The notes beneath the pieces were generated by a model. That model was not told the DNA's origin. It was given only the letters and a program-made list of their open reading frames with translations, and made no database searches. A stretch of DNA of 49,756 nucleotides from Candidatus Zixiibacteriota bacterium (GTDB lineage: Bacteria > Zixibacteria > MSB-5A5 > GN15 > PGXB01). The translations under genes and the position numbers were made by a program. The DNA lies in assembly GCA_900498245.1 (NCBI GenBank), contig LS998015.1, forward strand, positions 2,543,170-2,592,925, in the 5' to 3' direction. Below are positions 1 to 49,756 of this stretch, piece by piece; the stretch's first letter is position 1, and each line of letters opens with the position of its first letter.

Positions 1-2
1 AT

Positions 3-1721
3 TTCTTTTATGGCGCATTGGCAGTAATCTTATTACTGCTGATTTTGTCGTCATGCAGCGACAAAAAGAGCACCGTCGCCCCGGTGCCGCCGCCGCAGGC
101 CGTCGGTTCCATCGGTCCGGACGGCGGCGAACTCACTTTGGAAGGAGCCACCATTGTGATAGGGGCCGGCGCTCTGGACTCGACAGTGCATTTTTCTATT
201 ACCAAGCTTTCCGTACCGGCCAATGCACCGGCCAATTACTCATTTTCCGAGCCGGCCTGGTCATTCGAACCGCATCAATATGTTTTCAGTAGCAATATTA
301 CCATAACAATCGCTCACGACACCGCTTTAACATCCCGGGCTCTATTTTATTTGGAAGATGGCGTCGATTCTTTATGGGACACCCATGAGGATGTTTCTTA
401 TGATAGCGCCAAAGTGACTATCCTTACCGATCATTTGAGCATTTTCACGGTCGGCGAGTTCTCTCCCTTAAGTCAGGTCTATGTCTCCAGTACATCCCGG
501 GGAGTCATCGCCAAAGGAACCCAAGAGGACCCCCTCCCCACTATCACCCTTGGCATGCAGGCCTCTGAACAGGCCGGATATCCCTATCCGACTGTTTATG
601 TCGCCGAGGGTACATATTTTGAAGATGTAACCTTCCTGAACGGCGTCTCGGTGCGGGGCGGATTTGATTCCACCAACTGGAGCGAGAAAGCCGATGCCTT
701 TTCGCTTATCGAACTGCCGACCCGGGCCGCATCGGCCGCCTCCATTGATAGTATCACTACTATTTCAAAGTTGATGATTATGGCCGATTATTACGTTGCA
801 CCGTCGGGTAATTCGGTCGCCATAAATGTAATTTCCAGCGGGGAAAAGCTGGTCTTTGATTCCTGCTGGATAGTTGCCGGGAATGGCGGCAATGGTGCCG
901 CTGGGGCATCCGGCGGCAATGGTAATACCGGTTCGTCGGGCGGCAACGGAACTTCATCGACTGGCGGGACGTACGGATCGTCCTGCACACCGGGGGCATG
1001 GGGCGGAGCGTGCTCGGACGGAGGCGACGGTTTTGGGCCGCTGGGCGGTGCCGGCGGCGTCTTGGGATGGCTTCTTGCCCCGGATGGAAGCAACGGCGGG
1101 GACGGCGGCAATGGTATCCCCGGGGCCAACGGCGCCGGCGGCACTTTTGGAAATATCCTAAATGGAGATTGGATTCCGGGTAAAGGCGGCGACGGTCAAG
1201 AAGGTAGCCACGGTTCCGGCGGAGGCGGCGGCGGTGGCGGATTCTCTTTGCTGGAATGTATCGGAGGTGGTGGAGGCGGTGGAGGCGGATGCGCGGGCCT
1301 TGCGGGACTGGGCGGTCGTGGCGGCGGCGGATCAATTGTTATTTGCTTATATAACTCTTCTCCCACTATCCAATACTGCCGGTTGACGGCGGGTAATGGC
1401 GGCAACGGCGGCAACGGAGGTAATGGCGGCCGCGGCGGAGATGGCGGAAATGGCGGGTCAGGGTACAGCAGTACCAGCCAGGGCGGCCACGGCGGCCACG
1501 GCGGCGTTGGGGGAATGTCCGGCGGCGGCCGGGGCGGACCGGGTGGCGTCTCCTTTTGCGTTTTTAGAACCGGGATTGGCGAACCGCTCCTGCTTCAGTG
1601 CGATTTGGTTCTGGGCCAGGCCGGCGCTGGCGGAGTTGGAGGAAGACAGGGCGTGGATGGAGCCCAGGCGCCCAATGGCTATGATGGAATAGCGTCAGAA
1701 ACCGGCCCAATTTGGCCCTGA
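3..1721 (+). CDS. Glycine-rich cell-surface lipoprotein, 5'-truncated
   Basis: The reading frame is open to the left edge (from base 3). The TTG at 18 lies inside a hydrophobic stretch, so the true start is probably upstream of the window. The visible N-terminus is a lipoprotein signal (LLLLILSSC, Cys about residue 13 from the TTG), predicting an exported, lipid-anchored protein. Next come a ZU5-like beta region (GPDGGELTLEGATIVIGAGAL) and a beta-helix start typical of DUF1565-like proteins (VYVAEGTYFEDVTF, then VRGGFD). The second half is a low-complexity Gly/Asn/Ser region (GGNGGNGGNGG type, roughly residues 290-550) interrupted by short beta-strand segments, resembling PGRS-style proteins. 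Function unknown; a structural or surface role is inferred. The Gly-rich part produces long open shadow frames on the other strand. Confidence 0.8.
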   Translation, partial: FFYGALAVILLLLILSSCSDKKSTVAPVPPPQAVGSIGPDGGELTLEGATIVIGAGALDSTVHFSITKLSVPANAPANYSFSEPAWSFEPHQYVFSSNITITIAHDTALTSRALFYLEDGVDSLWDTHEDVSYDSAKVTILTDHLSIFTVGEFSPLSQVYVSSTSRGVIAKGTQEDPLPTITLGMQASEQAGYPYPTVYVAEGTYFEDVTFLNGVSVRGGFDSTNWSEKADAFSLIELPTRAASAASIDSITTISKLMIMADYYVAPSGNSVAINVISSGEKLVFDSCWIVAGNGGNGAAGASGGNGNTGSSGGNGTSSTGGTYGSSCTPGAWGGACSDGGDGFGPLGGAGGVLGWLLAPDGSNGGDGGNGIPGANGAGGTFGNILNGDWIPGKGGDGQEGSHGSGGGGGGGGFSLLECIGGGGGGGGGCAGLAGLGGRGGGGSIVICLYNSSPTIQYCRLTAGNGGNGGNGGNGGRGGDGGNGGSGYSSTSQGGHGGHGGVGGMSGGGRGGPGGVSFCVFRTGIGEPLLLQCDLVLGQAGAGGVGGRQGVDGAQAPNGYDGIASETGPIWP

Positions 1722-1805
1722 AAATAGACGAATCCGTCGGCTTTCTCGCCTTGACGGGTGTCGGGATTCGCGACTGACCTGCGGAAATTTATGACGTCAG
1801 TAAAT

Positions 1806-1832
1806 AGGCCGGAACTCATATTGTTCCGGCCT
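1806..1832. terminator. Bidirectional hairpin between convergent genes
   Basis: A perfect 10-bp stem (AGGCCGGAAC at 1806-1815, its complement at 1823-1832) with a 7-nt loop lies between the stop of the glycine-rich lipoprotein gene and the stop of sdhB. Both flanks are AT-rich, so it can end transcription from both sides. Confidence 0.7.
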
Positions 1833-1858
1833 TAAAATTAGATCTAAAAATAATTATC

Positions 1859-2578
1859 TTATCCCGCCTTGCGCAATTTGCCGGTGAATTTCGCCCAGAG
1901 CGCTTTCATCTTTATTTTGCCGATGGCGCCCGACGGATCCAGCTTCTTAGGACAGACTTGCTGGCAGTTAAAAATGGTATGACAACGGAACGCCCCGAAA
2001 TCGGTCGCCAGGTACGCCAGCCGTTCGTTGGTGGCGGTATCGCGGGAATCATCGACAAACCGGAGCGCCTTCAGCATCGCCTGCGGCCCGAGATATTTCT
2101 CGTCATTGGCCACCACCGGGCAGGAGCCGTAACAGGCGGCGCAGAAAATGCAATCGACCAGCGTGTCGATTTTAAGTCTTTCCGCCGGCGATTGTTTGTA
2201 CTCCCGGGGCGGCGGCGCCTCTTTATTGATAAGGTACGGCTTGATGGCATCATATTGCGCGAAAAACGGATCCAAATCGACCACCAGATCGCGGACAATT
2301 TTCATGTGCGATAACGGTCTCACCGTCACGGTGTTGCCGATATGGGCGATCTGAGTTTCGCAGGCCAGGCGGTACTGATCGCCGATATGCATGGCGCAGG
2401 AACCGCAGACACCCTGACGGCACGATGACCGGAAAGCCAAAGTCGGATCGAGATTCTCGAGAATATAGTACAATCCTTCGAGAACCGTCATGCTCTTCAC
2501 TTCCGGCAATTGGTACGACTGAAAATAAGCCTGTTCGCCCGATTTGGGGTTGTATCGGAATACTTTGAGGGTCGGCAT
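1859..2578 (-). CDS. sdhB: Succinate dehydrogenase/fumarate reductase iron-sulfur subunit
   Basis: This 239-aa protein is the electron-transfer subunit carrying electrons between the flavoprotein and the quinone site. All three cluster motifs are present: [2Fe-2S] ligands C53, C58, C61 and C73 (SSCRQGVCGSC), [4Fe-4S] ligands in CIFCAACYGSCP (C143, C146, C149, with C153), and [3Fe-4S] ligands C199, C205, C209 (CQQVCPK). Length is normal for the family. It is the last gene of the D-C-A-B operon, starting 1 nt after the sdhA stop, so translational coupling is likely. Sequence alone does not settle whether the enzyme runs as dehydrogenase or fumarate reductase in vivo. Confidence 0.95.
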   Translation of the reverse strand: MPTLKVFRYNPKSGEQAYFQSYQLPEVKSMTVLEGLYYILENLDPTLAFRSSCRQGVCGSCAMHIGDQYRLACETQIAHIGNTVTVRPLSHMKIVRDLVVDLDPFFAQYDAIKPYLINKEAPPPREYKQSPAERLKIDTLVDCIFCAACYGSCPVVANDEKYLGPQAMLKALRFVDDSRDTATNERLAYLATDFGAFRCHTIFNCQQVCPKKLDPSGAIGKIKMKALWAKFTGKLRKAG

Positions 2579-2579
2579 A

Positions 2580-4280
2580 TCAATACTTCCTTTCTTCGGG
2601 TTTGTATTTGCCCAGTTGCACCGGCTTGTAAGATAGTTCCGGCCCCTGCGGGGTCCAGGTACAGAGCGTATGTTTCAGCCACTGTTCGTCGACCCGCTTG
2701 TTATGGTCGCGGCGAAAATGCGATCCGCGCGATTCCGCCCGGGTCAAAGCCCCTTTGGCGACACAGAGGGCGGTTTCGATATTTCCGGCAATCTCGGTCA
2801 CCCAGAGGAAATCGTAGTTGAAATTCCCGGTATCGGGGATACCCCGAATATGGTTGAACCGTTCGCGCAATTGCATCAGGGCGTCATACCCTTTTTGCAT
2901 ATCGGTCTCATTGCGGAAAATACCGAACTTGTCCATCATGGTCTGCGATAGTTCGTTCTTGACAGTGTACGGATTTTCTTTGCCGGTATTGGAGCGAAGT
3001 TTCTGGAAGCGGTCCTGCTCCTCCTTGAGCGCGGCGTTGAGAGTTTCGGTATCGACCGTCTGGGACATTTTTTTCACCCTGCCGGCCGCATGCGTGCCGG
3101 AGCGTTTGCCGAAGACCACCGTGTCCAGAAGTGAATTTCCTCCGAGGCGATTGCCGCCGTGAACCGAAACACAGGCGCATTCCCCGGCAGCATAGAGGCC
3201 GTCGAGGCGCGTCATGCCGTCTTTGTCGGACTCGATTCCGCCCATAGTGTAATGCATGGCCGGATGGATCGGAATCGGGTCCTTGATCGGATCGATACTC
3301 TTGAAATTGATGCAGATTTCTCTTATTCCCGGCAGACGTTCCATGATTTTCTTGGCCCCGAGATGGCGAAGGTCCAAATGCACATAGCGATCCTCAAAGC
3401 CTCTTCCTTCATTTATCTCGGTCTGGATGGATCGCGAGGTAATGTCCCGCGGCGCCAGTTCCATCACTTTCTCCGAGACATAATTCTTCATGAACCGCTC
3501 GCCTTTATTATTAGTCAGGTAGCCGCCCTCGCCGCGGCATCCTTCGGTCATCAGAATCGAAGAACCGTCGAGCCCGGTCGGGTGGAACTGGATGAATTCC
3601 ATATCTTCCACCGGCACGCCGGCCCAATACGGAATCGCCACCCCGAGACCGGTCGAGGAATGGGAATTGGTCGTGTTTACCGAATAAATTCGTCCCGAAC
3701 CGCCGGTGGCGAAAATAACGGCATTGCCGCCGATCGCCTGGAATTCGCCGGTGTGTAGATTCATCACGATCACACCCGCGCACCGTCCGCCCTTAACCGC
3801 CAGTTTGGTTACGAACCGTTCATATAAAACATCGATTTTTCTCTTAACCACCTGTTCATACAGGGTATGGAGAAGGTACAATCCCGTCCGATCGGCCCCG
3901 TAACAGGTCCTCGGGTATCCGGCGCCTCCGAAGGGACGCTGCGCGATAGTACCGTCATCGAAACGCGAGAACGGGCAACCCCAGTGATCGAATTCAAAAA
4001 TAATTCCCGGAGCGTCACTCGTCATTATTTCCACCGCTTCCTGATCGGCCAGAAAGTCGGATCCTTTTATTGTATCGTAAGCGTGCCGGTCGGGGGTGTC
4101 ATCCTTGCCGTCCGGATGATTGGCCAGCGCGGCATTGATACCGCCCTGGGCCGCTCCCGAATGGGATCGCACCGGATGAATTTTGGATATCAGGCCGACC
4201 TTGACCCCGGCGTCATGCGCCGCAATCGCCGCCCGCATTCCGGCCAACCCGCCGCCCACAACTATAACGTCATAAAACAT
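2580..4280 (-). CDS. sdhA: Succinate dehydrogenase/fumarate reductase flavoprotein subunit
   Basis: This 566-aa catalytic subunit interconverts succinate and fumarate. The N-terminal dinucleotide fold ([12 protein letters not shown]) is followed by [10 protein letters not shown], whose His40 is the expected covalent FAD attachment residue. The substrate-domain motifs HPTGL and PAMHYTMGG and the late FAD-binding segment [21 protein letters not shown] are intact. Gene order and near-zero spacing to sdhB and sdhC show one transcript. The start at 4280 gives the canonical short N-terminus before the FAD fold. Confidence 0.96.
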
Positions 4281-4293
4281 TGCATTGTCTCCC

Positions 4294-4701
4294 TTACATC
4301 GTTGGATAGAATCCGGACTGCATCTTGGGCCACTGCAATATCACGGTCAAAACCATGATTGCGATAAAAAGCACCATCTCAATCCAGAAAAAAAGTTTAT
4401 GGGCGCGGGTGAGCCCGAAGAAGTCGCAGATCGAAATCCGCAAACCGTTCAGCATATGGAAAAAGACCCCCGCAATCAGGAAAATTTCCAGAAAGGCGAA
4501 AAGCGGATTCTGCACCGCTCCCATCCGATCGCTGAAAGATTCTTTGCCGGATATCGCCGATGATAGAACATAAGTGTGCAGAATCAGATATACGGCCAGA
4601 CCGATTCCGCTCAGGCGATGGAACCAGAACGCGAACGTCCCGGCATTCTTATTGAGGGTGGCGTCCTGATAGGCGTTCCTAATCATTCCTTTGAAGGCCA
4701 T
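4294..4701 (-). CDS. sdhC: Succinate dehydrogenase cytochrome b subunit
   Basis: This 135-aa membrane anchor has three hydrophobic helices. It carries the family signatures [18 protein letters not shown] (Ser and His near the quinone/heme site) and HMLNGLRI, whose His is the expected heme b ligand. It anchors SdhAB to the inner membrane and hands electrons to quinone. It lies between sdhD (1-nt gap) and sdhA (13-nt gap). Calling this one C and the next D follows convention; the two anchors resemble each other. Confidence 0.88.
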
Positions 4702-4702
4702 C

Positions 4703-5068
4703 TTACACCCCCACCGCGAAAAGATTGATAAGCGTAATCGCCCCGATAACCGTCAGGACCAAACCAATCACCCAAAAAATCACTTTGGTCGAAACCGAAA
4801 AACCGCCCGAGGGACGGTAATCGGCGAGAATTGCCCAGATGCCGTTCAGGGCATGGAACACGCAAAAGGGCACAAAAAACAGGTAATAAATTTTCCACCA
4901 TACAGAGCCGGCCAGCCGCTCGTTGACTTCGGCAAAATTAATCAGGCCCTGGCGATGCAGAAAATGATGCACATCGATATGGGTGAAGAGGAAAAACGCC
5001 AGGAAAAGCCCTGAAAATCGCTGCAGAAACCACGTCAGCAAACTCTGATTCGAAACCTTTTCGGCCAT
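4703..5068 (-). CDS. sdhD: Succinate dehydrogenase membrane anchor subunit
   Basis: This 121-aa, three-helix membrane protein carries FLQRFSGLFLAFFLFTHIDVHHFL and FHALNGIW, the same quinone/heme-site pattern as its downstream partner. It is the first gene of the operon. A strong ribosome-binding site (AAGGAGAGCC, about 5070-5079) precedes its ATG and a good sigma-70-like promoter lies about 50 bp upstream. Together with sdhC it forms the two-subunit cytochrome b anchor. Confidence 0.85.
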   Translation of the reverse strand: MAEKVSNQSLLTWFLQRFSGLFLAFFLFTHIDVHHFLHRQGLINFAEVNERLAGSVWWKIYYLFFVPFCVFHALNGIWAILADYRPSGGFSVSTKVIFWVIGLVLTVIGAITLINLFAVGV

Positions 5069-5116
5069 AAGGCTCTCCTTACAACATTTGAAGGTTTATT
5101 TCAATTCAAAAGGTTC

Positions 5117-5145
5117 ATTTAAGTGAATAATTTCATCTTTGTCAA
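5117..5145 (-). promoter_or_regulatory. sdh operon promoter
   Basis: On the minus strand a consensus -35 TTGACA (5145-5140) is followed after exactly 17 bp by TTAAAT (5122-5117) as -10. This would start transcription about 40 nt before sdhD. Confidence 0.7.
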
Positions 5146-5238
5146 GCAATTATAACTACTGATTCAACCATAAGAACTTCGAATCAGTAAAAGTCTATTA
5201 ATCGATAGGTGATTGAAAGATAAAAAATTTGCCAGAGG

Positions 5239-6018
5239 TCAGAGAGAAACGGTCAAACCGTCTTCGGCTATCACTAATTCGGTTGTCCCGCTGAAATCAT
5301 CAATGAAATTTTTGACCTGCGAGATAGCGTCATCACTTAAATGAGTCAAGACGGTTTTGCGAATATTATAGTCTGACAACAATTCGGGCAGTTTTTCCAG
5401 AGCGATATGGGTCGTTTCAATTATAAACAGATCGAGATTCTTCAAGTACTTTTCAACATCGGAAAATACGGCGATATCCGAAGAATAAAGGATTCTTCGT
5501 CCATTTTCGACATTAATTTCGAAGGCGTATGATTGCATCTTATTGGGCAAATTATATTGGGCGACAACTTTTTCGGTGATGCCGGTTTTTAAATGTGTTG
5601 TGGGATGGGCCGATATCTCCGAACCGCAAAAGGAAATGATCTTGTCATCAATCGCACGGAGCCAGAGATGAAAGGGATATTTTTCGGGCATCAGATAAAC
5701 GGCGGTGAGATACGCCCTGAAAATTTGCAGACCTTCCTCGGGCAGATAAATAATCAGGTCGGCACTCCGTTCCTTTTGGTACATCAACTGCAGAAGAAAG
5801 GTCAGGTCCGAAATATGATCGGAATGCATATGTGAAATAAAAACAGCTTTTATTTGATGCGGATCAATTTGAAACCGTAGCAGAGATGAAACCACGCCGC
5901 TCCCGCAGTCAAACAGAATCAGATCGTCATTTATTTTTAGCAGATAACCGGAACAGGCTCTTGTCGCCGAAGGGATTCCCGATGCGGAACCCAATACGAT
6001 CCAATGAATCGGCGGCAT
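5239..6018 (-). CDS. Metallo-beta-lactamase-fold hydrolase, RNase Z-like
   Basis: This 259-aa protein carries the zinc-binding signature HMHSDH (H63, H65, D67, H68) and later YSSDI, whose Asp is the usual bridging metal ligand. The N-terminal LGSASGIPSATRACSGYLL pattern matches the RNase Z/arylsulfatase-like subgroup. Substrate is uncertain: tRNA 3' processing, cyclic phosphodiester or sulfatase-like hydrolysis are all possible, and no clear exosite insertion was recognised. The RBS AGGAGTG precedes the ATG. It starts 7 nt after ltaE ends, so it is the tail of the long minus-strand run. Confidence 0.85.
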   Translation of the reverse strand: MPPIHWIVLGSASGIPSATRACSGYLLKINDDLILFDCGSGVVSSLLRFQIDPHQIKAVFISHMHSDHISDLTFLLQLMYQKERSADLIIYLPEEGLQIFRAYLTAVYLMPEKYPFHLWLRAIDDKIISFCGSEISAHPTTHLKTGITEKVVAQYNLPNKMQSYAFEINVENGRRILYSSDIAVFSDVEKYLKNLDLFIIETTHIALEKLPELLSDYNIRKTVLTHLSDDAISQVKNFIDDFSGTTELVIAEDGLTVSL

Positions 6019-6025
6019 GGCACTC

Positions 6026-7060
6026 CTATTTGATCTTGATTGACGACATAATATCCAGCGCCTTCAAACAGTCATCCCGGGAAACATCGAGATGTGTCAC
6101 GAAACGGAGCCGCGTTTTTCCAAAAACCACCGCCAGGACCCCGCTGTCTTTTAAAATCGTGACCAGTTCCTCGGGTGATTTCCCGCTCTCAGAGATGTCG
6201 GCTATGACGATATTGGTTTCGACCCGGCTCATATCCACCCGGAAACCCTTTATTTTATTCAGGCCTTCGGCGAGAATCTTGGCATTGCGGTGATCATCGG
6301 CGAGCCGCTCAATATTATTTTCGACCGCGTACAACCCCGCCGCGGCCAATATCCCGACTTGCCGCATCCCGCCGCCGAATAATTTCCGAATCCTTCTGGC
6401 TTTGGCGATAAAAGCCCTGTCGCCGACGATCATCGACCCGACCGGCGCTCCCAGGCCCTTGGAGAGGCAGACCGACATTGAATCGAACGGTGCCGCCCAG
6501 TCGGACAGCGGTATTCCCGTGGCCACATGAGCATTCCAGATCCGCGCCCCGTCCAGGTGCATAAGAAGTTTGTGCTTATCGGCAACCACCCGGATACGTC
6601 GAATTTCCTCCAACGGGAAAATTGTCCCGCCATGGCGGTTATGGGTATTTTCGAGCGTGACTATTTTCGTAATGGGGTGATGAATATTCGGGGGGCGAAT
6701 CGCCTCTTCAACCTGTTCGGCCGTCAGTATGCCCCTTTCAGTCGCAATCATATTGGTCAGAAGTTGGGAATGAACCGCCGGCCCCGCGGCTTCATAATTG
6801 ACAACATGACAATCCCGCTCGCAGAGGAGTTCCCAACCCGGCTCGGAAATGGCCCGCAGGGCCACCTGATTACCCATCGTCCCCGAGGGGACATAAAGCG
6901 AGGCCTCTCTGCCGAACAGTTCCGCTACCTTTTGCTCCAGGCGGATTACGGTCGGATCATCACCGAAAACATCATCACCAACCTCGGCTTCCGCAATGGC
7001 CCGGCGCATCGCAGGCGACGGCTTAGTGACGGTATCGGAACGTAAATCGATGACTTTCAT
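6026..7060 (-). CDS. ltaE: Low-specificity L-threonine aldolase
   Basis: This 344-aa PLP enzyme of the beta-eliminating lyase fold cleaves threonine or allo-threonine to glycine and acetaldehyde. Diagnostic features are the N-terminal [39 protein letters not shown] and the PLP-lysine motif [12 protein letters not shown]. The Asp of [10 protein letters not shown] contacts the pyridine ring. Full length, with an AGGGA-type RBS. It may supply glycine and is not obviously related to the pilus genes upstream. Confidence 0.93.
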
Positions 7061-7114
7061 ATTTGTTTAATCCCTGAATAAATCTTCTTGTAGATTGATA
7101 CGTTTCAGCCCGAA

Positions 7115-7729
7115 TTACCAATAAATGGCGCTCATCATTAATTGCATGACAAGGCCGCTTACAAGGGGAACGCTGGCATTGTCATCGACATTGAAAGAAA
7201 TGGCCTCGGTAACCGTGGCCACGACCGCCCCGATATATGCCACGGATAGCGGCAGGTGCGGATTTATCAGGGCCACAACCGAAGCCGCCGCCAGAAAGGC
7301 CAGCGAACCCTCCAGTGATTTGGTTCTGAATCTCACCCGGCCGAAACGGCGGCCGATTATAGCGGAGGCAGGATCACCCACCATGATATACGCCAGAGCC
7401 GCCAGCGCTACCGGTTTGGAAAAGAGTCCGATCGCCAGACAGGATGTCGCCAGAATGTAACTGGCCCCGGTAAAATCGCCCATCATCTCATGTTCGCGAA
7501 TTATAGGTGACAGAATCCCTTTCAGGTAGTGCCACAGGCGCCAGTTGCGGAGCCGCCCGATATCGACAATAATCATCGCCGCCGTAATCGGGATCATTAT
7601 CGCCAGGGCCTGACCCTTGCTCAAACCCAGGAAATAATATCCGCCGGGAATTACCAAGGCGAAGAGATGGGTCAACTTCCGAAGAAGTTCGCCCTTGAAG
7701 GCAATATGATTTCCTCCCTGATGGGGCAA
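7115..7729 (-). CDS. Polyprenol/phytol/diacylglycerol kinase-like membrane protein
   Basis: This 204-aa protein has about six hydrophobic helices and the motifs RKLTHL near the N-terminus and GDPASAIIGRRFGR followed by KSLEGS. These are characteristic of the SEC59/VTE5 (COG0170) family of CTP-dependent lipid-alcohol kinases, related to CDP-diglyceride synthetases. It probably phosphorylates an isoprenoid or lipid alcohol at the membrane. The start is TTG at 7729, supported by AAGGA eight bases upstream on the minus strand; no in-frame ATG lies nearby. It follows the parvulin gene by 19 nt. Confidence 0.75.
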   Translation of the reverse strand: MPHQGGNHIAFKGELLRKLTHLFALVIPGGYYFLGLSKGQALAIMIPITAAMIIVDIGRLRNWRLWHYLKGILSPIIREHEMMGDFTGASYILATSCLAIGLFSKPVALAALAYIMVGDPASAIIGRRFGRVRFRTKSLEGSLAFLAAASVVALINPHLPLSVAYIGAVVATVTEAISFNVDDNASVPLVSGLVMQLMMSAIYW

Positions 7730-7748
7730 GCGCCTATCCTTTTGTATA

Positions 7749-9503
7749 TTAACGGCGAGCTTTAGGCGGCAGTTCGATTCTCTTCAGGCGATTCAGATTG
7801 TAAACAACTTTGTGCTTGGCCAGAAGATTGCGCCGCCACTGACCTTCCAATTCCGTCTTATGCTCGGCTTTGAGAGTGTCGACAATTCCTGGCCGGGCCT
7901 GTTCCAGTGTCATGTCAAATTTCTGATCGACGATTTTTATGATATGATATCCGAACTCTGTCTTGACCGGATGGGAAATGTTTCCTTTGCCCAGAGTGAT
8001 GGCGACGCGATAGAAATTATCCGGCATCTCCCCCGGACCGATATATCCGAGATCCGCCGCCGCAGTCCGTATCTCTTCGGCCCCCGGATAATATTGTCGG
8101 GCCAATGTCATGAAATCAACTCCTGACAGCGCTTGATCGCGCAGAAACTCGCCGAAAACGGAGTCCTGGACTATGATATGCTGGACATAAATAGGTTTTT
8201 TGAATTTGTACTTATCTATATTCCGCTGATAATAATCGGATATCAGACTGTCACTCGGCTGATAGTTGGGATCATAAGCTTCCAGCCGTATATGCTCCAT
8301 CGCATATTTATGATAGAGCCGCTCTCTTTCGTTGGCGACGGCCGTATCTTTGGATAGACCGAGATTATCCCCGGCTTGGACCAGCTGCAATGTCAGCGAT
8401 TCGCGGCTCAGGATATTATGCTTATCCTCAAGGGTTAATTCATTTTTATGACCGGCCGTCATCGCCAGATCAAACATATCAGGCAGACGACGAAAAGCAA
8501 TCGTATCTTTGCCGTTCACAATAACCGCCCAAACCGTATCGCCGACCGAACGAGCCGGAAGATTAAGGGCCGAGTCATTAAATATGAGATTCGCCGTTCG
8601 CGACAACGAGTCCAGAATGCGCCGGCTGCGAACATTGGCCTCATTGGCGGCCAGAAGCCGGACAGCCGTCTTATAATAATCGCCCGTCAGTGGCGCCAGA
8701 CCAGAGTCGATATGATCAATCACCTGAAGAATATGCCAGCCATCGGGCGATTTAAAGGGCTGGGAAACTTCTCCCTTGGGCAGAGAGAAAGCGACATCCT
8801 CGAATTCCTTACTATAGGTATTTCGATAAAAATACCCAAGATCGCCGTGCTGATCGCCTGATTCGCGGTTCATTGAATAGTCATAGGCCAGATTTCCCAG
8901 AACTTCGCCGGAATCGATCCTTTCCCGCAAGCGGAAAACGGTCGCCTTGGCGATAGAGTCCAATTGCTCATCGGTGAAATTCTTATATCGCAGGGAGTCG
9001 GCCCCCAGGCGAAGCCCTTTGGGTGAAATGGTCAACTGGCGTGCCCGGACCTGTTCTTTCAGCATGAATTTTTCTTTATTGGCCTGGTAGAAGCTGTCTA
9101 CGGCCGAGGAATCGACATTTATGGAATCGAGGACCAGACGGCTGTAAATATAATTAATAAAGAAATCGTTAAAGCGCTGGCGGAAATTGTGGAAATTCAC
9201 ATAATCCTTGCTTAAATCAACCCGGTCGGCATCCATCGACACGAGAGAATCAACGACAATTTCCTGAAGAGTATCAAAATATATGGTGGAATCAACTAGG
9301 CCCCCTTCTTTAAGCAGATTGCTGGCCGCGAGCCGTTGATACAGGTTGGATGCCAGAATTCGATTGGAGGAATCGAGTACGGCCACCGGGAAATCATTTT
9401 TGGTGATATCCGTAAACCCGACTTTCGACACGCCGCAGCCGCTGATAGAAGCAACCAGAACAACCATGACCGGGAAAATGCCGTAAATAAATCTCGCTCT
9501 CAT
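7749..9503 (-). CDS. Lipoprotein peptidyl-prolyl isomerase with two parvulin domains
   Basis: This 584-aa protein starts at the ATG at 9503: AGGA lies 8 nt upstream, giving a clean signal MRARFIYG...VASISGC with lipobox Cys23. An upstream TTG extension to 9551 lacks an RBS. Two PpiC/parvulin-like domains are visible. The first contains LGYFYRN and GEVSQPFKSPDGWHILQV; the second contains YVQHIIVQ, LGYIGPGEMP and HPVKTEFGYHIIKI. Architecture resembles SurA/PrsA chaperones that fold exported proteins. Its position behind the pilus genes suggests help with envelope or pilus protein folding (inference). Confidence 0.88.
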   Translation of the reverse strand: MRARFIYGIFPVMVVLVASISGCGVSKVGFTDITKNDFPVAVLDSSNRILASNLYQRLAASNLLKEGGLVDSTIYFDTLQEIVVDSLVSMDADRVDLSKDYVNFHNFRQRFNDFFINYIYSRLVLDSINVDSSAVDSFYQANKEKFMLKEQVRARQLTISPKGLRLGADSLRYKNFTDEQLDSIAKATVFRLRERIDSGEVLGNLAYDYSMNRESGDQHGDLGYFYRNTYSKEFEDVAFSLPKGEVSQPFKSPDGWHILQVIDHIDSGLAPLTGDYYKTAVRLLAANEANVRSRRILDSLSRTANLIFNDSALNLPARSVGDTVWAVIVNGKDTIAFRRLPDMFDLAMTAGHKNELTLEDKHNILSRESLTLQLVQAGDNLGLSKDTAVANERERLYHKYAMEHIRLEAYDPNYQPSDSLISDYYQRNIDKYKFKKPIYVQHIIVQDSVFGEFLRDQALSGVDFMTLARQYYPGAEEIRTAAADLGYIGPGEMPDNFYRVAITLGKGNISHPVKTEFGYHIIKIVDQKFDMTLEQARPGIVDTLKAEHKTELEGQWRRNLLAKHKVVYNLNRLKRIELPPKARR

Positions 9504-9584
9504 GCGCAAAATCCTGAGGTTAAGCATTATAGGTTCAAGGAATTTATACAAATGAACGGGAAAATCAAGCCAAAAAAATGGAAT

Positions 9585-11300
9585 CTAGACTGACCGGTTG
9601 GTTTCGGCCGCGATCGCATCGGATGACGGGGTCGATATTTCCGCCATTTTGCTCGGCATACGATTGAAGAATAAGGCAAAGGTGGTGCCGACCCCGACCG
9701 CCGTTTTGACCATCAGATCGATTTTCAAATTTTCCGTCAGCCTTTGCACAATGGCCAGACCGAGACCGGTTCCGTCCTTTTTGGTCGAAAAGAAGGGATC
9801 AAAAATTTTGGCCAGATGTTCCTTATCGATCCCGGGGCCGCTGTCGGTGATATCGAGGCGAATCGAGTCATTATCCACCTGACCGATACGTACGACAACT
9901 TCCCCCCCCGACTCACCGATCGCTTCGCAGGCATTGACAATCAGATTAATCAGGACCTGCTTTATTTTATCTTCGTCTCCGAAAATGTAAATATATGATT
10001 CCTGCACCGACAGCCGAAGATTAATATTGTCTTGGAAAGATGGGTGGTGCCGGACCACCTCAAAGACATCACTTACCAGGCGGCAAAGTTCCACCTTCTC
10101 GAAGACCGGGCGGTTGCTCCGGGCGTACAGTAGAAAATCGGATAGGATATTGTTGAGTCGTGACGACTCCCTGACAATCAGATCGAGCAGGCGGCGGTTT
10201 TGCCCCGTCAGGTTGAGTTCCGCCTTGAGAACCTCGACCGAGCCCGAAATGGCGGCCAAAGGATTGCGGATTTCATGGGCAATGGCGGCTGACAATTCCC
10301 CGACGGCCGCCATCCGATCGGCGGCCCGCATTTTTTCCTCCAGAATTTTTGTCTCGGTCAAGTCCTGAAAAATGGCGATGACCCCGCGTATTTCGTTGCG
10401 CTCGTCGAGAAGCAGCGATGTTGAAATTCCGAGCGGCACGATATTGCCGTCCGTACCGAAAATTTCGATTTCATTGCGGGGGAAGTGACGGCGGTAATCC
10501 AGTACTTCCCGAAGATTCTCCACCAATTGCGGCATCCGGTTCCCGAAAGCGATACGATAGTCGAACCCGCTGATATCCACTTCCCGATACCCCAAGATTT
10601 CTTCGGCGGCGCGATTAAAGAAAATGACCCGGCCTTCGCGGTCAATCGTCATCAAACCGGAGTTGAGGTGTTGCAGGATATCGTTGGTGTCCAATTGCGC
10701 CTGCCTCAGGGCCTGAGAAGCGCTGGCCAACTGCTCGTCTTTATGCTTGAGACGCTCGACCAGATACCCGGAAATGAAAGCAATCAGATAGAATGTCAGA
10801 ATATGAAGAAAGATATTGTAAAAAGCCGCATCCTGGGTCGAGAAAATTGTCTCCAGAGCCCGTGTGGCCGAACCCGGGGCGCCGGCGATGGCCAGACCGA
10901 ACCAAATAATAAAAGCGTAGGCAAATGATATTAGGGAGGCAACACCCAACGTCCCGGCCAGATTATTCACCAGGGCCGAGGAAATTATGGTCAGTATAAA
11001 TAGACCGGAAAAGGCTGATTGGATATTGCCGGTCGTGTAGATAATACCTATTTCGATAATTATTTCAAAAAGCGTCTGCAGGAAAGCCACCACCCGGAAA
11101 AGGTGACGGGTCGGTATTTTGTTGCGGAGGACAAATATCAGCGGCAAAGACAGGGTCAATAACGAGTAAGCGAAAAAGGGAAAATTGAAGTATGCCGGAT
11201 ATTTCATCCAGAAGACGACGATTCCGGCGATCAAAATATATGTCGTCAGTCTGAGGGAAAGAACCCACGCGGGTTTGAAAATGAAGTCGTTCGATCTCAT
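9585..11300 (-). CDS. pilS: PilS-type membrane sensor histidine kinase
   Basis: This 571-aa protein from the ATG at 11300 has about six N-terminal membrane helices (to about residue 190). A PAS domain follows (LNSGLMTIDREGRVIFFNRAAEEILGY is the input pocket region), then a HisKA box (AAIAHEIRNPLAAI, phosphoaccepting His) and an HATPase domain with NLIVNACEAI, DSGPGI and GTGLGLAIV. This is the layout of PilS, the kinase controlling pilin transcription with PilR. A longer reading to 11399 would run through a terminator hairpin and overlap pilC, so it is rejected. No PilR-like response regulator is adjacent. Naming rests on architecture plus pilBTC context. Confidence 0.85.
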   Translation of the reverse strand: MRSNDFIFKPAWVLSLRLTTYILIAGIVVFWMKYPAYFNFPFFAYSLLTLSLPLIFVLRNKIPTRHLFRVVAFLQTLFEIIIEIGIIYTTGNIQSAFSGLFILTIISSALVNNLAGTLGVASLISFAYAFIIWFGLAIAGAPGSATRALETIFSTQDAAFYNIFLHILTFYLIAFISGYLVERLKHKDEQLASASQALRQAQLDTNDILQHLNSGLMTIDREGRVIFFNRAAEEILGYREVDISGFDYRIAFGNRMPQLVENLREVLDYRRHFPRNEIEIFGTDGNIVPLGISTSLLLDERNEIRGVIAIFQDLTETKILEEKMRAADRMAAVGELSAAIAHEIRNPLAAISGSVEVLKAELNLTGQNRRLLDLIVRESSRLNNILSDFLLYARSNRPVFEKVELCRLVSDVFEVVRHHPSFQDNINLRLSVQESYIYIFGDEDKIKQVLINLIVNACEAIGESGGEVVVRIGQVDNDSIRLDITDSGPGIDKEHLAKIFDPFFSTKKDGTGLGLAIVQRLTENLKIDLMVKTAVGVGTTFALFFNRMPSKMAEISTPSSDAIAAETNRSV

Positions 11301-11307
11301 CACACAA

Positions 11308-11339
11308 TAAAAAAGGGCGCCCGCCGTTGCGGACGCCCT
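11308..11339 (-). terminator. Rho-independent terminator after pilC
   Basis: Read on the minus strand, an 11-bp stem with one mismatch (11339-11329 with 11324-11314), a 4-nt loop and six T's follow the pilC stop by 13 nt. It separates pilBTC from pilS and implies attenuation or read-through for the downstream genes. Confidence 0.85.
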
Positions 11340-11352
11340 GCGGCTGGAATTT

Positions 11353-12552
11353 TTATCCAATCTTTCCGATGATATCGAACATCGGTAGATACATGGCAAT
11401 CATGATAGCACCGATAACGATACCCATGAATACAATAATAACCGGCTCGATCAGCGAGGTCAGGGCGCTGACGGCTTGATCCACTTCATCGTCATAAAAA
11501 TCGGCGATTTTGGACAGCATATCATCGAGGCCGCCGGTCTTTTCACCGACCGATATCATCTGCGTCACCATCGGGGGGAAAACCCCTGTCTCCTTTAACG
11601 GCGCCGTAATGGTATCGCCTTCGGCGATCGAAAGCACGGCCTTCTTGATGGCCCGAGCGATAACTACATTTCCGGCCGTCTTGGCCGTTATTTCCAGAGC
11701 GTCCAGAATCGACACCCCCGAGGAAAGCAAAGTCCCCAGAGTTCTGGTGAAACGGGCTACCGATGATTTGCGCACCAGATTACCAAATACCGGCGCCTTT
11801 AAAAGCCCGGCATCGAACATCGCCCGGCCCGATTCGGTCTTAATCCAATAAATAAAAGCCGCCGTGGCGCCAATTAGGCCCCCAAACAGCAGGAGAAGGT
11901 TGTGCCGAAGAAAATTACTGACTGCCAGAACCATCAGGGTTGGTTTCGGCAATTCTGCTCCGAGGCCGCCGAACATTTTGGCGAAGGTCGGCACGACAAA
12001 GGTCAACATGGCAAAGGTGACGCCGATGGCCACGATGCAGACGATAGTCGGATAGACCATGGCGCCTTTTACTTTGCGGACCAGACTGTCGGCTTTCTCA
12101 CGATAGACCGCCAGACGCACCAGAATGGTGTCGAGGGCTCCGCCCATTTCACCGGCCTCGACCATATTGCTGTACAATTGATCGAAAACCTTGGGGTGAC
12201 GGCTGAGCGCCTCGGACAGGGTCGATCCTCCCTGCACCCCCTCTTTGACATCGTTAATGATCCGGCACAATTCCTTGCTCTCCATTTGCGCCCCGAGAAT
12301 TTCGAGGCACTGCACCATCGGGAGACCGGCGCCGATCATAGTGGCGAACTGGCGTGTGAATCGCGAAATATCGACTTTTTTTACTCCCGTGCCCAATTTA
12401 ATTTTTAGTTCCGCCGGCTTCTTGCGGATGGTCGAAACGAGAATGCGGTTCTGGCGCAGGATCCGCTCCATCTCTTCGCGGCTGTGAGCCGACAGTTCGC
12501 CCTGGACCACCGCGCCGGCAAGAGTCTTTCCTTTGTATTCGAATACGGGCAT
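11353..12552 (-). CDS. pilC: Type IV pilus inner-membrane platform protein
   Basis: This 399-aa GspF/PilC family protein is the membrane platform on which the PilB and PilT motors act. The N-terminus MPVFEYKGKTLAG is typical. Two repeated T2SSF domains are seen (FTRQFATMIGAGLPMVQCLEIL and FTRTLGTLLSSGVSILDALEI), each followed by helices including LIEPVIIVFMGIVIGAIMIAMYLPMF at the C-terminus. It lies 24 nt after pilT in the order pilB-pilT-pilC. Confidence 0.95.
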   Translation of the reverse strand: MPVFEYKGKTLAGAVVQGELSAHSREEMERILRQNRILVSTIRKKPAELKIKLGTGVKKVDISRFTRQFATMIGAGLPMVQCLEILGAQMESKELCRIINDVKEGVQGGSTLSEALSRHPKVFDQLYSNMVEAGEMGGALDTILVRLAVYREKADSLVRKVKGAMVYPTIVCIVAIGVTFAMLTFVVPTFAKMFGGLGAELPKPTLMVLAVSNFLRHNLLLLFGGLIGATAAFIYWIKTESGRAMFDAGLLKAPVFGNLVRKSSVARFTRTLGTLLSSGVSILDALEITAKTAGNVVIARAIKKAVLSIAEGDTITAPLKETGVFPPMVTQMISVGEKTGGLDDMLSKIADFYDDEVDQAVSALTSLIEPVIIVFMGIVIGAIMIAMYLPMFDIIGKIG

Positions 12553-12576
12553 AATCTATTCCCTTCTCCGGCGGCC

Positions 12577-13653
12577 CTAAGCCATCACCGGTGATTTTCC
12601 TCTCGTCAGCATTTCATTCAATTCCTGTATATTGGAACTAAAGCCCATCGCATCGCCAATGGTAATTTTACCGGAATTGTAAAGCTCGGCCAGAGACTGA
12701 TTCATCGTTTTCATACCGTATTTCTGACCGGATTGTATCATGCTGTATATTTGATGGACCTTGTCGTCACGTATTAGGGCGCGGATCGCGGGGGTGCAAA
12801 TCATCACCTCCAGACTCATGACCCGGCCGCCGCCGATTTTCGGTATCAGGCACTGGGATACCACCGCCTGAAGCGAAAAAGATAAGGAAATCCTGACCTG
12901 CTCCTGCTGGCTGGTCGGGAATACGTCGATTATACGGTTAATCGATTCCGCCGTGGAATTGGTGTGAAGGGTGGCGAAAGCCAGGTGCCCGGTTTCGGAG
13001 ATATTTATAGCCGCTTCAATGGTTTCAAGATCACGCATTTCGCCGACCAGAACGACATCGGGATCCTCGCGAAGAGCATATTTCAGGGCCGAGGCAAAGG
13101 AATTGGTGTCGGAATAAACCTCGCGCTGATTTATTATGGAGGACTGATGGCGGTGCAGATACTCGATCGGGTCCTCCACCGTAATAATGTGACATTGCCG
13201 TTCCCGATTTATCTTGTCGATAATGGCCGCCAGAGTAGTCGACTTTCCTGAACCGGTCGGACCGGTAACCAGGATCAGCCCGCGCGGGAGCTTGGAGAAC
13301 TCCGATACCACTTTCGGTAGCCCCAGCTCTTCAAAGGTCTTGACACGGTAGGGAATCTGACGCAGGGCCACGGCCACATTACCTCTCTGCATGAATACGT
13401 TGCAGCGGAAGCGGCTCATATTCTCGATACCGAAAGACAGGTCCAGTTCGGAATTGGTTTCGAATTTGAGCCGTTGCTTTTCATTCATGATGGAGTACGC
13501 CAGCTTCTTGGTCAAATCGGGAGTCAAAGCATCATAAGTCATTTTCACCAGTTTGCCGTCGATCCGAACCACCGGCGGCGAACCTACGGTAAGGTGCAAA
13601 TCGGAGGCGTTCATCTTCACCATTTCCTCAAGAAGCTGACGAAGGGTAATCAT
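12577..13653 (-). CDS. pilT: Type IV pilus retraction ATPase
   Basis: This 358-aa hexameric ATPase powers pilus retraction. Walker A GPTGSGKSTT lies near residue 129, Walker B is DPDVVLVGEMRD, and His-box residues are in GHLAFATLHTN. The C-terminal region AIRALIRDDKVHQIYSMIQSG is the PilT signature (AIRNLIRE-type) that separates it from PilB. The start MITLRQLLEEMVKMNASDLHL is the standard PilT N-terminus. Confidence 0.96.
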   Translation of the reverse strand: MITLRQLLEEMVKMNASDLHLTVGSPPVVRIDGKLVKMTYDALTPDLTKKLAYSIMNEKQRLKFETNSELDLSFGIENMSRFRCNVFMQRGNVAVALRQIPYRVKTFEELGLPKVVSEFSKLPRGLILVTGPTGSGKSTTLAAIIDKINRERQCHIITVEDPIEYLHRHQSSIINQREVYSDTNSFASALKYALREDPDVVLVGEMRDLETIEAAINISETGHLAFATLHTNSTAESINRIIDVFPTSQQEQVRISLSFSLQAVVSQCLIPKIGGGRVMSLEVMICTPAIRALIRDDKVHQIYSMIQSGQKYGMKTMNQSLAELYNSGKITIGDAMGFSSNIQELNEMLTRGKSPVMA

Positions 13654-13693
13654 AAAATCTCCTGAAATTAAACCCTGTTTTCCAAAGACAATC

Positions 13694-13724
13694 TATCCTA
13701 ATCTTATATCGGTAAATTAGGATA
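13694..13724. promoter_or_regulatory. Inverted repeat in the pilB-pilT gap
   Basis: A perfect 9-bp inverted repeat (TATCCTAAT at 13694-13702, complement at 13716-13724, 13-nt spacer) sits in the 150-bp gap between pilB and pilT. It has no adjacent T-run, so an operator or mRNA structure is as likely as a terminator. Confidence 0.4.
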
Positions 13725-13803
13725 AATCTTGAAGAATTAATGCCGGGATTGTCGGCTTAACCCATTGAAATATAATGAGGTGGAAAAAATCGGAAAAACC
13801 GCC

Positions 13804-15498
13804 CTAAGAGGTTATGGCAAAGACTTCCTCGATCGAGATAATTCCCTGGGTCATCTTCTCGATCGCCGCCATTCTCAGAGTATACATCCCTTCCTTGATC
13901 GCCTCTTCCCGGATTTCCGTGTCGGAAGCCCGGGCCAGAATCAGACGCTCAATGGAGGCGGTTATCGGCATAACTTCAAAAATACCGCATCGCCCGGCCA
14001 GACCGGTGCCGTTGCAATCAGTGCATCCTTTCCCTTTAAAAGCCTTGGCGGCCTTGGCCACGTCTTCGGGGACCCCGAAAGCCTTCATCTGTTCATCGGT
14101 GATGGCGTGCTCCTCTTTGCACGATTGGCAGATTTTCCGCACCATACGCTGCGCCATGATCAGGCGGGTGGCCGACGCCACCAGGTAATTGGGAACGCCC
14201 ATATCGATCAAGCGGTTGATCGACGACGGAGCATCGTTGGTATGCAGTGTGGAAAAGACCAGGTGCCCCGTAAGAGCGGCGCGAATGGCGATTTCCGCCG
14301 TCTCCCCGTCACGAATCTCTCCGACCATGACGATATCCGGGTCCTGCCGCAGGAAGGATCGAAGGGCGGCGGCGAAAGTCAGACCGATTTCCGATTTCAC
14401 CAGCACCTGATTGATACCGTCAAAATTGAACTCCACCGGGTCCTCGGCTGTCATGATATTGACATCAACGGTATTGATGGTCTTCAAGGCCGAATAAAGG
14501 GTGGTGGTCTTACCGGAACCGGTCGGCCCGGTCACCAGAATAATGCCGTACGGCAAATGAATCGCCTTATCGAACCGCTTCAATGACGCCTGATTGAAAC
14601 CCAGTTTGGTCAAATCGACATTGAGGGCCATCGGATCGAGAATACGAAGCACCACCTTCTCCCCGAAAATGGTCGGAAGGACCGATACACGAAGATCGAC
14701 GGTACGTTCTTTTAACTTGATCTTGATGCGCCCGTCCTGAGGAAGCCGGCGCTCGGAAATATCGAGGTCGGCCATGACTTTGATTCGGGAAACGATAGCG
14801 GCCCGATATTTGTACGGAATCGGCGCCATTTCCCGCAAATCACCGTCGACGCGGAAGCGAACCCGGATCCGCTTTTCGTATGATTCGAAATGAATATCCG
14901 ACGCCCCCATACGGATGGCGTCGGTAATAATCGAATCAACCAGTTTGACCAGCGGTTTATCCTGAATCGCCGATTGCAGATCGGCCTCCGACGGTCCCTC
15001 TTCTTCGGCGGAGACGACCTCCAACCCCGATTCGTCCTCCAGTCCTTTGACAATCTGGGAGAAGGCATTTTCGTCTTTATAATATGATTCAATGGCCTTC
15101 TGGATGGCCTTCTCCGGGGAAATGACCGGCTGTATGGCGCAGCCGGTAATGAACTTGACCGCGTCCAGAACATAGATATTGTTGGGATCGGAAATCGCGA
15201 CAATCAAATTTTTCCCGAGACGGGAAACGGCGATGACATTGAATTTCCGGGCAATATCGAGGGGAATCAATTTGACGATTTCGGGATTGAGTTCAACATC
15301 GGATAGACGCAATGTCCCCATGTTGAGCTGCTTTCCGACGAAAGTCGTGATTTCCTCTTCGGAAGCCACGGCCCCGATGGTCACCAGGACCTGCTCGAAT
15401 TTTCCTTTTTTCTCCTTGACCAGAGCCAGGGCCTGTTCCAATTGTTCGGAACTGATTTTCCCGGCCTTGACCAGCATCGCACCTAATTCGGCCGACAT
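13804..15498 (-). CDS. pilB: Type IV pilus extension ATPase
   Basis: This 564-aa GspE/PilB ATPase drives pilin polymerisation. An N-terminal MshEN-type domain (residues about 1-150, LGAMLVKAGKISSEQLEQAL) is followed by the ATPase core. Walker A is GPTGSGKTTTLYSAL (about residue 323), Walker B is DPDIVMVGEIRDGETA, and the zinc tetracysteine motif CQSC...CTDC is intact. MshEN domains often bind cyclic-di-GMP; whether this one does is not shown. It starts 73 nt after the Roadblock gene at 15572, joining the polarity module to the motor genes. Confidence 0.95.
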   Translation of the reverse strand: MSAELGAMLVKAGKISSEQLEQALALVKEKKGKFEQVLVTIGAVASEEEITTFVGKQLNMGTLRLSDVELNPEIVKLIPLDIARKFNVIAVSRLGKNLIVAISDPNNIYVLDAVKFITGCAIQPVISPEKAIQKAIESYYKDENAFSQIVKGLEDESGLEVVSAEEEGPSEADLQSAIQDKPLVKLVDSIITDAIRMGASDIHFESYEKRIRVRFRVDGDLREMAPIPYKYRAAIVSRIKVMADLDISERRLPQDGRIKIKLKERTVDLRVSVLPTIFGEKVVLRILDPMALNVDLTKLGFNQASLKRFDKAIHLPYGIILVTGPTGSGKTTTLYSALKTINTVDVNIMTAEDPVEFNFDGINQVLVKSEIGLTFAAALRSFLRQDPDIVMVGEIRDGETAEIAIRAALTGHLVFSTLHTNDAPSSINRLIDMGVPNYLVASATRLIMAQRMVRKICQSCKEEHAITDEQMKAFGVPEDVAKAAKAFKGKGCTDCNGTGLAGRCGIFEVMPITASIERLILARASDTEIREEAIKEGMYTLRMAAIEKMTQGIISIEEVFAITS

Positions 15499-15571
15499 TT
15501 TCTCCTCTTTCCGATTACTCTGCGGTTAATTATCCTCCGATGCCCTGTCATGATGAAACAGGAGATTGGGG

Positions 15572-16069
15572 CTAATCCTGGAAAATATCGTCTAACTTGT
15601 CCCCGGCGGTAGCGGCGAATTCATCCGAAAGGGTCGCCCCTCCGGTTTGATTCCGCGCTACGAGCGACGCGAATATTTTGCCCAGCTCAATCGCCGTTTC
15701 TTTGGCGTAGAGACGTACCATTCCGATCGTCGTCCGATCATCGAAAATGACGGCCAGAATGGAACGGTCCCCGACCAGAGACATATGGATATGATCCTTC
15801 TTACCCTGGTGAAACAGCACGGAAAATTCCGATTCTCCGACCAGGCGCGCGATTTCCTTCGTGGACGCAAAGGAGCCGGCCAGAAGGGCCGCCAGCGCCG
15901 TTGTATCCAGCGAGTGCGTGAATCCCTGGCGCGTGATCAGATGGCCGTCTTTGTCGACCAAAAGGGCACATTTGGCCTCCGCTCCCTTGAGCATGCGGGC
16001 CATTATCGAGTCAATCTTCTCGATTTCCTCTTCATATATTATAAGGCTGTCATCGTTCACAGACGGCAC
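15572..16069 (-). CDS. Roadblock/LC7 domain protein, MglB-like
   Basis: This 165-aa protein has a Roadblock/LC7 core at about residues 20-125 (ALLVDKDGHLITRQG, then ALAALLAGSFASTKEIARL, and MVRLYAKETAIELGKIF). The short C-terminal tail is rich in Ala, Gly and Asp. In MglA/MglB systems Roadblock proteins dimerise and act as GTPase-activating or scaffold partners. It begins 10 nt after the MglA-like GTPase stop and directly precedes pilB, so a partner role for that GTPase is inferred. Confidence 0.85.
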   Translation of the reverse strand: MPSVNDDSLIIYEEEIEKIDSIMARMLKGAEAKCALLVDKDGHLITRQGFTHSLDTTALAALLAGSFASTKEIARLVGESEFSVLFHQGKKDHIHMSLVGDRSILAVIFDDRTTIGMVRLYAKETAIELGKIFASLVARNQTGGATLSDEFAATAGDKLDDIFQD

Positions 16070-16079
16070 CTCCTTAAAA

Positions 16080-17240
16080 TTATTTGATTCCGAATAAACG
16101 TTTAAAAAAGCCCGGTTTCTTTTTCACTATCCGCTGTGACGGCGCCATATGCGGAGTCGGCATGTTCAACGAGGCCCGTCCGTCACTCTGTGAAAAATGA
16201 CTCCGAACACCCTGCCCTTCCTCTTCCCGGCCGGCCGGCTGAAAATCAGAAACCGTTATCCGGCGGTCGCGCCGCAGAACGCGGGAACTGGTCGAACCCG
16301 GGAAAGGACGCGACACTCCACCGTCGGCCATTCCCTCTTCTTCCTGATCCGGCGGAATTTCCGACGCCCCCGCATATTGCACGGCAGGTTCCGTTGCTTT
16401 CTCCTCCCGAAGAGTATTGTGCTCGATTTTATCTTCCTGATCCGAATATTCATCATCAGGAACCCTATCTTCTGCCGGGGGTCGATATGCTGGCTGACGG
16501 ACCGGCGGCGGCTCGGGCGACGGGGATTGCATTTCGGCAGGAGCAGTAACAGGCGTCTGCTCTTCCACGGGCGGTGCTGACTCAGCCGGAGACTCCATCG
16601 AGGCCTGGGCCGCAACTGCGACCGGTTCCTTGGCCGGAGAGGCGGCGCTGGCGCTCTTACCGGACTTGGCTTTGTCCAAAACCAATTTGATTATCATCTT
16701 CAGGGTGTCAAATACGCCGCGCCCGCCGACCGCTTCGCCCTCGAAACATTTCCACCCCATCGGATTCAACTTGGCCTGTAATTCCTCCACCGTGAGCACC
16801 CCGGGGAGATCGCGCTTATTATATTGAATCACAATCGGTATTTCATTTATATTGTAGCCGTACTCCTCAAGATTTTCCTTGAGATTGGTCAGCGATTCGA
16901 TGTTTTCGTCCATCTTCTCGGCCTGACTGTCGGCGACAAACACAAGTCCGTCAACTCCCCGAAGAACCAGTTTCCGGGTGGCGTTATAGTAAACCTGTCC
17001 CGGAACGGTATATAATTGGAATTTCGCCGCAAAACCGTTAATGGTCCCAATATTGATCGGGAGAAAGTCAAAATAAAGGGTCCGATCCGCTTCCGTTGCC
17101 AATGATATCATCTTGCCGCGGGTCGTCGCCGGAACCTTATTATGCACATAAATCAGATTCGTGGTCTTGCCCGAAAGACCCGGTCCATAGTAGACAATTT
17201 TGCAGGTCACTTCCCTTGTGGCGTAATTTATTGAAACCAT
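16080..17240 (-). CDS. mglA: MglA-like Ras-superfamily GTPase with long disordered tail
   Basis: This 386-aa protein has an MglA-type G domain in residues 1-195. P-loop is GPGLSGKTT (19-27), G3 is TVPGQ (78-82), with Pro-Gly-Gln in place of the Asp-x-x-Gly-Gln of eukaryotic Ras, and G4 is NKRD (141-144). MglA polarity GTPases are normally about 195 aa. Here another 190 residues follow, rich in Pro, Ala, Glu and Ser. They end in the basic aromatic KKKPGFFKRLFGIK, which could lie on a membrane as an amphipathic helix (inference). Roadblock genes lie on both sides, as for mglA-mglB. Confidence 0.9.
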   Translation of the reverse strand: MVSINYATREVTCKIVYYGPGLSGKTTNLIYVHNKVPATTRGKMISLATEADRTLYFDFLPINIGTINGFAAKFQLYTVPGQVYYNATRKLVLRGVDGLVFVADSQAEKMDENIESLTNLKENLEEYGYNINEIPIVIQYNKRDLPGVLTVEELQAKLNPMGWKCFEGEAVGGRGVFDTLKMIIKLVLDKAKSGKSASAASPAKEPVAVAAQASMESPAESAPPVEEQTPVTAPAEMQSPSPEPPPVRQPAYRPPAEDRVPDDEYSDQEDKIEHNTLREEKATEPAVQYAGASEIPPDQEEEGMADGGVSRPFPGSTSSRVLRRDRRITVSDFQPAGREEEGQGVRSHFSQSDGRASLNMPTPHMAPSQRIVKKKPGFFKRLFGIK

Positions 17241-17272
17241 AGTTTCCTTCTCACAGCTGGGTCATAGGGTCC

Positions 17273-17614
17273 TTAATTGCCGGCGCCGATTCTCGAAACG
17301 GCATTTTTTATCTCCAGGCGGATTAAACCAATATTGACATCTTTCTCCGCCGTGACCACCAGGATACCGATTCCCGCGTCGGTGAAAAACAGCTTCCCGG
17401 TCGTGGCCTCGATCGTCACCTGACTCAGCGGCGTTTGTTGCAGACGATCCAGAGACTTCTGAATGTTCGTGGTGATTGAGGCCGCCAGAGCGCCCACGGT
17501 TTCCTCTTCAAAAGAAGTATCCAGATCGGCGGCGATAACGATGCCGTCATTGCCGACTATCATCGAGCCCGTGATCCCGGAAGTCTTGTTCAATTCTTCA
17601 AGTATTTGATACAT
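17273..17614 (-). CDS. Short Roadblock/LC7 protein, MglB-like
   Basis: This 113-aa protein is almost only a Roadblock/LC7 domain: LNKTSGITGSMIVGNDGIVIAA, then EETVGALAASITTNIQKSL, and LEIKNAVSRIG at the end. Its size matches MglB, the GTPase-activating partner of MglA. Its 5' end overlaps the upstream membrane Roadblock gene by 17 bp and it is followed 32 nt later by the GTPase, making it the best MglB candidate of the four. Confidence 0.88.
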   Translation of the reverse strand: MYQILEELNKTSGITGSMIVGNDGIVIAADLDTSFEEETVGALAASITTNIQKSLDRLQQTPLSQVTIEATTGKLFFTDAGIGILVVTAEKDVNIGLIRLEIKNAVSRIGAGN

Positions 17615-18557
17615 ATTTCTCCTCCGTGCCTGACGGCTGCAAATGGCCGTAGCGTTCGGATCTGTATTTTCTAATTATATCCAGAGCCTGCGTGATTCTG
17701 ATGCCCAGGAGGTCATCCTCTTCATGATTCGCCAGAACCATCAGGTCAAACTCATTCGTACGCGCCACCGTCAGCCTTCTCGTTCCGAAAGTCAGGTCAA
17801 AGCGGGTTGGTTGTCCGCTTTCCCCGGTCCGGTCGAGAATCTGGCGGTGCGAAGAATCAAACATGAGAGAAAGCGGCGCCCAGATCGCCGGATCGAAATT
17901 GCCCCGCCGGTACGCCGCCACGGTGAGACCCTCGAGATCGATTACGGCGGCAACCATTACGGCGTGGTGTTCGCCCAGATAGCGGACTGCTCTTTCAAAA
18001 CCGTTGATATCGGACCCGATCGAAATATCCGATTTCGGCGCCGGGCTGTCCGCCGCCGGTGATGGCCGAAAGTCATGCCGTGCCTTCTGGGGACGGACCG
18101 CTTCGGACCGGGGTGCATTGGCGGTCCGGTATTCCTTGATATAATGTTTTCGCTTTTCCACGTCACCGCCGATGATCGCCATATAAATCGGGCGAATCGC
18201 AAACGGCGCCCCCGCTATCTGCAGCAGTATCGCCGGTAGATACCGGGACACTCCCAGGGTCAGAGCGACCGTAAACCCGACATTATACATCAGGGCAATC
18301 AATACCCCAAGCACCGTGCCGAGAATGATACGGTAAAGAAAGGTCAGACCTGCCCCCTGAAGCAGTTGCAGAAGAGTCGTCCGCGGCCGAAAAAGAAACA
18401 GTACAATACCATAAAAGCCTATTTCAATGGCCGAATAGACAAACGAACCGGTGGCGAGACTCATTCCCAATCGTGCCGGAAAAATAACCATCGGTATCAC
18501 AATCAGGAGGCTCGACATCAAAAGCACCCAGAGACCGTTTTTGCCTGTTAGTTCCAT
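17598..18557 (-). CDS. Membrane-anchored Roadblock-like protein
   Basis: This 319-aa protein begins with about four membrane helices in residues 1-135 (GLWVLLMSSLLIVIPMVIF and three more). A charged, Pro-rich linker (about 135-180) leads to a C-terminal cytoplasmic domain. That domain has the Roadblock/LC7 pattern (VMVAAVIDLEGLTVAAYRRG, TRRLTVARTNEFDLMVLANHEED, LGIRITQALDIIRK). I do not know a named family for this fusion. It would place a Roadblock unit on the inner membrane next to the GTPase system. It overlaps the next gene by 17 bp and follows the TPR gene by 11 nt, a tight operon. Confidence 0.75.
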   Translation of the reverse strand: MELTGKNGLWVLLMSSLLIVIPMVIFPARLGMSLATGSFVYSAIEIGFYGIVLFLFRPRTTLLQLLQGAGLTFLYRIILGTVLGVLIALMYNVGFTVALTLGVSRYLPAILLQIAGAPFAIRPIYMAIIGGDVEKRKHYIKEYRTANAPRSEAVRPQKARHDFRPSPAADSPAPKSDISIGSDINGFERAVRYLGEHHAVMVAAVIDLEGLTVAAYRRGNFDPAIWAPLSLMFDSSHRQILDRTGESGQPTRFDLTFGTRRLTVARTNEFDLMVLANHEEDDLLGIRITQALDIIRKYRSERYGHLQPSGTEEKYVSNT

Positions 18558-18568
18558 TATATTCTTCC

Positions 18569-19453
18569 TTATATCTGACTCATATCGGAATCAAGTTTTC
18601 CCAGAAGCGATACCATTTTGAGACGCATCGTTCCGAGATTGATCCGCTTATTGGCTTTAATAAGCAGCAGGCTTTCTTTCAATGATAGAATATTTATGAT
18701 AATATCATCCGCTTCCAGCAAAATACTTTCATACTTTCCGAATGGTGACGATTCCAGCTGCGTCCTTATTATTCTTTCAATTTCGCCTGCCACGGCTCCA
18801 AATTCATCGGCCGCCTGTTTTTCCTCCCAGCGCGAATCGGCCACCAGTCCCTCTCGATTAAGGAGAAGAATACCGTCGACTCCGGTTATGGCAAACAGGG
18901 AATCGAGAAATTCGCCCATCGAAATCTTCTCGGCGGACTTAATGTCCGGTGCGCTCTCCTTCGTTTCCGGCCGGGGCGCTTCCGTGGTTGCCGCAGAGAT
19001 GGCGCCGACCGTCGGGCTTTTCGGCGATGCTTCCAGAGGCAATTTCCGGGCAATTTCCAGCAATTTTAATATCTGCTGATTATTACGGTCGGCGGAGTGA
19101 AGGCGGTCCAGAATCTTGGTCGCCCGGGCAAACTCGCCTTTATAAATATAAATCTCGGCCAAGAGCAGATCGGTGGCATGGCTGTGTCCGTCCAGTTCAA
19201 CCGCCTTATTAACTTCCATTTCGGCCCAATCGAACAGCCCTTTGTCAAAGTTTATTTTGGCCATAACCATATGCGCCGATCCATAATTGGGATGAATCCG
19301 AAGACCATTCTGGCAGGAACGGAAGGCCTTCTCCAATTCACCCTTCTTACGATACGCTTCGGCCAGAGCGGCAAAAATCTGGGAATTAGGATTTTCTTCC
19401 AAGATTTTATTACACTTGGCTATTCTGTCGTCCAGTTCAGCAACAAGAGCCAT
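18569..19453 (-). CDS. TPR-Roadblock fusion protein
   Basis: This 294-aa protein has at least three tetratricopeptide repeats in residues 1-135 (AALAEAYRKKGELEKAFRSC, AKINFDKGLFDWAEMEVNKA, AEIYIYKGEFARATKIL). An Ala/Pro/Glu linker and a C-terminal Roadblock/LC7-type domain (about 180-290, VDGILLLNREGLVADSR, ILSLKESLLLIKANKRINLGTMRLKM) follow. It probably bridges a protein partner to the Roadblock/GTPase complex. It is the first gene behind a consensus promoter and ends 11 nt before the membrane Roadblock gene. GGGAG precedes the ATG by 8 nt. Confidence 0.82.
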   Translation of the reverse strand: MALVAELDDRIAKCNKILEENPNSQIFAALAEAYRKKGELEKAFRSCQNGLRIHPNYGSAHMVMAKINFDKGLFDWAEMEVNKAVELDGHSHATDLLLAEIYIYKGEFARATKILDRLHSADRNNQQILKLLEIARKLPLEASPKSPTVGAISAATTEAPRPETKESAPDIKSAEKISMGEFLDSLFAITGVDGILLLNREGLVADSRWEEKQAADEFGAVAGEIERIIRTQLESSPFGKYESILLEADDIIINILSLKESLLLIKANKRINLGTMRLKMVSLLGKLDSDMSQI

Positions 19454-19529
19454 ATTTATTGCTCCCGAATGGCCGTCAAGCGATTTAATATCAATGAATT
19501 AGATTGTGCCATTATTTTATTATTCGCTA

Positions 19530-19558
19530 ATTATAATTATCACCAGCACTTATGTCAA
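19530..19558 (-). promoter_or_regulatory. Consensus sigma-70 promoter of the Roadblock-GTPase-pil genes
   Basis: On the minus strand TTGACA (19558-19553) and TATAAT (19535-19530) are separated by exactly 17 bp, a perfect consensus. It lies about 75 bp before the TPR-Roadblock start, so that gene and those downstream have a strong, probably constitutive promoter. Confidence 0.85.
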
Positions 19559-19569
19559 CCAATTTAAGT

Positions 19570-19947
19570 CTATTCCAGTACTTTTCGGGTCTGATTTATC
19601 CCGGCCAGCCAGGTCGCCGCCATCAGAAGATATAAAATTGCCGGAATTTCATCGGGGACTCCCGCCAGATGAAACTTGCCCGCCAGAATGACCAGTTCCG
19701 CCAGAATTAAGAATCCGAATCCCAATATGAACATCTGCCACCCCTTCGACATTAATCCACCCTTAACCAGCGAAAGAACTTTTATGCCCCAGAGAAGACC
19801 GATGACAGCGCATACAAGAACAATCAAATTAACGATTGCCCCGACTGAAAAAGTCCCGCTCGCGCCGGTATTGGCGCCGGCCGACCTCACTACGGCCAGA
19901 GATATGGCCGTCAAACCTGAAGCTATTTTAAATATTTTTGACTTCAT
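19570..19947 (-). CDS. Small membrane protein of unknown function
   Basis: This 125-aa protein has a signal-like N-terminus (MKSKIFKIASGLTAISLAVV) and three further hydrophobic segments (VGAIVNLIVLVCAVIGLLWGIKVL, MFILGFGFLILAELVILAG, ILYLLMAATWLAG). No family was recognised. Its start overlaps the stop of the DUF4388 gene by 4 bp (ATGA), so the two are translated together. It may be a membrane partner of the DUF4388 protein. Confidence 0.75.
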   Translation of the reverse strand: MKSKIFKIASGLTAISLAVVRSAGANTGASGTFSVGAIVNLIVLVCAVIGLLWGIKVLSLVKGGLMSKGWQMFILGFGFLILAELVILAGKFHLAGVPDEIPAILYLLMAATWLAGINQTRKVLE

Positions 19948-21155
19948 GACGCACCCTTCACTAATCTTACAACTCTCTCCGCCTTTTTTACGGTATTGAT
20001 CATAATTTCATCCAACTGATATCTGCGCACCAGTTCCCGTTTCAGGGCCAGCGGTTCCGAGATTTCTTTTCTCACCATGCCGGTCGCCTGACGATATATT
20101 CCGTTCCCCAGGAAATAGAAAACATATTCAAGTTGATTACTCAACATATTTTCCAGGGCACTCATAACGGCATGCATCCGGACCGATGGCGGTATTTTGA
20201 GGATTTCCAGGTAGAATTTGTCGAAATTCGCCCCCAGATCCACCTGCGGGTCGTAGCCGGGGAAATGCACAAGAAAGCCCGATCGGAACCCCGAAAGATA
20301 TTTCGCGAACATCGGGTTCTGATCCCCCACGATTCCTTCGACCAGCGTCCGGATACGGTAGAAGCAGTTATTATATAAAGCATAAATTATCGATAATACC
20401 AATTCTTCTTCATTTTCGGGCTCGGCTTCATATTTGCCGGCCTTCTTTCCGGCGCCCTGTACGAGCCCGCCGACTATCAATTTATAAATGGAGCGGCACG
20501 TCACGAACTCGCCCATCGGCGAGGTCTCAATCAATTCCGGAAGGGTTCTATCCCCGTTTATCAGGGCCAGAATTCGAAATTCATCAAGCGTCAAGGAAAT
20601 TTCGTCCCGCTTGACCTTGGGCAAAGGATTGAGTTTGAGCATAATATCGTCGGGCGGCAACACCTTCTGTATTTCGACCCACTCATCGATTCGCCGCGTT
20701 CCTTCCATAATTACGTTCATCGTACTCAGTTCCACTTGAAACGGCATCTTTTTCGGGGCCACCCCTTCGGCAAAATTAAACTCCCCCTCCTGCCAGGAAA
20801 AAAGATTATACACGATCTCTTCGATCTGAAGTTTAAGGCATTCGATAACCTCTTCCTTATCGAACAGGTTCATATCGACCAGGGTCGTGCCCAACTGTCG
20901 TCCCGTTTGCTTGTGCAGAGCGATCGCCCGCTCCAGATCGGTCTTGGACAATTTCCCCCGTTTTAAAAGGAGATTGCCGAGAAGGTCCTCGGTGGAATTG
21001 ATGGCCGACGCATAAATAATATTTCCCTCACGGAAAGCAACTTCCTTCTGGCGGGCTGAGGTTGCCACTTGTAGAATGCCGGTCTTCTTGCCGGTTGCCA
21101 ATAGTTGCAGTATATCCGGAAACGATACCGTTTTTAAATTGCCATTCAGGCTCAT
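19944..21155 (-). CDS. DUF4388 (PATAN) domain signalling protein
   Basis: This 403-aa protein starts with the classic DUF4388 pattern (MSLNGNLKTVSFPDILQLLATGKKTGILQV, residues 1-30). A helical region like the MshEN/GspE N-domain follows (GNLLLKRGKLSKTDLERAI, about 70-100), then a second DUF4388-like part (EIVYNLFSWQEGEFNF). DUF4388/PATAN proteins are repeatedly found with Roadblock/MglA-type GTPases and gliding or two-component systems. ATG 21155 is preferred over GTG 21167 because family members begin at this Met. It is the first gene of the module upstream of the Roadblock genes. Confidence 0.82.
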   Translation of the reverse strand: MSLNGNLKTVSFPDILQLLATGKKTGILQVATSARQKEVAFREGNIIYASAINSTEDLLGNLLLKRGKLSKTDLERAIALHKQTGRQLGTTLVDMNLFDKEEVIECLKLQIEEIVYNLFSWQEGEFNFAEGVAPKKMPFQVELSTMNVIMEGTRRIDEWVEIQKVLPPDDIMLKLNPLPKVKRDEISLTLDEFRILALINGDRTLPELIETSPMGEFVTCRSIYKLIVGGLVQGAGKKAGKYEAEPENEEELVLSIIYALYNNCFYRIRTLVEGIVGDQNPMFAKYLSGFRSGFLVHFPGYDPQVDLGANFDKFYLEILKIPPSVRMHAVMSALENMLSNQLEYVFYFLGNGIYRQATGMVRKEISEPLALKRELVRRYQLDEIMINTVKKAERVVRLVKGAS

Positions 21156-21171
21156 ACGAAACGCCACCCCG

Positions 21172-21192
21172 CCCGAAATCTGGGATTTCGGG
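21172..21192. promoter_or_regulatory. Perfect hairpin in the leader of the DUF4388 gene
   Basis: CCCGAAATC at 21172-21180 and its exact complement at 21184-21192 form a 9-bp stem with a 3-nt loop, 16 nt before the ATG at 21155. No T-run follows, so translational control or a binding site is possible. Confidence 0.45.
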
Positions 21193-21272
21193 ACAATCTT
21201 ATAATTCTGTTATTTCTTTTATCTTATCGGGAAAAAAAGGACTATTCTTAACCGGTCAAAAGGGAGAAAATC

Positions 21273-23573
21273 TCAATTTGACAGCTCCGCCCGGCCGTTT
21301 CGTATAACTATTTTGATAGCACCGACTTGCGCCATTTCTCGAACCTCCGGCAAACTGGAACGGCCGGAGCCGTAATCGGTAGTCAAAACTGCTTTTATCT
21401 CCCCGGATATCTTGTTGCATATAATTGATTCGGCGGGCCGCCTCTCGCCGTTGGGTTTAAACCACAAATCGCGGTCGCCAATTTCCGGCTTGATCAAAAC
21501 ATTAAGATTGGGTTTGTCATCGGCCGGGTTATCATAATTGTCCCCGGCGTAATCGTCGTCGGCAAAGGCGATCTCTACATGATCGACCTTCACCAAAATT
21601 GTATGAGTGCTTAGGGTTACGCTGTTATTATCGGCTGTACTATACTTTACCCTCGAATAGAATTTTATCCGATCATCCTTTAATGCTGTCCCTCGCATCT
21701 GGAGTTGATCCAGAAATCGGTTCCGCGTCAGCTGTGGCAAATAGACCCGCCCGATCGAAAACGAATCGATCAAACTGACTGCCTCTTTCACTGTCTGATA
21801 GTCTTCGGACAAAACTGCCAAATCGGCTTTTTTGATTCCCAGACCGTTCAAATTTGGGATTATCACTTTGTCCGCCAGAGAATATTCCCGCTGCGGCATC
21901 TGGCACAAAATGACAAGCGGCGGCGCCGACGGCACGATCGCCAAATAGCCGTTTGAAATTGGCAACACTGATATTTCGAAAGCCCGCTCACGACCCGACA
22001 ATCCCATAATTAGACCGCCGTTGGCGATGATCAGAATATAAATGAGAGCCAGTTTTCGGGCGTTTCTTGAAACAATTGCATATGACAGCATCACCAGAAA
22101 AATATAGAACAGAATCAGCAGCGCTCCGGGGAACTGATGGTCGAATTTTATGGTACCGCCGAAAGTCCCGAAAAATTCCAGTATAGTAATAATGAGTTTA
22201 AGAAGAACATTGAGGAGTCCCCCCGCCGTAAGGGCAAGATACGGATGCACCATCGCGGCCAGCAATAGAAGCAGCTCCCCGACCACCGCGAGCGAAACCA
22301 GGGGCACAATTACTAAATTGGAAACAAAGGAAATAAGCGGCACGCGATTAAAATAATAGGCCGAAAGCGGCATCGAAACCACCTGCGCAATTAGACAAAC
22401 CGATAAGGGCAAAATCAATAATTTATATTTCCAGGACCGCTCTAATCCTTTGAATGGAGCCGAAAGTCGCGGCATGAAGAATATCAGCCCCCACGCCGTA
22501 ACGAACGATAATTGGAATCCGACATCGAACAATTCCGTCGGCCGGAAGATCAGAATTACCAGAGCGGTTGCGGCGATAATATTATTATAATCTATCCTGC
22601 GCTGAAACAATTTCCCGAGCAAAATTAATCCTGCCATTACCGCCGCCCGCACCACCGAGGGCTGATTATAGGCCAAATAAGAAAACAGAATGATTACCGC
22701 CAATAAGAAGATCGTCCGTTTTTGTGGGCCCAGAGGTGATCCGCGAAGCAAAAAAGAAAAAACCAGCACTACCAGCGCTACGTTGGAGCCGGAAACCGCC
22801 AGAAGATGCAGCGTTCCGGAATCGCGGAACAGGGTGTAAATCCGCGGTGCAATGTTCTTGGTCTCACCTATCAAAAATCCCCCCGCCAATGCGGCGGAAT
22901 TGCTGTCCAGATCGGCTTGAAAGGTCTCCATTATTTCGTTCCGGATACCGCCGATAAGGCGCCGGTAATTGTGCCTTCCGACCGGATCGATCTGGATGGA
23001 AAATTGATTGGGTAGATAGGCCGCCGCAAAAATGCCCCTGAGATTGAGATATCGCCGATAATCGAATCCCGAGCCGTTCCGGTTCCCTTTCAGAGAATAC
23101 AGATTGGCCTCAAAAATGATCCGGTCACCGTATTGAAAGCGTGTCGACGGCGTGCCCAGACTCAATCGCAGCCGCCCGAGAGTATGATAGAGATTATTTT
23201 CGCGCCCCAGGGAATCGACCCTGATAATAATATCGGTCCGGTTTTCTTTCAAGTCGGGCCAGTCATCGATGGTCCCGTAAATCGTATATTTCCGATTGTC
23301 GTCGACAAAGTGGCTGATATGACCCGGCGGCTCGGCCCGAAAACGAAAATTGTAGTTAAAAGCCGAGAGGAACGCCAATCCCAGAATGACAGTTGCTCCG
23401 GCCAGCAACTTTCGGGTGGAAGCCGCCGCAGCAAAGGAAACCAGAAACATCCCGGCTGCGGCAAAAAGATAGGGCCAGGATGGTAATCCCAAAATGTCGG
23501 CGGCAACGATTCCGAGAACGACCCCAACCAGAGCGATAAGAGCCGGATATTTTTTTGACGGCGGCGACATCAT
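21273..23573 (-). CDS. comEC: ComEC/Rec2-family DNA-uptake channel with degenerate C-terminal domain
   Basis: This 766-aa membrane protein has an N-terminal OB-like DUF4131 region (about 60-190, YTIYGTIDDWPDL...). The Competence domain follows, with GGFLIGETKNIAPRIYTLFRDSGTLHLLAVSGSNVAL and about ten helices (about 220-510). ComEC is the inner-membrane channel for single-stranded DNA in transformation, a process that often uses type IV pili. The C-terminal metallo-beta-lactamase part (about 530-766) has lost its metal motif: where HxHxDH is expected it reads KKADLAVLSEDYQTVKEAV. It starts 12 nt after murJ ends. Confidence 0.85.
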   Translation of the reverse strand: MMSPPSKKYPALIALVGVVLGIVAADILGLPSWPYLFAAAGMFLVSFAAAASTRKLLAGATVILGLAFLSAFNYNFRFRAEPPGHISHFVDDNRKYTIYGTIDDWPDLKENRTDIIIRVDSLGRENNLYHTLGRLRLSLGTPSTRFQYGDRIIFEANLYSLKGNRNGSGFDYRRYLNLRGIFAAAYLPNQFSIQIDPVGRHNYRRLIGGIRNEIMETFQADLDSNSAALAGGFLIGETKNIAPRIYTLFRDSGTLHLLAVSGSNVALVVLVFSFLLRGSPLGPQKRTIFLLAVIILFSYLAYNQPSVVRAAVMAGLILLGKLFQRRIDYNNIIAATALVILIFRPTELFDVGFQLSFVTAWGLIFFMPRLSAPFKGLERSWKYKLLILPLSVCLIAQVVSMPLSAYYFNRVPLISFVSNLVIVPLVSLAVVGELLLLLAAMVHPYLALTAGGLLNVLLKLIITILEFFGTFGGTIKFDHQFPGALLILFYIFLVMLSYAIVSRNARKLALIYILIIANGGLIMGLSGRERAFEISVLPISNGYLAIVPSAPPLVILCQMPQREYSLADKVIIPNLNGLGIKKADLAVLSEDYQTVKEAVSLIDSFSIGRVYLPQLTRNRFLDQLQMRGTALKDDRIKFYSRVKYSTADNNSVTLSTHTILVKVDHVEIAFADDDYAGDNYDNPADDKPNLNVLIKPEIGDRDLWFKPNGERRPAESIICNKISGEIKAVLTTDYGSGRSSLPEVREMAQVGAIKIVIRNGRAELSN

Positions 23574-23585
23574 CAGTCGCTTGAA

Positions 23586-25163
23586 TTATCTCCTTATCTT
23601 TAAAAAAGTCAAGAGTCTATTCACTTCACTTACTTTCATTATTTTCAGGATTACCAGATACAGGACCGCCATCGTCGTAATCTGCATGATTACAACCGCG
23701 ACCTTGGCCCAGATATTCGACATCGTGATTATATGATCGAATCTGATTATATAGGCCAAAAAGAATGACAGAAGCGAGCCGAATATAATTTTCCCGTTGA
23801 GAATGTACAAATATTTATAATCCATACCGGCTACCATCTTCTTCATACTGTAAAGCAGGAGAAAGAAGTTGACCAGCCCCGCTACCGACGTGGCCGCCGC
23901 CAGCCCGGCGAAATCCCAGAGGGGGATCAGGGCGAAATTGAGGATAATATTTACGATCACCGAAATTACGGAGTAGTACATCGGACGACGGGCGTCCCCG
24001 AGAGCGTAATAAATCGGTGCCGCCACCCTGACCCCGGCGAACCCGACCAGCCCGAAAGAATAGAAAAAAAGCGCCTGCGCGGTGCGGGTCGTGGCCAGAC
24101 TGTGGAAGGCTCCTCTTTCATAAATAAGGCGGACGACATCCTGCCCGAATCCCGCCAGGTAGACGGCCGAAGGAATGATAAGAAACATCGACAGACCGAT
24201 CGCATCATTGAAGGTTTTAATCAGTTGATCATACTGCTGCCGCGCCACATGTTCCGAAACTTTCGGCAACGTGACCGTCCCCAGGGCCACCCCGAAAACC
24301 CCCAATGGAAAATGCATCAGGCGGTAGGCGTAGTTCAAGTAAGACATTGAACCTTCCATTAATAACGAAGCCATCAGCGTGCTCACCACGATATTTATTC
24401 GCGAGGCCGAAAGACCGAGTATCATCGGGGACAGCAGGCGGTTGATTTTCCGGATTCCTTCGTCCTTGAACTCGGTCTTGAAACGAAAGCGGTAGCCGAT
24501 CGAACGAAGCGACGGCCATTGAAAGACGATCTGCCCGATTCCTCCGATTATGACACCGATCGCCAGCGTATAGATCGGCATGCTGAAATACTGATATAAA
24601 AAGACCGGACAAATGATCATTCCCACATTGAACCAGGTCGGCGCCAGCGCGGGCACCCCGAAATGACCGGCGGAATTGAGCATCCCCATCTGCACTGCTG
24701 AGACAGAAATCAGCAGAAGGAAAATGAACATGAGCCGGGTCAAATTCACCGTCAGTTCATATTTCTCAGGATCCGCCACGAAGCCGTTGGCCGTAATGTA
24801 AACTATAGCCGGCGAGAAGATTATGCCCACGGCGATCACCATTCCTACTATGGCTATGAGATCGGACATGGTGTAATTGGCCAGGCGGAATGCCTCATGC
24901 ATTCCTTTTTTGACCATCTTTTCTTTGAACACCGGAATGAAGGCCGTCGAAAGGGCCCCTTCGGCGAATAAATCCCGTAAGAGATTGGGTATGCGAAAGG
25001 CCGCCACAAAGGCATCAGTGGCCATCCCGGCGCCGAAATAATAGGCCTGAACCTGCTCCCGCACCAGACCCAGAACCCGGGAGATGGCGGTCGAAATGGA
25101 GACCTTTCCGGCCGACGACGCCACCGAATACGGCTTGGAGTTATCCATTGACAAAGTTGCCAT
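23586..25163 (-). CDS. murJ: Lipid II flippase
   Basis: This 525-aa MviN/MurJ protein has about 14 membrane helices. Signatures include SRVLGLVREQVQAYYFGAGMATDAFVAAFRIPNLLRDLFAEGALSTAFIPVF split over residues 25-80 and LLSPMILGLSASRINIVVSTLMAS. It moves peptidoglycan precursor lipid II across the inner membrane. It is divergent from rpsT, a neighbour pair seen in many bacteria. No clear RBS is visible before the first ATG; an alternative start is the Met at residue 6. Confidence 0.93.
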   Translation of the reverse strand: MATLSMDNSKPYSVASSAGKVSISTAISRVLGLVREQVQAYYFGAGMATDAFVAAFRIPNLLRDLFAEGALSTAFIPVFKEKMVKKGMHEAFRLANYTMSDLIAIVGMVIAVGIIFSPAIVYITANGFVADPEKYELTVNLTRLMFIFLLLISVSAVQMGMLNSAGHFGVPALAPTWFNVGMIICPVFLYQYFSMPIYTLAIGVIIGGIGQIVFQWPSLRSIGYRFRFKTEFKDEGIRKINRLLSPMILGLSASRINIVVSTLMASLLMEGSMSYLNYAYRLMHFPLGVFGVALGTVTLPKVSEHVARQQYDQLIKTFNDAIGLSMFLIIPSAVYLAGFGQDVVRLIYERGAFHSLATTRTAQALFFYSFGLVGFAGVRVAAPIYYALGDARRPMYYSVISVIVNIILNFALIPLWDFAGLAAATSVAGLVNFFLLLYSMKKMVAGMDYKYLYILNGKIIFGSLLSFFLAYIIRFDHIITMSNIWAKVAVVIMQITTMAVLYLVILKIMKVSEVNRLLTFLKIRR

Positions 25164-25175
25164 AATTAATATATT
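25148..25175 (+). promoter_or_regulatory. rpsT promoter
   Basis: On the plus strand TTGACA (25148-25153), a 16-bp spacer and TATATT (25170-25175) precede rpsT by about 40 bp. The -35 lies inside the first codons of the divergent murJ gene. Confidence 0.65.
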
Positions 25176-25214
25176 AAAAGACTAATTTTTAATAGCATTT
25201 GGAAAGGAAAAAAT

Positions 25215-25469
25215 TTGCCTCGTCACAAATCCTGTAAGAAAAGAATGAAAACGGCGGCTCAGAGCAATATCCGTAACAGGGCGGAACGTTCCGAAATGAA
25301 GAAAATGGTGCGCGACCTTAAGGCCTGCAAAACCAAAGCGGAGGCCCAGGCCAAAATGAACGCCGTCATCAGTATAATTGACAAATCGGCCCGCCGCGAT
25401 ATCATCCATTCCAATAAAGCGGCCCGCGATAAGTCCCGTCTGATGGCGCTCTTGAGCAAGTTGCCCTGA
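25215..25469 (+). CDS. rpsT: Ribosomal protein S20
   Basis: This 84-aa, very basic protein binds 16S rRNA in the 30S subunit. The S20 pattern is clear: RHKSCKKRMKTAAQSNIRNRAERSEMKKMVR at residues 3-33, then SIIDKSARRDIIHSNKAARDKSRL. The start is TTG at 25215 behind GGAAAGGA with about 6 nt spacing. TTG starts on rpsT allow weak initiation and, in some bacteria, feedback control. Confidence 0.95.
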   Translation: MPRHKSCKKRMKTAAQSNIRNRAERSEMKKMVRDLKACKTKAEAQAKMNAVISIIDKSARRDIIHSNKAARDKSRLMALLSKLP

Positions 25470-25481
25470 TCCGGACAGTTG

Positions 25482-26666
25482 CTAAAGTAAATGCCAAACA
25501 AGGCGGATGAGCGACGGCCGGGCCCTTACAATCCCGGCCAAAAGTCTGCCCCCGTTGACACCCTCGGTTCCGTTCCTGGAAAAATACTCCTCCAGGGCCC
25601 TCACTATCTCTCCGAAATCGCGATCGTTCAAGTGCGTATAGACACGCCGAAGTTTCGCATATAGATTCAATTCTTCCTCTTTTTCCCGAAGAAATCGCCC
25701 CGGATAAAGAGTTTCAATATCGTCAACCTTCTTTGTTCGCCCGGCAAGATATTCCGCGGCCGCCAGGCCGGCGTATCTGCCGCTCAACATGCCGCAAATA
25801 ATCCCGGCCCCTGATAGGGAATCAATGGCCCGCGAGGCATCACCTGCCACCAAAAGATTCCCCATCCGAAACATGCTTTTCCCCTGATATTTCGGTGTCA
25901 GTCCGCAATATTTACCCGTCATTTTCCCTTCCCGGAATCTTTCCGAAATAAAATCATCGAGCAGTTTGGAGGCCTTTTCTCCCCGCCGTCCGCCGGTGAC
26001 GATACCTATCCCGACATTAGCCGCTCTTTCTGATTTGGGAAAAACCCAGATATATCCTTCGGGCGCCACCGCCGTTCCCACGTAAAATTCCACCGTATCG
26101 GAAGGAATTGAGATTCCGTCAATCCGATATTGCAGCAGGGATTCGACATCTTTCAGTGGAATTAGATTGTGAAAGCCGGCCTCCCGGGCGATCCTCGATT
26201 CGAGGCCATCGGTCGCAATAAAAATTCTCGCTTCTACCCAGGATGAAGAATTATCCGGAAGGGCCACTTTCACCGCCGAAAATAATCCGTTCTCTTTCTT
26301 TAATTCCATCCCGATAGCGTTACAAAGAAGTTCCCCTCCGGCCGCCACCGCCCGCCGAGCCAACGCCGGATCGAAAATGGTCCGCTCCAGAATATATCCT
26401 GCCCCCGGATGCCGCACAGTGACACTTTCACCCGATGGCGCAATTACTCGGACCGCATTGATTTCGGCCGCGATCCATGCCTTCTCCGTAGAAACCAGCC
26501 GCTCCAGCGCCGGCCGTGAGACGGCTTCGGCACAGCAAAGCGGCAGCCCCGGAACGGCATGCTTTTCCAAAAGCAATACGGAAAATCCGGCCGAGGCGAT
26601 TTCAAATGCCGCCATCGATCCCGATGGCCCCGCCCCGATTACGACCGCATCATACTTTGACCGCAT
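25482..26666 (-). CDS. Geranylgeranyl-reductase-family flavoprotein
   Basis: This 394-aa FAD enzyme (COG0644) starts at the ATG at 26666. It has GAGPSG (11-16), the LCCAEAV cysteine segment, the family word GYIWVFPK, and a late FAD motif VAGDASRAIDSLSGAGIICGMLSGRYAG. Relatives reduce isoprenoid double bonds of archaeal lipids, chlorophyll phytyl chains or menaquinone side chains; others belong to the FixC group. The start overlaps the ferredoxin stop by 17 bp, so the ferredoxin is the probable electron donor. The substrate is not known; menaquinone or a polyprenol is a reasonable guess. Confidence 0.85.
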   Translation of the reverse strand: MRSKYDAVVIGAGPSGSMAAFEIASAGFSVLLLEKHAVPGLPLCCAEAVSRPALERLVSTEKAWIAAEINAVRVIAPSGESVTVRHPGAGYILERTIFDPALARRAVAAGGELLCNAIGMELKKENGLFSAVKVALPDNSSSWVEARIFIATDGLESRIAREAGFHNLIPLKDVESLLQYRIDGISIPSDTVEFYVGTAVAPEGYIWVFPKSERAANVGIGIVTGGRRGEKASKLLDDFISERFREGKMTGKYCGLTPKYQGKSMFRMGNLLVAGDASRAIDSLSGAGIICGMLSGRYAGLAAAEYLAGRTKKVDDIETLYPGRFLREKEEELNLYAKLRRVYTHLNDRDFGEIVRALEEYFSRNGTEGVNGGRLLAGIVRARPSLIRLVWHLL

Positions 26667-26835
26667 TACCCATCCCCAGGGCGCTGGCCGGGCAGAATTC
26701 AACGCAGATTTCGCAACGAGTGCAGAGATTTTGATCGCATTCCAGATGATCGAATGTCAGGAAAAGAGCATCGACCGGGCAGAGCGGGACACACCCACCG
26801 CATTGCAGACAAAGATCGTTATAAATTTCCAGCAT
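26650..26835 (-). CDS. Small 2[4Fe-4S] ferredoxin
   Basis: This 61-aa protein has two complete cluster motifs, C9-x2-C12-x2-C15-x3-C19 (CLQCGGCVPLCP) and C38-x2-C41-x2-C44-x3-C48 (CTRCEICVEFCP), plus an extra Cys33. It is a low-potential electron carrier. Its last codons overlap the reductase start by 17 bp, and the pair probably works together. Confidence 0.9.
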   Translation of the reverse strand: MLEIYNDLCLQCGGCVPLCPVDALFLTFDHLECDQNLCTRCEICVEFCPASALGMGNAVKV

Positions 26836-26889
26836 AATGCCGGTAATTTATACCTCTCCCCGGCGCGTTTCAACAGAATTTTATCGATT

Positions 26890-27696
26890 TCAGGAATTCA
26901 GCAAGAAGACGCCGCTTCGCACATACTCGACATGCCCGCTGGCGATGCGAAGATTCAGCAGGTCATAAAGAAATTTTTCCTTTTCTCTCAACGGCGCTTT
27001 ATCCGTCAGAACCCGAATAGGATAATTTACTCCCACCACTCTCAATCCATAATCGAATCGGATCAGGCCGGCGGGAAACAGGTTTCCGCGGCCGATCGCG
27101 CTCACAACATTGTCGAGAGTAATCTCCGGTATCTCCACCAGACTACGGATATAATTGCTCTTGAGAGTCGCCGATTGCAGATTGCTCGGGAATATCGGCT
27201 CGGCCAGGTGAAACCGGGATGATAGAAAATTCAGAAAATCAAAAAATCGACCCGAGAAGCGAGCCTCACTATAGCGTTTGATCGCCAGATGATATTCACT
27301 CGCATCCGGAAAGGTTATCCGGACCATGTCGTATTTGCCATCGACCGGCGTTCGACCCTTGGCCGGTTTCAGGAGCACATCGCGAGGGAAGGCGGCCGCA
27401 AAATCTTCAAGATGCTTTTCATTCAGATCCTCGATTGCCGCCGAGGCCTCCACCTTTATCTTCTTTTTGTCGGTCAATATCAGCGCCGGAATCATATTTA
27501 TCCGTAACTTATGAACTGCCTCGAGAAAACCGCTGTCCCCGAGAAGAAGGTAGCGGGATGATGCCACCGGATACAGCGCCGCCGGATTGGGAATGGAACC
27601 GAATTGTCGAAAGTGACTGATATAACTGTCGCTGCCCCTGTCTCTAACCTGCATGATCGGATGAATATTGCCGGTCGATACAATACGAAATCTCAT
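26890..27696 (-). CDS. ParB/Srx-fold protein, SbnI/SerK-like
   Basis: This 268-aa protein has an N-terminal stretch patterned like the ParB/Srx fold (PNPAALYPVASSRYLLLGDSGFLEAVHKL, then NMIPALIL). Its C-terminus (GNLFPAGLIRF, VNYPIRVLTDKAPLREKEKFL, VEYVRSGVFLLN) recalls SbnI, the free-serine kinase/regulator of staphyloferrin B genes, and archaeal SerK. Where such proteins have a DGHHR-like motif this one reads GDSGF, so kinase activity is doubtful. It lies 54 bp upstream of the ferredoxin and may be co-transcribed. Assignment is from memory of family patterns and is tentative. Confidence 0.55.
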   Translation of the reverse strand: MRFRIVSTGNIHPIMQVRDRGSDSYISHFRQFGSIPNPAALYPVASSRYLLLGDSGFLEAVHKLRINMIPALILTDKKKIKVEASAAIEDLNEKHLEDFAAAFPRDVLLKPAKGRTPVDGKYDMVRITFPDASEYHLAIKRYSEARFSGRFFDFLNFLSSRFHLAEPIFPSNLQSATLKSNYIRSLVEIPEITLDNVVSAIGRGNLFPAGLIRFDYGLRVVGVNYPIRVLTDKAPLREKEKFLYDLLNLRIASGHVEYVRSGVFLLNS

Positions 27697-27884
27697 TACA
27701 GTGTCCTATTCCCAATAAAAAATAGTTTTGGATGCATAAACAGCAATTGCAGTGCCGAAATGATTGAACCTCGACAGGTAATATTAATTTTATATGCCAT
27801 AATGGATTAGAGCGTTGCCCGACTGTCTGGACCGAACCAGGGGGCGACCTGTTTTATGAAATTATGCAAGCCGCTTCAGGCCAA

Positions 27885-27924
27885 ATTGAGATAGGGGAAG
27901 TGCCGTACTTCCCCTATCCTCAAT
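27885..27924 (-). terminator. Strong hairpin after the first M28 gene
   Basis: An 11-bp perfect stem (27891-27901 with 27907-27917), extended by a second block after a bulge, follows the M28 gene stop at 27947. The remaining bases of the 250-bp gap (27697-27884) hold no gene I could support and no clear promoter. Confidence 0.65.
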
Positions 27925-27946
27925 TCCGTTGAGAGCAATTTTGCGG

Positions 27947-30673
27947 TTATTGAATGCAACCCGCCAATGGCGTCGGACCGCCCTTGTATAAATAATTGAT
28001 GAGATAGGCGACATCGAGAATATTGGCAGTACAACTATGGTTAGGATCGGCGTTATTTATATTTCCCGGCGCCGGTCCGCTTTTATAAAGATAATTGATC
28101 AGATACGCCACGTCCAGGATATTGAGAGTCTTGTCGCCGTTGACATCGCCATACAGCTCCGCCGGTCCTGACACTCCGAATATCTCCGCCACCTTGCTCA
28201 TCAGGGCCTGACCGGTCGCTTCCGTGAGATAATATATTGGAAATGACAGGGCGATTCTCGTGCTGTTTCCGACGGTGTAAATAACACCCGCCGGCTGCCC
28301 CTGAAACGACGGATTCCCGGATTGCGAATTATAGGTATAAATTACCTGGGCCCCGGGAAGAGTTTGAAATTTGGCCACATTGGAAAGAACCCCGCCGAAA
28401 GGATTATTCGTCCCGACCTGGACACTCGGCCATCCGTTGACTCCGGTTGCGCCGTTAAAATCGAAAGCGGTATTCTCCGTCACCTGAGTAAGTCCCAAAT
28501 AGTCATAAGGGAAATCCCCCGGAACCAGCGGCTGTGAACCTGAAATCCAGGAGACAGTCTGCCAGCCCGCCAGAAACAGGTTCACATCATAATTCAAGTA
28601 CCATTTCATCGAATCCTCGGAACTCCCGAAAAGATGCCCGGAAACATCATCATCGACCCAAACTATTGAATTGTACTGCCCGGCAATGGAGCGGGTCATC
28701 TGCTGGCCCGTGCCGATGCTGTACTTGGTAAAGCCGACACCCGTCATAATGCTGTCGTAGTACGCGGCCTGCTTCGTCTCCGAAGGATTGATGCCGCCGG
28801 CCGCCGTTTCATCGACAAACAGAAGCCCCCCATCGAATGTCGCCGCCACCGCCGTGGCCACCAGAGAAGTATCCGATTCATTGTTATCGTGATCCACCGC
28901 CATAACAGCATAGCGATAGGCGATATGCGGATGGGCCGTCGTATCGGCATAAACCGTATCCAGCCAGGTATCTTTAAGAACGGACCAATTGGACACCGAA
29001 TCCCGCCTCAAAATATGATAATGATCGATATCCAGTTCCTGGTTGCGGTGCCAGTGCAGATCGATTCGGGCACTGTCGGGATCGGCCGCGAATCCGCTCG
29101 GCACGCGCGGATTGATATATGTCTCTCCCGGCACCTCCAGAAGATATGCGGGACCGTACCCGTCGCCGTTTATCCCCATAACGCTGAAGTAATATACCTG
29201 TCCTTCCGTCAGCCCGGTTACATCAAAGGCGCAGGTCAAAGGCGGGACATCGACCGTATCGGTGTAATTTCCGGAACTGGTCCCGTACAGAATCTTATAT
29301 GTATAATCGGTTCGGCAATCGGTGGTCCAGGTCACTTGAATCGATTGTCCGTCGCCGACATCATACAAATGATCGATTGCGGTAATACTCGCGGCCTGGT
29401 CGATTTGACCCAGCGATGCCGCCATCCCTTTGACCATCTTGGCGAAATACGGGAAATCCATCCGTGTCGACAGATCCAAATTGGTGTGCCATCCGGCCGT
29501 ATTGAAATCCCCTTCCTCGACAAAGGCGACATGGAAGCCGAAATCGGCGAACGACGCATGATCGGAGTTCGACGCTTGCCCGGCATAATTGGGAATCAAG
29601 TCGGTGACTCGCGGATAGGCCCCCGCCAGTAGGTCGGCATAACCGCGGAAATTGCCGCTGAATATGTTCATATTGGGATAGGCGTCGGCGGTATATCCAA
29701 TCATATCGAAATTGAGCATGCACTCGACATTGACGCCCTGTTGATATAATCTCTGGGCTATAACATACGAGCCGACCAGCCCCACCTCCTCGGCCGAGAA
29801 TGCCACAAACATAATCGTCTTTTTCAATTGGACATTTTTCAGGATCCGGGCCATTTCCAGAACGGCCGCGGTTCCCGATGCATTGTCATCGGCGCCGGGG
29901 GCGTAGGTCAAAGGATCGGAGTCCTGGTTGTACGAATCATAATGGGCGCCGATCACAATCAGGCGATCCGCTTCCGTCGTGCCGGGTTTGATACAGATGA
30001 CATTATTGCACGGGTAGCCGTTAAAGTAAAAGGTATCGGTATAGACATCATTGATGTTGTAACCGAAAGAGCGAAATTTGTTGACCAGCCAGTTGCGGGC
30101 CGGTATAACCGAATCGGAATAAATATAACGGGTCCGAAAAGCCTCCAACCGGGTGTCATAGTTATAAAGGGAGTCCTGAACTATGAGATTCGCCAGCGTA
30201 TCCATTGGAAAGTCGGCCGGTTGTTGGGCCGCTATCACCGCCGGCTGATAGAAGAGCGGCGTAACTTTGCTCCCAATCAGAGTGACCGTCACGGCTTCTT
30301 TGCCTACAACTGATAATTCCGACGGCGTCAACCGGGCGATATAGTTCCCTCCCGAAACATAAATGGCTCCGTAAGGTTTTTCCTTCCGGGCGAGACCAGG
30401 ACGCAACTCGGAAACCAAATAGTAATCTTCGGGATTGAAGTCTGATGCCACGAGTTCCGGAGATAATCCGGAATTCCGAAGTGCCGCCGCCTGAGACAGA
30501 TCCAAAGCCACGATGAATCGGCCATCAAGGGTTCCGTGAGCGTGGGGGACAATTTTGGTCGCCGCCCGCAGCGCGTCGGGACTGTCAATAGATAATAGAT
30601 AAAGGTCGCCCGAATGAGCCAGAGCAAAAGAAAATCCAAAAACCAAAACCAGAAAAATTAAAATTCGCCGCAT
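27947..30673 (-). CDS. Secreted M28 metallopeptidase with C-terminal dockerin
   Basis: This 908-aa protein starts at the ATG at 30673, six bases after AAAGGA; the ATG at 30688 overlaps that RBS. A signal peptide (MRRILIFLVLVFGFSFALA) leads to a prodomain-like region and a two-zinc M28 aminopeptidase core: HYDS (His about 244), PGADDNASGT, FSAEE, NFDMIGY and SDHASF supply the ligands and catalytic Glu. Fibronectin III-like domains follow (VDVPPLTCAFDVTGLTEGQ and onward). Residues 841-908 are two dockerin-type repeats. It is a paralogue of the next gene upstream and probably degrades extracellular peptides. Confidence 0.92.
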   Translation of the reverse strand: MRRILIFLVLVFGFSFALAHSGDLYLLSIDSPDALRAATKIVPHAHGTLDGRFIVALDLSQAAALRNSGLSPELVASDFNPEDYYLVSELRPGLARKEKPYGAIYVSGGNYIARLTPSELSVVGKEAVTVTLIGSKVTPLFYQPAVIAAQQPADFPMDTLANLIVQDSLYNYDTRLEAFRTRYIYSDSVIPARNWLVNKFRSFGYNINDVYTDTFYFNGYPCNNVICIKPGTTEADRLIVIGAHYDSYNQDSDPLTYAPGADDNASGTAAVLEMARILKNVQLKKTIMFVAFSAEEVGLVGSYVIAQRLYQQGVNVECMLNFDMIGYTADAYPNMNIFSGNFRGYADLLAGAYPRVTDLIPNYAGQASNSDHASFADFGFHVAFVEEGDFNTAGWHTNLDLSTRMDFPYFAKMVKGMAASLGQIDQAASITAIDHLYDVGDGQSIQVTWTTDCRTDYTYKILYGTSSGNYTDTVDVPPLTCAFDVTGLTEGQVYYFSVMGINGDGYGPAYLLEVPGETYINPRVPSGFAADPDSARIDLHWHRNQELDIDHYHILRRDSVSNWSVLKDTWLDTVYADTTAHPHIAYRYAVMAVDHDNNESDTSLVATAVAATFDGGLLFVDETAAGGINPSETKQAAYYDSIMTGVGFTKYSIGTGQQMTRSIAGQYNSIVWVDDDVSGHLFGSSEDSMKWYLNYDVNLFLAGWQTVSWISGSQPLVPGDFPYDYLGLTQVTENTAFDFNGATGVNGWPSVQVGTNNPFGGVLSNVAKFQTLPGAQVIYTYNSQSGNPSFQGQPAGVIYTVGNSTRIALSFPIYYLTEATGQALMSKVAEIFGVSGPAELYGDVNGDKTLNILDVAYLINYLYKSGPAPGNINNADPNHSCTANILDVAYLINYLYKGGPTPLAGCIQ

Positions 30674-30787
30674 AAATGGTCCTTTCATAAACTCAGACAG
30701 GCGGGAAAATGCCGCGCCGTAATGGAGACACTTCGAATAATTAATTCAATAAATAAATATAACCTTCCCCCTGCAATTTTAAAAGCC

Positions 30788-33523
30788 TTATTTTATGAGC
30801 AGACATCCCTTCATGGGGGCCGCACCGTGACGGTAACAGAAATTTATCAGATAAATGACGTCGGCCAGATTAACAAGACAATTTCCGTCGGCATCGGCAA
30901 ATGTCATATCCAGCGGGGCCGCTCCCCCCTTATATAAATACCTGAGAAGTAAAGTAATGTCACGAAGGTTTATTTGCCCGTCCAAATTGGCATCCCCATA
31001 TACTTCGGCTCCCGTCCCTTCTCCGAAGGTCGCCATGACTTTTGCCAACAGCGCCTGGGCCGATGATTCCGTCAGATAATAGATTGGAAAAGAGAGGGCA
31101 ATCCTTTTACTCACGCCGTCCTGATATAGCACCCCGGCCGGCTCTCCTTCAAATTGGGCATTCCCCGATTGGGAATGAAAACGATAAATGACCTCCGCTC
31201 CCGGCCGCAGGGCAAATATATCAATATTTGACAGGGCGGCCCCAAACGGTCCCGACGGCGCCACCTCAAGATTTGGCCAGCCGTTTACACCCTCGGCCCC
31301 GACAAAATCGAAGGCGCTGTTTTCCGTTACCTGCGTTATACCGAGATAATCATAGACAAAATTCCCCGGGCCCAGAGGATTGGAACCTGTCAGCCACGAA
31401 ACGGTCTGCCATCCGGCCAAAAGAAAATTGGCCTCATACCCGAGGTACCATTTGATAGAATCGAGGGAGTTGTTGAAAAGATGCCCGGAATAGTCGTCAT
31501 CGAACCAGAACATAGAACTGTATTGCCCCGCCAGCGAGCGGGAGATCTTTTGGGACGCCGTATTGATGTAATATTTGGAAAGGTGGTTCCCGCCGAATAT
31601 GCTGTCGTAGAAAATTGTCTGTTGCGCTTCCGACGGATTAATCCCCCCGGACGCGGTTTCGTCGACAAAAATTATCCCCTTATTGAATGTTGCCCTGACG
31701 GCGCTCATTACCGGCGTGCTGTCGGACTCGTTCATATCATTATCATAGGCCCGCAGAAAATATTGGAAGGTCTTCTGTCCCGGAATGGATTCGTCACTGT
31801 ATGATGTATCGGTGATATTATCGGCCAATGTCGACCAGTTGTCAAGGGAATCGCGCCGCATTACCCGGTAATGATTGATATCCAGTTCCCGATTGGGCCG
31901 CCAGTTGAGGACAATTTTGCCGGTATCGGGATTGGCAGAAAAATCGGCCGGAATTCGCGGCCTTAAATATGATGTCCCCGATGATTCTTTCAGCAGTATA
32001 GAGGGATGGCCCTCGGCGTTGAAGGGCCTGACGCCGATAAAATATTCCTGCCCTTCCGTCAGGCCGGTCAAATCATACTGGCAGACTCCGGCCGGGATTT
32101 CGACCGAATCCGTATAAACGGCTGATTCCGTCCCGTAATAGATTCTGTACGTATAATCGGGACGACACTGATCATTCCAGTAAATCCTCAGCGACTGCCC
32201 GTCGCCGATATCCCGAATATCTTCGATTGCCACCGGCGCCGGCATGCTCTCCACCTGCCCGATTGTTGCCGCCGCCATCCGGACGATTTCTGTCATGAAA
32301 GGATAATTCATATTGGCCGAAATATCGGTAACATTGTGATAGGTTGGATTTGTCTGATAATTGCGCTCGATGACAAAAGCGACATCATAACCGCGATTGA
32401 GAAACGGAGAATGATCCGAGGCCTGCGACATTCCGGCATATATCGGAACCAGGTTGGGCGCCACCCGCTCCGCCGCGGCCGCGCAGAGATCGGCGTACCC
32501 GCGAAAGGTCCCGCTGAACAGAGATATATCATCGACCGAGTCGGCATTGTACGATATCATGTCGAGGTTCAGCATGAATTCCACATCGACCCCATTTTCA
32601 TATAAACCCTGCGCGAAATAATTGGAGCCCACCAGCCCGGATTCCTCGGCGCTGAAAGCGACAAAAATAATGGTCTTATCGAAAGCGGCATCTTTCATGA
32701 TTCGCGCCAGTTCCAGAACACCACTGGTTCCGCTGGCATTGTCATCGGCTCCGGGCGCCAGCGTCATTGCTTGATCCGATACAGAATCATAATGCCCCCC
32801 CACGACAATTACCTTATCCGGCTCATTTATACCCGGTTTAATGCAGAAGACATTGTTGAGATAGACCCCGCCCGATATCGAAAACGTATCAAGACGGACA
32901 TCACTGTAACCGAACGAAAGAAACTTCTGATAAATCCAATCCCGGGCGGCCCGGATTGAATCGGTATAGACATAGCGGGTCTTGAACTCCTCCAACCGGT
33001 GGACATAGGAATAGAGCGAATCCTGAACCACATAATCGGCCAGGGTATCGGTCGGAAATTCCTCCAGGGGAAGTCTGAATCCTCTTTGAGATGATAAGAA
33101 AAAGGGCGACTCCTTGCCTGCTAAAGGGACAAGAAAATACCCGGATTGCGATAATCTCCCGGCTTCCGCTTCCTCGGCTATAATCAGAATTTGTTCTCCG
33201 GAAACTGAAAGAGATTGCGTTGGAGTGATTTCTTTTATTATTCCCGCCGGGCGCATCTTTTCCGCTATAAATACTTTACCTATATCAATATTCCGTGCCA
33301 GGAGGGTCGGCTCCAGCCCGGCTTTCCTGAGCAAAACCAGACTTGCCGAATCCGCAGAAACAATAAACTTCCCGTCAAAAATTCCATAGGCATGCGAGAG
33401 GATGCCTTTGGCCGCTTGAAGATTAGTTTGATTTTCAACCTGAAGTAAATAAAGATCTTCGGCGGCGATGGCCGAAGCCGTGAAAACGACACTTAATGCC
33501 AAAATATAGATAATTTTTATCAT
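30788..33523 (-). CDS. Secreted M28 metallopeptidase with C-terminal dockerin, paralogue
   Basis: This 911-aa protein has the same architecture as the gene at 27947: signal peptide (MIKIIYILALSVVFTASAIA), M28 core (GGHYDS, PGADDNASGT, FSAEESGLVGS, NLDMISY, SDHSPF), fibronectin III-like domains and a C-terminal pair of dockerin repeats (from about residue 842, YGDANLDGQINLRD). The two line up over their whole length, indicating tandem duplication. GAGGAG lies 7 nt before the ATG. No terminator was seen in the 114 bp to the paralogue, so co-transcription is possible. Confidence 0.92.
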   Translation of the reverse strand: MIKIIYILALSVVFTASAIAAEDLYLLQVENQTNLQAAKGILSHAYGIFDGKFIVSADSASLVLLRKAGLEPTLLARNIDIGKVFIAEKMRPAGIIKEITPTQSLSVSGEQILIIAEEAEAGRLSQSGYFLVPLAGKESPFFLSSQRGFRLPLEEFPTDTLADYVVQDSLYSYVHRLEEFKTRYVYTDSIRAARDWIYQKFLSFGYSDVRLDTFSISGGVYLNNVFCIKPGINEPDKVIVVGGHYDSVSDQAMTLAPGADDNASGTSGVLELARIMKDAAFDKTIIFVAFSAEESGLVGSNYFAQGLYENGVDVEFMLNLDMISYNADSVDDISLFSGTFRGYADLCAAAAERVAPNLVPIYAGMSQASDHSPFLNRGYDVAFVIERNYQTNPTYHNVTDISANMNYPFMTEIVRMAAATIGQVESMPAPVAIEDIRDIGDGQSLRIYWNDQCRPDYTYRIYYGTESAVYTDSVEIPAGVCQYDLTGLTEGQEYFIGVRPFNAEGHPSILLKESSGTSYLRPRIPADFSANPDTGKIVLNWRPNRELDINHYRVMRRDSLDNWSTLADNITDTSYSDESIPGQKTFQYFLRAYDNDMNESDSTPVMSAVRATFNKGIIFVDETASGGINPSEAQQTIFYDSIFGGNHLSKYYINTASQKISRSLAGQYSSMFWFDDDYSGHLFNNSLDSIKWYLGYEANFLLAGWQTVSWLTGSNPLGPGNFVYDYLGITQVTENSAFDFVGAEGVNGWPNLEVAPSGPFGAALSNIDIFALRPGAEVIYRFHSQSGNAQFEGEPAGVLYQDGVSKRIALSFPIYYLTESSAQALLAKVMATFGEGTGAEVYGDANLDGQINLRDITLLLRYLYKGGAAPLDMTFADADGNCLVNLADVIYLINFCYRHGAAPMKGCLLIK

Positions 33524-33575
33524 ATTTTATCTCCTCACCCGGACAGACTGTCTCCCTTTGGATTTTCCTACTAAA

Positions 33576-33606
33576 TATATAGATAAACAGTGGGCGGATT
33601 TGTCAA
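33576..33606 (-). promoter_or_regulatory. Promoter of the M28 pair
   Basis: TTGACA on the minus strand (33606-33601) is followed by an AT-rich TCTATATATTT stretch (17- to 19-bp spacing) about 55 bp before the ATG. The palindrome GACAGACTGTC (33542-33552) lies in the leader. Confidence 0.5.
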
Positions 33607-33644
33607 AAACTTTGAGATGATTTGCGCCGGCGATATGAGAAAAA

Positions 33645-34079
33645 TCAGGAGTCCAGCGATTTTGTGAGGATTACTTTCATTTCTTCCCGCACTTGAAGAT
33701 ATTTACCGGAAGCGGTAGCCGCTATTTCGCCATTTTCGAACCGCGCCTCACCTTTCGTGACAAAGAGCCGTCCCTTCTCTTTATCTACGCTCCCTTCCAG
33801 CAATAGTTTCTGCCCGACCACAACGGCCTTGTGAAAATTGACCGTCAATTCCACCGTCATGGCGAATATTCCCCGCGCCAGAAGGGCCTTAATCATCACT
33901 TCATCCATGAGAGCCGCTGTAATTCCGCCGTGGAGCACCCCGGAATACCCTTCAAAATTCTTTTGAGCGGTATACTCCGAAATGGCCTTATCTTCCCTGA
34001 AATAGAAACGGGCCTGAAGGCCGATCTGATTCTTGTCGCCACAGACAAAACATCCTGAATATCGCGCGATTTCCTGCAT
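33645..34079 (-). CDS. PaaI-type hotdog-fold thioesterase
   Basis: This 144-aa protein has the 4HBT/PaaI signature GYSGVLHGGITAALMDE: His50-Gly-Gly and Asp59/Glu60 are the usual active-site region. It also has the N-terminal CFVCGDKNQIGL seen in many PaaI-like thioesterases. It should hydrolyse acyl-CoA thioesters; the substrate is unknown. It stands alone between the M28 promoter and the terminator of the lipoprotein gene. No strong RBS is visible. Confidence 0.85.
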   Translation of the reverse strand: MQEIARYSGCFVCGDKNQIGLQARFYFREDKAISEYTAQKNFEGYSGVLHGGITAALMDEVMIKALLARGIFAMTVELTVNFHKAVVVGQKLLLEGSVDKEKGRLFVTKGEARFENGEIAATASGKYLQVREEMKVILTKSLDS

Positions 34080-34125
34080 AGCGCTAATTTATCGCTTCGG
34101 ATACCGATGTCAAGACAACAAAAAA

Positions 34126-34151
34126 AGCCCCGCCGGTTTTTGGGCGGGGCT
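34126..34151 (-). terminator. Rho-independent terminator of the lipoprotein gene
   Basis: On the minus strand a perfect 9-bp GC stem (34151-34143 with 34134-34126) is followed by a run of seven T's, 20 nt after the stop at 34171. Confidence 0.92.
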
Positions 34152-34170
34152 CATTCAAGTAATTTATAAT

Positions 34171-35028
34171 TTATTCCGTAGGCGGAACGCAGAGTTCGCG
34201 GCTCCAGTTCCACGTCTTACCGGAACCGTTCACCGTCACGTTAGCCGTACCATTCGCAAACTGAATCGTCGCCGTCCAGGTCCTGACAACCATAGTTTTC
34301 CCGGTGTTGTCGGTTAGGGTCCAGGACTCATTTATATTCATGCCCAGCGTTCCCGATGACGGGCATCCGCTGGCCCAACCGGCCGAGGGAACCTTGTTTA
34401 TCTGGATATTGTCTACCGTGACATTCATACCGAAAAGGGCCTCGATAGTGGAATCAAGGGTTATATAGTGCCATTCGACATTGAGATTCTTGCTTCCGTT
34501 GATACCGGCCACGTTGCCGTCCAGGCCGGAAAATTCCAGATTGACATCACCGGTCATATTGGTGTGGGTCGCCGTCTGGTTCTGATTGGCGAAATCCCAG
34601 CGATGGATATAATGCATATAATCCAGGCCGGTGGCGTTCTGAATCGGGGTTCCGTCGCTCATGTACTGCACCGAGTCGGAGACATGATGCGTGAAAGCCA
34701 CATTCGACAGGGCGACATAAATAATATGCCAGCCGTTGACATAGACATAGATGGCCGTGTCATTCGGTCCCATCGGACCATAGGCGGCGCCGATACTGCC
34801 GGTGTCGACCGGAAGATTATAAACATTTTCAAAGCCGTTGGAGAAATATGAAACGGTTGAATCGAGCAGATTATCAACCTGGGTCTTGACCGGGACAAAT
34901 TCCGGATCGGTCAGGGAGCCGGTAACAGTGGTGCTGACCGGGGTTTTATCACTGGAACAGCCGGCCGCCAGAAGGGCGGCGATAACTAACAGCAGGCCGA
35001 TTCCGGAGAGAGTCTTGCGTGAAAACAT
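34171..35028 (-). CDS. Lipoprotein of unknown function
   Basis: This 285-aa protein has a clear lipoprotein signal (MFSRKTLSGIGLLLVIAALLAAGC, lipobox LAAGC) and AAAGGAG before the ATG. The mature part is rich in Thr, Asn, Ser and Val with alternating beta-strand patterns. It contains a Cys pair (GCPSSG and the terminal ELCVPP) that could form a disulfide. No family recognised. It follows argF by 48 bp with its own terminator. Confidence 0.85.
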   Translation of the reverse strand: MFSRKTLSGIGLLLVIAALLAAGCSSDKTPVSTTVTGSLTDPEFVPVKTQVDNLLDSTVSYFSNGFENVYNLPVDTGSIGAAYGPMGPNDTAIYVYVNGWHIIYVALSNVAFTHHVSDSVQYMSDGTPIQNATGLDYMHYIHRWDFANQNQTATHTNMTGDVNLEFSGLDGNVAGINGSKNLNVEWHYITLDSTIEALFGMNVTVDNIQINKVPSAGWASGCPSSGTLGMNINESWTLTDNTGKTMVVRTWTATIQFANGTANVTVNGSGKTWNWSRELCVPPTE

Positions 35029-35076
35029 GGCAACTCCTTTCGCGGCATCCGGTGCCGGAACCGGCCCTCTCGGCGA

Positions 35077-35982
35077 TTACTGCTGGAGGAGGAAGACCAT
35101 AATGGCCTTCTGGATATGCAACCTGTTTTCGGCTTCGTCGAAAACGATGGAATGCTTCGGGTCGTCCATAACCTCATCGGTTATTTCCCGTCCCCGTTCC
35201 GCCGGCAGGCAGTGCATCACCAGGTAGCCGGGATCGGCTCCTTTTAAAAGTGCCGCATTTAATTGATATTTACTTAATAAATCTGCCTTCTCTTTCGACT
35301 GGTCCTTTTGTCCCATTGAGGCCCAGACATCTGTATAAATTACATCGGCATCCTTAACCGCTTCTTTAGGATCCTCCGTCACCAGTATCCGACTGCCTTT
35401 GTTGGCCTTAGCCAGTGTCAGGGCATTTTTATCCGGCGGGGTCGCTTTCGAGGTCCCGATTCTCAGGTCAATCGGAAGTTTCGAGGCCAAAGTCAGCCAG
35501 GAGTTGCATACATTATTGCCGTCGCCGAGATAGGCAATTTTGTAAATATCCTTTTTCTTATGCTCCATTATGGTGAGATAGTCCCCCAATATCTGGCAGG
35601 GATGTCCCAGATCGGTCAGCCCGTTGATCACCGGCACCGAGGCATATTTGGCCAGTTCGGTAACATCGGAGTGGGCGAAAGTCCGAATCATAATCATTCC
35701 CACATACCGCGACAGCACCCGCGCCGCATCGGCGACCGATTCCCTTTTGCCCAGTTGGATTTCATTGTCGGTTATATAAAGAGCATGACCGCCCAATTGG
35801 TTGATGCCGACTTCGAACGAAACTCGGGTTCTAAGCGACGGTTTGGTAAAAATGCAGGCGACCGATTTCCCGGCCAGCGGCTTAGGAGCGATTTTCCCGC
35901 TCTTCATCTTGCCGCATAAATCGAATATTTCCAATACCTCGTCTTTGGTCAGATCGGTTATCTCGGTAAATGATCTTGGCAT
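35077..35982 (-). CDS. argF: Ornithine carbamoyltransferase
   Basis: This 301-aa enzyme makes citrulline from ornithine and carbamoyl phosphate in arginine synthesis. The carbamoyl-phosphate site KPSLRTR (47-53), HPCQILGD, the ornithine-loop DVWASMGQ and the catalytic HCLPAERG are all intact. Length is normal. AAAGGAG lies 5 nt before the ATG. No other arg gene is in the window. It diverges from the LiaF-like gene. Confidence 0.95.
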   Translation of the reverse strand: MPRSFTEITDLTKDEVLEIFDLCGKMKSGKIAPKPLAGKSVACIFTKPSLRTRVSFEVGINQLGGHALYITDNEIQLGKRESVADAARVLSRYVGMIMIRTFAHSDVTELAKYASVPVINGLTDLGHPCQILGDYLTIMEHKKKDIYKIAYLGDGNNVCNSWLTLASKLPIDLRIGTSKATPPDKNALTLAKANKGSRILVTEDPKEAVKDADVIYTDVWASMGQKDQSKEKADLLSKYQLNAALLKGADPGYLVMHCLPAERGREITDEVMDDPKHSIVFDEAENRLHIQKAIMVFLLQQ

Positions 35983-36024
35983 ATCTTCTCCTTTCTTCTT
36001 TCATATGGATTCAAAAATCGTCTC

Positions 36025-36053
36025 AAGTAACAGTCCCGGGGTAATTATGTCAA
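36025..36053 (-). promoter_or_regulatory. Possible argF promoter
   Basis: TTGACA on the minus strand (36053-36048), a 17-bp spacer and a weak TTACTT (36030-36025) precede argF by about 45 bp. The -35 is consensus; the -10 is poor. No ARG-box-like palindrome was noticed. Confidence 0.4.
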
Positions 36054-36142
36054 GTAATTGCCAAACCGGATCTTATATTATTGTTGTCCGCCGAAACATA
36101 AATTATTACCCTTTCGTATCTGCTACGAGGAGGTAAAAAATT

Positions 36143-36739
36143 ATGTTTCATACCAAGGCGTTCTGGGGAATGATTCTCCTGGCCCTGGGAGTTTTGCTTC
36201 TCCTGGGCAATTTTGATATTATATATTTTTCCTGGCACCGCTTCTGGCACCTGTTCTGGCCGATACTCCTGATTGTCATCGGGCTCTATATCATCTGGAA
36301 CCGCATGGTCGGCCCGGAAAAATCATCGTTCATCTCCATCAACTGCGATAGCGGGGCGATGAAACAGGACGGCAACCGCTACACCCGCACTTTCGGCGAT
36401 ATCCATGTCGACGCTAAAGATATGGAAATCGACGGCCTCTCCGTTTCGGTCACCTTTGGTGATACTCACATAAATTTGAGCGGCGGGAAACTCAAGCCGG
36501 AAATAAATACGATCGGGGTTTCCTCGACCTTCGGCGATATCACCGTTGTCCTTCCGAACAATGTCGAGGTCTCCATCAATGCCGCCAATACCTTCGGCGA
36601 TATCACCGCGCTCGGCCGTACCGCCAGCGGCATGTCCAACCGGATTGTGCAGAAGACCGACGGGTACGATGCCGCATCGACCAAACTTGATATTGGCGCC
36701 ACAACTACTTTCGGCGATATAAAAATCTTCCGGGCTTAA
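36143..36739 (+). CDS. LiaF-like membrane protein
   Basis: This 198-aa protein has two N-terminal helices (AFWGMILLALGVLLLLGNFDII and FWHLFWPILLIVIGLYIIW) with the Trp/Phe-rich pattern of LiaF-type (DUF5668/DUF2154) proteins. A C-terminal beta-solenoid-like domain follows, in which TFGDI recurs about every 20-30 residues (TFGDIHV, TFGDTHI, TFGDITV, TFGDITA, TFGDIKI). LiaF relatives inhibit cell-envelope stress kinases, but no kinase is adjacent here. GAGGAGG precedes the ATG. Confidence 0.8.
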   Translation: MFHTKAFWGMILLALGVLLLLGNFDIIYFSWHRFWHLFWPILLIVIGLYIIWNRMVGPEKSSFISINCDSGAMKQDGNRYTRTFGDIHVDAKDMEIDGLSVSVTFGDTHINLSGGKLKPEINTIGVSSTFGDITVVLPNNVEVSINAANTFGDITALGRTASGMSNRIVQKTDGYDAASTKLDIGATTTFGDIKIFRA

Positions 36740-36757
36740 TGGCCCGATTCAATTCAG

Positions 36758-36779
36758 GGCGGAACCGCCGGGTTCCGCC
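36758..36779 (+). terminator. Hairpin after the LiaF-like gene
   Basis: A perfect 9-bp stem (36758-36766 with 36771-36779, 4-nt loop) starts 18 nt after the stop. The downstream T-run is weak, so termination is probable but not certain. Confidence 0.6.
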
Positions 36780-36911
36780 TCTTGCCCTGTAACCTCTTGC
36801 CTCGCAACAAACGCAAAAAAGATCGTAAGAATATCCCCCGAATTCCACCCATACATTTGTGAAGAGAGTAAAGAGTCTTCAATCAAAATCAACATTTGTC
36901 GGGGTAAGATT

Positions 36912-37985
36912 ATGAAATCAAAAGTAACGGCGTTAATCGGCATCATTTTTCTAAGCGCGGCCCTGCCGTCATTTGCAGGTATTTGCGGTGATGCCAACAA
37001 TAACGGGGCGGTCAATATTCTGGATGTCTCATATACAATCAATTTTCTATATAAAAGCGGCCCGGCGCCCGAGCCCCTTAAGATTGCCGATGTCAACAAC
37101 AGCAACACGGTCAATATCCTCGACGTTTCCTATCTGATTAATTCCATTTACAAGGGAGGCAAATCCCCTTATTGTTCAATCTATATAGGACAGGTCCCGC
37201 CCGACTCGATACCGCAAATCTTCGCTCCCGGATTTATCTCCACCGCCGATATGGAATTTACCGCCTCCTTTGATCCCACTTTGCAGGAATTCTATTTCAC
37301 GCGACGAGGAAGCGATAACATTAACAAAATCTATTACACAAAATTTCAGGACGGCTCCTGGACCAACCCCGCTATCGCTCCCTTCTGCGGTTCATACATG
37401 AACATGGAACCCCTTCTTTCCCCCGATGGGCAGAAACTGCTTTTTAGCAGTGACCGTCCCTGCTCCGGCTGTGGCATTGCCAACTGGTATGTAACAAAAT
37501 CCGGCGCGGACTGGTCGGATCCGCAGACGCAGGAAGCCCCGCTGAATAGTGTCTTCATGATGTATTCCACCCTGAGTTCCGAAGGCAATATATATTTCAC
37601 CAATATTATGGTGTCTCCCCCCGGCATTTATGTCTCGCGGGTGTTCGATGAAATGTATCAAACACCGGTGAAATTGAGTACTGCCATTAACAAAGGGTAC
37701 AACGAGGCTCATCCCTATATTGCCCCCGATGAAAGTTTCATGATATTCGATGCCCAAAACCGGCCGGGCGGCTTTGGCGGCTCCGATCTTTATATCAGTT
37801 ATCATAACGAGGACGGTTCCTGGACCGAGTCGGTGAATCTCGGCAATCTCATCAATACTATCGGCGAAGATCTCGCTCCGACCGTCTCTCCCGACGGCCT
37901 CTATTTCTTCTATGCCCGACCCAACGGCGCCAAGCATGACATATATTGGTGCAGTATCGCCTTCATCGATAAACTGCGCCCTTGA
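36912..37985 (+). CDS. Secreted PD40/TolB-like propeller with N-terminal dockerin repeats
   Basis: This 357-aa protein has a signal peptide (residues 1-22, MKSKVTALIGIIFLSAALPSFA). Two dockerin-type repeats come next at about 24-90 (GDANNNGAVNILDVSYTIN and VNNSNTVNILDVSYLINSIY). A beta-propeller of PD40/WD40-like repeats makes up the rest (LLSPDGQKLLFSSDRP, YIAPDESFMIFDAQN, TVSPDGLYFFYARP). Dockerins usually sit at the C-terminus, so the N-terminal position is unusual. An extracellular binding role is inferred. The RBS is weak. Confidence 0.85.
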   Translation: MKSKVTALIGIIFLSAALPSFAGICGDANNNGAVNILDVSYTINFLYKSGPAPEPLKIADVNNSNTVNILDVSYLINSIYKGGKSPYCSIYIGQVPPDSIPQIFAPGFISTADMEFTASFDPTLQEFYFTRRGSDNINKIYYTKFQDGSWTNPAIAPFCGSYMNMEPLLSPDGQKLLFSSDRPCSGCGIANWYVTKSGADWSDPQTQEAPLNSVFMMYSTLSSEGNIYFTNIMVSPPGIYVSRVFDEMYQTPVKLSTAINKGYNEAHPYIAPDESFMIFDAQNRPGGFGGSDLYISYHNEDGSWTESVNLGNLINTIGEDLAPTVSPDGLYFFYARPNGAKHDIYWCSIAFIDKLRP

Positions 37986-37989
37986 GTGC

Positions 37990-38039
37990 CACCCCCAAAC
38001 TGCGGGATGGGCGATGTGGCCTTTTGGGCTTTGGGGGTG
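37990..38039 (+). terminator. Long hairpin after the dockerin-propeller gene
   Basis: CACCCCCAAA at 37990-37999 pairs exactly with 38030-38039 around a 30-nt loop, starting 5 nt after the stop codon. It may terminate transcription and it also begins the hairpin zone. Confidence 0.5.
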
Positions 38040-38049
38040 CTTCCCGATG

Positions 38050-38067
38050 CCCACCGCAAGCGGTGGG
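38050..38067. repeat. Hairpin CCCACCGC-aa-GCGGTGGG
   Basis: A perfect 8-bp inverted repeat with a 2-nt loop. A sister with stem CCCACCCC lies at 40056-40073. Confidence 0.8.
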
Positions 38068-38101
38068 TTACCCATTTGACCCGGAATCTATTTCTTCGTA
38101 G

Positions 38102-38124
38102 GTCAAGCCTACTTGGGGCTTGAC
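38102..38124. repeat. Hairpin GTCAAGCC, copy 1
   Basis: An 8-bp perfect stem with a 7-nt loop inside a 45-bp repeat unit (38080-38124). Copy 2 is at 39563-39585. Confidence 0.85.
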
Positions 38125-38136
38125 TCTTTTTCATAG

Positions 38137-38159
38137 GTCGAAACCCTTGAGGTTTCGAC
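38137..38159. repeat. Hairpin GTCGAAACC, copy 1
   Basis: A 9-bp perfect stem with a 5-nt loop. Related copies lie at 38773-38796 (stem with a mismatch) and 39599-39621 (perfect). Confidence 0.85.
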
Positions 38160-38191
38160 ATCTTCCTGGTGTCAACGCTCTTTCAATGCGC

Positions 38192-38212
38192 CGTCAGGAG
38201 TCTCTCCTGACG
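38192..38212. repeat. Hairpin CGTCAGGAG-tct-CTCCTGACG
   Basis: A perfect 9-bp stem with a 3-nt loop. The words CGTCAGGA and TCCTGACGG also recur just downstream near 38224. Confidence 0.8.
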
Positions 38213-38341
38213 GAATATTTTAACGCCGTCAGGAACTCTTTCCCCACGGTCATGCTTGGCGGTCTTCGTGGGTCGGGTTCCGAATCCCGGCTCCCGCCGG
38301 AATGAGAAACCCGACATCTTTTAATTGTTCATTCTGTGCGC

Positions 38342-38360
38342 GGCAGATATCCTATCTGCC
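38342..38360. repeat. Hairpin GGCAGATA-tcc-TATCTGCC
   Basis: A perfect 8-bp stem with a 3-nt loop, followed by a REP-like segment (about 38380-38410) with the words CATTCCG and CCCGGAATCC. Confidence 0.8.
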
Positions 38361-38770
38361 CGAGGGCCCAATTCTCATAATTGCCATTCCGACCTTGACC
38401 CGGAATCCACTCTTCCTTGCAACCCTTTGCCCCGCATCATGCCAAATAAAACGAACCCGCTTAAATTCGCCGCAATGTCAATTCTGGCAACAACATACAA
38501 ATCGGTGGGTTCGTTATTTGAAATTTTTCGATATCCCGATTGTCCGCCCGATAACACCCTCAACATCTTTCCGCCGTTGCCCTTGCGGACATGCGAAAGA
38601 TACAAGACGATTCGGTTTGAACCTGAATACAAAGCGGTTTTCCTTTCGGCGCGCGGTCCTTATCATAAATATATATCTCCTCCCTATATATGGCCCCGCC
38701 GACCGGATCACATCAAATTGGTATGATAATTGTATGTCGCCATCCGCATCCCGGCCTTCGCCGGCCAGTG

Positions 38771-38854
38771 TAGGTCGAAATCCTTGAGGTTTCCACATCT
38801 TCCTAGTATCAACGCTCTTGGTACTGTGCTAGAAATTATAATTGAACGGATCAG
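38771..38854. repeat. 84-bp direct repeat, copy A
   Basis: It begins TAGGTCGAAA and ends ATTGAACGGATCAG. It aligns without gaps to 39596-39679. It lies about 95 bp before the AT-rich orphan gene's 3' end, while copy B lies about 75 bp beyond its 5' end. Confidence 0.85.
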
Positions 38855-38948
38855 CCCAATTATTAATCCCCACCCGTTGGATGGGTTACCGGGTTTCAAA
38901 TTGCTGCCATTCTTATCTAATGCTTCGTTGCCTGGTAAATAGCGAAAG

Positions 38949-39521
38949 TCACCGGGAAATATCGAGCTTCATTTTTTCGAATCGAAAGAGTGTAAAATTG
39001 ATTTCCTTTCTTTCAACAATGGTATTATTTATTCTCTTTAATAATTGAATAGAATAACTTACTCTAATACTGTCATTCTGATCGGGAATTCTTATTGCTT
39101 TCCAAGCAATCTGCTTGCCATACAATGTCTTTCCGTTCAACCACGGGCCTTGCCGCCAGCCCTCCGCGAGACAGAAACTGCTATCCGAAATCATTTCTAT
39201 ACAGAGAGAATCAATTTGAATATTTTTTATTGAATCCATCATCATTGTATCACTAATCTTATTCGAATAGATAGCTTCTAAGAAAAATCCATATATATCA
39301 TGTCCAGATTTATTATCTGTGCCACCAGCCGAAATATTCAAACGAATCTCATATCCTCCGAATGATATTGTTGGCGTTTGTTCATCCTGAGTGAGATAAT
39401 AATTCTGTTTAACAAGTAAGGGAGCGCAGACAATTGAAAATAGAATTATGAAAGGAATGCCTGTAGTCAAATAAGTCATTCTCAATGTTATTCTATTAAT
39501 ATGCATAATTGTCATCATCAT
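38949..39521 (-). CDS. AT-rich orphan gene, membrane or exported protein
   Basis: This 190-aa protein has one N-terminal hydrophobic segment (TTGIPFIILFSIVCAPLLV) and a mostly beta-strand-like remainder with Cys pairs. No family recognised. Base composition is strikingly AT-rich compared with flanking genes, and codons are of A/T-ending type, suggesting foreign origin. No convincing RBS precedes the ATG at 39521 or the inner ATG at 39506. It sits between two 84-bp direct repeats. Length and sensible composition favour a real gene, possibly decayed. Confidence 0.55.
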   Translation of the reverse strand: MMMTIMHINRITLRMTYLTTGIPFIILFSIVCAPLLVKQNYYLTQDEQTPTISFGGYEIRLNISAGGTDNKSGHDIYGFFLEAIYSNKISDTMMMDSIKNIQIDSLCIEMISDSSFCLAEGWRQGPWLNGKTLYGKQIAWKAIRIPDQNDSIRVSYSIQLLKRINNTIVERKEINFTLFRFEKMKLDISR

Positions 39522-39540
39522 ATTGTCATTCCGACCCCGG

Positions 39541-39585
39541 CCCGGAATCCATTTCTTCGTAGGTCAAGCCTACTTGGGGCTTGAC
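39541..39585. repeat. 45-bp repeat unit with GTCAAGCC hairpin, copy 2
   Basis: It differs from 38080-38124 at one base by eye and contains the perfect 8-bp hairpin 39563-39570/39578-39585. Confidence 0.85.
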
Positions 39586-39595
39586 ACCTTCTTCG

Positions 39596-39679
39596 TAGGT
39601 CGAAACCCTTGCGGTTTCGACATCTTCCTTGCGTCAATGCTCTTCGCACTGTGCAAGATATTATAATTGAACGGATCAG
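39596..39679. repeat. 84-bp direct repeat, copy B
   Basis: Same orientation and length as 38771-38854. It contains the perfect 9-bp hairpin GTCGAAACC (39599-39607 with 39613-39621). Confidence 0.85.
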
Positions 39680-39687
39680 TACGCGTA

Positions 39688-39739
39688 GGTCAAGACCTCG
39701 ATTGGTACGGAAGGGACGGCGTGCGGCGGCGGTCTTGAC
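39688..39739. repeat. Hairpin GGTCAAGACC with enlarged loop
   Basis: GGTCAAGACC at 39688-39697 pairs with GGTCTTGAC at 39731-39739 around a loop of more than 30 nt. It has the same GTAGGTC lead-in as the other units. Confidence 0.7.
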
Positions 39740-40055
39740 ATCTTTATATTTCATTCTTCAATGCCCATTTATTAACCTAAATCCAATTTCTCCGAAATAT
39801 GCGTATGATGCCATAATCCCTGATGATACAACCAATATAGCACCATTCAACCAGGTTCCAAGTATAAAATTGCCTTTTATATCACTTATTTCACCCCATC
39901 AATATACTTTGCTTCACTGTCAGATCCTATCAGTTTGACTTTGGATTTTTTGAAAGGATCTCAAGACCCCCCATCTGCACCACACCCATCCCCCAAGGGG
40001 TCATTGACCTACAGGAAAGAAGATGTCGGGTTTCTCATCCGTCAAATCCGGGTAA

Positions 40056-40073
40056 CCCACCCCTTGGGGTGGG
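40056..40073. repeat. Hairpin CCCACCCC-tt-GGGGTGGG
   Basis: A perfect 8-bp stem with a 2-nt loop, sister of the one at 38050. Confidence 0.8.
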
Positions 40074-40110
40074 CAATCATAATTTCCTAAAGCCGATAAC
40101 AATCAACGGT

Positions 40111-40134
40111 AGGACAAGCATTCCTGCTTGTCCT
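40111..40134. repeat. Hairpin AGGACAAGCA-ttcc-TGCTTGTCCT
   Basis: A perfect 10-bp stem with a 4-nt loop, preceded by the same GT lead-in as the GTAGGTC units. Confidence 0.85.
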
Positions 40135-40153
40135 TACGACCGATTCTTAAGTT

Positions 40154-40199
40154 GCGCGGGGTCTTGCCGAGGATTCTTGTCCGAGGTGTGACCCCGCGC
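40154..40199. repeat. Hairpin GCGCGGGGTC with 26-nt loop
   Basis: The 10-bp arms at 40154-40163 and 40190-40199 are exact complements. From here to the ArsR gene (40200-40778) no gene is supported; further GC-rich hairpins occur near 40660-40682 and 40739-40753. Confidence 0.75.
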
Positions 40200-40778
40200 C
40201 GTACGCACGGTGCAAAATCGGTATCAATTTGGTGTGACTCGGTGCGGGGGGCCAATAGGTACAGTGAGGTCCATAAATATGTCCGTATATTATCAAAAGC
40301 CGATCGGTCATTGCGCCCGCCAATTAGCGCCTGAATATACACCGAAATATTCCCGTAATCTCAAACTCCGCAACCGCTTGACAGAAAAGACACCAAAAAT
40401 GGGGCCCCCTTTTGTATCAGAAGAGCGAACCCAAATCTCCCCCATCCCCATACCGGCCATCCCGTTACCCCAAAAATCAGCCGGCTTCGTTTCGTTTCAC
40501 ATTTTGCGGGACAAGAAGTTGCGCAGGCATATTTTCGTCATTTTGGATTCCGGGTCAAGCCCGGAGTGCCCCTGCCAGAGAGGGCGCGCGGATTGAAATT
40601 TTATTGCGGGGGTATGAGAATTGCATATATTTGAAACGGCCCGTCCTGACAGAAAATAAAGTGGGGCCCCGCAAGGGACCCCGGTGAATTATCGTCGGAT
40701 GGGCCTTTTATTGTCCTGCCCGGGACAACCTTCGGGCGCCATTGCAGCAATGGGCCGTCCGCGGAACTCTAAAGCGTC

Positions 40779-41198
40779 TCATTTTTTGACTCCTTTCTTG
40801 GGTTTTTTATGAGGCAAATGGCCGCCCGGACTGGATTTTTGGCCCGGGCCGCTTTTTTTCTTTTTTACGACAATTTCGCAGACCGCCCCGGCTCCTTTGG
40901 CTTTCAGGTCGATGCCGCAGCAGGGGAAACAGGCGACCATGCTGACACAGGTCGAGCGCAGGCTCTCGGTATTGAGTTCATAGCAGACATGCTGTCCTTT
41001 CCGGGTACGGCGCACCAGCCCGGCCGCCATCAGGGTCTGCAGATGCCGGGTGATGGTCGGCTGGGAGAGATTGAAAAAGGAGACGATCTCCCCGACGGTC
41101 CGGCCTTTGGACTCGAGCATCAAAAGAATCTTGAGCCGGGTGGTGTCGGCCATGGCCCGGAGGACGGGCGGAAGCGTTATGTCGTTCTTTTCTTTCAT
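40779..41198 (-). CDS. ArsR/SmtB-family metal-type repressor with Cys-rich C-terminus
   Basis: This 139-aa protein starts at the ATG at 41198. It has the ArsR winged helix: RAMADTTRLKILLMLESKGRTVGEIV, recognition helix LSQPTITRHLQTLMAAGLVRR, and wing RRTRKGQHVCYEL. After the DNA-binding domain lies a cysteine cluster (C84, C90, C93, C94, C107) and a very basic Lys/Pro tail (KKKK ... KKPKKGVKK). The Cys cluster could sense metal or redox state. A longer start at 41252 is rejected because those codons cover the promoter and operator. It is divergent from the KamA-like gene. Confidence 0.88.
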   Translation of the reverse strand: MKEKNDITLPPVLRAMADTTRLKILLMLESKGRTVGEIVSFFNLSQPTITRHLQTLMAAGLVRRTRKGQHVCYELNTESLRSTCVSMVACFPCCGIDLKAKGAGAVCEIVVKKKKSGPGQKSSPGGHLPHKKPKKGVKK

Positions 41199-41208
41199 AG
41201 CTTTATAG

Positions 41209-41226
41209 ACATATACGCATATATGT
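41209..41226. promoter_or_regulatory. Operator palindrome at the arsR promoter
   Basis: ACATATACG and CATATATGT form an 18-bp palindrome with one mismatch, just downstream of and touching the -10 of the ArsR gene. This is a classic place for autorepression. Confidence 0.65.
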
Positions 41227-41252
41227 ATATATTGGTTTCGCCCCTTTGTCAA
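41224..41252 (-). promoter_or_regulatory. arsR promoter
   Basis: On the minus strand TTGACA (41252-41247), a 17-bp spacer and TATACA (41229-41224) lie 25 bp before the ATG at 41198. Confidence 0.7.
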
Positions 41253-41312
41253 GTTATTTGATTATTTTTCGCGGCCGGTTGCGAAATCCACCCTTATTCG
41301 GGCAACAAAGGT

Positions 41313-41341
41313 TTGACAAGTCCGCCATAACTCTTTATTAT
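41313..41341 (+). promoter_or_regulatory. Promoter of the KamA-family gene
   Basis: TTGACA (41313-41318), a 17-bp spacer and TATTAT (41336-41341) leave a leader of only about 10 nt holding the RBS AAGGTGAT before the ATG at 41359. Confidence 0.78.
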
Positions 41342-41358
41342 CGAATTAAGGTGATGTT

Positions 41359-43158
41359 ATGAATTACAACCCCGAAAAATATACGGCCATGTCACTGCGG
41401 GAGAACTGCTTCGAAGTTTTCGAAATCGCCCGAGAATCATCATCGGTCGAGGACTTGCGCCGCCAGCTCACGCAGCTTTCCCATAACGCCGAGTTTCGGG
41501 TCCAGGACGATTTCGAGTATTACACCGAAGGTTCCATAATCCGGGTGCGGGATTGTGCGCGGACGTTGTTTCGGCTTATGACCCGCCGCTCCGATCATCT
41601 GGCGAAATTTTCGGTCGTGCAGGCGATATGGGATATCTCGCGGGATATTCCCCGCCCCGACTTAACCCCGGCGTTTTATGCCGAACTGCAGCATGTTCTG
41701 CTGGGGCTCCAGGGTAAGGGGCCGGAGAAGTCGCCGGCCGATGTGTATCTGGCGCCGAGCGATTTGCAGGGGCGGGAAGCGGCGGTCGAACGTTCGGGCC
41801 AGTTGGACGTTCTGTCCGGCGAAATGCAGAAGCGGATGGACCGCTTTGTATCCGGCCTCGATGAGAGTGCGATCGCCATCCGCAAGACGCGCCGTGATGC
41901 GATTATCAAGGTCTTCGGAGTCACGGAAAAGGAGTGGTACGATTGGCAGTGGCAGGTGATAAATATCGTGAAAGATCCGGAGCGGATGGCCACACTGGTC
42001 GGATTGAGCGAATCCGAAGCGCAGGCGATTACGGCGGCCCGAGCGGAACATCTGCCGTTTGCGGTGACGCCTTATTATCTATCTCTGATGGACGAGCAAC
42101 CGGATCTGGGGAGCGATCGGGCGGTCCGGGCGCAGGTCTTTCCCCCTCTGAATTATGTCGCGGAAATGAATCGCTATGCCGGCGAAGATCTGGCCTGTCT
42201 CGATTTCATGAAAGAGAGCGACACCTCGCCGGTAGATTTAATTACCCGGCGCTATCCAGCCATCTGCATTTTCAAGCCGTTCAACACTTGCCCGCAGATT
42301 TGTGTTTACTGCCAGCGCAACTGGGAAATTGAAGATGCCATGGAAGCTGATGCTTTCGCATCGGAATCGGACATTGAAATAGCCGCCCGCTGGATCGAAG
42401 ATCATCCGGCGATTCACGAAGTCTTAATTACCGGCGGCGATCCCCTGGCCCTGGACGACAGACAATTGGAACAGATTCTGGAACGTCTCTTTTACATTCA
42501 GAATATCGAAAGAATCAGAATCGGCTCCCGGGTCCCGATTACGATGCCGATGCGGATCACGGAAAATCTGGCCGATCTTCTGGCGCGGTACCGGATTCCG
42601 GGCCGGCGGCAAGTGGCAGTTGTCACGCATGCCCAGCATCCGTACGAATTGACACCGGATACGGCCCTGGCGGTAGAGAGACTCAGTACCCGCGGCATCC
42701 CGGTTTATAATCAGCTGGTTTATACATTCTACATTTCGCGCCGTTTCGAGGCGGCGCAGTTGCGCCGGACTCTGGCCCTTCTGGGGATCGAGCCGTACTA
42801 TACGTTCAATACCAAAGGCAAAGAAGAAACCACCGATTATCGTGTTCCTCTGGCGCGGCTTCTGCAGGAGCAAAAAGAAGAGGCGCGGCTTCTTCCCGGC
42901 CTGACCCGCACCGATGAGGCCGTTTATAATGTTCCCGGGCTGGGGAAAAACTACTTGAGGGCCCGCCAGCACCGCGATTTAATATCGATCCTCCCCAATG
43001 GGGCGCGACTATACGAATTTCATCCCTGGGAAAAGAATATTTCGAGCCGAATGTCGACCTATGTCGGAGAAGATATCCCGATCCTGGACTATTTGCACCG
43101 TCTCGATCAGGTCGGTGAGGATGTTTCCGAATACGAGACAATCTGGTACTATTATTGA
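41359..43158 (+). CDS. KamA-family radical SAM protein, long form
   Basis: This 599-aa protein is related to lysine 2,3-aminomutase. The radical SAM cluster Cys are C311, C315 and C318 (CPQICVYC), and VLITGGDPLALDD matches the SAM-binding GGDP motif. The aminomutase lead-in EWYDWQWQ occurs near residue 195. The PLP-lysine region reads VPGLGKNYL instead of PGGGGK, keeping the Lys. Where lysine aminomutases have YYLYQCDL it reads PYYTFNTKG, and GI.HFRT is not seen, so the substrate is probably not lysine. About 190 extra N-terminal residues are unlike the short enzymes (about 340-420 aa). The ArsR repressor is divergent. Confidence 0.85.
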   Translation: MNYNPEKYTAMSLRENCFEVFEIARESSSVEDLRRQLTQLSHNAEFRVQDDFEYYTEGSIIRVRDCARTLFRLMTRRSDHLAKFSVVQAIWDISRDIPRPDLTPAFYAELQHVLLGLQGKGPEKSPADVYLAPSDLQGREAAVERSGQLDVLSGEMQKRMDRFVSGLDESAIAIRKTRRDAIIKVFGVTEKEWYDWQWQVINIVKDPERMATLVGLSESEAQAITAARAEHLPFAVTPYYLSLMDEQPDLGSDRAVRAQVFPPLNYVAEMNRYAGEDLACLDFMKESDTSPVDLITRRYPAICIFKPFNTCPQICVYCQRNWEIEDAMEADAFASESDIEIAARWIEDHPAIHEVLITGGDPLALDDRQLEQILERLFYIQNIERIRIGSRVPITMPMRITENLADLLARYRIPGRRQVAVVTHAQHPYELTPDTALAVERLSTRGIPVYNQLVYTFYISRRFEAAQLRRTLALLGIEPYYTFNTKGKEETTDYRVPLARLLQEQKEEARLLPGLTRTDEAVYNVPGLGKNYLRARQHRDLISILPNGARLYEFHPWEKNISSRMSTYVGEDIPILDYLHRLDQVGEDVSEYETIWYYY

Positions 43159-43271
43159 GCGCGCGGATCTGAAAATACCGCTTCATAAAAATCAGGTGCC
43201 GGCAAAATCCCGCTTGTCAATCAGGGCAAATTTGATTATCTCTCTTTTCAAACTTTGTTTGGAGGAGCCAG

Positions 43272-45434
43272 ATGCGCAGGACCCTGAGTGTATTCCCACT
43301 AATCGTAATTACCGTATTAATTTTCGCCTCTCCCCTTTTGGCGGACGAGGGGATGTGGATGTTGGGTGATATTGCCAAATTGCCTTTCGACACGCTCAAA
43401 ATGATGGGGTGTCAACTGACAGCCGAGGAGATTTATAACCCGGCGGGAGGAGGTATCGCCGATGCCGCCGTGAGTGTCAGCGGGAGCAGCGGATCGTTTA
43501 TTTCGCCCGACGGCCTGATAATTACCAACCATCACGTGGCCTTTTCGGCCATACAGCGGGCCAGCAGTCCCGAGCATAATTATCTGGAGAACGGCTTCTA
43601 CGCCAAAACCAAGGCCGAAGAACTTCAGGCCATCGGATATGATATCCGCATCCTGAAGGGTTTCGATGACGTCACCAAAGAGGTGCTGGCATCGGTCAAT
43701 GACAAAATGACGGGCCGCCAAAGACACGACGCCATCGAGAAAGCCACCAAAAATATAATTGCGCGGGCCGAAAAAGGACGGGATGTCAAGTGCAGCGTCG
43801 CTCAATTCTACAACGGGGCCAAATATCTTCTGGTCACCTATTTCAAAATCCGTGATGTCCGTATCGTTTTTGCCCCGCCTCGCGCCATCGGCGATTACGG
43901 CGGAGAAATAGACAACTGGATGTGGCCGCGGCACGCGGGGGATTTTGCCGTCCTGAGGGCCTATGTCTCTCCCGACGGAAAAACGGCCGATTATTCGCCC
44001 GATAATGTCCCCTATCAGTCAAAGGCGTTTTTCAAAATTTCGGCAGCGGGGATAAATGACGGCGATTTTACCATGGTGATCGGGTTTCCGGGCAAGACCA
44101 ACCGCTACGAAAATTCGAGTTATCTCGACGATATGGTCAATTTTGACTACCCGCGCGACATCCAGACCCGACTCGATGTTATCGCCATTATGGAAAAGGA
44201 TGCGGCCAAAGATTCCGCCGACGCCATTAAATTATCGTCCCCCTTAAAAGGACTCTACAATTATCTGAAAAAAAATCAGGGGATGATGGACGGCTTCAAG
44301 AAGACACACCTCCTTCAGAACAAAAAAACGGAAGAAAAGGAATTGACGGCCTTTATCAACTCCAAACCGGATCTGAAAGCCAAGTATGGCACCGTGCTGT
44401 CATCGATCGACAGTCTCTATCAAACGCATAAGACCTGGCGGGAGAAGGAGGATGTGCAGGGGTGGATGGGATGGCGGTGCAATTATCTGCGATTCGCCTC
44501 GACCATTTACAAGTGGGCCATCGAAAGAGAAAAAAAAGATATGGATCGGGAGCCGGGGTATCAGAATCGTGATACTCTCGATGAAATTCAATCGCTTGAA
44601 GATGCCCAGACCAATCTGGTGGCGACCGCGGACAAGGAAGTGTTTATTTATTTTCTGAAACGGGCCCTGGCGCTGCCGGCGGGCCAGAAGATAGAAGCGG
44701 TGGAAAACGCCCTGGCGGGGAAAAGCGACACCGAAATCCGGACCTTTGCCGATTCCCTCTACAGCCATACGAATTTGGGTACCATTGAGGGCCGGTTGGC
44801 GGCGTTTCATGAGACGAAGTCCCGGCTGGATAAATCCGGTGACGCCTTTATCGCTTTCGCCCGTTCCTTCGAAAAGGACCGAGAGGAGATCAGAAATAAG
44901 GACAAGGAATATTCCGGAACAATGGATAAACTGCAGGCAAAGTTAATCGCCGCTCTGGAAATCTGGAAAGACGGGCGATTCTATCCCGACGCCAACGGCA
45001 CGATTCGCTTCAATTACGGGACGGTTAAAGGGTACAAGCCGCGTAACGCTGTCTGGTATGAATGGGTTACCTCGCTCACCGGAGTAATGGAGAAAAATAC
45101 CGGTATCGACCCCTTTGACGCCCCCAAAGAACTGATCGAAGCGTATGAGGAAAAAGATTATGGAACGCATCTGCTCAAATCGATTAACGATGTCCCGGTC
45201 GATTTCCTCAGCACCAATGATATCACCAACGGCAATTCCGGGAGCCCGGTTTTGAACGGCAAGGGGCAATTGGTCGGATTGGCTTTTGACGGCAACTATG
45301 AAGCGATGACATCCGATTACCTTTTTGATCCGGCCATAACCCGCACCATCGCGGCCGATATCAGATACGTTCTGTTTCTGCTTGATAAAGTGTACCATGC
45401 CGACGGTTTATTGAAGGAGATGACCATCCAATAG
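43272..45434 (+). CDS. S46-family dipeptidyl-peptidase (DPP7/DPP11 type)
   Basis: This 720-aa serine peptidase has a signal peptide (MRRTLSVFPLIVITVLIFASPLLA). The chymotrypsin-like fold shows catalytic His in ITNHHVAF (H87/H88) and Ser656 in GNSGSP. The mature N-terminus DEGMWMLGDI is the family hallmark; the free amino end of substrates binds here. In S46 enzymes a Gly near position 673 gives hydrophobic P1 preference (DPP7) and Arg gives acidic preference (DPP11). Here FDGNYE has Gly674, so DPP7-like specificity is inferred. GGAGGAG precedes the ATG. It probably acts in the periplasm on peptides made by secreted proteases such as the M28 pair. Confidence 0.94.
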   Translation: MRRTLSVFPLIVITVLIFASPLLADEGMWMLGDIAKLPFDTLKMMGCQLTAEEIYNPAGGGIADAAVSVSGSSGSFISPDGLIITNHHVAFSAIQRASSPEHNYLENGFYAKTKAEELQAIGYDIRILKGFDDVTKEVLASVNDKMTGRQRHDAIEKATKNIIARAEKGRDVKCSVAQFYNGAKYLLVTYFKIRDVRIVFAPPRAIGDYGGEIDNWMWPRHAGDFAVLRAYVSPDGKTADYSPDNVPYQSKAFFKISAAGINDGDFTMVIGFPGKTNRYENSSYLDDMVNFDYPRDIQTRLDVIAIMEKDAAKDSADAIKLSSPLKGLYNYLKKNQGMMDGFKKTHLLQNKKTEEKELTAFINSKPDLKAKYGTVLSSIDSLYQTHKTWREKEDVQGWMGWRCNYLRFASTIYKWAIEREKKDMDREPGYQNRDTLDEIQSLEDAQTNLVATADKEVFIYFLKRALALPAGQKIEAVENALAGKSDTEIRTFADSLYSHTNLGTIEGRLAAFHETKSRLDKSGDAFIAFARSFEKDREEIRNKDKEYSGTMDKLQAKLIAALEIWKDGRFYPDANGTIRFNYGTVKGYKPRNAVWYEWVTSLTGVMEKNTGIDPFDAPKELIEAYEEKDYGTHLLKSINDVPVDFLSTNDITNGNSGSPVLNGKGQLVGLAFDGNYEAMTSDYLFDPAITRTIAADIRYVLFLLDKVYHADGLLKEMTIQ

Positions 45435-45453
45435 AAGCCCGACATGTGAAATA

Positions 45454-45489
45454 AAAAGAGCCGCCCGGTGTTCCCCGGACGGCTCTTTT
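45454..45489. terminator. Bidirectional terminator between convergent genes
   Basis: A long GC stem (AAAGAGCCG-CCCGG paired with CCGG-CGGCTCTTT) flanked by A-run and T-run lies between the S46 peptidase stop and the stop of the secreted protein at 45506. Confidence 0.9.
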
Positions 45490-45505
45490 ATTGGAGGTGA
45501 GCAGG

Positions 45506-48163
45506 TTATTTAAGCACAACCATCTTTTTGATCAGTATCCTGGTGTCGGCGGCCAGGCGATAGAAGTATATCCCGCTGGCGACGGCCCGACCCGATTGGT
45601 TATTTCCGTCCCAGATTTCCGAGTACGTGCCGGCAGGGTACTCGCCCTCGGCCAGGGTTTTCACTTTCTGACCCAGAATATTATAAATGGTCAGTTCAAT
45701 CTGCGACGCAATAGGAAGAGCGAAATCGATTCTGGTCGAGGCGTTGAACGGGTTGGGACTGTTCTGAGACAGACTGAATTCCGTGGGAAGCCCCGAAGTT
45801 CGCGTATCGACACCGCTGGAAGTGTATGAGAAATCGTGGGAAGCCGCGGTATCGCTTTCATTGAGCAGAGTGCTCCAGGTGTTGGGCGAATTGTATCCCG
45901 GTAAGTCGGGAGCAGTGAATGTCCAGGAACCGTTGCATAGATAAATGTCATATTGACCGGTGATGCTGTCGATTGTTATCGAAGTTGTATGATAGCCGTC
46001 GGGCCAAATGTCGGTCTCGGCGTTGACATGCAGGCTATTGGAATAAAGCGGCAGTGACACGCCGATAAGATGGCCGCTGACATGAACATCTATCTTGTTC
46101 AGGGTAAAGCCCAGCCCGCCGGCCGTATCGCCGGTCACATGAAGACTGTAAGCAGCCGGAGTGGCCAAATAATCATTATAAAAGGCGGTCATGTTGAAGA
46201 GACCGGAATCGACATAGATATCATAAACGCCATTCACATCAGGATGACCGGTGAAATATCCTCCCGGACCTGACAGTGTCACGCTGACATTGGTCATGGT
46301 AACGGCCGGATCACCCGGATCCACCTTAACGGTATCGTGCACCAGAAACATCGGCTGATAATCAAAATCAATTGTCAGCGACGTATCGCTTTCGGTCACG
46401 GTCGCATTCTGGCTGGTGGGCGTATGGGCATTGGAGATACTCGGAGGATAAAAATTCCAGTCCCCGTCGCAAACATACATGCTGAAAGCCCCGGTCGCCG
46501 GATCGATTTGCGTCCCGGCATTATACTGATCGGGCGGGGTGCCGGACATAGCCGAAATCCAGAGGCCGGAATCGAGCGGAAGGGCCAATCCGGTTATATG
46601 CCCGGTCACGTGGCAGACACCGTAGTTGATAGTAAAACCCATACCGCTGACCGTGTCCCCCGTTACATGGACGGTACGACTTTGCGGTAGGGCCAGATAA
46701 CGGCTGGCATTAACATTAAGTGTATAGGTTCCGGTATCGGCGCTGATGACAAAAACACCGTTGTTGTCGGGGTTGGCGCCAAAATTCTTGGATGGCGACC
46801 AGAGACTGACCCAAATCTGGCTCCAGTCAACACCGGGGTCAGGAGACAGGACTTTTATAGTGTCCTGAACCGTCACTCCCGTTATCAGATTGAGGTTGGC
46901 GGTGTCACCCGGGGCGACATTCTGAATTTCGCCGCCTTCAACAATATATCCCGGCGGGATAGGATAACGGTCATCCCATGTCTGGAGCATCAAATTATAT
47001 CCTGTTCCCTGAGAAGAAACATGCAGGGCCAGGATGTTATCGGCCCCCGTTCCGGAAATTCCCTCGGTAAAATTATAGAGCGTCATGGAATAAGCCTGGA
47101 TTCGGTACTGATGGGTCGGCTCTCCGCCCGATTCGGTCACGCGGACATATAGAACCGTGTCAGCCGTGTAAGCCGTAAAATTATGCTCCACCTCGTGCTG
47201 TATAGAATTGTCATAGGTGAAATTCTGAGGCACCATATAATTGGGAATCAGCAAATCATTGCTGACGCCGACGTTCCACATGCCAAGTTCATCCGCCCCG
47301 AAATAGATTACATAATTTCCATCAGTGCTGTTATAGTCCTTGGATTCCCCGCCGCCCTGCGGCTCGGCATAGAAGCCGGCATTATTTATAACGGAGTGAT
47401 TTTCGTCTTCAAGGTAGCCATAAATGGAATCGGCCGGCGCCTGATAATCGAAATTGATGCCGTCAATCTGACCCGCGGCATAGAGATACTGCGGCGACGG
47501 CGTCACGAATCCGCTGATCGGTTCGGCGGAGATCCGGAATGGCATGCCGGTACCGGCATCGCTAATGTTAATGGAATAATAGCCGGTATCGTCGGTCAGG
47601 GCGCTCCACATCTGCATCCCGGTACTATCGGATTCGGCAAAGATCCAGATATTTTTAAGAAGAGCGTCGGGTGACGGGTGCCCTGCAATCGTCACTATGC
47701 CGGTGAATTTATTCGGCGGCGCGGCCATTTCGGAAATGGACATCCAGTTTTCGGCGCTGGTGAAATCATCCAGGTCGGTGGTGCTGAAAATGTAGTATCC
47801 CGGGGCTAAACCGAGGAGTAACGGCGAAACGATTATTTTGCCGTCGGGGGTCGGGTCGCTGTCACCAGGGCCGTTATAGGTGGAGGTGTCGCCGTCGGTA
47901 ATTATGAAGTTAAAAAGAAGTTTATCGCCGGGATTATCGATGGTTTGATTGGAATCAAGATCCAGGTAGATTTCCCATGCGGTCGAGGCCCCCACGGTGC
48001 AATTACTGGTCCAGCCGATCAAGTCGCCCTGAACGGCGGCATTGATGGTGGTGTCCCCGTTAATGGAAAAATAAATGGTGTCGGTAACGGCATAACCCGG
48101 GGCATAGGCGGCCAGTGCCAATGCCAATAGGAGTAGTATGCCAGACCATTTGCAGTGTTTCAT
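45506..48163 (-). CDS. Large secreted protein with regulatory-like beta domains and T9SS/FlgD-type C-terminus
   Basis: This 885-aa protein starts at the ATG at 48163 with GAGGT upstream; a longer frame to 48337 has no RBS or signal. Signal peptide is MKHCKWSGILLLLALALAAYAPGYA. The body holds repeated beta-sandwich units of the carboxypeptidase-regulatory/CNA-B style. Three related blocks share the word VHVTGDT or LHVTGDT followed by GLGFTLN or GMGFTIN, and then ISAMSG or LHVNAE. The last 90 residues (FSLSQNSPNPFNASTRIDF ... YNILGQKVKTL ... GIYFYRL ... KKMVVLK) are a typical T9SS type A/FlgD-like sorting domain. Probably a surface or extracellular protein; function unknown. Confidence 0.88.
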   Translation of the reverse strand: MKHCKWSGILLLLALALAAYAPGYAVTDTIYFSINGDTTINAAVQGDLIGWTSNCTVGASTAWEIYLDLDSNQTIDNPGDKLLFNFIITDGDTSTYNGPGDSDPTPDGKIIVSPLLLGLAPGYYIFSTTDLDDFTSAENWMSISEMAAPPNKFTGIVTIAGHPSPDALLKNIWIFAESDSTGMQMWSALTDDTGYYSINISDAGTGMPFRISAEPISGFVTPSPQYLYAAGQIDGINFDYQAPADSIYGYLEDENHSVINNAGFYAEPQGGGESKDYNSTDGNYVIYFGADELGMWNVGVSNDLLIPNYMVPQNFTYDNSIQHEVEHNFTAYTADTVLYVRVTESGGEPTHQYRIQAYSMTLYNFTEGISGTGADNILALHVSSQGTGYNLMLQTWDDRYPIPPGYIVEGGEIQNVAPGDTANLNLITGVTVQDTIKVLSPDPGVDWSQIWVSLWSPSKNFGANPDNNGVFVISADTGTYTLNVNASRYLALPQSRTVHVTGDTVSGMGFTINYGVCHVTGHITGLALPLDSGLWISAMSGTPPDQYNAGTQIDPATGAFSMYVCDGDWNFYPPSISNAHTPTSQNATVTESDTSLTIDFDYQPMFLVHDTVKVDPGDPAVTMTNVSVTLSGPGGYFTGHPDVNGVYDIYVDSGLFNMTAFYNDYLATPAAYSLHVTGDTAGGLGFTLNKIDVHVSGHLIGVSLPLYSNSLHVNAETDIWPDGYHTTSITIDSITGQYDIYLCNGSWTFTAPDLPGYNSPNTWSTLLNESDTAASHDFSYTSSGVDTRTSGLPTEFSLSQNSPNPFNASTRIDFALPIASQIELTIYNILGQKVKTLAEGEYPAGTYSEIWDGNNQSGRAVASGIYFYRLAADTRILIKKMVVLK

Positions 48164-48336
48164 ACAAAATACCTCAGAAAAAAAGTTTATAGTTGATTGC
48201 TTTTCGACTGGGAAATAAGCCCCCGGGATGAATCCATTCATAAGAATCTCTTCTCCGCCCTCCGGATAAATTGGTGTCGCGCGATATCTGTAAAGATTTA
48301 TATCGGAAGAATTTTCAGAATTTTTATATAACGACA

Positions 48337-48359
48337 AAGGGCGCCATTCAAGCGCCCTT
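48337..48359 (-). terminator. Terminator after hslU
   Basis: On the minus strand the perfect 8-bp stem AAGGGCGC/GCGCCCTT (48359-48352 with 48344-48337) follows the hslU stop at 48415 by 55 bp, with a T-rich tail. The rest of 48164-48336 holds only the leader of the secreted-protein gene. Confidence 0.75.
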
Positions 48360-48414
48360 ATAATATTATTCTCCGCCCACTTTCGGGAGTATTATTTCTA
48401 TGATGCGATTATGA

Positions 48415-49755
48415 TTATAGAATATAGCGACTCAAGTCCTCGTCGCCGACAATATCCTTCAATTTCTTTTCCACCATTTCGGAGGTGATTTTCAAAATCT
48501 TTTTACCGTCGGGGGAATCAAACATGATATCCTCGAGCAGGGTGCTCATGATGGTATGCAGCCGCCGGGCCCCGATATTTTCGGTATTGGTGTTGACCTT
48601 CTCGGCGATTTCGGCAATCTTTTTCAAGGCACTATCGGAAAATGATAGTTTCATCCCCTCCGAGGCCATCAGGGCCGAATATTGCTTCACGAGAGCGTTT
48701 TGCGGCTCCGAAAGAATGCGAATAAAATCGGCGGCGGTAAGCGAATCAAGTTCGACCCGTATCGGGAAGCGCCCCTGCAATTCAGGGATGAGGTCGGACG
48801 GCTTGGCGGAATGAAAGGCCCCGGCCGCAATGAAAAGGACATGTTCCGTGGTAACCATGCCATACTTCGTCATAACTGCCGACCCTTCGACAATCGGAAG
48901 TATATCACGCTGAACACCTTCGCGGGAGACATCGGGACCGACCTTGGTTTTTTCGCCGACAATTTTATCAATCTCATCGATGAAGATTATCCCTGATTCT
49001 TGAACCCGCTCGAGAGCATCGGCAATAACATCATCCATATTGACCAGCTTGGAGACTTCTTCCGAATAGAGAAATTTCCGGGCCTCGGCGACGGTCATTT
49101 TGCGCCGTTTGGTTTTTTTCGGCATCAGGCCGGAGAACATCTCCTGAAAGTTGATGCCCAGTTCCTCCATTCCCATGGGCGAAAAAATCTCGACCACCGG
49201 AAAGCGGTCCTGAGGTGTGTCCAGCTCCACCATTTTGTCTTCCAGTTTGCCGGCCAGAAGTTTTTCCCGAAGTTTGTCCCGAGTACTTTCGTGATTTTCA
49301 TCCGGTACAGGCGTTTCGGCGGACGGGATTTTCGGCTTTGGTACCGGAGGCAGAAGAAGATCAAGAATTCTTTCATTGGCATTGTCTTCTGCCTTTAAAG
49401 ATACTTTGTCAGCCTTTTCGTTTTTCACCATGTTGACAGCCAGATCGACCAGATCGCGAACCATCGATTCGACATCGCGCCCGACATACCCAACTTCGGT
49501 GAATTTCGAGGCCTCCACCTTGAGAAATGGGGCCCCGGCCATCTCGGCCAGCCGGCGGGCGATTTCCGTCTTGCCAACCCCGGTCGGTCCGATCATCAGG
49601 ATATTGTTGGGCAGAATTTCGCGGCGAATATCATCGGGCGCAACCCGCCGCCGCCAGCGATTACGCAGCGCAATGGCGACACATTTTTTGGCGTTGTCCT
49701 GTCCTATTATATAGCGATCCAGATGGGCGACAATTTCACGCGGGGTTCTGTAATC
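48415..49755 (-). CDS. hslU: HslU ATPase of the HslUV protease, 5'-truncated
   Basis: 446 residues are visible; the frame stays open to the right edge, where it reads [20 protein letters not shown], near the N-terminus of known HslU. Only the first few codons are missing. Walker A is GPTGVGKT, the pore motif is GYVGRD, Walker B is IIFIDEID, the I-domain lies between, and the C-terminus is SRYIL. HslU unfolds substrates for the HslV peptidase. By usual order hslV would lie just beyond the right edge. Confidence 0.95.
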
Positions 49756-49756
49756 T

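Follow-up and report, generated by a model that had tools for sequence, protein, structure and literature searches.

Hairpins between two convergent genes of a Zixibacteria chromosome are very probably a mosaic of REPs from several RAYT lineages

What are the hairpins that crowd the space between a dockerin/PD40 gene and an ArsR-type regulator gene in a Candidatus Zixibacteriota bacterium, and how did they get there? The genome is a single contig of 3,508,505 bases, and the window (the whole stretch of DNA that we analysed, 49,756 nt) covers positions 2543170-2592925. Within the window, the locus comprises:

36912-37985, + strand: dockerin/PD40 gene, the left neighbour of the zone
37986-40778: hairpin zone, intergenic, with the hairpins concentrated at 37990-40200
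40779-41252, - strand: ArsR-type regulator gene, the right neighbour of the zone

The two genes are convergent, with the zone between them. The first-pass annotation had reported at least a dozen inverted repeats here, and we found about 14 non-random hairpins, counting tagged and untagged classes together. Unit by unit, the zone contains:

37986-38045, + strand: R7-class hairpin, GTGCCACCCCCAAA(...)TTTGGGGGTG, with a perfect 10-bp stem; identical words bracket RAYT R7 (3077677-3078318)
38048-38073, + strand: R11-class hairpin, GCCCACCG-caag-CGGTGGGTTACCC; identical words bracket RAYT R11
38098-38124, + strand: REP class A with intact GTAG, GTAG GTCAAGCC(tacttgg)GGCTTGAC
38133-38170, + strand: REP class B with decayed tag ATAG, GTCGAAACC(cttga)GGTTTCGAC followed by ATCTTCCT
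38189-38236, + strand: CCGTCAGG-type hairpins, an R8-like flank class; identical words flank RAYT R8 and also occur upstream of R1
38268-38320, + strand: REP class D, a two-tier hairpin with tag GTGG, GTCGGGTT(ccgaatcccggctcccgccggaatgaga)AACCCGAC ATCTT
38336-38363, + strand: hairpin GTGCGCGGCAGATA-tcc-TATCTGCCCGA, of the class that brackets R1, R3, R5, R6, and R9
38770-38804, + strand: REP class B with GTAG tag and imperfect stem, GTAG GTCGAAATC-cttga-GGTTTCCAC, with two poorly pairing positions and the end CACATCTTCCT
39559-39585, + strand: REP class A, intact, the same unit sequence as at 38098
39595-39629, + strand: REP class B, intact, GTAG GTCGAAACC-cttgc-GGTTTCGAC, with the end GACATCTTCCT
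39685-39747, + strand: REP class H, GTAG GTCAAGACC(...33 nt...)GGTCTTGAC ATCTTT
40000-40038, - strand: truncated REP pieces, GTAGGTCAATGACC and AAGATGTCGGGTTTCTCAT, the latter half of class D; inverted matches
40050-40075, - strand: R11-class hairpin, GGGTAACCCACCC-cttg-GGGTGGGCA
40109-40134, + strand: REP class E, GTAG GACAAGCA(ttcc)TGCTTGTC; RAYT R4 lies between a pair of close variants

In six of these units an intact 5' GTAG immediately precedes the stem (38098, 38770, 39559, 39595, 39685, and 40109), in two the tag is decayed (38133, ATAG; 38268, GTGG), and the hairpins at 37986, 38048, 38189, 38336, and 40050 are untagged and belong to other families. Among the tagged units, the stem word varies while GTC...GAC-ATCTT is constant, and three units terminate in GACATCTTCCT or CACATCTTCCT, the unit ends that had been annotated. 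The units with an intact tag all lie on the + strand, and neighbours among them differ in class. The AT-rich perfect stems at 38669, 38838, 39029, 39399, and 39860 look like chance. An Rfam scan of the window gave no match at the gathering score. We also considered CATTCCG...CCGGAATCCA as the frame of a repeat family, but with up to 3 mismatches it has just two copies genome-wide, both in the zone, so it is not a family here.

The first-pass annotation held that no standard feature type explains this pattern. In fact, a 5' GTAG tetranucleotide followed by a palindrome whose stem word differs by class is what defines the GTAG REPs (PMC3733652, PMC2817692).

Three other features of the zone deserve mention. 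A likely real AT-rich gene (38949-39521, - strand, 190 amino acids) lies between near-identical 85-nt REP composites (38770-38854 and 39595-39679); it has no Pfam match, has two distant paralogs in the genome (25-27% identity), and is absent from the syntenic site in the sister species described below. A strong 10-bp hairpin at 40154-40199, GCGCGGGGTC(26 nt)GACCCCGCGC, lacks the GTAG tag and was matched to no class. Finally, an inverted element that is not a GTAG REP, GGCCCCGCCGACC..GATCACA..AAATGGTATC, is found at 38692-38730 and 40210-40253, and also upstream of RAYT R1 (2287584) and at 2727019.

The frame with a changing stem word is not confined to the zone. The pattern GTAGGTC-N-GACATC (GTAGGTCN{12,42}GACATC) has 58 matches in the genome, compared to 1 for a reversed-pattern control, and 51 of the 58 have a perfect stem of at least 6 bp. 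About 56 of the matches are real hairpins, two look like chance, and one further match is badly decayed. The frame is also dispersed in 29 of 30 relatives, so the units are not a local accident. Apart from these pattern searches, our counts come from genome stretches totalling 429 kb. In this sample, which is enriched for REP loci, 11.3% of the occurrences of GTAG are directly followed by a perfect stem of at least 7 bp, a higher rate than for any other of the 256 tetranucleotides (median 0.55%). In an unselected, evenly spaced 240 kb, we found 12 GTAG hairpins, of which 10 were clear REPs; extrapolating from this sample gives about 150 GTAG REPs per genome. Only 13 of 111 REP midpoints fall inside open reading frames of at least 200 amino acids, which make up 70% of the bases. 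As expected for GTAG REPs, these are palindromes of 20-50 nt after an unpaired GTAG, with high copy number and a mainly intergenic location.

The orientation of the frame across the genome is uneven (44 minus and 14 plus, or roughly 22 to 12 if clusters are counted by eye). We dropped the idea of a replication-strand bias because GC skew, as sampled in 20 stretches, did not divide the signs.

The stems are conserved as structures. Across 17 distinct units of 30 nt, drawn from this genome and its relatives, 98.7% of stem cells are paired, and double changes occur in 29 cells, at 5 of the 9 pairs (9.1 ± 3.6 in shuffles). Sliding the partner by 1-3 positions lowers pairing to 20-52%. The stems are under structural constraint, and their changes are compensatory. 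The closing GTC/GAC is invariant, but it was built into the search pattern, so it is not independent evidence.

The 3' side of the units is conserved as well. Enzymes of the TnpA-REP type cleave C|T next to the hairpin and are probably guided by GTAG (PMC8266576). Among 75 GTC-type units, 70 have A and 42 have CT at +3/+4 after the stem (background 4.5%). T is the next base after ATC in 39 of 49 ATC units; some units were collected via GACATC, but the T at +4 lies outside every search pattern. CT is weakly enriched upstream (12/75 at -3). On sequence alone, then, a CT cleavage site is apparent on the 3' side and weakly so on the 5' side. Furthermore, adjoining units of differing class stand head-to-tail with pyrimidine spacers (atcttcttc, accttcttc) at 894 kb, at 1331 kb, and in the zone, where the class B unit at 39595 follows the class A unit at 39559 after accttcttc. 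Such an arrangement would arise if incoming units were joined to the CT next to a unit already in place.

If these are REPs, which enzymes would move them? We found no RAYT gene within the window (best E 0.11), but the genome encodes 11 PF01797 (Y1_Tnp)/RAYT genes, which we call R1 to R11. The HUH motif is visible in the translations, and 10 of the 11 also have a clear YIHxNP-type tyrosine motif; R4 reads YMLLNS at the tyrosine motif. All eight RAYTs that we tested (R1, R2, R3, R4, R7, R8, R10, and R11) pass the cut-off of NCBIfam NF047646 (REP_Tyr_transpos), and none of the eight pass the IS200/IS605 cut-off. R2 matches the structure of E. coli TnpA-REP in complex with REP DNA (4ER8) at 2.8e-22 over R2 residues 3-157, and its nearest named relatives are proteins from Candidatus Zixibacteria (77, 60, and 55% identity). 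A tree of the 11 RAYTs has two deep groups, R2/R10/R4/R7/R11 and R1/R3/R5/R6/R8/R9; long branches make the finer joins unsafe.

All 11 RAYTs are bracketed by a matched hairpin pair within about 300 bp (local scores of 13-45). Just 13 of 438 control open reading frames score 14 or above, and the strongest of these lie inside REP zones. The flanking classes are of the GTAG REP type at R2 (class C), R10 (class D), and R4 (class E). Hairpins of the form GTGCGCGGCAGA..TCTGCCCG, which are also dispersed in the genome, bracket R1, R3, R5, R6, and R9; GTGCCACCCCCAAA..TTTGGGGGTG brackets R7, CCGTCAGG..CCTGACGG brackets R8, and GCCCACC..GGTGGGTTACCC brackets R11. The zone carries copies of classes D and E, of the hairpins of R1/R3/R5/R6/R9, R7, R8, and R11, and of classes A, B, and H. 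Almost all of its hairpins match some class that brackets a RAYT. These results strongly support the suggestion in the first-pass annotation that the units are REP-like and mobile, with a Y1 transposase. Small transposase genes elsewhere in the chromosome probably copy the zone's hairpin repeats around.

R11 and its hairpins (3101.4-3102.2 kb; L079 1160-1920) are located at the end (3') of a gene, the final ~39 nt of which recur downstream of R11, as if the RAYT and its hairpins had been inserted with a long duplication.

Homologs in related genomes link the GTAGGTC frame to the R2 type. Hairpins with GTAG GTC/GGC lie within 150 bp of 10 of the 12 R2-type RAYT loci that we examined in relatives, on one or both sides, and a second set of R2-type relatives (L157-L165, L167, and L168) has them as well; our scan did not find a GTAG hairpin at L139 or L166. 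The GTAG GTC/GGC frame was absent at the R1-, R3-, R5-, and R11-type RAYTs that we examined in relatives. The stem words at R2-type RAYTs in relatives are B (L146, L160), B' (L136, L142, L162), C (L141, L157), D (L163, L164, L167), and H-like (L134), so the GTAGGTC/GTAGGGC hairpins of other Zixibacteria include several of the zone's words. Outside of Zixibacteria, R2-type relatives have GTAG with other stems (such as GGTGGGC or GATGGGT). Because the frame is found near R2-type RAYTs and not near the other types, it belongs to one RAYT lineage, along which the word shifts.

In this genome, R2 and R10 are the only R2-type RAYTs, and no cognate of this type lies next to units of class A, B, or H. 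These classes are therefore probably leftovers of RAYTs that were lost or replaced, as Nunvar et al. proposed for REP classes without an enzyme in Pseudomonas (PMC3686654). The assignment of B and H to RAYTs rests on relatives (B, B', and H-like), and that of A on similarity. Class A has eight exact 5' halves genome-wide and occurs near R1, yet outside of R1's own hairpins.

Comparison with a congeneric species (G001, contig 267) suggests how such a zone changes. The flanking genes are 82-84% identical, but the class H unit (39685) is the sole part of the zone that aligns. The zone of the sister species has other units (GTCCGAACC, B', CCGTCAGG, and GGCAGAC), along with a truncated R2-type RAYT (residues 96-168, 58% identity); the 3' end of this remnant lies immediately next to the class H unit. 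The zone was thus rebuilt after the species split, and the remnant shows that an R2-type RAYT was once present at this site in at least one lineage. Beyond the zone, a radical SAM gene (41359-43158, + strand) is missing from the sister species, where the ArsR gene directly adjoins an S46 peptidase gene.

We propose, with a probability of about 0.93, that the zone is a mosaic of non-autonomous REPs that trace to several RAYT lineages, not all of which survive, and that were dispersed by single-strand cleavage at CT sites. Each class would be the present or past substrate of one lineage of Y1/HUH RAYT (TnpA-REP). The enzyme would bind the folded single strand and cut C|T beside the hairpin via a 5'-phosphotyrosine link, and the cut unit would be joined to another CT site. 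GTAG, the stem foot, and the CT of the 3' ATCTT would have been retained because the enzyme reads and cuts there, while the middle of the stem would drift by compensatory change and come to differ between RAYT lineages. Insertion beside an existing REP would give head-to-tail, pyrimidine-spaced arrays of mixed class, such as the A-B pair. We infer cleavage, transfer, and current activity from what is known of such enzymes in other organisms, and mobility, too, is deduced; we saw no pair of strains with and without a unit at an otherwise identical site.

Alternatively, the hairpins might be kept mainly as RNA devices, that is, as terminators or 3' stabilisers for the dockerin/PD40 and ArsR genes, with mobility accounting only for their origin. 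REPs of other bacteria can act in this way (PMC3733652), the zone lies between convergent genes, and most REPs are outside of long open reading frames (13/111 inside). However, the sister species retains both genes although its zone has turned over, which implies that no particular hairpin is needed. Also, in a rough tally based on open reading frames, similar numbers of REPs lie between divergent genes (18) and between convergent genes (11), and a terminator requires neither the 5' GTAG nor the 3' ATCTT. We consider this explanation to be unlikely.

Could the units instead be a single MITE-like family whose parent is a classical insertion sequence, one that has terminal inverted repeats and duplicates its target? 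The inverted hairpins that bracket R1, R3, R5, R6, and R9 do resemble terminal inverted repeats. But the GTAG units are single asymmetric hairpins rather than paired termini, their stem words differ by class, and the matching enzymes score well over the RAYT cut-off and under that for IS200/IS605, which makes a MITE-like origin highly improbable. Short inverted repeats are common, and a handful of AT-rich stems here probably arose by chance, but chance or an assembly artefact has a negligible probability for the zone as a whole given the 58 matches against 1 in the control, the compensatory changes in the stems, and the presence of the frame in independently assembled relatives.

A mosaic of REPs, then, can be compared to known systems. 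Like the GTAG REPs described by Di Nocera et al. 2013 (PMC3733652) and Nunvar et al. 2010 (PMC2817692), our units have a 5' GTAG, a 7-10 bp palindrome, and a short variable loop; they are extragenic, with many classes per genome, and a class-specific RAYT is found nearby (C with R2, D with R10, and E with R4 in this genome; B, B', C, D, and H-like in relatives). In contrast to those REPs, most classes here share the GTC/GAC foot and the 3' ATCTT, the loop of classes C and D encloses another variable hairpin, and adjacent units are head-to-tail, not inverted. Zixibacteria are also outside the phyla of that survey (Proteobacteria, Cyanobacteria, Chloroflexi, and PVC). The RAYTs share with TnpA-REP of E. 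coli (PDB 4ER8; PMC8266576) the HUH motif, the single catalytic tyrosine in YIHxNP, and REPs on both sides of the gene, but this genome has 11 diverged copies, several of which are flanked by hairpins without GTAG. Judged by motifs alone, R1, R3, R5, R6, and R9, which lie between inverted non-GTAG hairpins, resemble the TIRtrons/TIRYT (PMC3733652) or TnpA-Y1 subclass 2.6, with its atypical hairpins (PMC6006769). REPINs and BIMEs also consist of clustered REPs, but the tagged units of the zone are co-oriented and of differing classes, so the zone is not a REPIN. True inverted pairs of another class, GTAGGGGTCGAC..GTCGACCC-gggaaaa-GGGCGGAC..GTCCGCCCCTAC, which are REPIN-like, do occur elsewhere in the genome, at 1116.36-1116.70 kb (1116363) and 2289.91-2289.96 kb (2289914).

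That each RAYT lineage has one stem word is known behaviour (PMC3686654, PMC6006769). More speculatively, R2-type RAYTs in Zixibacteria might share a fixed frame (GTAG, the GTC/GAC foot, and ATC|TT) with a free inner stem, so that one enzyme lineage could serve or swap many classes and old zones would record the gain and loss of RAYTs; we regard this idea as tentative and somewhat doubtful.

We found no paper on REPs or RAYTs of Zixibacteria in the open literature, and this absence is not proof; as far as that literature shows, the REP mosaic is new for this phylum and ordinary in kind. The zone alone does not change the understanding of REPs: it is selfish DNA of a familiar kind, in a phylum that has received little study. 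It does add a phylum that is rich in REPs and RAYTs to their known range: a single 3.5-Mb chromosome contains 11 RAYTs and about 10 hairpin classes, and relatives have additional sets. This natural series of stem words, set against closely related RAYTs, would make it possible to test which portion of the hairpin is recognised by the enzyme, and whether classes that now lack an enzyme were left behind by RAYTs that have been lost (compare PMC3686654).
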